Of a DNA stretch of 55,519 bases, positions 1 through 55,519 are shown piece by piece. Position numbers and translations under genes: made by a program. The stretch's first letter is position 1. Every line of letters starts with the position of its first letter. Under the pieces are notes generated by a model. That model saw only the letters and a list, made by a program, of their open reading frames with translations, did no database searches and had not been told where the DNA came from. The stretch comes from Saprospiraceae bacterium (GTDB lineage: Bacteria; Bacteroidota; Bacteroidia; Chitinophagales; Saprospiraceae), in the NCBI GenBank assembly GCA_013001975.1, contig JABDKX010000039.1, forward strand, positions 1 to 55,519, in the 5' to 3' direction.

Positions 1-3000
1 CTTGCAGGGTAAGCCCGATATAATAATTTGCTGGATAAACTTCTTCAAATAGGTAATAACCTGATGCATCAGTTTGAGTTACATCAACTATAAATCCTAA
101 ATGATTGTAAAGTGTAACTGTCCAACCTTCCAATCCAGGTTCTCCTCCTTCCTGAATACCATCACCATCGAGATCATGCCATACATAATCACCTAAATCA
201 TAACCTATAATGACTGGTACATCAGAAAAAGCTTCATCATCGTCATAAGTATCGCCATCACCATCTTCATCAACATCATTACTGAAGTCCGGATCACTAT
301 CCTGGTCATCACCATCATCAACTGTTATTTCAACATCATTTCTTATATTTTGAATCAAGTAAGTCAACGGTATATTATAAGTGATTTCGAAACTCTCTGA
401 AGTATTAAAAGGTAAATCTATAATCGTATAAATATCATCTGTTACGACAATAATATTTGCATTAGCTCCTGCATTACTTGAAATAAAAGTAAAGTTTGGA
501 TCAGGAGATTCTGTGATCTCAATATTTGTAGCATTTAACGATCCAGTATTGTTTACAGTGATTAAAAATGTGACATCATCACCAGGAAATATTGGGTCAG
601 GAGTTAATAAAGTTTTGGTAATCTCAAGATCATAGGTTTGATCTATATCTAGCACCAATACATCTTCATCATCATCGTCTCCATCTAGGTCACCATCTTC
701 ATCAACTGTCTCATCGGTATTTGGATCACTATCTTGATCGTCACCATCATCAACTAAAATTTGAGCATTGTTAGTGACGTCAAATCCTTGATATAATGGG
801 TCAACTTGATAAGTCAGATTTACTGTTTCTGTTGTACCGAAATTGAGCGTATTGATTTGATATCTCTGTGGTGAAACTTCTGTCACATTTGCACCGTAAG
901 AATCGCTTACAAACGTAAGTCCAACACCAGCAACATCTTCGAATTCAACATTATAAGCGTGCAATGATCCTTCATTGGTAACACTTATGCTATATGTGAT
1001 TAAACTACCTTGAACATAAGGCCCTGCACTGACTTCCGTTTTTGCTAATGCAAGATCATAAATTTGTTCAACATCTAGTGTAATCGCATCTTCATCATCA
1101 TCGTCGCCATCTAAATCACCGTCTTCATCAACAGTAGGTCCAGTATTAGGGTCACTGTCTCGATCATCACCATCATCAGCTATTATTTGAGCTGAATTTG
1201 TTATTGTAAATCCTTGGTAACTTGCATTAACTCTAAAAGTTAATTGCACTGCTTGTGAATCGGTAAAATCCAATGTGTTAATCAAATATTCCATTGGATT
1301 TGGTGAACTTACATTTGCCAAAGATCCACTGTTATCACTTACAAAATCTAGTCCTGGATCAGGTGAATCAAGTATTGAAATATTACTTGCATTTAAAGTT
1401 CCTTCATTAAGAACAGTTATCTCATAGGTTATTAAATCACCTTGAGCATAAGGACCTGTGCTTACTTCAGTTTTTGATAATGTTAAATCATAAAATTGAA
1501 CCAAATCAATAGTTACAAAATCTTCGTCATCATCATCAGGGTCTCCATCACCGTCTTCATCTGTTGTCTCATCAGAATTAGGATCACTATCTAAATCATC
1601 GCCATCATCTGATGTAATTTGAGCGAAGTTGCTCAACATTAATCCTTGATAAGTATTGGAAACGATATATGTTACATTAATTGTTTCTGTTCCATCAGGT
1701 GCTAGTGCAAGTACAGTCCACTCTCCTACTCCTGTTTCATTTACATTAGGGTTAAGACCAGCATCACTTGATACATAATTTAATCCCAGTTCAGGAATAT
1801 CTTCAACCACAATATTTGCTGCAGGTAAACTTCCTTGATTTTCTATTTGAATTGCATAAGTTACCATGCTGTCTTGGCCATAAGGTCCAACGCTGGTTTC
1901 TAATTTTGTAAGTTGTAAATCATAGAATTCCAATTCCATTGGATCATGATCATCTTCATCCGTTGCTGCTACAATGCCATTTATAAGACCTGAACCATCA
2001 CCGTCAATTGCGTCGTCACTTGGTGTATTCGGAGCACCACCTGCATCATCACCTAAGACACCGTTAGCTACACTGTCAAAATCTTCTAAACTTACATTAT
2101 TCCCCAGATCGTCAAACATCAAACTGACCTCTGCTTCATTATTCCATGCAATATCAAATCCACAAGTGGGCCCTCTTTCAAGTAATACAAGGGTTATCGT
2201 TATAAATGTGTTTTCTCCTTCATCAAGGCTAGGAATAGTTGTTGTTGCAATACCACCGGCTTCAGCCCAAGTACCATCATTTATTGGATCATACATATAT
2301 CCACAAGGTATATAATCAGAGATTTGAACGTTTGCCAAATCAACATTACCTTGATTTATAACTTCGATTATGAAGTCGATTTGATCACCGTAATTAAATG
2401 GAGGTATTTCTGAAGTTGTCATTCTTAATGCGACGTCAACAAGTGGTACGTCAGCAGGATCATGATCATCTTCGTTAATATCAGTAAAGCTGTCATCATT
2501 CGGATCACCTGGTAAAACACTTCTTTCTAAGCCATTATCAGATCCTGGACTACTATCTATATCTTCTGTATTTCCAGCTGTATCTCGATGTGCTGTGATT
2601 TCAGCATAGTTTATTAAATCAGCAGGCGTTCCACATATTACTGTCAAATCTAATGAAATTGTAATACAATTTGCGGGCGCACTTGCAGGTGTTGGTATTC
2701 CTCCTGAAGGTATACCTCCATTAGCTATTGTCAAAGTTCTCACAGCATCGCTGCCAGAAGCAACCCAACCATTATTGGGAGTAAACCCATAACATGGCGG
2801 AACATAGTCTGTAATTTCTATACTATCTACAATTGTAAATCCTTGATTACAAATTGTATAATCAAAAGTAACAACCTGATTTAGATCAACAGGAGTGGTT
2901 ACGCTTGTATTTTTTATCAATGCGACATCCAAATTACAATAAACGACATCTATGGTGACAACAAATGATCTTGTTTGACAACTTGTTCCTACAGGCCCAG

Positions 3001-6000
3001 GACCTGTCAAAGTATAAGTAAAATCATAAGATGATCCTTCCATAGCAGGTGTTGCTGTAAAAGTCGAACCACTTAATCCACCAGAAGCATCAGTGTCTGC
3101 CCAAGTTCCCGTTAAAGGACCTGAGACAATGGTTGTATTTAAGTCAATGACATTAGTTCCAAACAGAGGGTTTCCACAAATACTTGTGTTTGAAGTTATC
3201 ACGTTTGGTAAGGTATCAAAAACTTCAACTGAAGACGTTGCAAAATCTTGACAGCCGTTTATATCTGTAAAAGTATATGTCATATCATGTATGCCTGGAC
3301 CAGCAGCATCTGGATCAAGAGTAGCAGTACCATCTGCATTGTCAACCAGACCCGCCAATGCAGTCGTGGTGAATACGCCCGATGTACCAGCTCCTGGCAC
3401 TGGTGTACCTGAAAAGTTCATAAGACTTCCGACCAAACATTCATCTGCAGGATCATTGATTGTCACCACTGGCAGAGCAAAAATAGTTACTGAATTAGTA
3501 ATACTGTTATCACAACCTTGAGCATCTGTATATGTATAAGTCACATCATATGTTCCTACACCTGCAACATCTATATCTAAAACAGCAGTACCATCTCCAT
3601 TGTCAGTCAAGCCACCAGGAGCAGTTGTAGTAAACATACCTGATGTACCAACAACAGGTAAAGGACTACCTGTATAATTTAAATCACTACCATCAACACA
3701 CACATCAGCAGGATCATTTAATCCAACAGTTGGTATATCATATATTGTTACAGAACTTGTAGCTGAATTTATACAACCAAAAGCATCCGTATAGGTATAG
3801 GTTACATCATAAGTTCCTGGAGTAGCTGCAGCCACATTCAATATAGCTGTGCCATCATTATTATCCGTTAATCCTGCCAAAGCTGTTGTTGAAAACACAC
3901 CTGATGTTCCAGCTCCAGGAGCAGGTGTTCCTGTAAAACTCATATTAGCACCATCTACACATTGATCGGCAGGATCGGTAATATTAACAGTTGGTAATGT
4001 TCTAACATTCACAATTAATGAATCATATGGCCTACAAGATTCCGATAAAGGTAATGGATGAGAAATCGCATACACATAATATACTCCTGGCGTCCCTAGT
4101 GGCAAATCTGCCATTGACAGTGTTGCTTGGTTGGATATAACCAAAGCAGAATCAATAGGTATTCCATTTGCGTAGACTTCTATCGAATCCGCAGGAATTG
4201 TTGTATGATAAACAAGTACCAATGAATCAGATTGAGTATCAAAAATCAAATCGTTGACTGGATCTCCTGGACAGATTGTCACATCTGGTTCAGCTGTTGT
4301 CACATCAGGACAACAATAAATACCTGCCAAACAACCTTTCAATATATCAACATCTCCAAAAATTCCTTTTTGTTGACTACTCGGATCTCTTCCAATATCG
4401 AGCAAAATAGAACCAAGAGGGTTACCTCCATCTATTGGCAAATATTGTAATCCATAATAACATCCCAAACTATTACAATCAGCACCCCTCAATGCATCGG
4501 ATGTTGCCATTACGAAAGCATCTGCATCAATTGCACAAAGTGAACCATCAAATCCAGAATTGGCAAATGCCACTCCACCTCTAGCGTTAAGACCTTGACT
4601 AAATTCTCCAAGTTCATGTTGTAGGTAAAGATTACCTGCCGGAACAGTTGTTTGTAAATCCCATGTAGCACCGTTAAAAATATATCTGAGCATTCTTGAT
4701 TCATGAGCTCTTGCTACTGGTCCTGAAGAATCAAATCCAGATTCTCCCATTATCATAGTTTGCCAATCTTGACTGAATTCAATATCAGCAACCGGCATAC
4801 TAAAAATTTCAGCCCTAAGTGGATCTCCATATTCTTGTGTCCACGGTAAATCAAATTCTAATCTGTCTGTTGCTTCTAGAATTTCACAAGTTGTTGGATC
4901 AATTGCAACAGACCTAATTGTATTTCTTATTCCTGTTCTATTAAAATCAGAATTCCACATGGAATAGTATAATCTGCCATTGCCGTTATTTTTAGTAACA
5001 GCCATAACTCTCTCACCAAGTGGTGCAAATGAAGGTGATCCATTATCTGCAACTAACGGATCAAAAGTTTCTAGTGTTGTACCCGTATCTGGATCCAACC
5101 TATAAATTGTTCCATCATCTAAGTTGGCAACATATATTTGGTTACAGACAGTATCGTATTCTATACCTGCACCACCTACAGTACTCGGAATATTTGCTAT
5201 CTGGGTCACACTCGCATCAACTGCGTCTATTTTTGAAATTATTAATGGAACGGCCGCACCAGGTGTTATATCATATAACGCAGATGTTGCTGTGTAAATA
5301 TTTCTAAATGTATCTATGGCAGTACTAAAAACTTCACCGCCTAGTTGTGCCACTGTCCACTCATATGGATGATTAGCAATTAGTGGAGAAATATCATAAC
5401 CTGTTTCTCCCATACTAAATAAATCATAGGAAGATTGCATTTTTTCAATTGCAACTGTCACACTATTTCCTGGGTAAGTAGCACACGTAACTAAAGCATC
5501 TCCAGGTTGAATCACACGTTCATCGCCGCTTAAGCTGATAAACCTAAATTCTGTTTGACAAGTATTATTACTTGCATTTCGAACACCCACTGTATATGTT
5601 CCTATAGGAAGATTTGAGAAGGTATTCGAAGATTGCCAATTCATACCGGTATCAATTGTGTATTCATATGTTCCTTCTCCACCTGTAGCATCAATAATTA
5701 TTTGACCTTCATCAAAACATGCATTGACTGTTGTAACATCAAAATCAATTGCTGTTGATGGTGGCGATGAAATAGCATAACAAACAGTCATTAATACTGC
5801 ATCAACATTTGATTCAATTCGTCCAAATGCACTAGCATTAGTAGACTCTATAACCAATCCAAATCTTTCGTTGTTGATTAATTCAGGAGTTAGCGTCTCG
5901 CCCCATGTCATATCAGTATAAGTAATTGTTTCCCAACTCGTAGTTGATTGCAACCAAACATTTGGATCTGCATTATTAAATGTAGATACTGACAAAGTAT

Positions 6001-6418
6001 TTGGATTAAATAGTGATACCGTTGCATCTAACGCATCAACTGGATTCGGTGCTTCATTTCTTCTCGTTATATCTATTGTAATACTTTCAATTGTAGCATT
6101 ACAAGGAATATTAAAGTTAAAATCCTTGACTAATAAGTATGCTGATGTATTACCCGCAAACACTAATGACTCAGCGCCAACGCCATTTGGGGCTCCAGCA
6201 GCACTATTGGCTCCTGCCCATGTGTTTCCATCGCCGAAAACAAATCCTCCACCAGCATAACTAGTTACAGTATTGGAACCGACTAATGGTATTGATTCCT
6301 CAACTTTACTCTCTTTTTTACTTGATGAATAATCAATTGGCGAATTTTCTGCATTGAGATTTCCATCCAAGCCAATGACACATATTGTACAAATAAATAG
6401 CAATATTAAATTTTTCAT
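1..6418 (-). CDS. Giant secreted repeat protein (SprB/PKD-like, DUF11 and SdrD-B-like modules), partial at its C-terminus
   Basis: A continuous minus-strand reading frame runs from an ATG at 6418 to the left edge with no stop, at least 2139 codons. The N-terminus (MKNLILLFICTICVIGLDG) is a signal peptide. In order I see a region with PEP/propeller-like text around 4700-5450, three about 87-residue repeats with a DPADxC motif (3240-4020), two divergent DUF11-like domains (about 1930-2940), four DUF11 domains of about 145 residues separated by Asp-rich linkers (DEDGDLDGDDDDED), and an SdrD-B-like domain (YVWHDLDGDGIQEGGEPG) cut by the edge. Such proteins in Bacteroidota are exported and often act as surface adhesins or gliding/biofilm factors. 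The sorting domain would lie outside the window, so T9SS export is inferred. The Asp-rich linkers probably bind calcium. No exact function can be assigned. Confidence 0.9.
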   Translation of the reverse strand, partial: MKNLILLFICTICVIGLDGNLNAENSPIDYSSSKKESKVEESIPLVGSNTVTSYAGGGFVFGDGNTWAGANSAAGAPNGVGAESLVFAGNTSAYLLVKDFNFNIPCNATIESITIDITRRNEAPNPVDALDATVSLFNPNTLSVSTFNNADPNVWLQSTTSWETITYTDMTWGETLTPELINNERFGLVIESTNASAFGRIESNVDAVLMTVCYAISSPPSTAIDFDVTTVNACFDEGQIIIDATGGEGTYEYTIDTGMNWQSSNTFSNLPIGTYTVGVRNASNNTCQTEFRFISLSGDERVIQPGDALVTCATYPGNSVTVAIEKMQSSYDLFSMGETGYDISPLIANHPYEWTVAQLGGEVFSTAIDTFRNIYTATSALYDITPGAAVPLIISKIDAVDASVTQIANIPSTVGGAGIEYDTVCNQIYVANLDDGTIYRLDPDTGTTLETFDPLVADNGSPSFAPLGERVMAVTKNNGNGRLYYSMWNSDFNRTGIRNTIRSVAIDPTTCEILEATDRLEFDLPWTQEYGDPLRAEIFSMPVADIEFSQDWQTMIMGESGFDSSGPVARAHESRMLRYIFNGATWDLQTTVPAGNLYLQHELGEFSQGLNARGGVAFANSGFDGSLCAIDADAFVMATSDALRGADCNSLGCYYGLQYLPIDGGNPLGSILLDIGRDPSSQQKGIFGDVDILKGCLAGIYCCPDVTTAEPDVTICPGDPVNDLIFDTQSDSLVLVYHTTIPADSIEVYANGIPIDSALVISNQATLSMADLPLGTPGVYYVYAISHPLPLSESCRPYDSLIVNVRTLPTVNITDPADQCVDGANMSFTGTPAPGAGTSGVFSTTALAGLTDNNDGTAILNVAAATPGTYDVTYTYTDAFGCINSATSSVTIYDIPTVGLNDPADVCVDGSDLNYTGSPLPVVGTSGMFTTTAPGGLTDNGDGTAVLDIDVAGVGTYDVTYTYTDAQGCDNSITNSVTIFALPVVTINDPADECLVGSLMNFSGTPVPGAGTSGVFTTTALAGLVDNADGTATLDPDAAGPGIHDMTYTFTDINGCQDFATSSVEVFDTLPNVITSNTSICGNPLFGTNVIDLNTTIVSGPLTGTWADTDASGGLSGSTFTATPAMEGSSYDFTYTLTGPGPVGTSCQTRSFVVTIDVVYCNLDVALIKNTSVTTPVDLNQVVTFDYTICNQGFTIVDSIEITDYVPPCYGFTPNNGWVASGSDAVRTLTIANGGIPSGGIPTPASAPANCITISLDLTVICGTPADLINYAEITAHRDTAGNTEDIDSSPGSDNGLERSVLPGDPNDDSFTDINEDDHDPADVPLVDVALRMTTSEIPPFNYGDQIDFIIEVINQGNVDLANVQISDYIPCGYMYDPINDGTWAEAGGIATTTIPSLDEGENTFITITLVLLERGPTCGFDIAWNNEAEVSLMFDDLGNNVSLEDFDSVANGVLGDDAGGAPNTPSDDAIDGDGSGLINGIVAATDEDDHDPMELEFYDLQLTKLETSVGPYGQDSMVTYAIQIENQGSLPAANIVVEDIPELGLNYVSSDAGLNPNVNETGVGEWTVLALAPDGTETINVTYIVSNTYQGLMLSNFAQITSDDGDDLDSDPNSDETTDEDGDGDPDDDDEDFVTIDLVQFYDLTLSKTEVSTGPYAQGDLITYEITVLNEGTLNASNISILDSPDPGLDFVSDNSGSLANVSSPNPMEYLINTLDFTDSQAVQLTFRVNASYQGFTITNSAQIIADDGDDRDSDPNTGPTVDEDGDLDGDDDDEDAITLDVEQIYDLALAKTEVSAGPYVQGSLITYSISVTNEGSLHAYNVEFEDVAGVGLTFVSDSYGANVTEVSPQRYQINTLNFGTTETVNLTYQVDPLYQGFDVTNNAQILVDDGDDQDSDPNTDETVDEDGDLDGDDDDEDVLVLDIDQTYDLEITKTLLTPDPIFPGDDVTFLITVNNTGSLNATNIEITESPDPNFTFISSNAGANANIIVVTDDIYTIIDLPFNTSESFEITYNIPLTYLIQNIRNDVEITVDDGDDQDSDPDFSNDVDEDGDGDTYDDDEAFSDVPVIIGYDLGDYVWHDLDGDGIQEGGEPGLEGWTVTLYNHLGFIVDVTQTDASGYYLFEEVYPANYYIGLTLQ
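628..1930 (-). repeat. Tandem about 435-bp repeats encoding DUF11 domains with acidic linkers
   Basis: Each unit begins with a YDLxLxKTxxSxGPY motif and ends with DDGDDxDSDPN followed by DEDGDxDxDDDDED. Unit starts lie near 1930, 1495, 1058 and 640, a spacing of about 435, 437 and 418 bases. The units have diverged at the DNA level but keep their domain boundaries, as in a modular stalk. Coordinates are approximate. Confidence 0.85.
3240..4020 (-). repeat. Three tandem about 261-bp repeats (SprB/PKD-like modules)
   Basis: Three copies of an about 87-residue module carry the signature DPADxCxxG, then GTSGxFxTTAxxGLxDNxDGTA and TYDVTYTYTD. The DPAD codons lie near 3976, 3716 and 3455, so the period is close to 261 bases. 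Similar modules occur in SprB-like gliding adhesins and other Bacteroidota surface proteins. Confidence 0.8.
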
Positions 6419-6783
6419 TAAAATGAATTTTTCAGTGTACTTATTAATTTTTTGGAATTACAACAATAATAGAAGGTATTGACCTTAACCAGTCAAAACA
6501 AACTATTTGTACGTAAAAGGGAGGAAATACAAGACTTTACAGATTAGTAAAAGTCATAATATGTCAAAATATTAGAGGTGTTCCAATTTCTAAAATATCT
6601 AAGAGTCAAAATTTATGCCATATTACGACATCTCCATAATGGAAATGAAACATACTTTACATTTTTTTATAGCTCAAAAAAAATTAGAATGTGATATTTT
6701 AATCTAAAACTCTAAGATTTATAGCTATAAAAATGGATGTGAATAAGACTTTTACTTATTTTACACACCAATTTATATAATAG
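6419..6783. other. Divergent intergenic region (365 bp)
   Basis: This AT-rich spacer separates the divergent giant protein gene from the coiled-coil operon, so promoters for both should lie here. I found no convincing TAnnTTTG box, hairpin or small ORF. A 10-base word at 6623-6632 recurs upstream of the 4667-aa protein gene (see findings). Confidence 0.5.
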
Positions 6784-7341
6784 ATGACCACAGATTTAAG
6801 AGATATCTTTCCAAAAACGAAAGGGTTGGATGAAAAATCCATCTCTGCCCTACTACAAGCAATCAAAAGAAACCATAAAAATGGACAATTTGATTATTTG
6901 AAATTCAAGCAATCAGTATTGACACTTCAAAATATGGATATGAGCATTGAAATAGCTTATAAATCCGCTTTTGCTACAGCTTCAACCTTAGGATTAACCA
7001 AAGAAAGCTTGATCAAATCTGCTAATGGGTATAAATATTCAGTTCAAAATGAAAGAGAATCATTTGCTGAATCTTTGCTGGCTCAAAAGAAAGTTAAAAT
7101 TGATGGTCGTAAGGACGAAGTCATTGAACTGACTAGAAAAATTGAAAGCCATAAACTGAAGATTAAGGAATTGGAAAGAGAAATAGCGATTTTTCAATCT
7201 AGAATTGATAATGTAGATAGCGATGTTGAAGCAGCAAGACAAAAAATTGAATCTGTAAAAAATAACTTCTTAGAAGTTTATGACGTCATTCATAAAGACA
7301 TATCAAATGATATAGATCTTATTAATAATTATTTGAAATAA
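6784..7341 (+). CDS. Coiled-coil protein of unknown function, first gene of a PspA-like operon
   Basis: A 185-aa soluble protein with no signal peptide or membrane segment. Residues 1-80 look globular and helical; about 90-165 form a heptad-like coiled coil rich in Lys, Glu and Ile (ELTRKIESHKLKIKELEREI). I do not recognise a named family. It starts 18 bases upstream of the membrane-anchored PspA-like gene and shares its direction and terminator, so the two are probably co-transcribed and may form a coiled-coil complex. That partnership is inferred from position and shared coiled-coil character only. Confidence 0.75.
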   Translation: MTTDLRDIFPKTKGLDEKSISALLQAIKRNHKNGQFDYLKFKQSVLTLQNMDMSIEIAYKSAFATASTLGLTKESLIKSANGYKYSVQNERESFAESLLAQKKVKIDGRKDEVIELTRKIESHKLKIKELEREIAIFQSRIDNVDSDVEAARQKIESVKNNFLEVYDVIHKDISNDIDLINNYLK

Positions 7342-7359
7342 AATTTAAACTCAACATAT

Positions 7360-8376
7360 ATGACTGATTATAAAAATAGTTCAAATGCAGGGAAAGGTTT
7401 TTGGAGCAGGCCAGAAGGAACCACTGGTGCCATTTTTTTATTAGGTATTTTAGGGCTGATAGGATACGGCGTTGTTAAATTCAGTGGCCCCATATTAGCA
7501 TTCATCTCAAAAGGCATTGGTTTAGCTGTTGGCTTAGGAGTACTTGGTGTCGTATTGTATATGATCCTGGATTCTAGGACAAGAAACTTATTCAAATATA
7601 TGTACCAGAGTGTGATGAGAAAAATCACCTCAATTTTTGTGACAATTGATCCGATAGGTATTCTAAAGAATTACATATCTGATTTGGAAGGCAACCTCAA
7701 AAAAATGGGTAAGCAAATTGGCGGTTTGAAAGGTCAAATGCGCAACTTAAAAATGATGGTTGAAAATAACAATAAGGATATTGAAAATAACCTTGCCATT
7801 GCTCGTAAAGCAAAACAAATGAGTAATGAAAAGCAAATGGTATTGAGCACTAGAAAAGCGGCTCGACTTCAAGAAACAAACGGAAAGTACACTGCATTAC
7901 ATTCCAAACTGAAAGTATTATACCGTGTGCTGACGAAGATGTATTCTAATTCTGAAATATTATTAGAAGACACCAAAGATCAGGTTAGAGTTAAAGAACA
8001 AGAAAGAAAAGCCATTCGCGCTTCTCATTCTGCAATGAAATCAGCAATGAGTATCATTAAAGGAGATCCTGATAAACGAGCAATGTTTGATCAAGCAATG
8101 GAAGGAATTGCAGAAGATGTCGCTAATAAAGTAGGTGAAATGGAAAGATTTATGGAAATGTCATCAGACTTCATGAACTCAATCGATTTGCAAAATGGCA
8201 TCTTTGAAGAGAAAGGCATGCAAATGCTTGAGCAATATGAGCAACAAAGTACATTGATGTTGTTAGGAGGCAGTGAAAAAGTTGAAGACACCTTAGATCT
8301 CTCTTCTCCTCGAGCAGAAAAACAATCCAGATCCGAAGACTCCTCTTCATCAGATTATACCAATTTGTTTGATTAA
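7360..8376 (+). CDS. Membrane-anchored PspA/IM30-like coiled-coil protein
   Basis: A 338-aa protein. Residues about 22-42 and 45-68 are two hydrophobic segments rich in Gly and Leu. After a basic stretch, the motif DPIGILKNYISDLEGNLKKM begins a long helical region (about 97-300), followed by a Ser/Asp-rich tail. The DPxxxLxxxIxDxE opening and the alternating charged helices resemble PspA/Vipp1 (ESCRT-III superfamily) proteins, which normally lack membrane helices and begin with an amphipathic helix. Here a two-helix anchor precedes the PspA-like part. A role in membrane remodelling or envelope stress is an inference from this resemblance; it could instead be an unrelated coiled-coil protein. 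It closes the operon, with a terminator right after the stop. Confidence 0.7.
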   Translation: MTDYKNSSNAGKGFWSRPEGTTGAIFLLGILGLIGYGVVKFSGPILAFISKGIGLAVGLGVLGVVLYMILDSRTRNLFKYMYQSVMRKITSIFVTIDPIGILKNYISDLEGNLKKMGKQIGGLKGQMRNLKMMVENNNKDIENNLAIARKAKQMSNEKQMVLSTRKAARLQETNGKYTALHSKLKVLYRVLTKMYSNSEILLEDTKDQVRVKEQERKAIRASHSAMKSAMSIIKGDPDKRAMFDQAMEGIAEDVANKVGEMERFMEMSSDFMNSIDLQNGIFEEKGMQMLEQYEQQSTLMLLGGSEKVEDTLDLSSPRAEKQSRSEDSSSSDYTNLFD

Positions 8377-8387
8377 GATAACAACTT

Positions 8388-8417
8388 AAAGCCGATTTAA
8401 ATCATCGGCTTTTTTTA
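8388..8417 (+). terminator. Rho-independent terminator of the PspA-like operon
   Basis: A perfect 9-bp stem (AAAGCCGAT at 8388-8396 with ATCGGCTTT at 8404-8412), a 7-base loop and a run of T through 8417. It starts 12 bases after the stop codon at 8376 and insulates the apbE gene. Confidence 0.9.
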
Positions 8418-8437
8418 TAATTTTCAATCAGAAGGTG

Positions 8438-9490
8438 ATGTTCAAATGTAAAGCTTCGTATTTCATAATTATTGTTACTACCCTAGTAATTTCCAGCTGT
8501 AAATCAGATAAAGATTTAAATATTTTTTCTAAAATATCTGGTGAAACAATGGGTACCACATACAACATTTCTTACAAGAGTGGATTAAATTTAAAACCAT
8601 CTGTTGATAGTATTTTGATCGCAATCAATCAAAGTGTGTCTACTTACATTCCTTCTTCAACCATTTCTAAAATCAATAATTTTTCAAGCAATCAAGGCAA
8701 TGAGCAGATCAATTACGTAGTAGCAACAGATAGCCACTATATTAAAAACTTTGATGCCTCGAAGATTATCTATCAAGAAACATCAAACTATTTTGATCCG
8801 ACTGTAATGCCATTGGTTAATTATTGGGGGTTTGGTTATACCAAAAAGAAAGCTGTCACCGAAATTGACAGTTCAGAAGTTAGTTTGATCTTAAAATCAG
8901 TCGGTTTTGATAAATGGAAAATGACAGTGAGTGAGGATCAACTGCGCATAGACAAACCAATTGATGCTTCACTTGATTTTAGTGGTATTGCAAAAGGATA
9001 TGCTGTGGATTTTTTAGCTTCCTTTCTTGAATCTCAAAGTATTCAAAACTATATGGTTGAAATTGGAGGAGAAGTCTTTGCAAAAGGAACAAACCAAAAA
9101 GGAATGCCTTGGACAATTGGACTGAGTCGGCCTGAGATTACGGCACAGTTTAATGATTTTCAAGCTATAGTTCATTTGCAAGGAAAAGGCATGGCGTCAT
9201 CAGGAAATTATCGCAATTATTATGAAGTAGATGGCAAGACTTATGGTCATGAAATCAATCCTAAAACCGGTTATCCTGAAATCAATCAACTATTAGGCAC
9301 AACTATAATTGCTTCCGAATGTATGACAGCTGACGCATATGCGACGGCTTTTATGGTTATGGGGTTAGAAAAGTCGAAAAAATTAGTCGAAAAATTACAA
9401 GATGTTGAAGCCTGTTTGTTTTTCAGAAATGAAAAGGGTGAAATCGACAGCCATAATTCGTCTGGGTTCGCACAATACTATGCTGATTAG
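8438..9490 (+). CDS. apbE: FAD:protein FMN transferase (ApbE), lipoprotein
   Basis: ApbE covalently attaches FMN from FAD to Thr/Ser residues of periplasmic flavoproteins such as Na+-translocating NADH dehydrogenase and Rnf subunits, and depends on Mg2+. The sequence shows a lipoprotein signal (VISSC, lipid Cys at residue 21) and the family motifs GETMGTTY, SGIAKGYAVD, EIGGEVFAKG, SSGNYRNYY, HEINPKTGYP and TADAYATAFMVMG. The 350-residue length is normal. I chose the ATG at 8438; a GTG directly before it (8435) is in frame but adds only one residue. The gene follows a terminator, so it is probably transcribed alone. It fits with the Na+-dependent bioenergetics suggested by nhaB and the oad genes. 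Confidence 0.93.
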   Translation: MFKCKASYFIIIVTTLVISSCKSDKDLNIFSKISGETMGTTYNISYKSGLNLKPSVDSILIAINQSVSTYIPSSTISKINNFSSNQGNEQINYVVATDSHYIKNFDASKIIYQETSNYFDPTVMPLVNYWGFGYTKKKAVTEIDSSEVSLILKSVGFDKWKMTVSEDQLRIDKPIDASLDFSGIAKGYAVDFLASFLESQSIQNYMVEIGGEVFAKGTNQKGMPWTIGLSRPEITAQFNDFQAIVHLQGKGMASSGNYRNYYEVDGKTYGHEINPKTGYPEINQLLGTTIIASECMTADAYATAFMVMGLEKSKKLVEKLQDVEACLFFRNEKGEIDSHNSSGFAQYYAD

Positions 9491-9710
9491 CATTTTTTAC
9501 CACCGATTTTTCCCATTTTAAGATACTATGAAAGCCTGTTTTATTGTTAACTTGTAGTATTCCATGAAAGAATAGTCGAAAACATACAACCAAAGCTGGG
9601 TCTCATGCATTATTATAGAGAAATTTGCCTTTCATTTAATGGCATATAAAATTGAAACCAAATACATTTACGTGCTTTTTAAAGCCAAGTAACATAATCA
9701 TTTAAAGATC

Positions 9711-12293
9711 ATGACCTTTATTTCTGATAAATCATCTGCTATTTTAAAGTACGCATTCTTTTTGCTTCTCTTTTCTTATGCAAATACCATTACTGCTCAA
9801 AAACTAACAACAATAAAAGGACGTGTTTTTGATGCAAAAACCAAGCAACCTCTTCCATTTGTTGATGTTACTCTCAAAGGAACCTATATCGGTGTTTCTA
9901 CTGATTTAGATGGACAATATCTCATTCAAACAAGGAATCCATCAGACACGATCGAATGTTCTTTTTTAAGTTATAAAACCATTTCTCAAAGGATTAAACA
10001 AGAAGAAAAGCAAACCATCGACTTTTATATGGAGGAAGAAGGTTATCAATTGGAATCTGTAACCATATTAGCCAAGAAAGGTAAATACAGAAAGAAAAAT
10101 AATCCCGCCGTAGACTTGATGAGAAAGGTTATTGCTAACAGAGATAAAAATAAAATTGAGTCAAAAGATTTTTATCAATATGACAAGCACGAAAAACTTG
10201 AATTAGATCTCAATAACATAACTGAAGAATTTAAACAAAAAAAAGCATTTAGAAATTTTGAGTTCCTCTGGGAATATCTGGATACTTCGACTGTTAACGG
10301 AAGAGTCTACCTTCCCGTCTATCTGAGAGAAATCTTAGCAAAAGTTTATTACAAAAAAGATGGCAATGAGAAAAAAGAAGTTCGGGAAGCCATCAAAATG
10401 ACAACTTTTGATGAGGCTTTAGATGAACAAAGTATTACCAGTATCATTGATCTTCTTTATCAGGATATAGATTTATATGATAATAATGTCAACTTATTAG
10501 ACAATGATTTTTTAAGTCCTATGGCACCTTGGGCTTTAAATTATTATCGCTTTTATATTTTAGATACAACATATGTAAATAATAAGGAAGCTATTCATTT
10601 GGCTTTTATTCCAAGAAACAAAGCCTTCATTGGATTTACTGGAGATGTTTATATTTCAAATGACGGAAGATATTCTTTATTGAAAGCCGTACTTGGAATC
10701 ACAAAAGATATCAGCATGAACTTTGTCAGAGACATTAAGGTTGTGCAGGAATATGATGAAGTTGACAGTGTATATATATTAACACGTGACGATATTACTT
10801 TGGATATTGCATTATCGAAAGGAGGCATTGGTATGTATGCCTCTCGGAGTAATACAACCAAAAATCATAAGTTTACCCCTCCCGACGACCCGTCCGTTTT
10901 TAATTATACGGAAGAGATTACCACTCTTGATGGTGCTTATGAACAAGCTGATTTTTACTGGGCTAATAACAGGCTGAATCCTTTAGATGAAAAACAGGAA
11001 GGGATTTATAATATGATTGACACCCTTCGAACTGTTCCTGCTTATAAGAAATTTATTTGGTTTACCAGAGTGATTACAACGGGATATATTCCTGCAGGGC
11101 CTATCGATATAGGTCAAATATCTACTATGTATACTTTCAATCCGACAGAAGGAACAAGATTCAGATTAGGATTAGAATCTGCCTTTAGAAGAGGGAGAAA
11201 ATATCAAGCTAAAACTTATTTGGCTTATGGATTGAGGGATAAAAAATTGAAATACAGTGGATCATTTTTATGGTCATTCAATGATGACTTTATTGAGAAC
11301 CCAAGGCATTATATAAAAGGCCTTTATCGGCATGATGTTGTCTTTCCAGGATTGAAACTTGAATTTATTGAAGAAGCCAATTTATTGACATCATTTAGAA
11401 GAGGAGATGCTAATCAAATGTTACTATTAGATTCTTGGAATCTTGATTATGTAAATGAAAGTGGTGTAGGTTTTTTTAAAATTGGATTAGAACACAGAAA
11501 GAGACAACCTTATGGCACTATGGTGTTTGAAGCATTTAGGAATGATCAACCCAATCAATCAGTTCCAGATGTGACAACATCAGAAATTAGTTTTGCCGGT
11601 GAGTTTTCTCCAAATACCGCATTTATTCAAGGTCGTGAAATTAGGACACCAATTAAGTCTGAACATCCACGATTTCAATTAAGTTATAGAGCAGGATTTA
11701 AGGCAGCAGGGGGAGATTTTTCTTATCATAATATTTCTCTTCAAATGAAAAAACAAGTCCCAATGTCCGTATTGGGAAGAGGTGATATTCAAATTGAAGT
11801 AGGCCGTGTATTTGGAAAAGGTTTACCTTTTGTATTATTATATATACCAAAATCAAATCAAGCATACTCTTTTCAACCCACTTCTTTTAATACAATGAAC
11901 TTTATAGAATTTGTTACTGACAAATATGCCAGAGTAAATTATCAGCACTATTTTGATGGGTATATTTTTAATCGAATTCCGTTGATCAAAAAACTTAAAT
12001 TAAAGGAAGTCATCGGTTTCAAAGTGATTCACGGTGGTTTGGATGATGCCAATGATCCTAGGATAAATCCTGATCTTATTCAATTTAACAGAGATGCTGA
12101 TGGCAATTATTTGACCTCAACATTTGATGGTAAAACACCATTTGTGGAATACAGTGTAGGTATGTATAACATTTTCAGATTTATCAGATTAGATTTGGTT
12201 AAGCGGGTAACTTACTTAGACAGACCAAACATTGAGAACTTATTTAATGTCAAAGGGCTCGGATTAAGAGGTCGAATAAAAGTTGAATTTTAA
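9711..12293 (+). CDS. DUF5686 outer-membrane protein with carboxypeptidase-regulatory-like domain
   Basis: An 860-aa exported protein. Residues 1-30 are a signal peptide ending ITAQ. Residues about 32-115 form a CarboxypepD_reg-like beta sandwich (IKGRVFDAKTKQPLPFVDVT, then STDLDGQYLI). The rest matches the DUF5686 architecture common in Bacteroidota, with NPAVDLMRKVIANRDKN after the sandwich and a C-terminal part rich in aromatic beta strands ending in GLRGRIKVEF, typical of an outer-membrane barrel. The CarboxypepD_reg domain is also found on TonB-dependent receptors, but no plug domain is visible. Substrate and role are unknown for the family. About 220 bases before the gene hold no obvious small ORF. 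Confidence 0.85.
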   Translation: MTFISDKSSAILKYAFFLLLFSYANTITAQKLTTIKGRVFDAKTKQPLPFVDVTLKGTYIGVSTDLDGQYLIQTRNPSDTIECSFLSYKTISQRIKQEEKQTIDFYMEEEGYQLESVTILAKKGKYRKKNNPAVDLMRKVIANRDKNKIESKDFYQYDKHEKLELDLNNITEEFKQKKAFRNFEFLWEYLDTSTVNGRVYLPVYLREILAKVYYKKDGNEKKEVREAIKMTTFDEALDEQSITSIIDLLYQDIDLYDNNVNLLDNDFLSPMAPWALNYYRFYILDTTYVNNKEAIHLAFIPRNKAFIGFTGDVYISNDGRYSLLKAVLGITKDISMNFVRDIKVVQEYDEVDSVYILTRDDITLDIALSKGGIGMYASRSNTTKNHKFTPPDDPSVFNYTEEITTLDGAYEQADFYWANNRLNPLDEKQEGIYNMIDTLRTVPAYKKFIWFTRVITTGYIPAGPIDIGQISTMYTFNPTEGTRFRLGLESAFRRGRKYQAKTYLAYGLRDKKLKYSGSFLWSFNDDFIENPRHYIKGLYRHDVVFPGLKLEFIEEANLLTSFRRGDANQMLLLDSWNLDYVNESGVGFFKIGLEHRKRQPYGTMVFEAFRNDQPNQSVPDVTTSEISFAGEFSPNTAFIQGREIRTPIKSEHPRFQLSYRAGFKAAGGDFSYHNISLQMKKQVPMSVLGRGDIQIEVGRVFGKGLPFVLLYIPKSNQAYSFQPTSFNTMNFIEFVTDKYARVNYQHYFDGYIFNRIPLIKKLKLKEVIGFKVIHGGLDDANDPRINPDLIQFNRDADGNYLTSTFDGKTPFVEYSVGMYNIFRFIRLDLVKRVTYLDRPNIENLFNVKGLGLRGRIKVEF

Positions 12294-12332
12294 TACCATT
12301 TAATCAAATTATTACCACCCATTAAAATTTCC

Positions 12333-12340
12333 TACTTTCG
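12333..12340 (+). promoter_or_regulatory. Possible -7 promoter box just before the phosphodiesterase gene
   Basis: TACTTTCG matches the Bacteroidota -7 consensus TAnnTTTG at seven of eight positions and lies only 5 bases before the ATG at 12346. If used, the 5' leader would be one or a few bases long. No convincing -33 TTG is seen. Confidence 0.35.
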
Positions 12341-12345
12341 CCGTT

Positions 12346-13713
12346 ATGAGTCAGAAGAAAAAAGTTATATTTTATCTCATCGATGGTGCGAGACCTGATG
12401 TGCTTAATAAATTACTTGATCAAGACGAACTTCCTTCAATTAAAGAGAATCTGGTTTCCCAAGGATCATTTGTTAAAGGAACTACTTGTTTGCCTTCAAC
12501 GACAGGACCCGCATATTTACCTTTCTTGACGGGAGCTTCTCCTGGCGATCATCATATAACAGGCATCCGATGGTTTGACAAAGAAGAATACTTTAAAGGC
12601 AGATGGGGTCGAAACGCAATGCGCAGTTATTGTGGTTATGAAGCCAAGTATTTCAATGATGACATGAATCCAAACTACCCTTCCTTGTTTGAATTATATC
12701 CAGAAGGATATAACATTTATAACATGGTGACTAAAGGTGTTAAGGAAGAAAACGATCTCACAAAAGAAGGAAAATCCAAACTTTATTTTGATGCCCATTT
12801 TAAACAGATTCATCATCCTGTAGATGAGAAAGGACATGAAAGATTATTAGAAGCTGTTGAAAAAGACTTCGACTTTATCTATGCCGTCTTTCCAAGCATT
12901 GACTGGGACTCTCACTACTTCCATTATGAAGATGAAAAGACGATTGAAGCATACCGCATTGTTGATCGCAGTTTGGAAGCCGTTGTCAATAAACTTAAGA
13001 AGCAGGGTGATTATGAGAATACATTAATCGTCATGGCAAGCGACCACGGATTGACTTCAACTCATACTCATCTTGATGTTGGTAAATTTTTTAAAAAAAA
13101 TAAATATCGCGTTTTAGAATATCCTACAATTTGGACATTATTTCCAAAGGTGGCTGTTTTCATTTCTGGAAATTCATTTGCATCGGTATCTTTTTTAGAT
13201 CATAAAACCGCTTACTTCCAAAAAGAACTGATGGAAAAACATGGGACTGTCTTAACTAAGTTTGTAAATGAAAGTGCTATCGATTTTATTGCTTTTAGAA
13301 AAAATGAAAGTGCGCTGACTGTTTTAAATCAAGAAGGCGAAGCTGAAATAAGTTTTAATAATAATCTTTTAGGATACAAATCAATCACTGCAAATCCTTT
13401 GGGATTAAATGACCATGATACGACACTTAATTTTCAAGAAGCTTTTGATTTTACTTATGAATCAGAATATCCAGATTCACTCTATCAAATAAAACAATTA
13501 TTTGACAGCAAAAGAAGCGGAGATATTATTGTATCAGCCAACGTCGGATATGACTTGAGAGATTTTTGGGAGATACCAGAGCACAAAGGGTCTCATGGTT
13601 CATTACATCGAGAACATATTCATATTCCAATTCTATTGAATAAAAAAGGACTTGATAAGCCTGTTCGTTCAACGGAGGTTTTTAAAATTATCAAAGACTA
13701 TTTAGACAGTTAG
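12346..13713 (+). CDS. Alkaline phosphatase superfamily protein (type I phosphodiesterase/nucleotide pyrophosphatase-like)
   Basis: A 455-aa cytoplasmic-looking hydrolase. The metal-binding start is IFYLIDGARPDVL (Asp13), the nucleophile loop is TTCLPSTTGPAYLPFLTG, followed by DWDSHYFH and the metal site MASDHGLTSTHTHLDVG; a late HKGSHGSLHREHIHIP supplies further His ligands. This layout is that of the phosphodiesterase branch of the superfamily, which cleaves phosphate mono- or diesters using two Zn ions. No signal peptide is present. The next gene starts one base after its stop, so the two form a tight operon with a membrane protein of the UPF0104/LPG-synthase-TM family. The pairing suggests a lipid- or glycolipid-phosphate substrate, which is an inference. 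Confidence 0.87.
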   Translation: MSQKKKVIFYLIDGARPDVLNKLLDQDELPSIKENLVSQGSFVKGTTCLPSTTGPAYLPFLTGASPGDHHITGIRWFDKEEYFKGRWGRNAMRSYCGYEAKYFNDDMNPNYPSLFELYPEGYNIYNMVTKGVKEENDLTKEGKSKLYFDAHFKQIHHPVDEKGHERLLEAVEKDFDFIYAVFPSIDWDSHYFHYEDEKTIEAYRIVDRSLEAVVNKLKKQGDYENTLIVMASDHGLTSTHTHLDVGKFFKKNKYRVLEYPTIWTLFPKVAVFISGNSFASVSFLDHKTAYFQKELMEKHGTVLTKFVNESAIDFIAFRKNESALTVLNQEGEAEISFNNNLLGYKSITANPLGLNDHDTTLNFQEAFDFTYESEYPDSLYQIKQLFDSKRSGDIIVSANVGYDLRDFWEIPEHKGSHGSLHREHIHIPILLNKKGLDKPVRSTEVFKIIKDYLDS

Positions 13714-13714
13714 A

Positions 13715-14797
13715 ATGGATCAACAAGAACAAAATAAGGATCTCAAAATAAATAAGGTTTTCAACCCTAAGATTATAAAAAAAGGGGTTGTTTATTTTTT
13801 GAGTATATCTGTTATTTCTCTTGTCGCTATTTTCTTATATACCAATTCTGGCAAAACATTAGAAGTATGGAAGCAAATTCATCCGCTTTATCTTTTATTA
13901 ACGCTAGTGTTTGTTGCGAATGATTTGTTTTTAGGTGCCTTTAGAAACCACATATTTGTTAAGGAGTTTAAGCCAGGCGGATCCTTTTGGATTAGTTTTA
14001 AAGCCAACTTAGCTAATATATTTATGGGAGCTGTAACACCATCGCAATCAGGTGGCGGCATTGCACAGTTTTATATATTTTATAAAAATGGCGTCAAACT
14101 TCCTGATGCTATAACGTTAAGCTTTATCAATTGGATATCAACTTTACTGTTTTTTCCAATCGCTGGAATCATATCTTACTTTATAATAAAAGATAACATT
14201 CCTCCTGGCTTCATTACTTATTTGGCTCAATTTGGGTTTAGTATTTTCACGATTTTGATTACAGTTGTTTTAGTCGCATTATTTTTTCCTCATCTTGTTG
14301 GCGAGCTTATCATCAAACTAGGAGAACTTATTAGAAAGGTGAGTGAAAAATGGTCAGATAAAATATCAGGCTTTGGTCTTAAAGCAAAGACATCAATGAT
14401 TGATTACAGAACAAAGTGTGTGAGCCTACTAAAACGCAAACCGCAATTGATGTTATTCAGTTTTCTCATTACAATTCTGCTTTACCTCAATAAATTTTTC
14501 CTTGCTTACATCATTGTACTTGCGCTTGGTGCGAAAGCAAATTTATTTGTAATATTAGCCATTCAGGCAATTATTTATTTACTGCTTTATTTTGCTCCTA
14601 GTCCAGGAGGAAGTGGCATAGCAGAGCTCAGCATCGCTGGATTAATGGCTGGGGTTATTTCTGAAGATTACATTGGTACATTTACTGTGTTGCAAAGAAG
14701 CCTGCTCATCTTTATTCCTGCTATAATAGGATCTTTTGTTGTGTTGAAAGAGTTGAATAAAGAAAGCTCAGAAGAAGACTCAAAAAATAAAGCTTAA
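13715..14797 (+). CDS. UPF0104 / lysylphosphatidylglycerol synthase TM-like (flippase-like) membrane protein
   Basis: A 360-aa polytopic protein with about seven or eight hydrophobic segments. Motifs of the LPG_synthase_TM family are visible: FKANLANIFMGAVTPSQSGG in the first half and the late YFAPSPGGSGIAELSIAGLM. The family includes the flippase half of MprF and AglD-type proteins; members without the synthase domain, like this one, are usually of unknown substrate. It is translationally coupled to the phosphodiesterase gene (one-base gap). Its stop is next to the stop of the convergent methyltransferase gene, leaving no room for a separate terminator. Confidence 0.85.
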   Translation: MDQQEQNKDLKINKVFNPKIIKKGVVYFLSISVISLVAIFLYTNSGKTLEVWKQIHPLYLLLTLVFVANDLFLGAFRNHIFVKEFKPGGSFWISFKANLANIFMGAVTPSQSGGGIAQFYIFYKNGVKLPDAITLSFINWISTLLFFPIAGIISYFIIKDNIPPGFITYLAQFGFSIFTILITVVLVALFFPHLVGELIIKLGELIRKVSEKWSDKISGFGLKAKTSMIDYRTKCVSLLKRKPQLMLFSFLITILLYLNKFFLAYIIVLALGAKANLFVILAIQAIIYLLLYFAPSPGGSGIAELSIAGLMAGVISEDYIGTFTVLQRSLLIFIPAIIGSFVVLKELNKESSEEDSKNKA

Positions 14798-14798
14798 C

Positions 14799-15725
14799 TT
14801 ATTTTTTGCGAAGCCATAAACTTTGGCCGCGAATTTCAGAAATCCATTCTCCCCTCTTAGAGCCAATTGTATATTTTTCGTGAGGGTTCAAACAAAGAGG
14901 CATATTCCCTTTGTACCAACTTTCATATCGATGTTCTAATTCATCACTGAAAACCAACACTTCATAGTCATCGTTATTCTGTAGGAATGCTCTCAGCAAA
15001 TATTGTTCATTCCAATAAATGCCTTCATCTGTCCAAGGTTGTGGATATTCAAAATGTCTAAACACATCATGAAAGTGGATAATTACCCCTGATTCTAAAA
15101 TAGGAAATACCTTAAATAATAAATAATGGATTTCACTTCCTTTTTTACTGGTGTGTGAAGTATCTATAAATAAAATGTCATTTTCTTTTAATGAATTAAA
15201 TATCAACATGTCCAAGTCCGAAACGCGCTTATTTATCTGTTCATAAAATGAATTTTCGATTGTGGGAATCAATTTCTCTGAGCGATGCTGTGATGGATCG
15301 ATACTTATCAATTTGCTTGACAACTGATTTGCCTTTATTGTATCTAACATACATGCTGTCGAAAAACCAGATCCAATTTCAATTATAAGCTTTGGTTTGT
15401 ATTCAGAAATTAAACACCATAAAATGACGCCATCAGAAAATGAAAAGAATTTATTTTGAAAATAATATTGGAGTCCTTCTTGTTTTTCTTTTTTAAATGG
15501 AATTTTTGAATAGTGTTTAGCAATCTTTTGGAGTGTTAAAAATTGCGCATCAAAATCCATGTTTATATCTGCATAATCAAATCTTAACGAACTTGATTGC
15601 TGCTCTTTGCTCGGTACCACGCTGTGAAAATGTCCCTTTGGAAAATAAGATGTTTTCCATCCAAAGAAATGAGTCAACCTTTTGATAAATACATTGCTTA
15701 ATATTCTTTCTTTGAAATTAGCCAT
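14799..15725 (-). CDS. Class I SAM-dependent methyltransferase (Methyltransf_24-like)
   Basis: A 308-aa soluble protein. The SAM-binding motif I is IIEIGSGFSTACML (from residue about 114), followed by LISIDPS (acidic ribose contact), DILFIDTSHTSKKGSEIHY and GVIIHFHDVFRHFEYPQPW. The DTSHTS...HFHDV pattern is characteristic of class I methyltransferases found near sugar and surface polysaccharide genes. The substrate cannot be told from the sequence. Its start lies 4 bases from the stop of cca on the same strand (cca is upstream), so it may be the last gene of a dusB-cca-methyltransferase transcript. Confidence 0.85.
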   Translation of the reverse strand: MANFKERILSNVFIKRLTHFFGWKTSYFPKGHFHSVVPSKEQQSSSLRFDYADINMDFDAQFLTLQKIAKHYSKIPFKKEKQEGLQYYFQNKFFSFSDGVILWCLISEYKPKLIIEIGSGFSTACMLDTIKANQLSSKLISIDPSQHRSEKLIPTIENSFYEQINKRVSDLDMLIFNSLKENDILFIDTSHTSKKGSEIHYLLFKVFPILESGVIIHFHDVFRHFEYPQPWTDEGIYWNEQYLLRAFLQNNDDYEVLVFSDELEHRYESWYKGNMPLCLNPHEKYTIGSKRGEWISEIRGQSLWLRKK

Positions 15726-15729
15726 GTGA

Positions 15730-17151
15730 TTAATTAGAAGTTATTTCTAATCCGAGGCTGGCAGCTTTTTCTAACATGAACGCATATGCTGCATCATAAT
15801 CATTAGGTATATCACCATCTAAGATAGCTTCCCTGATTGCATCTTTTATAATGCCGACAGTTCGCGAAGGCTTAATTTTAAAAGTCTCCATTATCAAATC
15901 TCCTGATATGGGCGGTTGCCAATATCTGATTTGATCTTTTTCTTCGACTTCTAATAATTTTTGCTTTACAATTTTATAGTTGGCTTTTATGGTGGCTACC
16001 TTTTGGGCATTTTTTGAAGTTATGTCAGCTTTACATAAAAGCATTAATTCATCCAAATCTTCACCTGCATCAAACAACAAACGGCGCATTGCTGAATCGG
16101 TAATATCTTCCTTTGTCAAACTTATTGGTCTTAAGTGAAGTCGAACCATTTTCTCAACGAACTTCATTTTATGATCTAAAGGAAGCTTAAATCTTTTAAA
16201 TATTTTAGGTACCATACGTGCACCGACGACTTCATGACCATGAAAAGTCCAACCATGATCTTTTGAAAAACGCTTGGTTGCAGGTTTGGCGATATCGTGT
16301 AAGATCGCAGCCCATCGTAACCAAAGATCATCACTGTCTTCACATAAATTATCAAGGACTTTTAAAGTATGATAATAGTTATCTTTATGCCTTTGATTGT
16401 TTCTGACCTCTACCCCACGCAATGCTTCGAATTCAGGAAAAAATATATTTAGCAGGTTGGTTTCAGAAAGCAAATTAAATCCAATTGAGGGTTTATCTGA
16501 GAGGATAATTTTGTTGAGTTCTTGAGTTATTCTTTCAGCAGATATAATTTTTAATCGTTCTGAATTCCTTTTGATGCCTTCTTTGGTAATTTCATCAATA
16601 TTGAATCCTAATTGCGTGGCGAAACGAATCCCACGCATCATTCTGAGAGGATCATCAGAAAAAGTTTTATCAGGATCTAATGGTGTTTTGATAGTCTTTG
16701 ATTCCAAATCACCAATCCCATTAAAAGGGTCAATAATCTTTCCAAAGTTGTCGGCATTTAAGGATGCTGCCATTGCGTTAATCGTAAAATCTCTTCTGTT
16801 TTGATCGTCTTCTAAGGTGCCTGCAGAAACATCGGGTTTTCTAGAATCAATAGAATAGGATTCTTTTCGGGCACCAACAAATTCAAGTTCGATATCTTCA
16901 AATTTGATCATTGCTGTTCCAAACCGTTTAAATACCACGACAGCCTGTTGGATATCTAAATCTTTTCCAACAGCTTCAGCTAAACGAATGCCATCACCGA
17001 CACAGACAACATCCACATCCTTAGATGGCCTGCCTAACAATCTGTCACGCACAATTCCGCCAACGAAATAACTTGGATAATTTAATTGCTGTGATACTTT
17101 AGATATAGATTGTGCAATTAATAATTCTTGTTTGGTAAAATTAAATTGCAT
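15730..17151 (-). CDS. cca: CCA tRNA nucleotidyltransferase with HD domain
   Basis: Adds or repairs the 3' CCA of tRNA. The class II nucleotidyltransferase core is seen as GGIVRDRLLGRPSKDVDVV (residues 31-49, catalytic Asp45 and Asp47), RRDFTINAMAASL and FSDDPLRMMRGIRFATQLGF. The C-terminal part is an HD domain (RHKDNYYHTLKVLDNL, then WAAILHDIAKPATKRF and FHGHEVVGARM) that in other members carries phosphohydrolase activity. The 473-aa length suits the Bacteroidota form. Its ATG overlaps the dusB stop by one base (TAATG), so the two tRNA genes are translationally coupled. Confidence 0.95.
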   Translation of the reverse strand: MQFNFTKQELLIAQSISKVSQQLNYPSYFVGGIVRDRLLGRPSKDVDVVCVGDGIRLAEAVGKDLDIQQAVVVFKRFGTAMIKFEDIELEFVGARKESYSIDSRKPDVSAGTLEDDQNRRDFTINAMAASLNADNFGKIIDPFNGIGDLESKTIKTPLDPDKTFSDDPLRMMRGIRFATQLGFNIDEITKEGIKRNSERLKIISAERITQELNKIILSDKPSIGFNLLSETNLLNIFFPEFEALRGVEVRNNQRHKDNYYHTLKVLDNLCEDSDDLWLRWAAILHDIAKPATKRFSKDHGWTFHGHEVVGARMVPKIFKRFKLPLDHKMKFVEKMVRLHLRPISLTKEDITDSAMRRLLFDAGEDLDELMLLCKADITSKNAQKVATIKANYKIVKQKLLEVEEKDQIRYWQPPISGDLIMETFKIKPSRTVGIIKDAIREAILDGDIPNDYDAAYAFMLEKAASLGLEITSN

Positions 17152-18146
17152 TATGAAAATACTTCAGCCTGAGAATATTTATGTCTGATTTCTTCAAGGA
17201 TTTCATGTATAACAGATGGATCATATTCTGTAACCAAACGCGCTCTGTATTTTTTAATGCCTGGCAAACCTCTAAAGTAGTTGGTATAATGTCTTCTCAT
17301 TTCTACAATCCCCAATCTTTCACCTTTCCACTCTAAAGATCGCTGCAAATGTTCTTTGACGGCTTCTATACGTTCATCCAGTGTGGGACCGTCAATAATT
17401 TCTCCTCTTTCCAAAAATGCTTTGATTTCTCTAAAAATCCAAGGGTAACCAATACTTGCTCTGCCTATCATGATACCATCCACACCATATCGTTCTTTGT
17501 ATTCGAGCGCTTTTTGAGGACTGTTGATATCGCCATTTCCAAATATTGGAATGTGAATTCTAGGGTTTTCTTTAATCTTACCAATTTTAGTCCAATCGGC
17601 TTCTCCTTTATACATTTGTTTTCTTGTCCTTCCGTGAATAGACAAGGCCTTGATACCGACATCTTGCAATCGCTCAGCGACATCTTCGATAAAAATAGTA
17701 TCATCATCCCAACCTAATCTGGTCTTCACTGTCACTGGCAAAGAAGTCGATTTTACTATTGCTTCAGTTAATTTGACCATTCTTGGAATATCTTGCAAAA
17801 TACCAGCGCCAGCCATTCTGCAAACAACTTTCTTAACAGGACATCCAAAATTGATATCCAAAACTTCTGGTTGCGCCTCTTCAACGATTTCTGCTGCTCT
17901 TTGCATGGAATCTAACTTGGCACCAAAGATTTGAATACCTATTGGTCGTTCATAGTCATAAATATCCAATTTCTGAACACTCTTATCAGCATCACGTATC
18001 AGTCCTTCCACAGAAATAAATTCTGTGTACATCATATCACAACCATTCTTTTTACACAAAGCACGAAATGGCGGATCACTAACGTCTTCCATAGGCGCTA
18101 ATAACAGCGGAAAATCACCTAGTTCTAAATTGCCAATTTTAACCAT
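17151..18146 (-). CDS. dusB: tRNA-dihydrouridine synthase DusB
   Basis: An FMN enzyme that reduces uridine in the D-loop of tRNA. Visible are the FMN phosphate loop start LLAPMEDVSDPPFR, the catalytic-Cys motif NFGCPVKKVVCRMAGAG (Cys109), VKTRLGWDDD, IHGRTRKQMYKGEADW, FGNGDINSP and MIGRASIGYPWIFREI. Length 331 aa is normal. It is the first gene of a coupled pair with cca. A promoter with good Bacteroidota consensus lies directly at its start codon. Confidence 0.96.
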   Translation of the reverse strand: MVKIGNLELGDFPLLLAPMEDVSDPPFRALCKKNGCDMMYTEFISVEGLIRDADKSVQKLDIYDYERPIGIQIFGAKLDSMQRAAEIVEEAQPEVLDINFGCPVKKVVCRMAGAGILQDIPRMVKLTEAIVKSTSLPVTVKTRLGWDDDTIFIEDVAERLQDVGIKALSIHGRTRKQMYKGEADWTKIGKIKENPRIHIPIFGNGDINSPQKALEYKERYGVDGIMIGRASIGYPWIFREIKAFLERGEIIDGPTLDERIEAVKEHLQRSLEWKGERLGIVEMRRHYTNYFRGLPGIKKYRARLVTEYDPSVIHEILEEIRHKYSQAEVFS

Positions 18147-18150
18147 GGCA

Positions 18151-18182
18151 CAAAGGTACTAATGTATTTTGAGAATGTACAA
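18151..18182 (-). promoter_or_regulatory. dusB-cca promoter (TTG-N21-TACCTTTG)
   Basis: On the minus strand a TTG (18182-18180) is followed after 21 bases by TACCTTTG (18158-18151), a full match to the Bacteroidota -7 box TAnnTTTG. The -7 box ends 4 bases before the dusB ATG (18146), which predicts a leaderless or almost leaderless mRNA. Confidence 0.55.
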
Positions 18183-18286
18183 GTCTATTGATGAGATAAA
18201 AAATGTACCTTGTTGTAAGAATTGTAAGCTGTTTGTCTAAACTTTTTATAGAAAAGTGATGTTAAAGTAGGATAAACAATAAAAAC

Positions 18287-18850
18287 ATGATTTTAAAATT
18301 AAACGCATTAGTATTTATGGCATTTTTCGGATTATTCGGAAGTAAGACAACAGACACATCTTTATTAGAAAAGGTTTCTATTCATAAGTTTACCGTAAAA
18401 GATATTTCAGGCAACGACTTTGACTTTTCAACTTTAAAAGGTAAAAAAGTTATGATTGTAAACACAGCTTCTAAATGTGGCCTTACGCCTCAATACAAGC
18501 AGTTACAAGCGCTTTATGAAAAGTACAAGGATGACAACTTTGTTATTGTAGGATTTCCTGCTAACAACTTTATGTCACAAGAACCTGGAACAGATTCGGA
18601 GATAGCATCTTTTTGCCAAAAAAATTATGGAGTAGATTTTCCAATGATGTCCAAAATATCTGTAGCTGGAAAAAATAAACATGCTATTTATAAGTTTTTA
18701 ACTGATATAAAGGAAAATGGTGTTGCTGGATCAACAGTTAAGTGGAATTTTCAAAAATACTTAATTGATGAAGAAGGTTATTTGGTTAAAAGCATAAGTC
18801 CACAAACCAAGCCAGATGATAAAAAAATTATCAGTTGGATTGAAGGGTAA
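18287..18850 (+). CDS. Glutathione peroxidase family thiol peroxidase
   Basis: A 187-aa protein of the GPx family with an N-terminal hydrophobic stretch (residues 4-18) that suggests export or membrane attachment. The peroxidatic Cys64 is in NTASKCGLTPQY, the Trp-Asn pair is in VKWNFQKYL (153-154), and Cys110 in SFCQKNYGVDFP fits the resolving Cys of thioredoxin-dependent members. The usual FPCNQF motif is FPANNF here, so the catalytic-tetrad Gln is Asn94. It most likely reduces peroxides with thioredoxin rather than glutathione (family knowledge). It converges with nhaB across a shared terminator. Confidence 0.92.
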   Translation: MILKLNALVFMAFFGLFGSKTTDTSLLEKVSIHKFTVKDISGNDFDFSTLKGKKVMIVNTASKCGLTPQYKQLQALYEKYKDDNFVIVGFPANNFMSQEPGTDSEIASFCQKNYGVDFPMMSKISVAGKNKHAIYKFLTDIKENGVAGSTVKWNFQKYLIDEEGYLVKSISPQTKPDDKKIISWIEG

Positions 18851-18869
18851 TTTTTATTACGATAACAAA

Positions 18870-18900
18870 AAAAAGGAAGTCAACAATTGACTTCCTTTTT
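18870..18900. terminator. Bidirectional rho-independent terminator between gpx and nhaB
   Basis: A 14-bp perfect stem (18870-18883 with 18887-18900) closes a 3-base loop; the stem starts with A5 and ends with T5, so it can terminate in both directions. It lies between the convergent stops at 18850 and 18929. Confidence 0.92.
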
Positions 18901-18928
18901 TATTTTATATCCAGAATACTTTTATAAT

Positions 18929-20398
18929 CTAAAGGAAATACATAACGCCAATCAATCCCATAATACCTAAAACGATAGTATATGGGAAAGCCATTTTCAC
19001 CATCTTACCATAAGATAAATTAATAACCGGTGCTAAAGTCGAAGTCAGTAAAAACAAAAAGGCTGCTTGACCATTAGGTGTTGCCACACTTGGTAAATTT
19101 GTTCCAGTATTAATCGCAATCGCTAATTTTTCAAATTGATCCCTTGTCAATGCGCCGCTATCAAAAACTTCCTTCACTTCTCCAATGTACACCGTTGCCA
19201 CAAACACATTATCACTGATCATAGATAAGATACCATTGGCCAAATAAAACATAGATGGTTGTTGGCTTGGTTCAAGCGATAAAGCCCAATCGATAATCGG
19301 CTTAAATAAGTGCTGATCTTCAATCATAGCCACAATCACAAAAAACACAACTAATAATCCTGTAAATGGCAATGCTTCTTCAAATGCTTTCCCTAAAGAA
19401 TGCTCTTCGATGATGCCCATAAATGCCGTTTGGATAATGATAATTCCTAATCCAATAATACCTACTGGAGCCAAATGAAGTGCCAATCCAATTATTAATA
19501 AAACAGCAGATACAGCTTGAACAATCAGACCATATTTTTCTTTATCAGATCTGTTTTTATCCGTTTCATCAGTGTAGCTTTCAATAATATTTCTGGCTAC
19601 TTCTGGAAGTTCTTCACCATAGCCAAACAGTTTGGTTTTCTCTAAGAAAACAGTGGTAATGATACCAGCAAAGAAAACGGGAATTGTTACCGGTGCCATT
19701 GCTTGGAAGAATTCAATAAAGTCCCATCCCATTCTTTCACCGATCAACAAGTTTTGAGGTTCACCCACTAATGTACAAACACCACCTAAGGCGGTACCTA
19801 CAACACCATGCATGACCAAACTTCGAAGGAAACTTCTGAATTTTTCTAATGTTTCACCACTTAATTCTTTTCTATCCAAAACACCACTGCCATCATAATC
19901 TGACGAACTGGAATGTATTTTATGATAAACACCATAGAATCCGATAGCAACGCTGATTAGAACGGCAGTTACGGTCAAGGCATCTAAAAACGCAGATAAT
20001 ACTGCTGATAGAATAACGAATAATAGTGAGAGAAGCATTTTAGATCTGATCTTTGTAAATACTTTACTGAATATATACATCAATAAAGGCTTCATAAAGT
20101 ATATACCAGCTACCATGAATACCAAAAGCAAAACAACCTCTAAGTTGTTCTCGATTTCGTGGTAAGTAGCTTCAGGCGATGTCAGATTCAGCAATAGGGC
20201 TTGTATTGCTATTAATCCGCCAGATTGAAGTGGATAACATTTTAATGCCATAGCTAGAGTAAAAATAAACTCTGCGATGAACATCCAAGCCGTTATTTTT
20301 GGGCCCACAGTGAAATAGCACAATACATTTAAAACTAGAAATCCTAGCATTGTGTACTTAAACCATTTGGGGCTGTTCCCTAAAAAGTAATTAAACAT
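18929..20398 (-). CDS. nhaB: Na+/H+ antiporter NhaB
   Basis: An integral-membrane antiporter that expels Na+ in exchange for H+. The N-terminus ([20 protein letters not shown]) and the following [47 protein letters not shown] and [20 protein letters not shown] match the enterobacterial NhaB pattern closely. The 489-aa length is typical, with about 12 hydrophobic segments. In Bacteroidota it fits a Na+-based or marine physiology. Confidence 0.95.
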
Positions 20399-20432
20399 GT
20401 ACCTAATTTTTATGGCCTTGCTCTAGAAAATC

Positions 20433-20588
20433 CTAAAACAGCGCCAAAATTAGTTTTTTAACTTGTTTATTAAGTAAACTAGATTGTCTTTTTACATAAA
20501 AACCTATGTTAAATTTTAAAGTTTCCCAGAGAAAGATATCAGATACTTTCTTCGAGTTGTAGTCATAGTTAGCTTTTTGCTCGTCCAT
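20433..20588 (-). CDS. Possible small protein of 51 aa
   Basis: A short ORF starts with ATG at 20588, 10 bases after the stop of the 1430-aa surface protein gene, and ends with TAG at 20435-20433. The product starts MDEQKANYDYNSKKVSDIFL and has a basic, weakly amphipathic C-terminus. I recognise no family. It could be a real co-transcribed gene, a relic, or chance; the supporting point is its close position behind the larger gene. Confidence 0.3.
   Translation of the reverse strand: MDEQKANYDYNSKKVSDIFLWETLKFNIGFYVKRQSSLLNKQVKKLILALF
20445..20452 (-). promoter_or_regulatory. Possible nhaB -7 promoter box
   Basis: TAATTTTG on the minus strand matches TAnnTTTG and would give a 5' leader of about 40 bases to the nhaB ATG at 20398. 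No clear -33 TTG is present at the normal distance, so this is weak. It overlaps the end of the possible 51-aa ORF. Confidence 0.3.
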
Positions 20589-20597
20589 AATTAGTAA

Positions 20598-23500
20598 TTA
20601 GTTAAGAATAATCATCTTATCCAACATCCTCTTATGATCTATAATAATTTCGTAATACAAAACTCCTGTTTGATTAATTGTGGATTTATCCAGGTCTATT
20701 TTATTAATTCCGCTATCTGAAACATCCAATTGTCTGTAAATAACTTTACCATTTACATCATATACGCTAAATGTGTATGGCTTCTTTTCTGGAGCAAAAA
20801 ACTTGATCTCAGTATAAGTTGCCCAAGGGTTTGGTACATTTTGATACAGTTTAAATTGATCTTCTTTTAATTCATTAAAAAAGTAGTCCAATTCTATTGG
20901 TAAAACTTGACCTTCGGTATAAAGCTCAGGCGTTATTTTTGCATCTTGTTTTTGAATTTGAAGTATATCACTTACGTAGACATCTTCTTTTGCTTTTAGA
21001 ATAATTGAAAATAAAGCTTCAGATTTTTCAACTGCGTAATCATTTTGATTCCAACTGATAAAAATCTGACCTTCGTCTAATTTCTGCACATTCATATTTG
21101 CAGTAGAGAAATGATCTAAAATTGGCTTCAGTCCTGATATTTCAACTTTATTAATATCAATATTCAGTTCAAATTGAAATCCATCGATTTTATCTAAGCC
21201 TTCTAGGCTCAGGTAAACTTCTTTAGATGATCCTTTCGTTAAGAGAACCTCTTCAGTTAATAAAGAAATACTTTTATCATTTGATCTTGTGTTGATGGCC
21301 TCATGGCTATTTAACTGCGCTGAGTTATCAACATCACCAACCTTCACTCCGATGAAGTCAAGATTCATAGAAGCATTTATACCATAGATATCATATTCCT
21401 CAGGGAAAGTATGCGTAAACGGATTTTGTGCATCAATGAAGTTATAATCGCCACTTATCATTCTCCAAGATTCATTTTCAGGAAATTCGTCATAAACACC
21501 AAGAATTAATTTCCTTAATTCAATCATATCAATTGCTGTTATTGATCCTGAATTATTTACATCTGCAGCAATTAATTTATAAGGAGAATCTAATTTTTCT
21601 AATCCTAAAATGTGTCTTTGAATTTTAACTAAATCCAATGTAGAGACGCCATTAAGTGGATCAACATTTTTGGATGGGACCAAAATATAACTACCGCCAG
21701 AGTTCATTTCTGGAAAAGCATACAATCCTTCAGGATTAGTCATCAATGATTCAAATGCACTGCCATCCAATGACATTTGTACGGATTCAATTGGTTCGTG
21801 ATGTTCTGTTAATACAGCCCCTGATATTTCAACCATATTACCATTTGAATCACACCAATTATTATCATCTTGAATATCTATGACTGTCGAGCAAATGTCT
21901 GTATTTCCATCAGTATCGGTAACCCAAAGGTCAAGTGAATTTGTATTACCCACATCATCACAATCAAAAATTGATATTGTGTCAGATAAGTCACTGGAAA
22001 AGCTGAATCTTACATCAGTTCCACATTCATGAAAACTGCCTGTCTCCATTGCACTATCGTTGGCACGATCCAACATACGTGCAAATATCATTGTCATATT
22101 TGTATCTGCTTTTCCGTCGCCATTTGTATCCATTGGTTGAATGACAGACGATAATCCTGGCACACACAAAGCAGTCGGATCGATGCTGTTTTGAACTTTG
22201 ATTATTTTAGTACAAGATGATCTGTTACCACATTCGTCTCTGAATTCCACAAGGGCAAAACTCTCCCCTACTGGAAAATCTCCTGTGAAGTAAACCACGG
22301 AATCAAATTTTGAATCTTCTACATCAAATGTTCCGCCACCATCACTATTAAAATCAATGCTTAAAAATCCTTTTAATGCTTTGCCAATTGTACAATCATC
22401 TTCTGCTTCGATATTTAGAGTCACTTCCTCTTCTAAGCAATCAGTCGTTACGACGATTTCTTCATCACAACCTGATTGAATTGTTGGTGCAATATCGTTG
22501 TTCACCTTAATTGTTTGTTGATAGGTCTGTGGTTCATATCCTGGTGAACCCTCCAAACATTCATCAGTAACTGTCCAAGATCTTAAAATCTTCAAACAAG
22601 CATCACTGCTGGATTGAGCAAAAGAATATATATCATCTTTGTATGTAGCTGTTAATGCGGAGCAATCTGCGCCACTAAAATCAGGGAAGCCATTAGGTGG
22701 AGGTAAATTTTCTGGCAATAAATCCCCTGCTGCACAGCCATCAGCGGTTGCATAATCTTCAGGCCATTTTACAGGAGCTACACCGCCTGCAAAACTTTGG
22801 TTTAACGTAATGACTTGTTGACAAGTACTTTCTCCTGTTGGATCAGAAGCTGTAAATGTTCTAATTATTTCGCCTACACCACAATTTGAAATATCTTCTT
22901 CATATGATGAGGTTATATTATCTAGACATTCATCGGTCGCAGATGCAACACCGTAAATGTCTAGATTATTAAAATCAATATTTGTGTCACAATCAATATT
23001 TAAATGCGGAGGACAAGAAATAACAGGAGCCACTTTATCTTGAATCTCTACCTTCATGATACAATCATTCACTCTTCCAAATCTATCAATAGCTCTTAAT
23101 ACTATTTCTGGATCTTCCATTGCATCTTGGCAACAGAAGTGAACGAAGTCACTAAAATTACATTTATCTGAAAGCTCCATTACAAAGTAAGCACGTTCCA
23201 TAGAACCATCAAATGTTTCCCACAACCCATTTTCATTTGCAATAACATTAGGACCCAAACCATCTGGTTGAAAAACATCCCAACGTGTAAATGTCAAATA
23301 ACTGTGATCTGCCCAATCAAAAGTTGAGCCTGTTTTATTTTTTAATCCAATTATAAATGAATCTACAGATATGTCTTTAGCTTGTTCTACAACCCAATCA
23401 TATTCCTCTTCTGAGTCTGCTATAAATATGCTTCCTCCATATGCTGTCGAATAAGAAAAAGCTTCAAACCCATACCTTTTTATTGTGGACATATAGTAGT

Positions 23501-24890
23501 ATGAACCCTCTCTTTCGCCCATATATCTCATATCATTATAAACAGGCAAAGCACATTCGCAGACATCGTTCGATTTCTTAATAAGTGTTTTGTGAAAATC
23601 ACAATCATCAAAACTACCGGAATCAAAACTTGTTGCTGGTGCCAAAGCTGTTCCTGATGAACGCAATGAAACAACAGTTGTCTTATCACATACAGCTGTA
23701 GGGTTCGTATCATCCATTACAGTAATACTCGAACTACAAGTAGCCGAATTTTCACACGCATCGTACACTGTATAATTAATAGGATGTACTCCTGAGTTTA
23801 ATGTCACAGTTGGTGGTGTTTTAACATCATTTAAGAAAGGTCCAGTATAACTTATATCTAATTCTACCAATTCAGAACAATCATCTGTAATTGTCGGCAA
23901 ATCAAGCGTTGTTACGCCAGAACAAGAAGGACCACCACTGGTACTGATCGTTTTATTTGGTGGACACACAATTGTCGGTAATTCAGTATCAGCAATTTCT
24001 ATGGTTTGTGGGTTCACTGCAAAATTGCCAGCGCCCATGCAAAATCCTTCATAGACACGCCATGTTCTCATAAATTTCTGAACACAACCTGTATTTGAAA
24101 TAACAAAATCTTCGTAGTCGACGCCTATGCTGCAATACAAATCACCAGCTGGATAAAGCGGAACTCCATTATACGTAGGCACTCCAGTTGAATCAACCAA
24201 AGGAAATCCATTTTCATCGTATTTAACATTGTTACATGTTAAGTTGGTGTTCATGCTTAATTCAAGATCTGCTGGAAATTCTATATCATCAAAAACCAAT
24301 CTCTCCAAAGAAATAGTTTGCATACAAGGTTCTGATCTGTTACCATATTCATCTTCAGCCACCCATTCTCGTTGAATGACTTTAATAATATTACGACCAC
24401 ATGAATTGGGAACCTTTACTTCAAAGATCATATCTAATGAAGAAGAGGTGCAATTGTCAGAGTGAACTGGCAAATATTCCCCTGCATCTGAACATGATAT
24501 TGTTACATCAGAACACTCAATCTCAGGCGCATTTTTATCTTCAACACTGATCTTTCCCCAGCATGAATTTCCTGTTACCGTGTTCATAACTTTTGCTGTC
24601 AATTCGGTCCATAGGTACTCTTCAGTTACCAAATTACCATCAACTACATGACCATATCTGTCAGTTAAAATCAAAACATGGGGCTCTGCAGGGTGAGGTG
24701 GAACCGTCAGTATATCAGAAGCTTCTAATGTACTTTCACAATCATCATTCAATGATATATTGATATTTGGATGACATGAAATGGTTGCATCGTAATTAGT
24801 ATTACTCGAGAAAAGGTTAATACTAAATAATAGGAAAGAAAAGCCAATAAGTGAGCTTATCTGGAATCGGTTTTTGTTACTAATGTGCAT
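20598..24890 (-). CDS. T9SS-exported modular surface protein with lectin-like, dockerin, cohesin-like and sorting domains
   Basis: A 1430-aa secreted protein. After a signal peptide (about 1-30) come Cys-rich HYR-like modules (NISLNDDCESTLEASDIL, then CWGKISVEDKNAPEIECSDV). Residues about 453-573 look like a C-type-lectin fold (GEREGSYYYMSTIKRYG, SEEEYDWV, ENGLWETFDGS). Residues about 1070-1132 are a type I dockerin pair (NGVSTLDLVKIQRHILGL and AADVNNSGSITAIDMIELRK). A cohesin-like beta sandwich follows, and residues about 1348-1430 form the type A T9SS sorting domain (LYQNVPNPWATYTEIKF to the end). It is a shorter paralogue of the 4667-aa protein at 26769-40772. Role inferred: surface adhesion or carbohydrate contact. 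Confidence 0.9.
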   Translation of the reverse strand: MHISNKNRFQISSLIGFSFLLFSINLFSSNTNYDATISCHPNINISLNDDCESTLEASDILTVPPHPAEPHVLILTDRYGHVVDGNLVTEEYLWTELTAKVMNTVTGNSCWGKISVEDKNAPEIECSDVTISCSDAGEYLPVHSDNCTSSSLDMIFEVKVPNSCGRNIIKVIQREWVAEDEYGNRSEPCMQTISLERLVFDDIEFPADLELSMNTNLTCNNVKYDENGFPLVDSTGVPTYNGVPLYPAGDLYCSIGVDYEDFVISNTGCVQKFMRTWRVYEGFCMGAGNFAVNPQTIEIADTELPTIVCPPNKTISTSGGPSCSGVTTLDLPTITDDCSELVELDISYTGPFLNDVKTPPTVTLNSGVHPINYTVYDACENSATCSSSITVMDDTNPTAVCDKTTVVSLRSSGTALAPATSFDSGSFDDCDFHKTLIKKSNDVCECALPVYNDMRYMGEREGSYYYMSTIKRYGFEAFSYSTAYGGSIFIADSEEEYDWVVEQAKDISVDSFIIGLKNKTGSTFDWADHSYLTFTRWDVFQPDGLGPNVIANENGLWETFDGSMERAYFVMELSDKCNFSDFVHFCCQDAMEDPEIVLRAIDRFGRVNDCIMKVEIQDKVAPVISCPPHLNIDCDTNIDFNNLDIYGVASATDECLDNITSSYEEDISNCGVGEIIRTFTASDPTGESTCQQVITLNQSFAGGVAPVKWPEDYATADGCAAGDLLPENLPPPNGFPDFSGADCSALTATYKDDIYSFAQSSSDACLKILRSWTVTDECLEGSPGYEPQTYQQTIKVNNDIAPTIQSGCDEEIVVTTDCLEEEVTLNIEAEDDCTIGKALKGFLSIDFNSDGGGTFDVEDSKFDSVVYFTGDFPVGESFALVEFRDECGNRSSCTKIIKVQNSIDPTALCVPGLSSVIQPMDTNGDGKADTNMTMIFARMLDRANDSAMETGSFHECGTDVRFSFSSDLSDTISIFDCDDVGNTNSLDLWVTDTDGNTDICSTVIDIQDDNNWCDSNGNMVEISGAVLTEHHEPIESVQMSLDGSAFESLMTNPEGLYAFPEMNSGGSYILVPSKNVDPLNGVSTLDLVKIQRHILGLEKLDSPYKLIAADVNNSGSITAIDMIELRKLILGVYDEFPENESWRMISGDYNFIDAQNPFTHTFPEEYDIYGINASMNLDFIGVKVGDVDNSAQLNSHEAINTRSNDKSISLLTEEVLLTKGSSKEVYLSLEGLDKIDGFQFELNIDINKVEISGLKPILDHFSTANMNVQKLDEGQIFISWNQNDYAVEKSEALFSIILKAKEDVYVSDILQIQKQDAKITPELYTEGQVLPIELDYFFNELKEDQFKLYQNVPNPWATYTEIKFFAPEKKPYTFSVYDVNGKVIYRQLDVSDSGINKIDLDKSTINQTGVLYYEIIIDHKRMLDKMIILN

Positions 24891-24975
24891 AAATCAACAC
24901 CCTTTATATAGCACCAAATGGATAAATCGGTACTACGATTATATAAATAATTAAGTTTTGGGATGGATGTGACTA

Positions 24976-25010
24976 CAAACATATTAAAAATATTTGTAAT
25001 ATATAAACAA
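24976..25010 (-). promoter_or_regulatory. Possible promoter of the 1430-aa protein gene
   Basis: On the minus strand TATGTTTG (24983-24976) matches TAnnTTTG, with a TTG at 25010-25008, 24 bases upstream, slightly longer than usual. It would give an about 80-base 5' leader. Confidence 0.35.
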
Positions 25011-25056
25011 TTGACAATTTTTTAATTAGAATAAATTATACTCCACCTATTGTCTT

Positions 25057-26322
25057 TTAAACCAAAGGGATTTGATCTAGTTTATTTATTGTCATTTCGA
25101 TATAAAGGCGGAGGACAAGATCAATGCTGACATCATCATTTGAAATGGCAATATCATAGAATATAATGTCATTAATGAGGCATTGCAAGTTTATTTTTAG
25201 CGGTTTTAACCTCTTTTGAGTTTCAATATCAATCAAATTTTGAAGGATTGAGATCTTATCATGAATGGTAAAATTTAATGCTTTGGACAAATCATTTTTC
25301 ATTTTTCCTTTAAATGCCCAAATAACAGCTTTTTGGAGTATGTTTTTCGTTTTTATGTTTATATCCAGATCATCAAACTTGAATATTTGTTTATCCTTAT
25401 TAAAGTTAGGTCTTCCTTCGAAAAGAAATTGCCCCTTTATATCGCCTTTCAGATCAGCTTCGATTTTAATAAAAGATTGAGAAGAAGAAATCTTTATATT
25501 TTCAAACTCTAATTTTTTTCCTCCAAGGTTATAGTTTTTATTTCCGAATTGTTGATTGCAAAATGAGCTTAATCTATTAAAATTGAATGAAACGTTAAGT
25601 CTGATTTTGGAATTCTCATCAATGTTGTCTTTCCATTTAATTATTGGCAAAGACGGGTTGGCCAATCCAGATTTTAAATCAGACTGATTTTCAAATCCTA
25701 TACTTCCCGAAGTAGATATGTTTCCAGTTAAAAAATTATTATTGTTTCTAAATGGTGCAATGTTAATTTCAGAAATATCAAGATTGAGCCAAAGTGATAA
25801 TTCATTGTTGATCAATTTTATTTTTTGGGCCTCAATTAAGTAATTATAAAACTGCTGTTTATGATTTAGTTGTTTTTCAATTGCCAAGTCGATATTTGAT
25901 AATAACTTATCTCTGCTTTTTTCAATAATACTATTTGCTAGAGATTTAACTCCAAAATTTATTTGGCCGAGACTGAGCTTAGGCGGATTTATCCAATCAT
26001 AATCTTCTAAAGTCGTTTCAGGTGATAGTTTGCCTGACTCATCAATATTTAATTTAGTTAAAAATGTGACTTCTAAAATGCCATTAACTTTTATTTGGGA
26101 TAGCAGAGCATTTCGTTTAAGTATGATTCTTAGTGGAATTTTAGTCATTACTTCTTGACCCGATAATTGTAAAGATGCATTATTGGCTTTAAATAAATTT
26201 ACATCAAAACCAAGTGCTTCAAATGCAATGCTTTCTTCTAGGAACTCATGAAGGTTATCATTGAATAACTGTTGAATAGCCTTATGCCTAATATTATAGT
26301 TTACTGTCAGTCTGCTGTCCAT
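25057..26322 (-). CDS. DUF4403-like protein
   Basis: A 421-aa protein with no clear signal peptide. It is built of alternating beta strands, with features like those of DUF4403 proteins (NELSLWLNLDISEINIAPF, then GNISTSGSIGF in the middle, and INLQCLINDIIFYDIAISND near the end). DUF4403 proteins have unknown function and resemble lipid-binding tubular folds. The gene stands alone between the two surface-protein genes, with about 165 bases to the 1430-aa gene and 446 bases to the 4667-aa gene. The family call rests on pattern resemblance only. Confidence 0.6.
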   Translation of the reverse strand: MDSRLTVNYNIRHKAIQQLFNDNLHEFLEESIAFEALGFDVNLFKANNASLQLSGQEVMTKIPLRIILKRNALLSQIKVNGILEVTFLTKLNIDESGKLSPETTLEDYDWINPPKLSLGQINFGVKSLANSIIEKSRDKLLSNIDLAIEKQLNHKQQFYNYLIEAQKIKLINNELSLWLNLDISEINIAPFRNNNNFLTGNISTSGSIGFENQSDLKSGLANPSLPIIKWKDNIDENSKIRLNVSFNFNRLSSFCNQQFGNKNYNLGGKKLEFENIKISSSQSFIKIEADLKGDIKGQFLFEGRPNFNKDKQIFKFDDLDINIKTKNILQKAVIWAFKGKMKNDLSKALNFTIHDKISILQNLIDIETQKRLKPLKINLQCLINDIIFYDIAISNDDVSIDLVLRLYIEMTINKLDQIPLV

Positions 26323-26768
26323 TTAAAACTTATTACTACGCATCGACTTTCATGTAGTTGTTATAGAATATAATCTTGTGCAAGATATAAGAAATACCTA
26401 AATGCGAAGAAAGCCAAAACGATAAACGTTTTGGCTTTCAAACAACTTCTAAATATTAAAATTCAGAACTTGAAAAATTATTTTTTTATTACAAATCCTC
26501 CTTCAATCTCTATACAAGACAGTTTTCCGTTTGTCGAAAAATTATAAATCCAAAAATAATATCAATAAAAATCGGTAAAAATAATAACGGTCTGGGATGG
26601 CCTCTATATAATTTGAATGTTTTTAGTTTTAGATTTTAATTTAAACAAAAAACACCCTTCAATAGTAAAGTCTACGACCTGTGACATATCACAAAATTTT
26701 AGAAATTAAAAAAATATAATTAGAAAATAGAGGAGAAATGGGGATGTCATTTCTCCTCATCATTTAGT
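26323..26768. other. Intergenic region (446 bp) with one hairpin
   Basis: This AT-rich stretch lies between the 4667-aa gene stop and the DUF4403-like gene start, both on the minus strand. It holds a 13-bp hairpin (26409-26439) but no ORF or promoter that I can support. Confidence 0.5.
26409..26439. other. Perfect 13-bp inverted repeat
   Basis: GAAAGCCAAAACG (26409-26421) pairs with CGTTTTGGCTTTC (26427-26439) around a 5-base loop. Neither side has a proper U-run, so it is not a standard intrinsic terminator. It may act as a 3'-end stabiliser of the 4667-aa gene transcript or as a weak terminator. Confidence 0.6.
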
Positions 26769-29700
26769 TTACTTAATAAGAAGCATCTTATTCATTAATC
26801 GTGTACTACCAGAGATTAATTCATAATATAAAATGCCTGTCGTTTTGAATTCAACTTCATTGAGGCGGATTTTATTTACCCCAATTTTAGCATCAGTCTT
26901 TTGCTGATATATACGCTTTCCGTTGACATCATAAACGTTCAATACTACTTTGTCGTCACTAGGCATGTAGAACTTGATCTCCGTACTTTCATTCCATGGA
27001 TTCGGAACATTCTGGTAAAGAGAAATAACACCTTCTATTTCATCAATTGATCTGAAGTCAATGTCTACATTTGCGATATTTGAACCATAGTAAGCTTCAG
27101 GTTTAATACCTTTTTGACTTACTTGAACAAGATCACTTGTATAAACATTTTTCTTAATTCTTACAGATAACTCAAACATTTCATTTGTATCTTCAGAAGA
27201 CCAATCTGCTGATTTATGCCAACTTAAGTTTAGCAATCCAAATCCAAACAGATCTTTATTGACATTCTTCATCGATAACCCATCAGTAATAGGTTCAAAT
27301 GAAATTAACTCACCAAATTCAGAATTGATTGAAAGTGTGTGTTGTATTCCTTTAATGCTGTTTAATTGTTCTGAAGAAAACTTCAAGTTGATAATTGTAC
27401 CTGCTTTATGTTTTGCTTCAACAACATCATACTTAAATACATTTCCTGATCGTGGTTCCAGTGACTTATCAAGCGCATTCGCTACCACTGAATTATTGAC
27501 ATCTCCAATTTTCACACCTACGAAGTCAACCTTCATAGCTTCTTCAAAATTGAATATCTCATAGTATTCAGGTAATTCATAAGTAAATGGATCTTGAGCA
27601 TCAACAAATTTGTACTCACTGTCAATCATTCTCCAAGATGTATTATTTGGTAACTCATCATAAACACCTAGAATCAATCTTCTTAATTCGAGTAAATCTG
27701 CAGTCGTTACATCACCAGATCTGTTAACATCTGCTGCAATCAATTTGTATGGTGAATCTAACTGCCTAATACCAAGCACATGCTTTTGTATTTCAATTAA
27801 ATCCAGCGTTGAAACCCCGTTGAGATAATCAATATCTTTTCTAGGTTCAACCATATAAGTGCCACCGAAAGGCATTTCAGGGAAGGCATACTTTCCTTCA
27901 GTATCTGTCATTTGATCTTCAAATGGACTTCCTACAAGAGCTACGCTGACTTCATCTACCATTCTATTGTCCGGTGTAAATACATCACCTGTAACAGTTC
28001 CAGCAATTGGAGCCGTACAGAATCCTGATGGATCCACAATCTGCAATAAGTTTGTACAACTATCTACTAAAGTAGTTCCCACAAATAAGTATATGGTATA
28101 ATCTTGGAATCCTACGAAAGAACAGTCTGCAATAATTATATCGACCGTTGGATCTGTCGCACTAAATGAGAAATCATAAGTTGCACTGGTTCCACAACTA
28201 CCGTCAACGGTTGGCATGGCAGCCGATATCGGAATTGTCACCATCATATTGGACTCAATATTATCAATAATTTTAGCACAGTCTACAAAGAATACTGTTG
28301 TATCAATTATACTTACTGTGTAATTATAAATACTATCATTTCCACAAGCGTCAGTTGCTGTCACATTGATACTTGTAAAACCTACTGGATAAGTACCAGA
28401 AGCATCTGCTGTAGCATTACTATCTGCATGCGGAGAATCATTAACCGCTGTAAATCCTGATGTACAATCAGTTACTGTTGCAGGTAAGTTTAAGAAAGTA
28501 TCACAAACACCACCTGGCAAGATAATCACCATATCCGCTGGACCTGAAACGTCTGGACCAATTTGATCATCGATGTCGATAATCTGATTAAACGTAAAAG
28601 TACCATTCGTCTGACAAGAATCGACCACTGTCCATGTTCTTGTAAATGTATTATTACAGTTATTACCTGTGTTTCCAAAATCTTCAAAAGAAATTGTTAT
28701 ATCAAAACATTCTGCATTAGAAGTATCAACTATTGGCATACCAGAATCAATATTGTTTGCATCTGGAATACATCCTGTTAAAACAAACGGCGATGTTGGC
28801 CAAGTAATATCCGCTTCAACTATTGGATTAGCCCCCGCATCAATGGTTATGGTTTGCATACAGGATGAAGTATTACCTTCATCATCTGTTGCGGTGAATG
28901 TTCTTAATACAGTACCCACATTACAACCGTTAACGTCGATTATATTTGTTTCCACAACATCAATATTCATATCACAGTTATCCGATACCGTTGGATCACC
29001 AAATGCATCTAAGTTAGATATATCTGAATCACAAGGTAAAGTCATATCTGCCGGACAAACTATTGTTGGTGGTATGTCATCAACAACGGTAACTGTAGCT
29101 GTACAAGAATCAGAATCACCTCCTGAAGCTGTTACAGTTAATTCAACAATATTATCTCCTATATCATCACAAGAAAATATATCTGGTGTAACACTTAATG
29201 TGACTGAACTACCACAAGCAGCAGAACTTCCACCATCAACATCTTCTGCATCAATCATTACTATTCCTGAACTATTTAAACTTACTGTGATATCTTGAGA
29301 AACACATATAGGCATTGAATTATCTTCAATTGTAATCTCAACATCACAAGTTCCTGTATTATCACAATCATCAGTAACCGTAACTGTAATTGTTTGTACG
29401 CCTAATTGTGTACAATCAAATTCATTTGGAACTACAGTTGTCAAAGACGAAGCTGTGGCACAGTTATCAGTAAATTGGTCTAATACTGTCGCTGGTGTAA
29501 TTATTACATTTGGAGGTAAAACAAGGTTTTCTAATAACGTACACGTTGGCGCCATATTATCTTCTACAGTTACATTAACTGCACAAGTATCTGTATTGCC
29601 ATTTTCATCTGTCGCAGTAGCAGTAATCACAACTGGTCCTGGTTTGTCTGAACAATCTACACTATTAATGTCTAGCAGTATTGATTCAATATCACAACCA

Positions 29701-32700
29701 TCAGTAGCACTTATATTAAGATCTAGCATAGCATCAAGATCAACATTACCATCAGCATCTAACTCAATCGTTACATCCGTTGGACAAGAAATTACTGGGC
29801 TTATAGTATCAAGAACTGTTACATTAGTTGTACATGTAGCTGTCAGTCCATTTCCATCTGTTACCGTTAATGTTGTTGTATTAAAACCACCTGCATCATT
29901 ACAAGCAAAGAAATCCGGAGTAACTTCTAAATTAGCTATTCCTGCACATCCTGCAAAACTCATTGAGTCAACATCTGAAGGTAAAATTGTGATTTCACCT
30001 ATTGCATCAAGGAAAACAGTGATATCTGAGAATGAATTACAAACTGGTTCAGGAATATCTTCAATTGTTACATCTACAAAACAAGTTCCTGTATTACCAG
30101 AATCATCCGTAACGGTAACTGTTATAGTATTGACACCTAATTCTGTACAATCAAATATATTCTGATCAATACTAAAATCAAGGTTATCATCACAATTATC
30201 ATCAGATGAATCTAATATCTGAGCTAAAGTAATCTCAACATCTGGAGGGAATGTTCCGCCCATAAGCGTACACTCAGGATCGATATCATCTACAACAGTC
30301 ACATCCGTTTGACAAGTCGTCGAATTTCCATTAACATCTGTTGCAGTAACTGTAACCGTTGTAACCTGATCAATATCATCACATGTAAACATAGCCATAT
30401 CAGCTGTTAGTGACATAATATCACAATTATCAGTAGAACTATAAACTATATCCATAGGTGACAGTACAAATAAATCATCACCAACTGAGAACATTGTATC
30501 AATTGCACAAGATAATTCAGGTGGCATATTATCCTCAACTGTAACTAAGGCATCACAAGAATCAGATTCTCCATTGCTTGTAGATATCGTTAATGTTACT
30601 GTGACATCAGTTCCAGCATCCATACAATCAAACATACTTGGAATAACAGTTAACATTGGCATATCATCACAACCTGACGTACTGCCATTATCAACATCTT
30701 CCGGAGTGATTGATGCATTGCCTGTTTCATCTAATGAAACTGTAATATCCTGAGATATACATTCTGGTGTTGTCACATCTATAATATCCACGCTGGCTTC
30801 ACAAGTTGACGTATTTCCTGATCCATCAGTTACAGTTACGGTAACTGTTCTCGTCATACCTACAAAGTTACATCCAAACATTATTGGATCTATTGTAGCA
30901 TTTACCTCTAACTCTGCCGTAGTTGCACAATTATCACTACCAGAATATCCTAATTCTTCAAGCGTTATTGTTGAAAGTGCAGCCACATCACCAGTTAAAG
31001 GTGCAAGCGTACATGAAGGATTCTGATTATCTATTATGTTTACTGTCGTCATACATGTATCTGCATTCATAGATGCATCCTGAACTATGACTGAAATCGT
31101 TATTGGAGATAAATCAACATCCGAACAATCAAACATTGTTTGACTGGCAGTCATTGATACAATTCCACAATTATCATCGCTGCTCACAATATATTCATCA
31201 ACCGTAACAGTGGCCATTCCCATATCATCTAATATCACATCGAATGGAGCCTCACAAGTTACCGTAGGATCTTCATTATCTTCAACTGTTATACTTGCTT
31301 CACATGTATCTGTGTTTCCATTATTGTCAGTAACTGTCAAAACAACTGTCTGAACAGCAACTATATCGTCACAATCGAAAGACATATTATCTAAAGACAC
31401 CATAAAGACGCCACACTCATCAGTTGAGCCATCATTGACTTGATTTGCTGTAACCAATCCATTTCCATTGGCATTAAGTTCAACTGTTCTGTCTTGGCAA
31501 TTAGCGACAGGATTAATATTATCTTCTATAACAATTGTTGAACTACAAGTATCCGTCAATCCTGCTTCATCCGTCACGGTAAGGACAACAACATTTACTT
31601 CGTCAACATCGTCACAATCAAACATATTAATATCGAGATCGAATAACAAGGCACCTTCAGAACAATCATCCGTTGAACCATTATCAACTTGACTTTCTAG
31701 TAAAGTAAATTCACCGTTTGCATCCAAACTGAACGTCAATGGTGTATTACAAAAAGCTTCTGGCGCGCTATTTTCTATTGTAATTAAAAACTCACAATTT
31801 GCAGAATCATTATTTGATTGGTCATTTACAGTGATAACTGCTGTCATTGGCGTACAAATCAATGAATCTAAATTAATTCCAGTTAAGTCTATTGTAGTAT
31901 CAGCAACAAAGCAGTTGTCGTCGCTTGAAGTAACGATGTCAGATTCTACAAGAATAGGCTGACCTGCATTATTTACTGAAACCGTTACATCCGTACAAGT
32001 TAATGTAGGCGGTGTGTTATCGATAACTGTAATGTCAGTTTGACAATCATTTGTTGACACATTGCCATTAGTATCTGTAGCTTGTAGTGTCACAATATTT
32101 CCAGACCCTAAATCAGTACAATCGAAGGTTGATCCTCCTGATACTATACTAAGCGTTACATTTTCATTTATACATGCAGCGAAAGAACCATCATCCAAAC
32201 TTGCTGGATCAATTGTTACTGTTCCTCCCCCGTTTGGCGAATCATCAAGAAATACATCAAGCATATCTAATGATTGACATACTGGCAACAATGTACAGTT
32301 TACATCTACGACAGCTGGATCATAATCATCTTCATCATTAGGGTTATCCATACTTCCTGGCGTTCCTGGTCTCTCATCATTAATATCATCATCACTTAAT
32401 AATTCAGGGTTAACACCATTTGGATTTGTATTAGCTAAATCATCATCTTGATCATCTAATCCTAATGCGTTATTTGCTGAAATAATTTCCGCACTGTTAA
32501 TCAATGCATTGCCTCCAAAATCATCATCTATTGATAATACCAAATCTAATTCAACGAACTCATCTGAATCTACATTCACAATGGCACTTGCATTAGAACC
32601 TGCTATATTAAAATCAGTATTTAAGCTTGGATCGAAAGTAAAACCTTCAGGCACGTAGTCAATGACTTGAACATTTGTTGCATCGATAGAACCTTGATTA

Positions 32701-35700
32701 TAAACGGTCACAGTGAATGCAACATCATCACCTGTATTAAATGGACCAGGTGTTGCCACAAAATTGATTTGCTTAAGGAGTGCTAAGTCAAATACTTGAC
32801 CTACAACAATCATTTTTGAAGCTTCATCATCTTCCGATTGATCACCATCATCATTACCTGGTGTACTGTCTACATCTTCAAGTAGTAAATTATTTGGATC
32901 AATAATTTGCGCTGTATTAACTATGGATTGATTCATAAACATATCATCAATTGTAAATGTAATTTCTACATCTACAGAAGTACCTACTGCAACTAAAGGA
33001 ATTGGCGTATTCAAAGTTGCCACGGATCCGTTCTGTGTCCAATCTGAGTCATTTAAAATCAAACCACTTGGTATATTGTCTTCTAATTCTACATTCGGTG
33101 CATTTACAGTACCTTGGTTAGTTACCGTTAAAATGTATGTAACAGTACTTCCCGGCATGTATGGACCACCTGTGCTGCAATCTTTTTCAAGAGCCAAATC
33201 AAATGTTTGTTCAACTTCGATTATAGCCACATCATGATCATCTTCATCTCCGTTTTCACTATTGACGCTATTATCACCACCAACAACATCATCATTAATC
33301 ATGTCAGGTGTTGAATCGCTATCTTCCATCGGAGGATTATTAGGATCATTGTCGTTATCAGCTTGAGATATCTCAGCTGTATTTGTGAGACTGAAACCCA
33401 TAAAGTCACTATCTATCGTAAACGATATTTTTACATCTACATTTGTTGAATCTTCAAGGAAAACGATATTATCATTAAGTGTCGCCAAATCTCCGTTTTG
33501 CGTCCAATTACCATCGTTTAATGTCAAACCATCTGGTACATAATCTACAAGTCCAATATCAAAGGCTCCAATATTTCCTTGGTTAATAACATTGATATTA
33601 AATGTTACTGCATCTCCTGGCTCAAAAGGTCCTGGTGTTGCAATTGTATCAAGCGTTTTGATTAGAGCTAAGTCAAATCTTGGACAGAAATCTTCGTTGT
33701 TATTATCTTGAACTTCAACAGTAGTTTCACATAATGCGGTGTTTCCGAAAATATCTGTAACCCAAAGCTCAATTGTTTGAATTCCTAAATCATTACAATC
33801 AAAGATCAATTTATCATGCGTTGTATCTTGAGAAAAACTCAAGTTTATTGGTGTATCACAAACATGAGTACTGCTTGCATCTACCATCTCAGGAAAGACA
33901 CATGCTCTTTCTGTATCTGGTGTTCCATTGCCATCCAAATCCATAGGTTCAACAGCGATGCTGATACCATCAATACATGCTGCCGTTGGAATCGTAATAT
34001 TATTTACATTTATAATTTTGGCACAAGTCGTCGTATTATTACATTGATCAGTAAATGATATTAATGCAAAGTGCTGACCTATTGGTAATTGACCATTAAA
34101 GTTTATTTGACCTGCTGTCATTTTAACTTCAATATCAAATACACCCATCCCGTCACTAAAAGTATCTATTTGAATTCTTGCTTTTAAATCTTCAGGCAAA
34201 GTACAATCATCTTCCGCAGTTGCAGAGAATGAAACATTTTCACTTAAACACTCCTCAGTAAATATGTTTAATGTATCACAACCTGTTTGAATTGTTGGAC
34301 CAACAACATTGTTTACCTTAATCACTTGATCATAAGTTTCAGGCTCATAATCAGGGTCATCCATTTGACACCAATCAATAACTGTCCATCTTCTTAATAT
34401 TTTAAGACAAGCATCAGAACCAGGACCTGCAAAAGCAAATCTTTGTTCATCGTAAGATACAGCAAGCTGATTACAATTTGATATATCATATCTTGGTCTT
34501 CCAAATTCTACAGCCAAACTATCTGGATGCAAATCACCTTGAGTACATCCTAAGTCCGTATCAAAATCAAGAGGCCAAGTGATAACATTTTCTGTTGTTC
34601 CTAAAGTATTAATTATGGTCAATACTTGATCACAAGAACTAAATCCATTATTGTCTGAAGCATAAAATCTTCTGATTATATCGCCAAACATACACTCGTT
34701 TCTAGTATCAATTATTGAATCTGAAATTTCAGATCCACATTGATCAGTTGCAGTTGCCGTTCCAAACTCACTAAGATCTTCTATATTAATATCTCTTTCA
34801 CAACTTACGTCTTGAGAAGGTGGACAAGTTATTTTTGGAGCAACTTTGTCTTGTACTTCAACATTAACCATACATTCGTTGGTTCTACCAAAGTAATCCA
34901 CTACTCTAAATACTACTTGCTGAATTTCAGCTGCATCTTCACAACAGAAATAAACTTCATCACTGAATCCACATGGATCATTTACTTCCAATATATAATA
35001 TGCTTCAACATCAAAACCATCAACAACTACCCAGTCTCCATACAAGTTGGTTACCACATTGTCTCCAACGTCGGCTGGACTTCCGCCAATAAATTTATTA
35101 AAATCAGGTTCTGTATGATCCTCCCAAGTAAACTGTCCTGGGTGACCTTTATCACTTAACCCAATATAATAAGGACTAGAAATATATTTAATCGCTTGTT
35201 GATGTAACCAATTACACTCATCCTCCGAATCAAGAACAACTAAGTTACCACCATATGCTGATGAATAATCAAATGCTTTTGTTCCATGAGTTTTGAAAGA
35301 GGACAAGTAATAGTAAGATCCATCTCTCTCCCCAAGGAAATTCATGTCTTCAAATTCTGGTCTGACACAATCACATTGAGAATCCATTCTTCGAACGAGT
35401 GTTTTGAATAAACTACAATCATCATAACTGCCATCGTCAAAAGTATGAGCAAAAGCTTTTGCTGTACCTGTTGACCTTAGAGATACGATTGTATTTTCAT
35501 CACAGACAGCAACTGGATTACTTTGATCTAAAACTTCAATATTAATAGAACATGAATCAATATTTTCACATTGGTCATATACAAAATACTTAGCTTGAGA
35601 AACGCCTGACTCTATAGTCACCTGCTGAGCTGTTTTTACATTTCTATTAAATCCACCATCATATGAAAGATCGATAATAAATGTTGTTGAACAATCATCA

Positions 35701-38700
35701 GTAATAGTTGGCAACTCCAAAATCACCTCGGCAGAACAATCAGTTCCACTTGATGTTACAATAATTGGATCAGGACAAGTAACCACTGGCGGCTTCGTAT
35801 CTGCTATTTCTATAGTCTGTACATATGGTGTTGCTAAAACACCTGTCGTACACCATGATTCGTATACTCTCCACGTTCTCATAATTTTCTGGACGCAGCC
35901 AAACTCGGCTACTACAAAATCAGAGTAGTCTATTCCTACATTACAGTAGAAATCTTCTACTGGATATATTGGATGCCCATTTAATTTTGGTACACCTGTA
36001 ATTTCAGTTTTTACATTACCATTTTCATCATAGATAGAATCAATACATGTTAAATTGGTACCCATATTTAAAATAAAATGTTCAGGATATTCAATTTCAT
36101 CTAAAGGAATTCTTTCCAATCTGATGGTTTGTTCACAAGGCTCAGAAATATTTCCATATCCATCTTCAGATACATATGTTCTTTTGACTTCCTTAATATG
36201 TGTTGGATCACAAGTCAAAGGAGTAATAGTCTCACCTATCAATCTGATTGTTGCATCCTCATGACAATTCTCTAACATCAAAGGCTCATATGATTCCATC
36301 AAGTTACATGGAACAGAAATGTCATTACATTGTATCGAAGGTGCACTTTTATCTTCTACCCGTACTTTTGACCAACAAGAATTACCTGTACATGGGTCAG
36401 TAACTTTTGCAGTTAATGTTTTCCATAAGTGTTCTCTTGTTAAAAGGTTATTATGAACGACTTTACCATGGCTATCAACCATCATCAATTGATATGCTTC
36501 ATTAGGCAATGTTTGACTTGTTAAGAATACATTTGCATACATTTGAGATGAACAATAATTGTTCAACGATACATTAATTTCTCCATGGCAACTCATACTA
36601 GATGATGCATCACCAACAATAATTTCAGTTACAATAGGTGCCAAGCACATATCTGGGCAAAGTGGGCTATAAGTTAATTCATATGGACCACCCGCAGCGA
36701 TATCCCAACGGACAGAAACAGTTTCCTGATCGATTGGTCCCATAATAGTCCCTCCTGCCGATAATGACCATTCGAAATCGTTACATGAATTATTTGAGAC
36801 AACGCCATATGAGTGCAGAGAACCAGAACAAACAGCAGATAGACCATCGGTCGCACTTACGATTGTTTCTCGATTATAAGTACAATCATATCCTGCACTT
36901 GAAGCTTGTAAATAAACACCACTGCCATTAGTCACCCTAATGTTAAATTGCTTACCATCTTCAAATATACCCTCTAACAGATATTCACTAAGATCAGGAG
37001 TTAAAGGGAATTCTGTTAAGATGTAGCCACCTGGCCCAGTTGTAAAAGGAACAACTGCGCCTGGAGGAGCAGGACTTGAAACATGATATAAGTTATTTAC
37101 TTCATCTATATACCAAGTCTGACCTGGGGGAGCAGTAACTGTTAAACTATCTAGAAATTGTCCATTAAATATATTTGATGCATTACTTAAACAATGACAA
37201 GAATTTGTAAAAGATGCTGAAGCGATATAAAATCCTGACGGATCATGATCATCTTCATCCATAGTTCCATCGTCACGAATTTCATTATCTGTAATCGTTG
37301 AAAATACACCACCATTATCATTAAATCGCAACCTATCAGGTTCAGAATCTACATCATGACCAGATACATCAACTCCATTTCTATCGTATACTGCAGCAAT
37401 TTCAGCCATATTAATGACATAACCAGATGTTACATCTTCGTCGACTTTGAGCGTAATAAATTCTGTATGAGAATCTCCTGGATTAAATCCAGCTATGAAA
37501 TTTAAATTTTTATAAACCGTACTTCCTGTCGGATCTGTATCATCTACAGCCCAAGTATTATCAGCTAAAGTTGTATACTCTGGCAGATAATCGACAACCA
37601 TCAATTCACCAACACTTGTTTGTCCTTGATTAAATACAGTAATCTGGAATTCTACTAAATCTCCAGGATTATAAACATCTTTTTGATTTGTTTTCAATAA
37701 TGCTAAGTCAATTAATCTCACGCTTAAAATAGCCGGATCATGGTCATCTTCATCAAAGCTTCCATCATCACCGACCATATTATCAGAGTTATCATAAGGG
37801 TTACCTCCATTATCATCCAATAAGAAAGCGTTAGGCGTTGAATCAACATCTCTCGTTACAGCAGGATTAGCTGAAACAATTCTAGAAATTTCTGCCAAAT
37901 TTAAAATATCATCATAGTTGTAACTATCATTTATTCTTAAATTAATTGAAATCTTTTTTCTTTCACCAACCTCTAAAGTTTCAGAATGGGTGTAAACAAC
38001 TTGAGCTGCTGAAGATTGAGTCCAACCTGGATTTGCTGAGCTTTCGAAAGTCATTACCGTCGGAAACTGATTGACAACATCAAATTCAGTTACAGCAACA
38101 TTTCCTTGATTAATAATTGTCATTTCAAATGTTGCAAACTCACCAACATCATATGTTCTAACATCCTGTAAGATATTGCGTAATGCTAAATCTAATACAT
38201 ATACTTTCGCTGGATCATGATCATCTTCATCAATAGTACCATCATCTGTATACAAATTATCGGTAATATCTTCAGGATAGCCTCCCTTATCATTGTTTTT
38301 TACATCATCTGGATTAGAGTCAATATCAGAAGATATATTACCAAATTGATCTTTAGCATATGATATTTCAGCATAATTCACATAATTTGAAATATCTGCA
38401 GTTGTCTTAAGTCTTAGCTTAAGTGTTTCAGTTCGGTTTTGTGTAGGTGTTAAGTTTTCCGTAATAACCTTTTTTACATTTTTACCATCTATAGTCCAAC
38501 CTGGATTATCTGCTTGGTTAAATGTAAATGCCGCTGTTAAGTAATCAACAATTTCATATTCAGATGCCACTATACCACCTTGGTTGTATACCTTTATTTC
38601 GAATGTTAATAAATCATTTTCCTTGACATCTTGAGTTGAAACTAACTTTTTAGTTAATGCCAAATCAAATTCAGTTGATGCTTTTAATCCTATATCTAAA

Positions 38701-40772
38701 CTTGCATTTATCCCAGCTGAAGCAACAAATTTTACTGTAGGAATTAATGAAAGATCATTAGTACTACAAGTTGTGCTTTGTGCAACTGCATTTGAATTAA
38801 TTTGCTCAACACCAGAATAATTAGTCAATGAATAATATACATCATTTATATTGTAGCTTTGATTCGGTTGAACATACTGAGCAGGATCAATAGCGATATA
38901 ATATATATCATCCACTACCATTCCGTCAAAATTACCATCACCATCTTTATCGACATTATCCTTATTAAAAGAATAACGCCCACTAGCATTAGTAACTGTT
39001 GTTCCAACTAAGTTACAATTCCTATCATACATATTTACTGTAATACCAGCTATCCCTTCTTCTCCTGCACTTTGAGTTCCGTCACAATCAACATCATTCC
39101 AAACTAAGTTTCCAACTTCCGGCAATAATTTACCACATCTTGAAATGACATTTCCAAAGCCAGTCGCTTTTCCGAAATAATTATTTACATTATTACTATA
39201 TAATTCTTTTGAACCTACTTTGGCTCCATTGACAGTTGAATATCTGTGAAGACCTCCAGAATAAGTATTTCTTTCTGGGTCAAATACCGTAGAAACAACC
39301 TCATTTGTGCCTGGCATTACGAAAATTGAGCCCAAAGCAACATCTGGGTGATCCTCTCTATCTAAAATAAAGTAATCATCTCCAAAAAATTCTCCGCCAC
39401 CTGGACCTTCTCCATTACCAACTCCTGTTCCTCTCAGTTTACTCGTCTCTCCATTATTCTCTAAAACCCATGTGCCATTATAATTTTCAACCAAAAGAAT
39501 GTCTCCTTTTTGATCATCTACCCTACTTGTCGTACCATTACAATATGAATGCCCAAATCTATCAGATACGCCCAAAACCATATTACCATCATCAGTAAAA
39601 TCGATATCGGTTAACCACTGTTGATTATTCTTTAATCCAGTTGTCTCAATATTCCAGACACCTTTAGTGTAATCTGTACTGAATTCTAGACCAAAGGCTT
39701 CGGTTTCAAAATCAAACTTATAAACATGGAAAGAAAGATCTTCGGTATCTAATGAAGTTTCACCAGTACATGTGACACCAACATACAATGCACTGTTATG
39801 ATGTTCTACAGCAAAAATTCTGTAATCCCCAAACGAACATCCAGGATCAGGAACAGTAAATGCTGCAGTCGTAGAGGGTTGAGGATTATCGATATTTATC
39901 TTTACAATTGTGTTATTGTATAAATTGGCGATAAACAAATAATCTTTTGTATCATTAAATGACAAAGCGCCTAAACCAATTGTTCCTACTTGTTTACCAT
40001 AGTTACAATCATTAGGATCTGTGTAATCTAATTCACCAACCTCTTGACCAAGATCTGAAAGCTTGGCAAATAATTGGGTATTAGGATTGTTGCTTACATC
40101 AGTTATAAATATTGCATCATGTCCATGAGGTGTAAGTTGGGTATGTTGCTTAACAAAAGCTGAAGAATAGATCATCTGATTATTATCATTAAAACCTAAA
40201 CCCCAAATAGGACCAGTTTCATTTTGAGTAGCATAGACCTTTACGGCAGAACTGCCATCAAAATCATGCACCAAACCTATTAAAGTTTCCTGACCATCAT
40301 AGTTAGGAGCCAATGTATTAGCAAAACATGTTAATATGATTTCTGATGAACCACTGCAATTACTATTATTATCTAATATGCCAAGATCGACATTACAAGC
40401 AGGACTTGTTACGAACTGTACATCTGATCCTATATCAGGATCCGTTGATGATAAATAGTAAGTTGATGGAATTTCAAATTGGACTCGATAATTCTGACCA
40501 TCAATCAGGCCAGGAATACTATACTTTCCATTTGAAGATGAAATAGATTGACTTATTAATATGCCATTCTTATCATAAATTCGGATAAATACACCCGACT
40601 CTCCATTTTCAGTGGCATCTTTTACACCACTTAAATCTTTGTCTAGGAATACAGTTCCTTCAATTATGCCAGGAGCACATTGGCTTATTAGCATTGGGAT
40701 CGTCGCCAAACAAGCGGAAACGATTAGTAACAACGTACTAAATCGTCGCAAAACAATTACAGATTTTCTCAT
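26769..40772 (-). CDS. Giant T9SS-exported modular surface protein (4667 aa)
   Basis: A single uninterrupted 14-kb frame. Order: signal peptide (1-31); SdrD-B-like domain (32-125, GTVFLDKDLSGVKDATENGE); propeller-like region (135-545); second SdrD-B domain (549-635); three DUF11 domains (from about 698, 857, 1017) with DEDDHDP linkers; a block paralogous to the 1430-aa protein including a lectin-like fold (about 1394-2360); three more DUF11 domains (from about 2364, 2524, 2660); about 14 HYR-like Cys-rich modules (about 2827-3977); then a CarboxypepD-like module, a dockerin pair (about 4312-4377), a cohesin-like region and a type A T9SS sorting domain (about 4582-4667, LYQNVPNPWNESTEIKF). It is most likely a cell-surface stalk or adhesin. 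Domain limits are approximate. The function is inferred from domain type; no enzyme domain is recognised. Confidence 0.93.
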   Translation of the reverse strand: MRKSVIVLRRFSTLLLIVSACLATIPMLISQCAPGIIEGTVFLDKDLSGVKDATENGESGVFIRIYDKNGILISQSISSSNGKYSIPGLIDGQNYRVQFEIPSTYYLSSTDPDIGSDVQFVTSPACNVDLGILDNNSNCSGSSEIILTCFANTLAPNYDGQETLIGLVHDFDGSSAVKVYATQNETGPIWGLGFNDNNQMIYSSAFVKQHTQLTPHGHDAIFITDVSNNPNTQLFAKLSDLGQEVGELDYTDPNDCNYGKQVGTIGLGALSFNDTKDYLFIANLYNNTIVKINIDNPQPSTTAAFTVPDPGCSFGDYRIFAVEHHNSALYVGVTCTGETSLDTEDLSFHVYKFDFETEAFGLEFSTDYTKGVWNIETTGLKNNQQWLTDIDFTDDGNMVLGVSDRFGHSYCNGTTSRVDDQKGDILLVENYNGTWVLENNGETSKLRGTGVGNGEGPGGGEFFGDDYFILDREDHPDVALGSIFVMPGTNEVVSTVFDPERNTYSGGLHRYSTVNGAKVGSKELYSNNVNNYFGKATGFGNVISRCGKLLPEVGNLVWNDVDCDGTQSAGEEGIAGITVNMYDRNCNLVGTTVTNASGRYSFNKDNVDKDGDGNFDGMVVDDIYYIAIDPAQYVQPNQSYNINDVYYSLTNYSGVEQINSNAVAQSTTCSTNDLSLIPTVKFVASAGINASLDIGLKASTEFDLALTKKLVSTQDVKENDLLTFEIKVYNQGGIVASEYEIVDYLTAAFTFNQADNPGWTIDGKNVKKVITENLTPTQNRTETLKLRLKTTADISNYVNYAEISYAKDQFGNISSDIDSNPDDVKNNDKGGYPEDITDNLYTDDGTIDEDDHDPAKVYVLDLALRNILQDVRTYDVGEFATFEMTIINQGNVAVTEFDVVNQFPTVMTFESSANPGWTQSSAAQVVYTHSETLEVGERKKISINLRINDSYNYDDILNLAEISRIVSANPAVTRDVDSTPNAFLLDDNGGNPYDNSDNMVGDDGSFDEDDHDPAILSVRLIDLALLKTNQKDVYNPGDLVEFQITVFNQGQTSVGELMVVDYLPEYTTLADNTWAVDDTDPTGSTVYKNLNFIAGFNPGDSHTEFITLKVDEDVTSGYVINMAEIAAVYDRNGVDVSGHDVDSEPDRLRFNDNGGVFSTITDNEIRDDGTMDEDDHDPSGFYIASASFTNSCHCLSNASNIFNGQFLDSLTVTAPPGQTWYIDEVNNLYHVSSPAPPGAVVPFTTGPGGYILTEFPLTPDLSEYLLEGIFEDGKQFNIRVTNGSGVYLQASSAGYDCTYNRETIVSATDGLSAVCSGSLHSYGVVSNNSCNDFEWSLSAGGTIMGPIDQETVSVRWDIAAGGPYELTYSPLCPDMCLAPIVTEIIVGDASSSMSCHGEINVSLNNYCSSQMYANVFLTSQTLPNEAYQLMMVDSHGKVVHNNLLTREHLWKTLTAKVTDPCTGNSCWSKVRVEDKSAPSIQCNDISVPCNLMESYEPLMLENCHEDATIRLIGETITPLTCDPTHIKEVKRTYVSEDGYGNISEPCEQTIRLERIPLDEIEYPEHFILNMGTNLTCIDSIYDENGNVKTEITGVPKLNGHPIYPVEDFYCNVGIDYSDFVVAEFGCVQKIMRTWRVYESWCTTGVLATPYVQTIEIADTKPPVVTCPDPIIVTSSGTDCSAEVILELPTITDDCSTTFIIDLSYDGGFNRNVKTAQQVTIESGVSQAKYFVYDQCENIDSCSINIEVLDQSNPVAVCDENTIVSLRSTGTAKAFAHTFDDGSYDDCSLFKTLVRRMDSQCDCVRPEFEDMNFLGERDGSYYYLSSFKTHGTKAFDYSSAYGGNLVVLDSEDECNWLHQQAIKYISSPYYIGLSDKGHPGQFTWEDHTEPDFNKFIGGSPADVGDNVVTNLYGDWVVVDGFDVEAYYILEVNDPCGFSDEVYFCCEDAAEIQQVVFRVVDYFGRTNECMVNVEVQDKVAPKITCPPSQDVSCERDINIEDLSEFGTATATDQCGSEISDSIIDTRNECMFGDIIRRFYASDNNGFSSCDQVLTIINTLGTTENVITWPLDFDTDLGCTQGDLHPDSLAVEFGRPRYDISNCNQLAVSYDEQRFAFAGPGSDACLKILRRWTVIDWCQMDDPDYEPETYDQVIKVNNVVGPTIQTGCDTLNIFTEECLSENVSFSATAEDDCTLPEDLKARIQIDTFSDGMGVFDIEVKMTAGQINFNGQLPIGQHFALISFTDQCNNTTTCAKIINVNNITIPTAACIDGISIAVEPMDLDGNGTPDTERACVFPEMVDASSTHVCDTPINLSFSQDTTHDKLIFDCNDLGIQTIELWVTDIFGNTALCETTVEVQDNNNEDFCPRFDLALIKTLDTIATPGPFEPGDAVTFNINVINQGNIGAFDIGLVDYVPDGLTLNDGNWTQNGDLATLNDNIVFLEDSTNVDVKISFTIDSDFMGFSLTNTAEISQADNDNDPNNPPMEDSDSTPDMINDDVVGGDNSVNSENGDEDDHDVAIIEVEQTFDLALEKDCSTGGPYMPGSTVTYILTVTNQGTVNAPNVELEDNIPSGLILNDSDWTQNGSVATLNTPIPLVAVGTSVDVEITFTIDDMFMNQSIVNTAQIIDPNNLLLEDVDSTPGNDDGDQSEDDEASKMIVVGQVFDLALLKQINFVATPGPFNTGDDVAFTVTVYNQGSIDATNVQVIDYVPEGFTFDPSLNTDFNIAGSNASAIVNVDSDEFVELDLVLSIDDDFGGNALINSAEIISANNALGLDDQDDDLANTNPNGVNPELLSDDDINDERPGTPGSMDNPNDEDDYDPAVVDVNCTLLPVCQSLDMLDVFLDDSPNGGGTVTIDPASLDDGSFAACINENVTLSIVSGGSTFDCTDLGSGNIVTLQATDTNGNVSTNDCQTDITVIDNTPPTLTCTDVTVSVNNAGQPILVESDIVTSSDDNCFVADTTIDLTGINLDSLICTPMTAVITVNDQSNNDSANCEFLITIENSAPEAFCNTPLTFSLDANGEFTLLESQVDNGSTDDCSEGALLFDLDINMFDCDDVDEVNVVVLTVTDEAGLTDTCSSTIVIEDNINPVANCQDRTVELNANGNGLVTANQVNDGSTDECGVFMVSLDNMSFDCDDIVAVQTVVLTVTDNNGNTDTCEASITVEDNEDPTVTCEAPFDVILDDMGMATVTVDEYIVSSDDNCGIVSMTASQTMFDCSDVDLSPITISVIVQDASMNADTCMTTVNIIDNQNPSCTLAPLTGDVAALSTITLEELGYSGSDNCATTAELEVNATIDPIMFGCNFVGMTRTVTVTVTDGSGNTSTCEASVDIIDVTTPECISQDITVSLDETGNASITPEDVDNGSTSGCDDMPMLTVIPSMFDCMDAGTDVTVTLTISTSNGESDSCDALVTVEDNMPPELSCAIDTMFSVGDDLFVLSPMDIVYSSTDNCDIMSLTADMAMFTCDDIDQVTTVTVTATDVNGNSTTCQTDVTVVDDIDPECTLMGGTFPPDVEITLAQILDSSDDNCDDNLDFSIDQNIFDCTELGVNTITVTVTDDSGNTGTCFVDVTIEDIPEPVCNSFSDITVFLDAIGEITILPSDVDSMSFAGCAGIANLEVTPDFFACNDAGGFNTTTLTVTDGNGLTATCTTNVTVLDTISPVISCPTDVTIELDADGNVDLDAMLDLNISATDGCDIESILLDINSVDCSDKPGPVVITATATDENGNTDTCAVNVTVEDNMAPTCTLLENLVLPPNVIITPATVLDQFTDNCATASSLTTVVPNEFDCTQLGVQTITVTVTDDCDNTGTCDVEITIEDNSMPICVSQDITVSLNSSGIVMIDAEDVDGGSSAACGSSVTLSVTPDIFSCDDIGDNIVELTVTASGGDSDSCTATVTVVDDIPPTIVCPADMTLPCDSDISNLDAFGDPTVSDNCDMNIDVVETNIIDVNGCNVGTVLRTFTATDDEGNTSSCMQTITIDAGANPIVEADITWPTSPFVLTGCIPDANNIDSGMPIVDTSNAECFDITISFEDFGNTGNNCNNTFTRTWTVVDSCQTNGTFTFNQIIDIDDQIGPDVSGPADMVIILPGGVCDTFLNLPATVTDCTSGFTAVNDSPHADSNATADASGTYPVGFTSINVTATDACGNDSIYNYTVSIIDTTVFFVDCAKIIDNIESNMMVTIPISAAMPTVDGSCGTSATYDFSFSATDPTVDIIIADCSFVGFQDYTIYLFVGTTLVDSCTNLLQIVDPSGFCTAPIAGTVTGDVFTPDNRMVDEVSVALVGSPFEDQMTDTEGKYAFPEMPFGGTYMVEPRKDIDYLNGVSTLDLIEIQKHVLGIRQLDSPYKLIAADVNRSGDVTTADLLELRRLILGVYDELPNNTSWRMIDSEYKFVDAQDPFTYELPEYYEIFNFEEAMKVDFVGVKIGDVNNSVVANALDKSLEPRSGNVFKYDVVEAKHKAGTIINLKFSSEQLNSIKGIQHTLSINSEFGELISFEPITDGLSMKNVNKDLFGFGLLNLSWHKSADWSSEDTNEMFELSVRIKKNVYTSDLVQVSQKGIKPEAYYGSNIANVDIDFRSIDEIEGVISLYQNVPNPWNESTEIKFYMPSDDKVVLNVYDVNGKRIYQQKTDAKIGVNKIRLNEVEFKTTGILYYELISGSTRLMNKMLLIK
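28840..32290 (-). repeat. About 14 tandem HYR-like modules (about 246 bp each)
   Basis: Each module encodes about 82 residues, starting with a Cys motif (such as CISQDITVSLDETGN), containing a DNC or GC core and FDC, and closing with TVTVTDxxGNTxTC and a VxDxxxP linker. Modules 6-8, 9-11 and 12-14 form a higher-order triplet repeat (starts near 31020, 30275 and 29550; period about 735 bases). Confidence 0.85.
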
Positions 40773-41284
40773 TTCAGACCTTGAGTTAAGTAAATTCGTT
40801 TTCTAAAAAATTAAATTAGCTCTGATGAGTATGGCAGGATAGTTTACTTCATGACATGCCTCGTCAGTTACGACATCAAAAAAATGATGCAGTTTCGGTT
40901 TTTAGGTCTTACTTGAAAATGCAATAACTTCATATTACATTATTTGCAAATATATAAACAATTATTAAATCGACTACTATATATTATAAAAAAATGTAAT
41001 TTGTTTTTTAGATCCCTTATTTTATTGACGTTTTCAAATATATGATTAGCTTATATAAAGCGTAAAATGAAAAGAAATACCCCGAAGTTGATCATGATTT
41101 TTATGAATAATCCTCCTATTTATAATTCTTAAACCCCACTTAGAAGTATCATTTGCTTGCCAAAAATGTCATCTTAACCGATTGTCAATAGATTTATTGA
41201 GCTTATTTATATATAAATGTGACAAGGGTGTGGATAATATTAAGGATGTATATATTTTGTGACGCATTAAAAGACCCGTTTACC
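40773..41284. other. Divergent intergenic region (512 bp) between the giant surface gene and kbl
   Basis: No ORF, hairpin or RNA gene is apparent. On the minus strand TATATTTG (40954-40947) matches the -7 box TAnnTTTG and could drive the giant gene with an about 170-base 5' leader; a -33 element is not clear. The word TTACGACATC (40868-40877) also occurs upstream of the giant gene at the left edge. Confidence 0.4.
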
Positions 41285-42478
41285 ATGAAACAAATAAATC
41301 AAGACATTCAAAAAGAATTAGATGAAATAAGATCCAAAGGCCTTTTTAAAGAGGAAAGGATTATAATCACACCTCAATCAGCGAAAATAAAGACCCAATC
41401 GAACCCAGAAGTTCTAAATTTCTGTGCAAATAACTATCTAGGCCTTTCTTCACATCCTGAAGTATTGGAAGCGGCCAAAGCGACCCTTGATTCACATGGT
41501 TTTGGACTTTCATCTGTCAGATTCATATGCGGAACTCAAGATATTCATAAGCAATTGGAAGAAAAAATAGCTGAGTTTGTAGGTTGTGAAGATGCTATTC
41601 TCTATGCTGCCGCTTTTGACGCGAACGGTGGCCTATTCGAACCTCTCCTAAATGCTGAGGATGCTATTATTTCTGATCAACTTAATCACGCCTCTATCAT
41701 TGATGGCATCAGATTATGTAAAGCTAAGAGATACAGATTCTTGAATAATAACATGGCTGATTTGGAAAAAAAACTGAAGGAAGCTAAGGAAAATGGTGCA
41801 AGAAGAATGATGATTGCCACAGATGGTGTCTTTTCAATGGACGGCATTATTGCTCAAATTGATAAAATCTGTGACCTTGCTGATAAATATGGTGCATTGG
41901 TAATGGTTGATGATTGTCATGCAACAGGATTTACAGGTAAAACAGGAAGAGGAAGTGCTGAACATGCCAATGCATTTGGAAGAGTGGATATTATAACAGG
42001 CACATTTGGTAAAGCGCTGGGAGGTGCTTCTGGTGGTTTCACGGCGGCTTCAAAAGAAATAGTTTCCATGCTCCGTCAAAAATCAAGACCTTACCTCTTC
42101 TCAAATACATTAGCGCCAGCAATCGTTGGCGCCTCCATTAAAGTAATCGATGTTTTATCACAAAGTACCGCGTTAAGAGACAAACTTGAACGAAACACAA
42201 AACATTTTAGGGCTGGAATGACGGAAGCGGGATTTGATATCATTGAAGGAACACATCCTATAACGCCAGTTATGTTGTATGATGCTAAGTTGGCACAAGA
42301 GTTTTCAAGATTGTTACTTGAAGAAGGCATTTATGTCATTGGTTTTTTCTACCCTGTAGTTCCAATGGAAAAAGCAAGAATCAGAGTTCAAATATCTGCA
42401 GGACATGAGATAGAAGATATTGATAAAGCGATCGCTGCATTTACAAAAGTAGGAAAAGCCCTTAATGTAATAAATTAA
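41285..42478 (+). CDS. kbl: Glycine C-acetyltransferase (2-amino-3-ketobutyrate CoA ligase)
   Basis: A PLP enzyme of the alpha-oxoamine synthase family that converts 2-amino-3-oxobutyrate and CoA to glycine and acetyl-CoA in threonine breakdown. Visible: [16 protein letters not shown] near the start, [31 protein letters not shown] and the PLP-lysine loop [16 protein letters not shown] chose the ATG at 41285 (397 aa), the normal Kbl length; an upstream GTG at 41219 would add 22 residues of no recognisable family match. No threonine dehydrogenase gene is adjacent. The next gene starts 3 bases after its stop, so it leads an operon. Confidence 0.94.
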
Positions 42479-42481
42479 TAT

Positions 42482-42838
42482 ATGCTGAATACCGCATCAG
42501 AACAAAGACTTACTTTTCAAGAATTCAAAACTTTCATTTTGATATATGCTGCGCATATAGACTATGAATATTCAGAGAATGAAATTTCATTTATACTTTC
42601 ATGTTCCCACCAAGATGTTTACGAGCGCATGCTTGAATTATTTAAGGTTAAAAATGATTACTCTTGTATGAAACTGATTCTCTCACATAGAAGTGATTAT
42701 TTTGACACCAAAGAAAAGCAAGAATCATTATTCAATTTATTAGTTGAGTTATTTAAAGTTGATGGAGATTTCTCTAGAATAGAAAAAAACTTTCTTCCAT
42801 TCTTTCAAAAAATGATTGAAGCAACAGAACTTTCTTAA
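42482..42838 (+). CDS. Small helical protein, TerB-like
   Basis: A 118-aa soluble protein, likely all helix. The pattern FILIYAAHIDYEYSENE...FKVDGDFSRIEKNFL resembles the acidic, helical TerB/TerB-like fold, where an Asp-rich loop (DYEYSENE, DGDFSR) may bind metal. The resemblance is weak and the function unknown. It starts 3 bases after kbl and ends 14 bases before the SDR gene, so it belongs to their operon. Confidence 0.7.
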   Translation: MLNTASEQRLTFQEFKTFILIYAAHIDYEYSENEISFILSCSHQDVYERMLELFKVKNDYSCMKLILSHRSDYFDTKEKQESLFNLLVELFKVDGDFSRIEKNFLPFFQKMIEATELS

Positions 42839-42852
42839 AAGCAATTTTAATC

Positions 42853-43626
42853 ATGGAATTACATTTAAAAGACAAATTATTTGTTGTGACTGGCGCCACT
42901 AGTGGCATTGGTCATTCTATAGCACGTTCATTAATAAAAGAAGGTGCAAAAGTTATTGTTAATGCTCGTGGAGAAGAAAAATTATCTGCATTTAAAAATG
43001 AATTTCATGATCAAATCGAAATTCATCAAGGAGATATAACGACGGATGCAACCATCAGCAGCTTGATAATGAAAATAGGCAAGCGGCATCTTGACGGTAT
43101 CGTTTTTAATGCTGGTGGTCCACCTCCCAAATCATTCAATGAAACAAAATTGCAAGATTGGGATAATGCTTATGACAGTTTATTGAGATGGAAGGTCAAA
43201 CTTTCAAAAGAGTTTATTCCTCTGCTAAAAACCAACAATTATGGAAGAATGCTTTTTATTGAAAGTGTATCCGTTAAGCAACCAATCGATAATCTTATTC
43301 TATCTAACTCTTTGAGGTTAGCCGTTGTTGGTTTTGTCAAAACTTTATCGTCAGAAGTTGCTGACAGTGGCATCACTGTAAACATTCTAGCTCCCGGGTA
43401 TCACTCTACTCCACGCATGGAACAATTGTTTAAAAAGAAAGCCATGTTATTGGGCATCTCACCTCAAGAAGCCAAATTAGAATTTGAAAAAGAAATCCTT
43501 GTTGGAAAGATGGGAGACACCGATGATTTGGCATCACTGGCGACGTGGTTATTGTCACCACATTCCAGATATATTACAGGTCAAACAATTAATGTTGACG
43601 GCGGGTTAGCTAAAGGATCGCTTTAG
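42853..43626 (+). CDS. SDR family oxidoreductase, atypical BKR-like subgroup
   Basis: A 257-aa Rossmann protein with the cofactor loop VVTGATSGIGHSIA and NAGGPPP in place of the usual NNAG. The normal catalytic Tyr-x-x-x-Lys is missing: the matching site reads ILSNSLRLAVVGFVKTL after SVSVKQP. This is the known SDR subgroup with GGPPP and SNxxR motifs that departs from the standard tetrad, so it may be an oxidoreductase with altered chemistry or a non-enzymatic member. The C-terminus (TGQTINVDGGLAKGSL) is typical. It is the third gene in the kbl operon. Substrate unknown. Confidence 0.87.
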   Translation: MELHLKDKLFVVTGATSGIGHSIARSLIKEGAKVIVNARGEEKLSAFKNEFHDQIEIHQGDITTDATISSLIMKIGKRHLDGIVFNAGGPPPKSFNETKLQDWDNAYDSLLRWKVKLSKEFIPLLKTNNYGRMLFIESVSVKQPIDNLILSNSLRLAVVGFVKTLSSEVADSGITVNILAPGYHSTPRMEQLFKKKAMLLGISPQEAKLEFEKEILVGKMGDTDDLASLATWLLSPHSRYITGQTINVDGGLAKGSL

Positions 43627-43681
43627 AATTATGAATTAATTTAATACAAGATATTTTAATTCCACAATTTTGAATTATTAA

Positions 43682-44248
43682 TTACTTATTTTTTTCAAGA
43701 TAATCTATCAACTGCTCATAAGACATTTCATTGCCTTGAATAAAGAATTTCATTAAAGACATATACTTTTCTGTGTTCTTATATCCTATACCGTAAGATA
43801 CGACCTTTGTCTTTTCTTCTTCTAACGCATCGAATGTAATGACGTTATAAAAATCTTTGGCATCTGACTTCATGAATTCAGGAAAATTTCTTGATATTTC
43901 AGCCTGCAAAGTCAACAATTTTTTGGGTACATAATTTATAATATGAAGATATATTGTTGTACTATCACCTATTGTAGCGTTAGGATCGTATGATGTCCTT
44001 ATTAATCCACCCACTTTAAAATCTACATCAGCCTTTGGCACAAAAGCACCTTCCCACCCTTCTTTCGTTGTATAAGCATCCCAAACATCATCTAACGGTA
44101 CATTAACATCGAATTCTTGAATTAAAACCAATTCACCAATGTAAGAAGAATCTATTATTGATGTTACGCGCTTCGTTTCTTGTGCTGATATGGTTGTACA
44201 ATAACAAAATATTGCTAATAAAAAAGTTGCTAATTTAATAATTATCAT
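43682..44248 (-). CDS. Exported SRPBCC/START-like protein
   Basis: I placed the start at the ATG at 44248, giving 188 aa with a normal signal peptide (MIIIKLATFLLAIFCYCTTI, cleaved near SAQ). A longer frame begins at 44293 but adds 15 unlikely residues. The mature part has the SRPBCC pattern of AHSA1-like proteins: EFDVNVPLDDVWDAYTTKEG, then FKVGGLIRTSYDP, and the end helix EQLIDYLEKNK. Such proteins bind hydrophobic ligands. The ligand is unknown. It converges with the kbl operon. Confidence 0.75.
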   Translation of the reverse strand: MIIIKLATFLLAIFCYCTTISAQETKRVTSIIDSSYIGELVLIQEFDVNVPLDDVWDAYTTKEGWEGAFVPKADVDFKVGGLIRTSYDPNATIGDSTTIYLHIINYVPKKLLTLQAEISRNFPEFMKSDAKDFYNVITFDALEEEKTKVVSYGIGYKNTEKYMSLMKFFIQGNEMSYEQLIDYLEKNK

Positions 44249-44578
44249 ATATTTAAAATTCAGAAAACTAAGATAATAAAAAAGAGGATACAACTTCTTG
44301 CCTCCTATTCTAAATTATATCAGACTTCTAAATTATACCTATTTCTTGCTAGCTGTAAAATGTTGTAGCTACTCTGTATAAAGCAATGGCTTTTTTGTTT
44401 TATGAATTGATTCGTAAACCATCGATTAAAAAAAATAAACTATACTTCTGACAAAAATCAATTTATAATTTTTAGTTTTCTTTTACTATTCCAAAAATAG
44501 ATTGTGTCGGCAAAGCACATCCTAAGGATATGATTCAAATAAAATTTGCATTACATTAGTGATAAATAATGTTTAATT
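44249..44578. other. Divergent intergenic region (330 bp)
   Basis: Lies between the exported SRPBCC protein and the lipoprotein gene. A sequence TAAAATTTG (from about 44539) resembles a -7 box but has one base too many. I see no ORF or hairpin of note. Confidence 0.4.
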
Positions 44579-45397
44579 ATGAGAACTTCAATCATTAAGA
44601 TAACTGCTTTTAGTTTCATTATGATTTCATTGTTTATGGGCTGTAAAAAGGAGAACCTAATAGACCCAATGGATACTCCGGAAGATGATCCTGAAATAAT
44701 AATAGAAATCGAAAAAGATACCTTTAATTCTTCAATACCATTTGAAGTAGGTATTGTAAGTGCTAATATTGATACTGTTTCTCACACATCCTACCCCAGC
44801 ACATTTCAGGGAATGGAGTTTGATATTGATGGTGATTCACTCATCGATATTTCATTTAGTAAATTTTTTGAAATGTCCTCCGGTGGAATTCGCAAAAACC
44901 ATTTCTTAAGTAATATTAATAATGATAAAATTTCTTTCTTGCTTCACTCAGTGCCAGACACTATTAGAAAGTGTAGTTATTTCCCAAATGACTCTTTTAA
45001 AATTACTCGAACATATAATCGATTTGCCACAATCGAATGTCCAGAAAATGGTATTGACACCATTTCCAGGACTGAGATCGATACAGTTCTCTTAAAATTT
45101 AATAAAGGCGACCAAATTCCTTCTGAACAATATTGGTCTCAAGAAAACTTGATTCTTGCACATACAAATACTTCTGGATATCAATGGGAAGACAGTAATG
45201 GCGTTGTGCTCGGATTTTCCTTTCATACCTACAAAGGCGATTGGGCAACTGATTATTGGACAACCAAAGGTGGTTATGTTGTATTTAGATATCTTTTAGA
45301 GACTGAAGAATACAGATATGGCTGGGCAAAAGTTCATGTCACTGAAAATACTTTTTTGTTTATTTCAGAGGTAGCCTTTGAGAGATTAGTTCCATAA
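44579..45397 (+). CDS. Hypothetical lipoprotein
   Basis: A 272-aa protein with a lipoprotein signal peptide (lipobox LFMGC, Cys22) followed by an acidic linker (PMDTPEDDPE). The rest is beta-rich with FDIDGDSLIDI, a possible Ca-binding Asp loop, and WATDYWTTKGGYVVFRYLLE. I do not recognise a family. Localisation to the periplasm or outer membrane is inferred from the signal. Confidence 0.75.
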   Translation: MRTSIIKITAFSFIMISLFMGCKKENLIDPMDTPEDDPEIIIEIEKDTFNSSIPFEVGIVSANIDTVSHTSYPSTFQGMEFDIDGDSLIDISFSKFFEMSSGGIRKNHFLSNINNDKISFLLHSVPDTIRKCSYFPNDSFKITRTYNRFATIECPENGIDTISRTEIDTVLLKFNKGDQIPSEQYWSQENLILAHTNTSGYQWEDSNGVVLGFSFHTYKGDWATDYWTTKGGYVVFRYLLETEEYRYGWAKVHVTENTFLFISEVAFERLVP

Positions 45398-45508
45398 AAT
45401 TTCTGAGTAAATGGTTGAAACATTGCCATTAGAATCAAGTAATTTCCCAAGACGAAACTTTACATCTTTTTGATTTGTCTCTTCAAGTCATTATATTAAG
45501 GTCATAAA

Positions 45509-46291
45509 ATGAAAAGTTATCGACATATCATCATCTTTACAGTATTCTTAATTTTCGTTAGTATCCTACTCTATTTAGATCCCATTCCCCAAGATGTAGA
45601 ATATCACGATTTCGCTGATCAAAGAAAGTTATTTGGCATTCCAAATTTTTGGGATGTCATGAGCAACTTACCTATGTTCTTCTTAGGTAGTTATGGATTG
45701 TACATAAGTTTCACCAATTATGCTAAACGACCAGATTTTGCAGCAAAGCAAATTCCTTTCGTCTTATGCTATGGTATTTTATTAACTTGTTTTGGTTCCG
45801 CCTATTATCATTGGGCGCCAGATAACGACACCCTTGTTTGGGATCGATTGCCCATGACATTAATGTTCATGCCTATCTTTTCATTGTTAATTTATGATTT
45901 TGTGGATAGAAAACTGGGGCAAATAGCATTTTACATCTTGGTTCCGTTAGGCATATTTTCAATTTTCTATTGGCAATACACCGAAAGTATTGGCGCAGGT
46001 GATCTCAGACCTTATGTTTTTATTCAATTTTTTCCGATGGTCATCGCACCATTTATTTTGTGGTTATATCCAAAGAAAACCAAGTACGTTAGGTATATCA
46101 TTTTTATCATAGCATGGTACATTGTAGCCAAGATTTGCGAGTATTACGATGATGCCATTTTTGACCTACTTGGATTTTGGAGTGGACATACGATCAAGCA
46201 TCTGATAGGTGGAATCAGTTTGTTTTATGTTTTAAAGTTAATTGTGGCTTGGGAAAAAGAGTTGCTTGATAATGTTGAACCCGAAGCCTAG
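45509..46291 (+). CDS. Ceramidase/CREST-superfamily membrane protein
   Basis: A 260-aa protein with about seven hydrophobic segments. Characteristic motifs are GSAYYHWAPDNDTLVWDRLP, with a Ser, His and Asp, and SGHTIKHLIGG near the C-terminus, with two His. This spacing of Ser-His, Asp and HxxxH is that of alkaline ceramidases and related CREST hydrolases, which are Zn-dependent amide-bond hydrolases. The match suggests a sphingolipid or related lipid substrate. Many Bacteroidota make sphingolipids, so the call is plausible, but the substrate is not shown. The start at 45509 gives a normal N-terminal membrane helix. Confidence 0.8.
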   Translation: MKSYRHIIIFTVFLIFVSILLYLDPIPQDVEYHDFADQRKLFGIPNFWDVMSNLPMFFLGSYGLYISFTNYAKRPDFAAKQIPFVLCYGILLTCFGSAYYHWAPDNDTLVWDRLPMTLMFMPIFSLLIYDFVDRKLGQIAFYILVPLGIFSIFYWQYTESIGAGDLRPYVFIQFFPMVIAPFILWLYPKKTKYVRYIIFIIAWYIVAKICEYYDDAIFDLLGFWSGHTIKHLIGGISLFYVLKLIVAWEKELLDNVEPEA

Positions 46292-46395
46292 GGTTTGTAT
46301 TAAATAATCAATTGGTCTATACATGTTGATCCAACGCATAAAGTTGACCAGTTAATAAAATTTATTATATACATATATAATTACCCAAAAATTAT

Positions 46396-47223
46396 TTATA
46401 AAGATTTACAAGATTGATACCTGCCCAAAATTTGGCTCTGAACAGTTTGTTTTGACACCCAATCCAGCATATCATCATATGTTGACAAATCATTCAATTC
46501 TACTTCAATGAAAAATTGATATTTCCATGGAGATCCAACTATTGTTGAAGACTCAATTTTTGTCAACGATATATTGAGCGCTTGAAAACCATTCAATAAA
46601 TTCGCCAGACTTCCCACATCGTGACTCAACACCAATTGGATCGTAATTTTATTGCCCTTTTCATTCACAATTTTATTATCCGACTTTTTAATTATATAAA
46701 ACCTGGTATAATTTAATTTATCAGATTCAATACTCTCCTCTAATATTTGTAACCCATATTGATCTATGGCATGCTTGCTGGCTATAGCGCCTACGTTATG
46801 TAAATTATTGTCCGCAATTGATTTAGCCCCTAATGCAGTATCGGAAGCATCAGTCAGTTTTATGCCAGGATATTTAACAAAAAAGTCTCTGCATTGATTA
46901 ATCGCCATATAGTGTGAACGCACTTCTTTCAGATCGTTTAATTTTGTACCTTTTAATGCGCCTAAGTTTTGGATGATTCTTATTTTTTGTTCACCACAAA
47001 TTGTCACATCTTTATCAGCAATTAATTTCAAATTTTGATTTATCGTTCCTGATATTGTATTTTCAATGGCTATAACCCCGTAATGTGCGTTTCCACTTTC
47101 GACACTGTGAACCAAACTTTTAAAATCAGGATTGGAATCGATTAGGATATCATTGCCAAAATACTTGATAGCTGCCTCTTGGTGAAATGCTCCTTTAATC
47201 CCTTGTATCGCTACTTTTTTCAT
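46396..47223 (-). CDS. pheA: Prephenate dehydratase
   Basis: Catalyses prephenate to phenylpyruvate, the committed step in Phe synthesis. The 275-aa protein has a dehydratase domain (about 1-185; IAIENTISGTINQNL, SHYMAINQC and the catalytic-site TRF at residues 173-175) and an ACT domain (about 192-270). The ACT motif usually written ESRP is ESST here (residues 225-228), as IESSTIVGSPWKYQFF. It has no chorismate mutase domain, so it is the monofunctional form. Upstream is a tandem Phe-rich leader with two terminators, indicating attenuation by Phe-tRNA supply. Confidence 0.94.
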   Translation of the reverse strand: MKKVAIQGIKGAFHQEAAIKYFGNDILIDSNPDFKSLVHSVESGNAHYGVIAIENTISGTINQNLKLIADKDVTICGEQKIRIIQNLGALKGTKLNDLKEVRSHYMAINQCRDFFVKYPGIKLTDASDTALGAKSIADNNLHNVGAIASKHAIDQYGLQILEESIESDKLNYTRFYIIKKSDNKIVNEKGNKITIQLVLSHDVGSLANLLNGFQALNISLTKIESSTIVGSPWKYQFFIEVELNDLSTYDDMLDWVSKQTVQSQILGRYQSCKSL

Positions 47224-47234
47224 TTAAGTAAATT

Positions 47235-47258
47235 AAAAAACCCAACCTCATGGCTGGG
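47235..47258 (-). terminator. Attenuator terminator 2 (proximal to pheA)
   Basis: Minus-strand CCCAGCC (47258-47252) pairs with GGTTGGG (47247-47241) around a 4-base loop, one G-U pair, followed by T6 (47240-47235). It ends about 12 bases before the pheA ATG. CCCAG (47258-47254) can instead pair with CTGGG (47293-47289), which directly follows leader peptide 2. Confidence 0.85.
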
Positions 47259-47293
47259 CGAATGATTTAATATTTAATATCACAAATACCCAG

Positions 47294-47347
47294 TTATCCT
47301 TTGGTAAAAAAGAAACAGAAACTGAAGTATGTGCTCATATTTTTCAT
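47294..47347 (-). CDS. Phe leader peptide 2 (17 aa)
   Basis: ATG at 47347, TAA at 47296-47294. The product reads MKNMSTYFSFCFFFTKG, with five Phe in a seven-residue run (F8, F10, F12-F14). No other role is likely for such a peptide in front of a Phe-synthesis gene. Its stop directly precedes the antiterminator arm CTGGG. It contains the same SFCFF core as leader 1. Confidence 0.85.
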   Translation of the reverse strand: MKNMSTYFSFCFFFTKG

Positions 47348-47357
47348 TTTAATTATT

Positions 47358-47384
47358 AAAAAAAGCCCAACAAATTGTTGAGCT
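47358..47384 (-). terminator. Attenuator terminator 1 (distal)
   Basis: Minus-strand AGCTCAACA (47384-47376) pairs with TGTTGGGCT (47372-47364), nine pairs with one G-U, loop of 3 bases, followed by a T run to 47358. A competing helix of ten pairs (two G-U) joins 47419-47410 (GAGCTTGATA) with 47389-47380 (TATTGAGCTC), overlapping the terminator 5' arm. Confidence 0.85.
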
Positions 47385-47411
47385 CAATAGTTTTTATATG
47401 TTAATAAAATA

Positions 47412-47477
47412 TCAAGCTCCATTTCTACTAAAAAAGTAAAAGAAACAAAAACTTGTATTTCTGATGTTTAATTTCAT
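47412..47477 (-). CDS. Phe leader peptide 1 (21 aa)
   Basis: ATG at 47477, TGA at 47414-47412. It starts MKLNIRNTSFCFFYFFSRNG and holds five Phe and one Tyr in seven residues (F10-F16 region). Its last codons and stop overlap the antiterminator arm (47419-47410), so ribosome position decides pairing. This is the classic arrangement of amino-acid attenuation. Confidence 0.85.
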   Translation of the reverse strand: MKLNIRNTSFCFFYFFSRNGA

Positions 47478-47620
47478 AATAATATATCTAATATAGAGAG
47501 TATAATTGATAATTGCTAATTCAATTTAAAAAGATCGTAGAAAACGCGTTTCAAGCAATACGATATTTTCAATTCCTTTCATTATATTTATAATTATTAA
47601 TAACCCTAAAAAACAAACAT

Positions 47621-47968
47621 ATGTCTAATACTTGGTTTGCAGGAAATTTTTGCCCTAGTAACGCAGAATGCTCATTGGAAGAAGGAGCCCTTTCACCACC
47701 TAACGGTCCAAAATTAAGGACGCTCAAGATGAATGAAGCAACAAACAAAACTTTAACAGCTACAGTAAAATCCTTTGAATCAGGAACAGAACCAGATGGA
47801 TGGTTAAAATGTGAAGGACAGATGGTATATATAGGCGATCAAACTGCGTTATTTTCTCTTTTAGGAACCAACTATGGTGGAGATGGCAGAGCAAGTTTTG
47901 GAATGCCTGATTTGAGAAACGAAGATGGAGATTACTTTATTTATACGTTAGCATTTTTTCAAGACTAA
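47621..47968 (+). CDS. Tail-collar-domain protein (microcystin-dependent protein MdpB-like)
   Basis: A 115-aa protein with no signal peptide. The second half matches the phage tail collar fold: GTEPDGWLKCEGQMVYIGDQ, LFSLLGTNYGGDGRASFGMP, then DLRNEDGDYFIY at the end. Bacteroidota carry many such short proteins outside prophages, where they are thought to be parts of contractile-injection or surface structures. No other phage gene is nearby. It diverges from pheA, and its product ends only a few bases before a terminator for the opposite strand. Confidence 0.8.
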   Translation: MSNTWFAGNFCPSNAECSLEEGALSPPNGPKLRTLKMNEATNKTLTATVKSFESGTEPDGWLKCEGQMVYIGDQTALFSLLGTNYGGDGRASFGMPDLRNEDGDYFIYTLAFFQD

Positions 47969-48002
47969 AAAAAAGAGCCTCAATCGCTAGTTGCTTTGAG
48001 AC
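47967..48002 (-). terminator. Rho-independent terminator downstream of the galactose-oxidase-like gene
   Basis: Minus-strand GTCTCAA (48002-47996) pairs with TTGAGGC (47983-47977), with a small inner GC/GC pair, followed by T-rich 47974-47967. It lies about 150 bases downstream of the oxidase stop (48154) and touches the end of the tail-collar gene on the other strand. Confidence 0.65.
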
Positions 48003-48070
48003 TGAAAATGATGATTTGTAACAATTGTGAGTTCAAGGTTGTTCGATTCTTCTGCAATGTAAATCAATCA

Positions 48071-48107
48071 GAATTATGTAGAATCAGTTATTGATTTTAC
48101 ATAATTC
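48071..48107. other. 16-bp inverted repeat in the oxidase 3' region
   Basis: GAATTATGTA (48071-48080) pairs with TACATAATTC (48098-48107), and inner AATCA (48082-48086) with TGATT (48092-48096), with one G-U position between; the loop is 5 bases. No U-run follows on either strand. It lies in the 3' untranslated part of the oxidase transcript. Confidence 0.6.
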
Positions 48108-48153
48108 TAAAATATTATTTCAATGGCAGTAGTTGAGCGTTGGTGTTAACTAT

Positions 48154-50562
48154 CTATGGTGACATAGCTTTATCATCAAACCTGACCATTTGAGATATAG
48201 AAGGTTTTCCTGCACTGTCAACATAAAACAACATATAGTAGCCTGGCGGAATATTGTTTTCTTTAGCATCAGGTGTTTTGATTATTAAATTATTACCCTC
48301 GATTTTATCTATAACTAATTCAACAAACAATTGTCCCCATTGACCACCATGTGTAACAGAAGGTAATTTTAGCAATACAAGTGATTCGTTACCATCAAAT
48401 TTATTTCTAGGAAACGAGCCTCCCAAACCAATCTTATATTCTCTGTTGCTGTGAAACAAATAATAATCTTTACCATCAATTGTACTTTTATATTGGACAC
48501 TTCGAGAACGAGGTGTTGTAATCGTATCAATCGAAACTCTTCGTTCACACATGTCATTAGGTCTTCTATCATGATCTATATACAAATAAGGCGGACTAAA
48601 ATATTCAGCAGTCCAATTTTCTATTGGCGTATTATTACTCCCTTTTTGTCGTCTGGCCATTTGACCATCTGTCAAAAAATAAATATCTAATTCAACAAGA
48701 TCACTGTTTGGTAATGGTTGACCGGCTGTTTGATAATATTCTGCTTTGACTTTATCTTCTAACCCTACTGTCGCTCGCCCTGAGTTCCCTCCAGAAATAA
48801 ATATACGTCCATCAGGAAGCAACATTGCATTGTTATGATACAATCTAGGCTCAACAGCTTCTGCCATACGCTTATGTTTGTAGTCTTTAAACACCCCATC
48901 CTCAAAAACTGGCGTCAATAAAATTGGATATTTTACACCTCCATAAAAATCATAATTACCGCCATTTATAATTAATATTTCTCGAGTAGGGAGAATAATG
49001 GCAAAATGCATGGTTCTGTTATCTTGTGCATGTTCACCTAAATAATCAAGATCGACTTCGCTCCAATCGCCTTCGCCGCCATTTGCATTCAAATCAAAAC
49101 GCTCCATTCTTCTTGAACCACGTCCACCTGCAAACCTATCAGGTGTATCCGAACCTAATGGCAACATCGTACCTGCTGAAGCTTCTTGTCCTCCAAGAAT
49201 GGTTATCATATTGGTATTAGGATCTAAATAAGAAGTACCATAACTTGTAATGGTGTCTTTTCGATCTGGCCCTCTCCTAAATTTAATTGTTGGCTTATCT
49301 GCACTGCCATGAATATCCATCCAATAAGTAAATATAGTCCGACGCATAAATTCTGTATTTGGTGTTCGCAAACTTACCCACTCCCCTTCTCTTGACAAGT
49401 AAATTTTGTTGCCGTCAAAAAGATAATTATGAGGATACAATTTGAAAGCATCGAAATCAAAATCTATTTTTCCTCTTTCAGGAATATGGCAAGGGGGTAT
49501 AAATCCGGGTTCGTCAATATCATGACCCCACGCCTTCAAATAAATCATATCATAGCAAATATTGAGAATCCTGTTTTTATTCGGAAGTGGTGTACTAAAG
49601 GGGCTGTTTTCTAAATGTTTTACATCAACCCATCTCCATGCTTTTTGGGGATTGTTTTTATCAAATACATTGTAATCAAAAAATTCGACGAAGTTATTTA
49701 TTTCGAATTGATACATTTCGGGAAAACCTTTATCGAATCCTACAAAGCCACTTGTCAAGACAAACCTTCCGTCTAATAAAGGAGTGACTGTAGGATACCA
49801 TCTGCCGCGTTTCATTGTACCTGAATAAATCCAAGGATCATTTTTTACTTGAGGCTTATCTCTCCAATCAACATATTGCCAATCAATAGTTAATTCCTTT
49901 CTCCAATCGAAAATATAAGACGCTCTTGTTCCTGTTCGATATGGATAGTAATACTGTGTCCCACCTACAAAGAAAGGGTTACCATCGGGCATATGAATGT
50001 GCCCAGTACAAAACATGTCGCTAGGAATAAAGTGGTCTTTTTCCTGACTATCTGCAACGGGATAAGCAGAATGTATGCGGTAAAACGTAGAGTCCTCAGG
50101 ATTGAAAATAGCTGTGTTATTAATCAGTTCATAATAATCACTGATTTTTGAATTATGGAAAGGATCATAACGCCTGTCAAAAAGACCTTCACCTCCTGCT
50201 GGATCCTGAACTTCTGGATAATACTGGATGGGTTTTAAATTCCTCCAACTGGAACCACTGGTCATCAATATTTTGCCCGAAGGCAATAAAATATTATGAA
50301 CCGTCTGCATACCTAATGATTTACCGACAGCACCGCCACCTGGTTTAGGTACGATACTTTCCCATGTTCCATAAATATGCTTTTCACCGTGATCAGAATT
50401 GTATCTTAGTTTTTTAAGCATTTCGAAACTGTGCTTATGATGATCATGGCTTTTATGCTCATCATGCCCTTTGTGTTTTTGTCCAAAACTAAAAGAACAA
50501 ATGGAAAGGCAAAATACAGGTAATATGATTCTATAGAAGAACACAGATGTTGGTTTGTTCAT
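48154..50562 (-). CDS. Secreted galactose/glyoxal oxidase-like copper radical oxidase
   Basis: I placed the start at the ATG at 50562 (802 aa), which gives a proper signal peptide ending near FSFGQ; the frame extends 10 codons further upstream. A His-rich stretch follows (KHKGHDEHKSHDHHKH, residues about 29-44). The kelch-type propeller holds all residues needed by the galactose oxidase site: Cys185 in DMFCTGHIHMPDGN and Tyr256 in GRWYPT (thioether radical), Tyr575-His576 in RLYHNNAMLLPDGR, and His738 in PSVTHGGQ. The C-terminal DUF1929 early-set domain ends PPGYYMLFYVDSAGKPSISQ. Such enzymes oxidise primary alcohols or aldehydes to make H2O2. The substrate is not evident. There is no T9SS sorting domain. 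Confidence 0.87.
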   Translation of the reverse strand: MNKPTSVFFYRIILPVFCLSICSFSFGQKHKGHDEHKSHDHHKHSFEMLKKLRYNSDHGEKHIYGTWESIVPKPGGGAVGKSLGMQTVHNILLPSGKILMTSGSSWRNLKPIQYYPEVQDPAGGEGLFDRRYDPFHNSKISDYYELINNTAIFNPEDSTFYRIHSAYPVADSQEKDHFIPSDMFCTGHIHMPDGNPFFVGGTQYYYPYRTGTRASYIFDWRKELTIDWQYVDWRDKPQVKNDPWIYSGTMKRGRWYPTVTPLLDGRFVLTSGFVGFDKGFPEMYQFEINNFVEFFDYNVFDKNNPQKAWRWVDVKHLENSPFSTPLPNKNRILNICYDMIYLKAWGHDIDEPGFIPPCHIPERGKIDFDFDAFKLYPHNYLFDGNKIYLSREGEWVSLRTPNTEFMRRTIFTYWMDIHGSADKPTIKFRRGPDRKDTITSYGTSYLDPNTNMITILGGQEASAGTMLPLGSDTPDRFAGGRGSRRMERFDLNANGGEGDWSEVDLDYLGEHAQDNRTMHFAIILPTREILIINGGNYDFYGGVKYPILLTPVFEDGVFKDYKHKRMAEAVEPRLYHNNAMLLPDGRIFISGGNSGRATVGLEDKVKAEYYQTAGQPLPNSDLVELDIYFLTDGQMARRQKGSNNTPIENWTAEYFSPPYLYIDHDRRPNDMCERRVSIDTITTPRSRSVQYKSTIDGKDYYLFHSNREYKIGLGGSFPRNKFDGNESLVLLKLPSVTHGGQWGQLFVELVIDKIEGNNLIIKTPDAKENNIPPGYYMLFYVDSAGKPSISQMVRFDDKAMSP

Positions 50563-50759
50563 CGTACATTTTTTGAGGTAATAAAAAGTCACAAATGAAT
50601 TATTCGGTATCTTTTCTTAATACCTAAATGGCATTCATTTCTGCTTTTGTAAGATAGGCCATTAAGTGATGAGGTAATAGGGGTATTTGTACCTGTTTTG
50701 GCGTTTAATTAGCCCTTTTCTAGACTTTTGAAAGATCGTAGAAACATTAATGTATACGA

Positions 50760-52058
50760 CTACCCTTCTTTCTCAATCAACTCCAAAGAAGGTCGCACTA
50801 CCAACTGAATAGTATATTTCATACGTTCATCAAACAAAACAACCTTGTTTTTAGTGAGATTTTCTATCAATTGTTTGTTGAAATACCTAACCGTAATCAA
50901 CTGCAAATTTTTGTACATGTCTAATGAAAAATTCTGTCCCAAATCGTTGATCAAATTGGCCAGTTTTTCTTGGCCAGGATTTTTGACACAGATAGCAAAA
51001 CTGATTGCAGAATTCCGCATTGTACCTAACTTGATTTGATTGGCATTCAAAACACTGAAAATTTGACTCAAATGATTTTCTGCTATGAAAGAAAAATCTT
51101 TACTTGAGATATGCATCAATATCATATCATCTTGGATAACTACCAAAGGTGGGTAGTTAAGTAATCCATCCTGACTTATGATCGTGCCCTCTCCTTTAGG
51201 ATCAATAAATGATTTTACATGCAAAGAAATACCTCTGTTTTGAAGCGGCCGAATGGTTTTAGGGTGAATCACTTGAGCACCATAATAAGTCATTTCAATT
51301 GCCTCTTTATATGACATGCGATCTAACTTTTCTACGTTTTCAAATCTCCTAGGATCCGCAGTCAATACCCCCGGAACATCCTTCCAAATTGTCAAGGTAT
51401 CGACACCTAAACCGTATGCCATAAGTGCGGCCGAATAATCAGATCCCTCTCTTCCTAAAGTCGTTGTCAATCCATTAGGCGCAGATCCGATAAATCCCTG
51501 CCCAATTACAAAGTCAACATTTTCAAAAAGAGGTTTGATATGATCATTAACATTCTTCTCTACTTGTTGAATATCAACACATCCTTCTTGAAAGTTATCA
51601 TCCGTCGCAATAATTTTTCTTAAGTCAACCCAAGCAACTCGTAAGTCTTTACTTTGTAAATAAGCCGATAATAAATTAGTCGAAAACAATTCGCCCATGG
51701 ACACAATTTGATCATAGACAGCTGACTTATTAATTTTGATAGCACGTTCCAGATTTACCAGGCAATCATTTATAATGACCTCAAGCTTACTTTGTAGCTT
51801 TGCGCTGTCTAATTTGAGTTTATCTGCTTCATCCAAGTGTGCATCTAAAATTTCAACCATGCCATTTAAAAACCCTTCTTTGCCTTCTTCAATGTACTTT
51901 TGAAATACAATTTCAAGCGCATTTGTTGTTTTCCCAATAGCAGAAACGATGACAAATATTTGATCACCTTTATCTTTGGTCAGAATATTGCTGACATTAT
52001 ATATATGTGAAGCGTCTTTTACGGAAGCGCCACCAAACTTATAGACTTTTAAACTCAA
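50760..52058 (-). CDS. lysC: Aspartate kinase, monofunctional
   Basis: Phosphorylates aspartate, the first step to Lys, Thr and Met. A 432-aa protein with the kinase start KVYKFGGASVKDA, SMGELFSTNLLSAYL, the substrate motif TTTLGREGSDYSAALMA, WKDVPGVLTADPRR and the ACT-like C-terminal part (from about residue 300). No homoserine dehydrogenase is fused. The symbol lysC is the usual one for the family; which end-product controls it cannot be told. It is divergent from oadG, with about 200 bases between. Confidence 0.9.
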   Translation of the reverse strand: MSLKVYKFGGASVKDASHIYNVSNILTKDKGDQIFVIVSAIGKTTNALEIVFQKYIEEGKEGFLNGMVEILDAHLDEADKLKLDSAKLQSKLEVIINDCLVNLERAIKINKSAVYDQIVSMGELFSTNLLSAYLQSKDLRVAWVDLRKIIATDDNFQEGCVDIQQVEKNVNDHIKPLFENVDFVIGQGFIGSAPNGLTTTLGREGSDYSAALMAYGLGVDTLTIWKDVPGVLTADPRRFENVEKLDRMSYKEAIEMTYYGAQVIHPKTIRPLQNRGISLHVKSFIDPKGEGTIISQDGLLNYPPLVVIQDDMILMHISSKDFSFIAENHLSQIFSVLNANQIKLGTMRNSAISFAICVKNPGQEKLANLINDLGQNFSLDMYKNLQLITVRYFNKQLIENLTKNKVVLFDERMKYTIQLVVRPSLELIEKEG

Positions 52059-52228
52059 GTGTAAAAAATTTGCGTGAAGATAGAATTTTCAGTGCTTTCA
52101 GACTTATTTTTTGCCAACTTTGGTGCTTTATAATTAAAAATTAAACTCAGAGTAAATTTTTCGTCGCGAGCATATGTAAATTATGGGCTAATATCATTTA
52201 ATAGCCAACGTGAGGTCATTTTATTTTA

Positions 52229-52236
52229 TATTTTTG
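52229..52236 (+). promoter_or_regulatory. Possible -7 promoter box of the oad operon
   Basis: TATTTTTG matches TAnnTTTG fully and lies 20 bases before the oadG ATG. No TTG is present at the expected -33 position. Confidence 0.35.
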
Positions 52237-52256
52237 GGGTCTTTTAAACGAATCAA

Positions 52257-52508
52257 ATGCAGGAAAATTACCAATTGGCTCTTCAGTTGCTCATCGTGGG
52301 TATGTTTTCCGTATTCTTCATATTAGGAATTGTCGTTGCATTAGGCAAAATTCTTGTACTAGGTGTAAATAAATTTTCTCCAGATGTTACAAGCTCAGGT
52401 TTACCTAAAGTAAAGTCATTGGAAAATAAGAAAGTCGCAGTAATTACATCTGCTGTAAACCTCATTACGCAAGGAAAAGGCGTTATCAGGTCAATAAAAA
52501 AATTATAA
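52257..52508 (+). CDS. Na+-pump decarboxylase gamma-subunit-like protein (OadG-like)
   Basis: An 83-aa protein with one N-terminal membrane helix (about 8-30, LQLLIVGMFSVFFILGIVVA) and a polar tail, the normal form of OadG. The small gamma subunit holds the alpha and beta subunits of biotin-dependent Na+ pumps together. Sequence conservation in this subunit is poor, so the call rests largely on size, topology and position: it starts 8 bases before the alpha subunit gene. Confidence 0.75.
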   Translation: MQENYQLALQLLIVGMFSVFFILGIVVALGKILVLGVNKFSPDVTSSGLPKVKSLENKKVAVITSAVNLITQGKGVIRSIKKL

Positions 52509-52515
52509 TTAAACT

Positions 52516-54387
52516 ATGGGGAAAGAAATAAAACTGGCTTTAGTTTATCGTGATATGTGGCAGGCTTCTGGTAAATATATGCCAAATATTGACGAACTGG
52601 TGTCCGTGGCAGATCCCATTATTGCCATGGGTTGTTTTGATAGAGTTGAAACCAATGGCGGTGGATTTGAACAAATTAATCTTTTGAAAGGAGAAAATCC
52701 TAATAAAAGTGTACGTGCATGGACAGATCCATTTAATAAAGTAGGCATTCAAACACACATGTTGGAGAGAGGATTGAATGGTATCAGAATGAGTCCTGTT
52801 TCTAAAGATGTTAGAAAGTTGATGTTTGCGCTAAAAAAGAAACAAGGCACAGATATTTCTCGATCTTTTGACGGTTTAAATAATCCACAAAATCTAGAGT
52901 TATCTTTTCAATATGCTAAGGAAGGTGGCATGATTGCTCAAGGCGCTTTGAGTATCACTCATTCACCTGTTCATACCATTGAATACTATATCAAATTAGC
53001 TGATCAATACATTGAAAGAGGGGCTGAAGAGATTTGTATTAAAGATATGGCAGGCGTAGGTAGACCTGTTTCGATTGGAAAAATCGTTAAAGGGATAAGA
53101 GAACGTCACCCCAATATTGTCATAACATATCATGGTCACTCTACAACTGGTTTTGCTATTGTCTCCTCTTTAGAAGCCGCAAGGAATGGTGCAAATATCA
53201 TAGATGTTGGTATGGAGCCATTATCATGGGGAACCGGTCATTGCGATTTACTCTCAGTGCATGCGATGTTAAAAGATGCAGGATTTTCATTGAAGGATGT
53301 CAATATGGATGCCTACATGGAAGTCAGAAGTCAAACCCAAGCTATTATCGACAATTCTTTAGGTTATTATATAAATAAGCAAAATAGATTTTTAAATTCT
53401 CTCCTTATTGGTCCAGGCTTACCGGGAGGAATGATGGGTAGTTTAATGGCAGATCTTGAAAAAAATCTAAAGTCCGTAAATAAGTGGCTCTCTAAAAACA
53501 ACAAACCGACGCTTACACAAGATGAATTATTGATTAAATTATTCAATGAAGTTGAACACACATGGCCAAAGGTTGGATATCCACCATTGGTTACGCCATT
53601 CAGCCAATATGTGAAGAATCTGTCTCTTATGAATGTTATTCAAGTCATTAAAGGGAAGCAACGATTCTCTATGATTGATGAAAACACTTGGGGCATGATG
53701 TTGGGGAAATCAGGTCAATTACCTGGACAACTCGATGACGAAATTATCCAATTAGCAAAAGATCAAGGAAGAGAGTTTTACACAGGAAACCCTCAGGACT
53801 TATACCCTGATGTTCTTGAAGATTTTTCTGCGAAGATGAAAGAAAAAGGATGGGATGAAGGAAAAGATAAAGAAGAGCTTTTTGAATATGCTATGCACCC
53901 TCAGCAATATGAAGACTTTAAGTCTGGTCGCGCAAGAGAGAATTACCTAAAAGACCTTGAAGGTAAAAAGAATGCGGCTAAGGCTCCACAAGTTTCGCAA
54001 AGCTCAGCTGCGCTCAATAACCTTCAACCAAAATCTTTGATTGTTGAAGTTAATGGTGAAAAATTTAAAGTAAACATTGACTATCCAAATGAATCTGACG
54101 GTAATGCTGTTGATACTAATAAATCAAAAGCACAACCTCATGCAGACAGCGATTCTGGAAAATATATTACCTCACCATTAGAGGGTAAATTTTTCTTGAC
54201 TAAAAACAGCAGCGAAAAAGCCATCGTAGTCGGAGATGAAGTTAAAGTAGGCGACACAGTAGCTTATGTTGAATCGATGAAAGTTATCAATGCCATCACT
54301 TCTTCAGTAGCGGGAACAGTACAAGAAATATATGTCAACCATGGAGATGATATTGAAGAAGATTCTCCATTGATTAAATTATCATAA
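52516..54387 (+). CDS. Biotin-dependent carboxyltransferase / decarboxylase alpha subunit (OadA-like)
   Basis: A 623-aa fusion of a DRE-TIM carboxyltransferase domain (about 1-300), a linker, and a biotin carrier domain at the C-terminus. Metal and catalytic residues are visible: Asp in LVYRDMW, Lys in CIKDMAGVG, and the His-x-His in YHGHSTTGF. The biotin Lys589 is in YVESMKVINA, where most relatives have EAMKM, 34 residues from the C-terminus as expected. The substrate region reads ISRSFDGLNNPQN where classical OadA has RVFDALND. The enzyme may decarboxylate oxaloacetate or a related acid and drive Na+ export through OadB. The substrate is not fixed by the sequence. Confidence 0.87.
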   Translation: MGKEIKLALVYRDMWQASGKYMPNIDELVSVADPIIAMGCFDRVETNGGGFEQINLLKGENPNKSVRAWTDPFNKVGIQTHMLERGLNGIRMSPVSKDVRKLMFALKKKQGTDISRSFDGLNNPQNLELSFQYAKEGGMIAQGALSITHSPVHTIEYYIKLADQYIERGAEEICIKDMAGVGRPVSIGKIVKGIRERHPNIVITYHGHSTTGFAIVSSLEAARNGANIIDVGMEPLSWGTGHCDLLSVHAMLKDAGFSLKDVNMDAYMEVRSQTQAIIDNSLGYYINKQNRFLNSLLIGPGLPGGMMGSLMADLEKNLKSVNKWLSKNNKPTLTQDELLIKLFNEVEHTWPKVGYPPLVTPFSQYVKNLSLMNVIQVIKGKQRFSMIDENTWGMMLGKSGQLPGQLDDEIIQLAKDQGREFYTGNPQDLYPDVLEDFSAKMKEKGWDEGKDKEELFEYAMHPQQYEDFKSGRARENYLKDLEGKKNAAKAPQVSQSSAALNNLQPKSLIVEVNGEKFKVNIDYPNESDGNAVDTNKSKAQPHADSDSGKYITSPLEGKFFLTKNSSEKAIVVGDEVKVGDTVAYVESMKVINAITSSVAGTVQEIYVNHGDDIEEDSPLIKLS

Positions 54388-54389
54388 GG

Positions 54390-55519
54390 TTGGATACACT
54401 TAACAAGATATATGAAATGACTGCTTTTGGCGACTTTGCCAATGAGCCTTGGTCGATTTTCATGATAGCACTTGCTGCATTTTTATTATACTTAGGTATT
54501 TTTAAAAAATACGAGCCACTACTGTTAATTCCAATCGGTTTTGGTGTCTTATTAGCCAATTTTCCTGGTGGACACATGGATGTTGTTTCTAGTGTTGACT
54601 TTCCAGAAATAAAAAATATGACGCTTGTTCAAATTGCCGAATCTCATGGTATTATGAACATGCTCTATTATGCGTTAATAAAAACAGGTTTATTGCCTCC
54701 GCTTATTTTCATGGGAGTAGGTGCGATGACAGACTTTGGTCCTTTGCTTAGAAACCTACGATTAGCATTTTTTGGCGCTGCTGCCCAATTAGGTATTTTC
54801 AGTGTTCTTATAGCGGCTATTGCCTTTGGGTTCACACCACAAGAAGCAGGTGCTCTAGGAATTATTGGTGGTGCAGATGGACCTACTGCCATTTATACAT
54901 CGATTATTCTTGCACCTCATTTATTAGGGCCAATTGCAATTGCAGCCTATTCTTATATGGCATTGGTACCTGTCATTATTCCTTTGGTAGTACGATTTAC
55001 GGTAACCAAAAAGGAAATTAAAATCAATATGAAACAACAGGATCGTATGTATCCTAATAAATACACTATCAAGAATTTGAAGCTTGTAAAAATCTTGTTC
55101 CCAATTTCCTTAGTGTTGGTTGTTTCTATTTTAGTACCCTCCTCTACCCCATTATTGGGTATGTTGTTATTTGGCAATCTTATCAAAGAAATTGGCAGTG
55201 ATACAACCAGACTTTTTGATGCAGCTTCTAATACGATTATGAATGCAGCCACGATTTTTTTAGGATTAACGGTAGGCGCAACCATGACTGCAAATACATT
55301 TCTAAATAAACAAACGCTGTTGATTATTTGCGGTGGTTTTATAGCTTTTGCTTTGTCAATCATGGGTGGCATTTTCGCAGTTAAAATTTACAATTTGTTC
55401 AGCAAGAAAAAAATCAATCCTCTGATTGGCGCTACAGGACTTAGTGCTGTACCAATGGCATCTCGCGTTGCCAATGAAATTGCACTGAAAGAAGATTCTT
55501 CTAACCACATTTTACAATA
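54390..55519 (+). CDS. Na+-translocating decarboxylase beta subunit (OadB-like), partial at the right edge
   Basis: The membrane subunit that pumps Na+. I chose a TTG start at 54390, two bases after the oadA stop, because the N-terminus it gives (LDTLNKIYEMTAFGDFA) aligns with the ESLNALLQG-type start of known OadB proteins; the first ATG is at 54417. Further motifs are KKYEPLLLIPIGFGVLLANF, ALGIIGGADGPTAIYTS (the Asp-Gly-Pro pump signature) and ATGLSAVPMASRVANE. The gene is cut by the window end after about 376 codons. It completes an oadG-oadA-oadB operon. Confidence 0.9.
   Translation, partial: MDTLNKIYEMTAFGDFANEPWSIFMIALAAFLLYLGIFKKYEPLLLIPIGFGVLLANFPGGHMDVVSSVDFPEIKNMTLVQIAESHGIMNMLYYALIKTGLLPPLIFMGVGAMTDFGPLLRNLRLAFFGAAAQLGIFSVLIAAIAFGFTPQEAGALGIIGGADGPTAIYTSIILAPHLLGPIAIAAYSYMALVPVIIPLVVRFTVTKKEIKINMKQQDRMYPNKYTIKNLKLVKILFPISLVLVVSILVPSSTPLLGMLLFGNLIKEIGSDTTRLFDAASNTIMNAATIFLGLTVGATMTANTFLNKQTLLIICGGFIAFALSIMGGIFAVKIYNLFSKKKINPLIGATGLSAVPMASRVANEIALKEDSSNHILQ

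Follow-up and report, generated by a model that had tools for sequence, protein, structure and literature searches.

Two phenylalanine-rich leader units in series before pheA in a Saprospiraceae genome: a probable tandem transcription attenuator with counterparts across the family

The window, the whole stretch of 55,519 nucleotides from a Saprospiraceae bacterium that was analysed, carries on its minus strand a pheA gene preceded by two short leader ORFs, with an intrinsic terminator after each. The features of the locus are as follows.

Leader ORF 1, 47412-47477, minus strand: MKLNIRNTSFCFFYFFSRNGA then stop, with Phe codons within 47450-47430 (sequence with ORF and terminator scans).
Unit 1 antiterminator 5' side (region 2), 47404-47419, minus strand: overlaps the leader 1 stop codon at 47414-47412 (folding).
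Unit 1 antiterminator 3' side (region 3), 47380-47397, minus strand: 47385-47380 are common to the 5' arm of terminator 1.
Intrinsic terminator 1, 47358-47385, minus strand: hairpin 47385-47363 and a T-run to 47358 (-11.3 kcal/mol).
Leader ORF 2, 47294-47347, minus strand: MKNMSTYFSFCFFFTKG then stop, with Phe codons within 47326-47306 (sequence with scans).
Unit 2 antiterminator 5' side, 47279-47293, minus strand: immediately 3' of the leader 2 stop codon (folding).
Unit 2 antiterminator 3' side, 47254-47266, minus strand: 47259-47254 are common to the 5' arm of terminator 2.
Intrinsic terminator 2, 47235-47259, minus strand: hairpin 47259-47240 and a T-run to 47235 (-13.0 kcal/mol).
pheA, 46396-47223, minus strand: prephenate dehydratase, 275 aa (PF00800, E 6.7e-51).
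Divergent intergenic stretch, 47478-47620, minus strand: the expected promoter site if a single promoter drives both units.
Divergent neighbour gene, 47621-47968, plus strand: 115 aa with a phage tail collar domain (PF07484).

Each leader contains five Phe codons and one Tyr codon and has an SFCFF core, and the two cores are 130 nt apart. The first-pass annotation had described two Phe-rich leaders in series before pheA, and its coordinates, five-Phe counts and SFCFF cores hold. It had also placed a terminator after each leader; both were recovered by the terminator scan, which detected 2 terminator-like sites in 47150-47700 as compared to 0.2 (sd 0.4) in shuffled sequence. The T-run of terminator 1 is separated from leader 2 by 10 nt. 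Folding of the minus-strand leader region, a check proposed at the outset, gave z -3.04 against its shuffles, with 1 of 200 shuffles folding equally well. Rfam models returned 0 matches in the window at the gathering threshold, with no leader family, T-box or riboswitch, and at E<=1 the single match was to a snoRNA (E 0.1), far under its own threshold. Among 14 relative loci no Rfam leader was matched, and the sole match was an unrelated Flavo-1 RNA in L272. The gene map placed the window pheA alone with no aminotransferase gene next to it, unlike most of the relatives examined.

Enteric pheA is preceded by one Phe-rich leader unit, pheL, with exclusive antiterminator and terminator structures that respond to the charging of Phe-tRNA. 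As an arrangement, the window is like this system in its Phe-rich leader, its exclusive structures and the prephenate dehydratase downstream, and unlike it in having two units in series. It combines leaders rich in codons for the end product, intrinsic terminators and a gene of the same pathway, and in modelled truncated RNA the antiterminator excludes the terminator and is masked by a ribosome at the stop codon.

For this modelling each unit was cut before the 3' arm of its terminator, the ribosome footprint was masked and the remaining RNA was folded. In unit 1, 47419-47404 paired with 47397-47392 and 47389-47380, and in unit 2, 47293-47288 and 47283-47279 paired with 47266-47262 and 47259-47254; the mutually exclusive pairings that had been noted earlier are present in the truncated RNA and are longer than was given. 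In unit 1 region 3 paired with region 2 at a probability of 0.98-0.99 when the ribosome was placed on any of the Phe codons and of 0.00 when it was placed on the stop codon, and the corresponding values in unit 2 were 0.82 and 0.30. The antiterminator also formed in ribosome-free truncated RNA (0.98 for unit 1 and 0.81 for unit 2). Using the measure applied across the family, the stalled and stop values were 0.61 vs 0.10 for unit 1 and 0.81 vs 0.15 for unit 2. When set against shuffled region 2, the antiterminator duplex of -12.3 kcal/mol had p 0.016 in unit 1 and that of -12.3 kcal/mol had p 0.049 in unit 2. Full-length RNA at equilibrium gave no switch, with a terminator probability of at least 0.78 (unit 1) and at least 0.89 (unit 2) at all ribosome positions tested; when the ribosome stood at F15 of unit 1, the best single full-length structure was the antiterminator. 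As the switch was seen in truncated RNA only and the terminator was kept in full-length RNA, the modelled switch depends on co-transcriptional order, as in classical attenuation.

Pairing between the two window units was weak (crossed -6.1 and -5.1 kcal/mol as compared to own -12.3 and -12.3 kcal/mol), and each unit is predicted by folding to switch independently of the other. Across the family the own antiterminator was stronger than the crossed pairing in 55 of 61 pairs (two of 63 were lost to length filters), with mean energies of -14.3 kcal/mol for own pairing, -10.4 for crossed pairing within a genome and -9.6 between genomes (within vs between p 0.025). The mean of -10.4 kcal/mol for crossed pairing within genomes suggests that the units of relatives are incompletely insulated.

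The upstream regions of relatives were compared, as had been suggested with the original description of the locus, and aromatic codons and stems recur there. The search matched pheA in 205 of the 298 family genomes, and 155 family loci among the matches listed were examined. The final rule scanned 620 nt upstream for at least 5 F/Y/W in 9 codons, with a hairpin of -7.5 kcal/mol or lower and a T-run within 140 nt. This rule had been loosened twice after inspecting misses, the final version accepting three start codons and folded terminators, and loci with two units numbered 48/165 with F only, 54/165 with the aromatic mix and 63/165 with the final version; shuffle and reverse-strand controls were run for the two later versions only. 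With the final rule, among the matches listed, 63 of 165 loci had two or more units, 80 had one and 22 had none. The family counts leave out the broken pheA pieces L025 and L026 and eight loci of the same order that belong to other families (L005, L010, L014, L015, L017, L019, L023 and L024), two of which had one unit and six none under the final rule. Removing a further eight family loci with <400 nt upstream from the 155 left 147, and among the matches listed 62 of these were tandem, 74 single and 11 without a unit, so that one or two aromatic-rich units were present in 136/147. Tandem loci occurred in 35 of 77 family genera among the matches listed, and included the cultured Phaeodactylibacter xiamenensis KD52 (L261). 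The tandem arrangement is common in the family and is not an oddity of the window genome. With 74 of 147 loci single and 11 without a unit, a tandem is unnecessary for function. The leader stops are 118 nt apart in the window and a median of 160 nt apart over 63 pairs. A called third unit in L006 and L111, and a called second unit in L187, L190, L278 and L293, were judged spurious by eye on distance, weak hairpin or non-ATG start.

These counts bear on the idea that T-rich intergenic DNA yields Phe-rich ORFs and hairpins by chance and without function, which we find hardly credible. Phe codons are TTT or TTC and the region is AT-rich, and a single unit did appear in 10 of 495 dinucleotide shuffles of the pheA upstream regions and in 6 of 165 of their reverse strands. 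Two units appeared in 0/495 shuffles and 0/165 reverse strands, and the occurrence in 35 genera and the match of codons to operon also argue against chance.

The pairing was assessed across the same loci. Region 2 paired with the terminator arm better than shuffles did (p<=0.05) in 44/62 first units, 37/62 second units and 52/80 single units, one of 63 first units and one of 63 second units having been removed by length filters. Mean own pairing was -14.0 (unit 1), -14.6 (unit 2) and -13.2 kcal/mol (single) as compared to -10.2, -10.1 and -9.2 kcal/mol with swapped partners, and the paired segment began at the leader stop codon, with median offsets of -1, -1 and -2 nt respectively. A strict switch, defined as a value >0.5 when stalled and <0.25 at the stop, was found in 36/63 first units, 19/63 second units and 25/80 single units, with 5-8% in shuffled spacers. 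Both units switched strictly in 10 of the 63 pairs, the window included, and neither did in 18. The lower frequency in unit 2 argues against equal strength of both units.

In a PheA tree of 158 proteins the tandem label required at least 20 changes as compared to 49.3 with shuffled labels, gains and losses being counted alike, and well-supported branches forced 5 changes. The window grouped with L027 (tandem) and L028 (single) with support 99, the window and L028 being flagged as long branches. It is unlikely that a single unit does the regulating in the window genome, with a relic or a read-through terminator as its partner. L028, the other close pheA relative, does have one unit, the strict switch is rarer in unit 2 than in unit 1 across the family, and L121, L123, L129, L133 and L137 have only a distant unit 1 with unit 2 uncalled, an apparent unit loss. 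Set against this, L027, the nearest tandem relative, has two units, and five Phe codons, an in-frame start and stop, and a hairpin with a T-run are retained in each window unit, with the antiterminator of each masked at the stop codon in the model.

One unit had been read in the first pass as a duplicate of the other. The resemblance itself stood: similarity between unit 1 and unit 2 of the window exceeded composition, with z 6.6 and 0 of 300 shuffles as good, and this was higher than in any of the 124 cross-genome comparisons of a unit 1 with a unit 2 in which either took part (best 5.4), and higher than the best match of each to a unit at the same position elsewhere (5.8 and 5.4). The same within-locus resemblance was seen in L027, the closest tandem relative. 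There is thus modest support in the aligned units for a possible within-lineage duplication or homogenisation. Unit 1/unit 2 pairs drawn at random from different genomes had a 95th percentile of z 7.8, and for this reason we do not claim within-lineage duplication; tandem loci are also spread across the family, and a duplication may be recent or old. As a separate observation, L123 and L129 retain unit 1 and have repeated CCCACGG...CCGTGGG hairpin DNA where unit 2 would be, which may represent a unit 2 lost via a repeat element.

The two window leaders together contain 10 Phe and 2 Tyr codons, and their Tyr share of 0.17 was the lowest of 63 pairs; F/(F+Y) in the leaders of relatives was 0.62 for unit 1, 0.58 for unit 2 and 0.60 for single units. 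The next ORF after pheA was aminotransferase-like in 137 of 155 family loci (one tested copy was PF00155), and by coordinates tyrA lies close downstream of pheA in many family genomes. The tyrA of the window genome (PF02153, E 5.4e-30) is on another contig and has its own terminator-bearing leader, MNKTFTTYYTWSYFYLKNGL, with 2 Phe and 4 Tyr codons.

Window-genome tyrA leader, L166, contig C244 near 35015-35449: a DAHP-synthase-like gene, named by eye, follows tyrA.

The pheA-aminotransferase-tyrA order of relatives is broken up in the window genome, and the leaders look re-specialised. Twenty tyrA regions, picked as possibly split, were fetched; 8 had pheA upstream, and the remaining 12 were scanned with a looser rule of 4 aromatics in 9 codons. 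Leaders were found before tyrA or aminotransferase-tyrA without pheA in 6 of the 12, with Phe:Tyr of 0:4, 0:6, 2:3, 3:3, 4:4 and 4:4, the 0:4 leader being that of G002, a genome of the window's genus without a pheA match. Among the rest, L414 gave only a distant, unconvincing call and five had no leader. The Tyr-only leaders of L401 and L413, MRNNYCNTYYGYWTTEVVL and MNYTSTYYSYWYYLLMTDRPVL, stand before tyrA or aminotransferase-tyrA with no adjacent pheA. The lone-pheA leaders of genus code g57 (L094, L108 and L144) had Phe:Tyr of 4:1, 4:1 and 5:0, plus Ile; these three were called by the F-only rule and missed by the final rule, and two further g57 loci were uncalled by either. One g57 example with Phe and Ile and few Tyr reads MKNNFFINFIIIFIYELS, and in the g57 genomes G070 (L108, L396) and G171 (L060, L397) aminotransferase-tyrA is on a different contig from pheA.

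Tyr share had a mean of 0.41 and a range of 0.14-0.83 in the 187 leaders of pheA with an aminotransferase-like next ORF, a group outside which fall the 18 of 155 family loci lacking such an ORF, some of them at contig ends. The range was 0.00-0.20 for lone pheA (5 leaders, two genera) and 0.50-1.00 for tyrA without adjacent pheA (7 leaders, four genera), with rank tests of 8e-5 and 1e-4 that count relatives as independent in small hand-picked groups. Leader codons follow the controlled genes, which supports the leaders as sensors and the window pair as sensing mainly Phe.

The two units of a pair differed in Tyr share with a smaller variance than in 1000/1000 random within-pair redistributions (63 pairs). 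A fixed make-up common to every leader, and not a matching of partners, may lie behind this, and with either cause the result argues against a Phe/Tyr division of labour as a rule. Judged by codon content, both units of a pair seem to read one signal twice. In the Salmonella mgtCBR leader, which its authors call 'a singular example' in the accessible text of PMC3641672, the two leader ORFs respond to two different signals, ATP and proline. As portrayed in that text, mgtCBR shares with the window a single leader RNA that holds two leader ORFs and a set of alternative structures for each of them; the window is unlike it in that its units seem to sense the same amino acids, have a terminator each and precede a biosynthetic gene. 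Codon content gives no sign in the window of ORFs reading different signals. An mgtCBR-like gate, in which units reading different amino acids would require both Phe and Tyr shortage signals, is very improbable here: each window leader has 5 Phe codons and 1 Tyr codon, set against a Tyr-dominated unit 2 beside a Phe-richer unit 1 in L086, L152, L115, L039 and L088 and a mean unit 2 Tyr share that is slightly higher, by 0.035 (Wilcoxon p 0.07). The low difference variance tells against it as well, and 0 of 14 extreme-ranked pairs were significant singly. As a general rule the gate, attractive from L086, L152 and L115, was rejected because the Phe:Tyr make-up of paired units is too alike.

Outside the family, 67 class and phylum loci were scanned, from which three family members (L181, L188 and L191) were removed to leave 64. 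Two of these were convincing pairs (L202 and L213, both of genus code g152), 46 had one unit and 16 had none; the 46 take in the weak L232 as well as L187 and L190 after the second call was discounted. A set of named loci was also scanned, 78 of the best 80 of 586 related stretches, with L247 and L258 left out where the match lay at a contig edge. Convincing pairs were found in 9 of these 78 (best 80 of 586): in the family, Phaeodactylibacter xiamenensis and four MAGs (L251, L254, L269 and L274), and elsewhere Marinifilum breve, Ancylomarina sp., a Salinivirgaceae MAG and a MAG labelled Bacteroides. L254, L261, L269 and L274 match, in their leaders too, family loci already counted (L086, L085, L098 and L089). 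Within the best 80 of 586, Sphingobacteriaceae had one unit at 9/9 loci and Flavobacteriaceae at 24/26, L278 and L293 adding a distant TTG-started call that was discounted. In the loci sampled here pheA is usually preceded by a single Phe/Tyr leader, and pairs turn up repeatedly, in several lineages.

Leaders of other amino-acid genes were mostly single. Under a Trp rule, trpE had one leader with a terminator at 26/30 loci (that of L357 being unconvincing) and two at 0/30, and the window genome's own trpE (L350) has a single Trp leader, MNLFTNTNWWWLNTDKAYRD. A His-rich ORF preceded hisG at 19/22 loci, six of the 22 coming from other families of the order, and 15 were clearly followed by a called terminator. 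The one tandem among the 22, L318 (G029), has MILIQLHQHHHSSIRLLRR and MTCNIHFHHHHAFVEHCKW with a terminator after each. The doubled attenuator is enriched at pheA as compared to the trpE and hisG loci examined, which were scanned with other codon rules, in smaller samples than pheA and without a shuffle control.

Taken with the leaders, terminators, modelled switches, weak cross-pairing, recurrence, enrichment at pheA and the match between codons and gene, the window locus is very probably a tandem ribosome-mediated transcription attenuator with two units in series before pheA. The polymerase would transcribe unit 1 as a ribosome translates leader 1. With ample Phe-tRNA the ribosome would reach the stop codon and cover region 2, terminator 1 would form and transcription would end; with Phe-tRNA scarce the ribosome would stall on the Phe codons, region 2 would pair with region 3 and the polymerase would enter unit 2. 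Unit 2 would repeat the decision with its own leader and terminator, and pheA would be transcribed only if both were passed. On this reading, termination would occur at both hairpins in vivo.

A single promoter presumably lies upstream of both units. Promoter scans gave nothing above chance, the sigma-70-like match at 47519-47490 (9/12) being no better than chance in scans that catch Bacteroidota promoters poorly. Promoters of the phylum type follow the pattern TTTG-N17-23-TANNTTTG, which a pattern scan found absent here. A second promoter in or after unit 1 that feeds unit 2, giving two transcripts instead of a series, is quite unlikely. Another sigma-70-like match does lie at 47381-47352 (9/12), the stretch having 3 such matches as compared to 3.1 by chance, and the poor capture of Bacteroidota promoters by such scans leaves space for this reading; the absence of the phylum-type pattern here speaks against it, and the gap between terminator 1 and leader 2, 10 nt in the window with a median of 26 nt over 63 pairs, leaves little room for a promoter there.

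If the units do act in series, two passes would be expected to multiply repression, cut leakage and demand a lasting shortage, and it is plausible that two attenuators would sharpen the response. We tentatively suggest, with somewhat more doubt than belief, that a same-signal pair acts as a persistence detector, in which a starved ribosome would be needed twice and a brief or random stall at one leader would be insufficient; if so, leakage would be the product of two small read-through probabilities. Range, leakage, noise and persistence filtering are candidate benefits of a second same-signal attenuator. The natural set of one- and two-unit loci, together with the mostly single trpE and hisG leaders in overlapping genomes, makes the benefit of the second unit directly testable.

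Leader-peptide attenuation is a textbook single-step switch, and relatives of the window carry one or two copies of it before the same gene. The mechanism is known; two attenuators in series for what seems to be the same signal appear to be a new architectural variant. The surprise lies in the spread across lineages and the enrichment at one gene rather than in the single window: at the gene of the Phe/Tyr branch point the pair recurs widely in the family and also in other parts of the phylum. The arrangement had been thought undescribed in the phylum, and no description of tandem Phe leaders or of a Bacteroidota pheA leader was found in the accessible text of an open-access library; what changed is that the arrangement is common and not peculiar to the window genome. 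A 2010 survey in Mol Biol by Lopatovskaya and others might cover Bacteroidota.

Doubled regulators of other kinds appear in the accessible portions of several papers. Tandem riboswitches (glnA, glycine and metE) have repeated units and are linked there to more digital control (PMC2864571, PMC3641672), and metE, unlike mgtCBR, has two sites expected to be intrinsic terminators (PMC3641672). By these partial accounts tandem riboswitches are thought to bind metabolites by RNA, whereas the sensor in the window would be the translating ribosome. The rimP leader of some Gammaproteobacteria has a second terminator in tandem according to the available part of a survey of premature terminators, in which 'Bacteroid' and 'pheA' are absent (PMC2965389). 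In the accessible text of PMC2864571 the Bacteroid-trp RNA of Bacteroidetes (RF01692) and an actinobacterial pheA motif are predicted cis-regulatory RNAs, neither listed there as a doubled Bacteroidota Phe leader. The available portions of PMC4833913, PMC1262725 and PMC10272879 likewise contain no description of a tandem Phe or Bacteroidota pheA leader. Phe/Tyr uORFs at shikimate genes are reported in the accessible text of PMC6429828 from five genomes, none of Bacteroidota, and 5' UTRs of Bacteroides thetaiotaomicron carry short ORFs reminiscent of leader peptides in that of PMC7366714. By the census presented here, pheA is predicted to be under leader-peptide control widely across Bacteroidota, named cultured species included.

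The genus of the window (G001-G013) was also noted for its gene content. A pheA match was absent in 11 of its 13 genomes and a hisG match was absent in the window's genome; G006 has a divergent pheA copy and G013 has two pheA pieces with internal stops. Loss of amino-acid synthesis is patchy in this genus.
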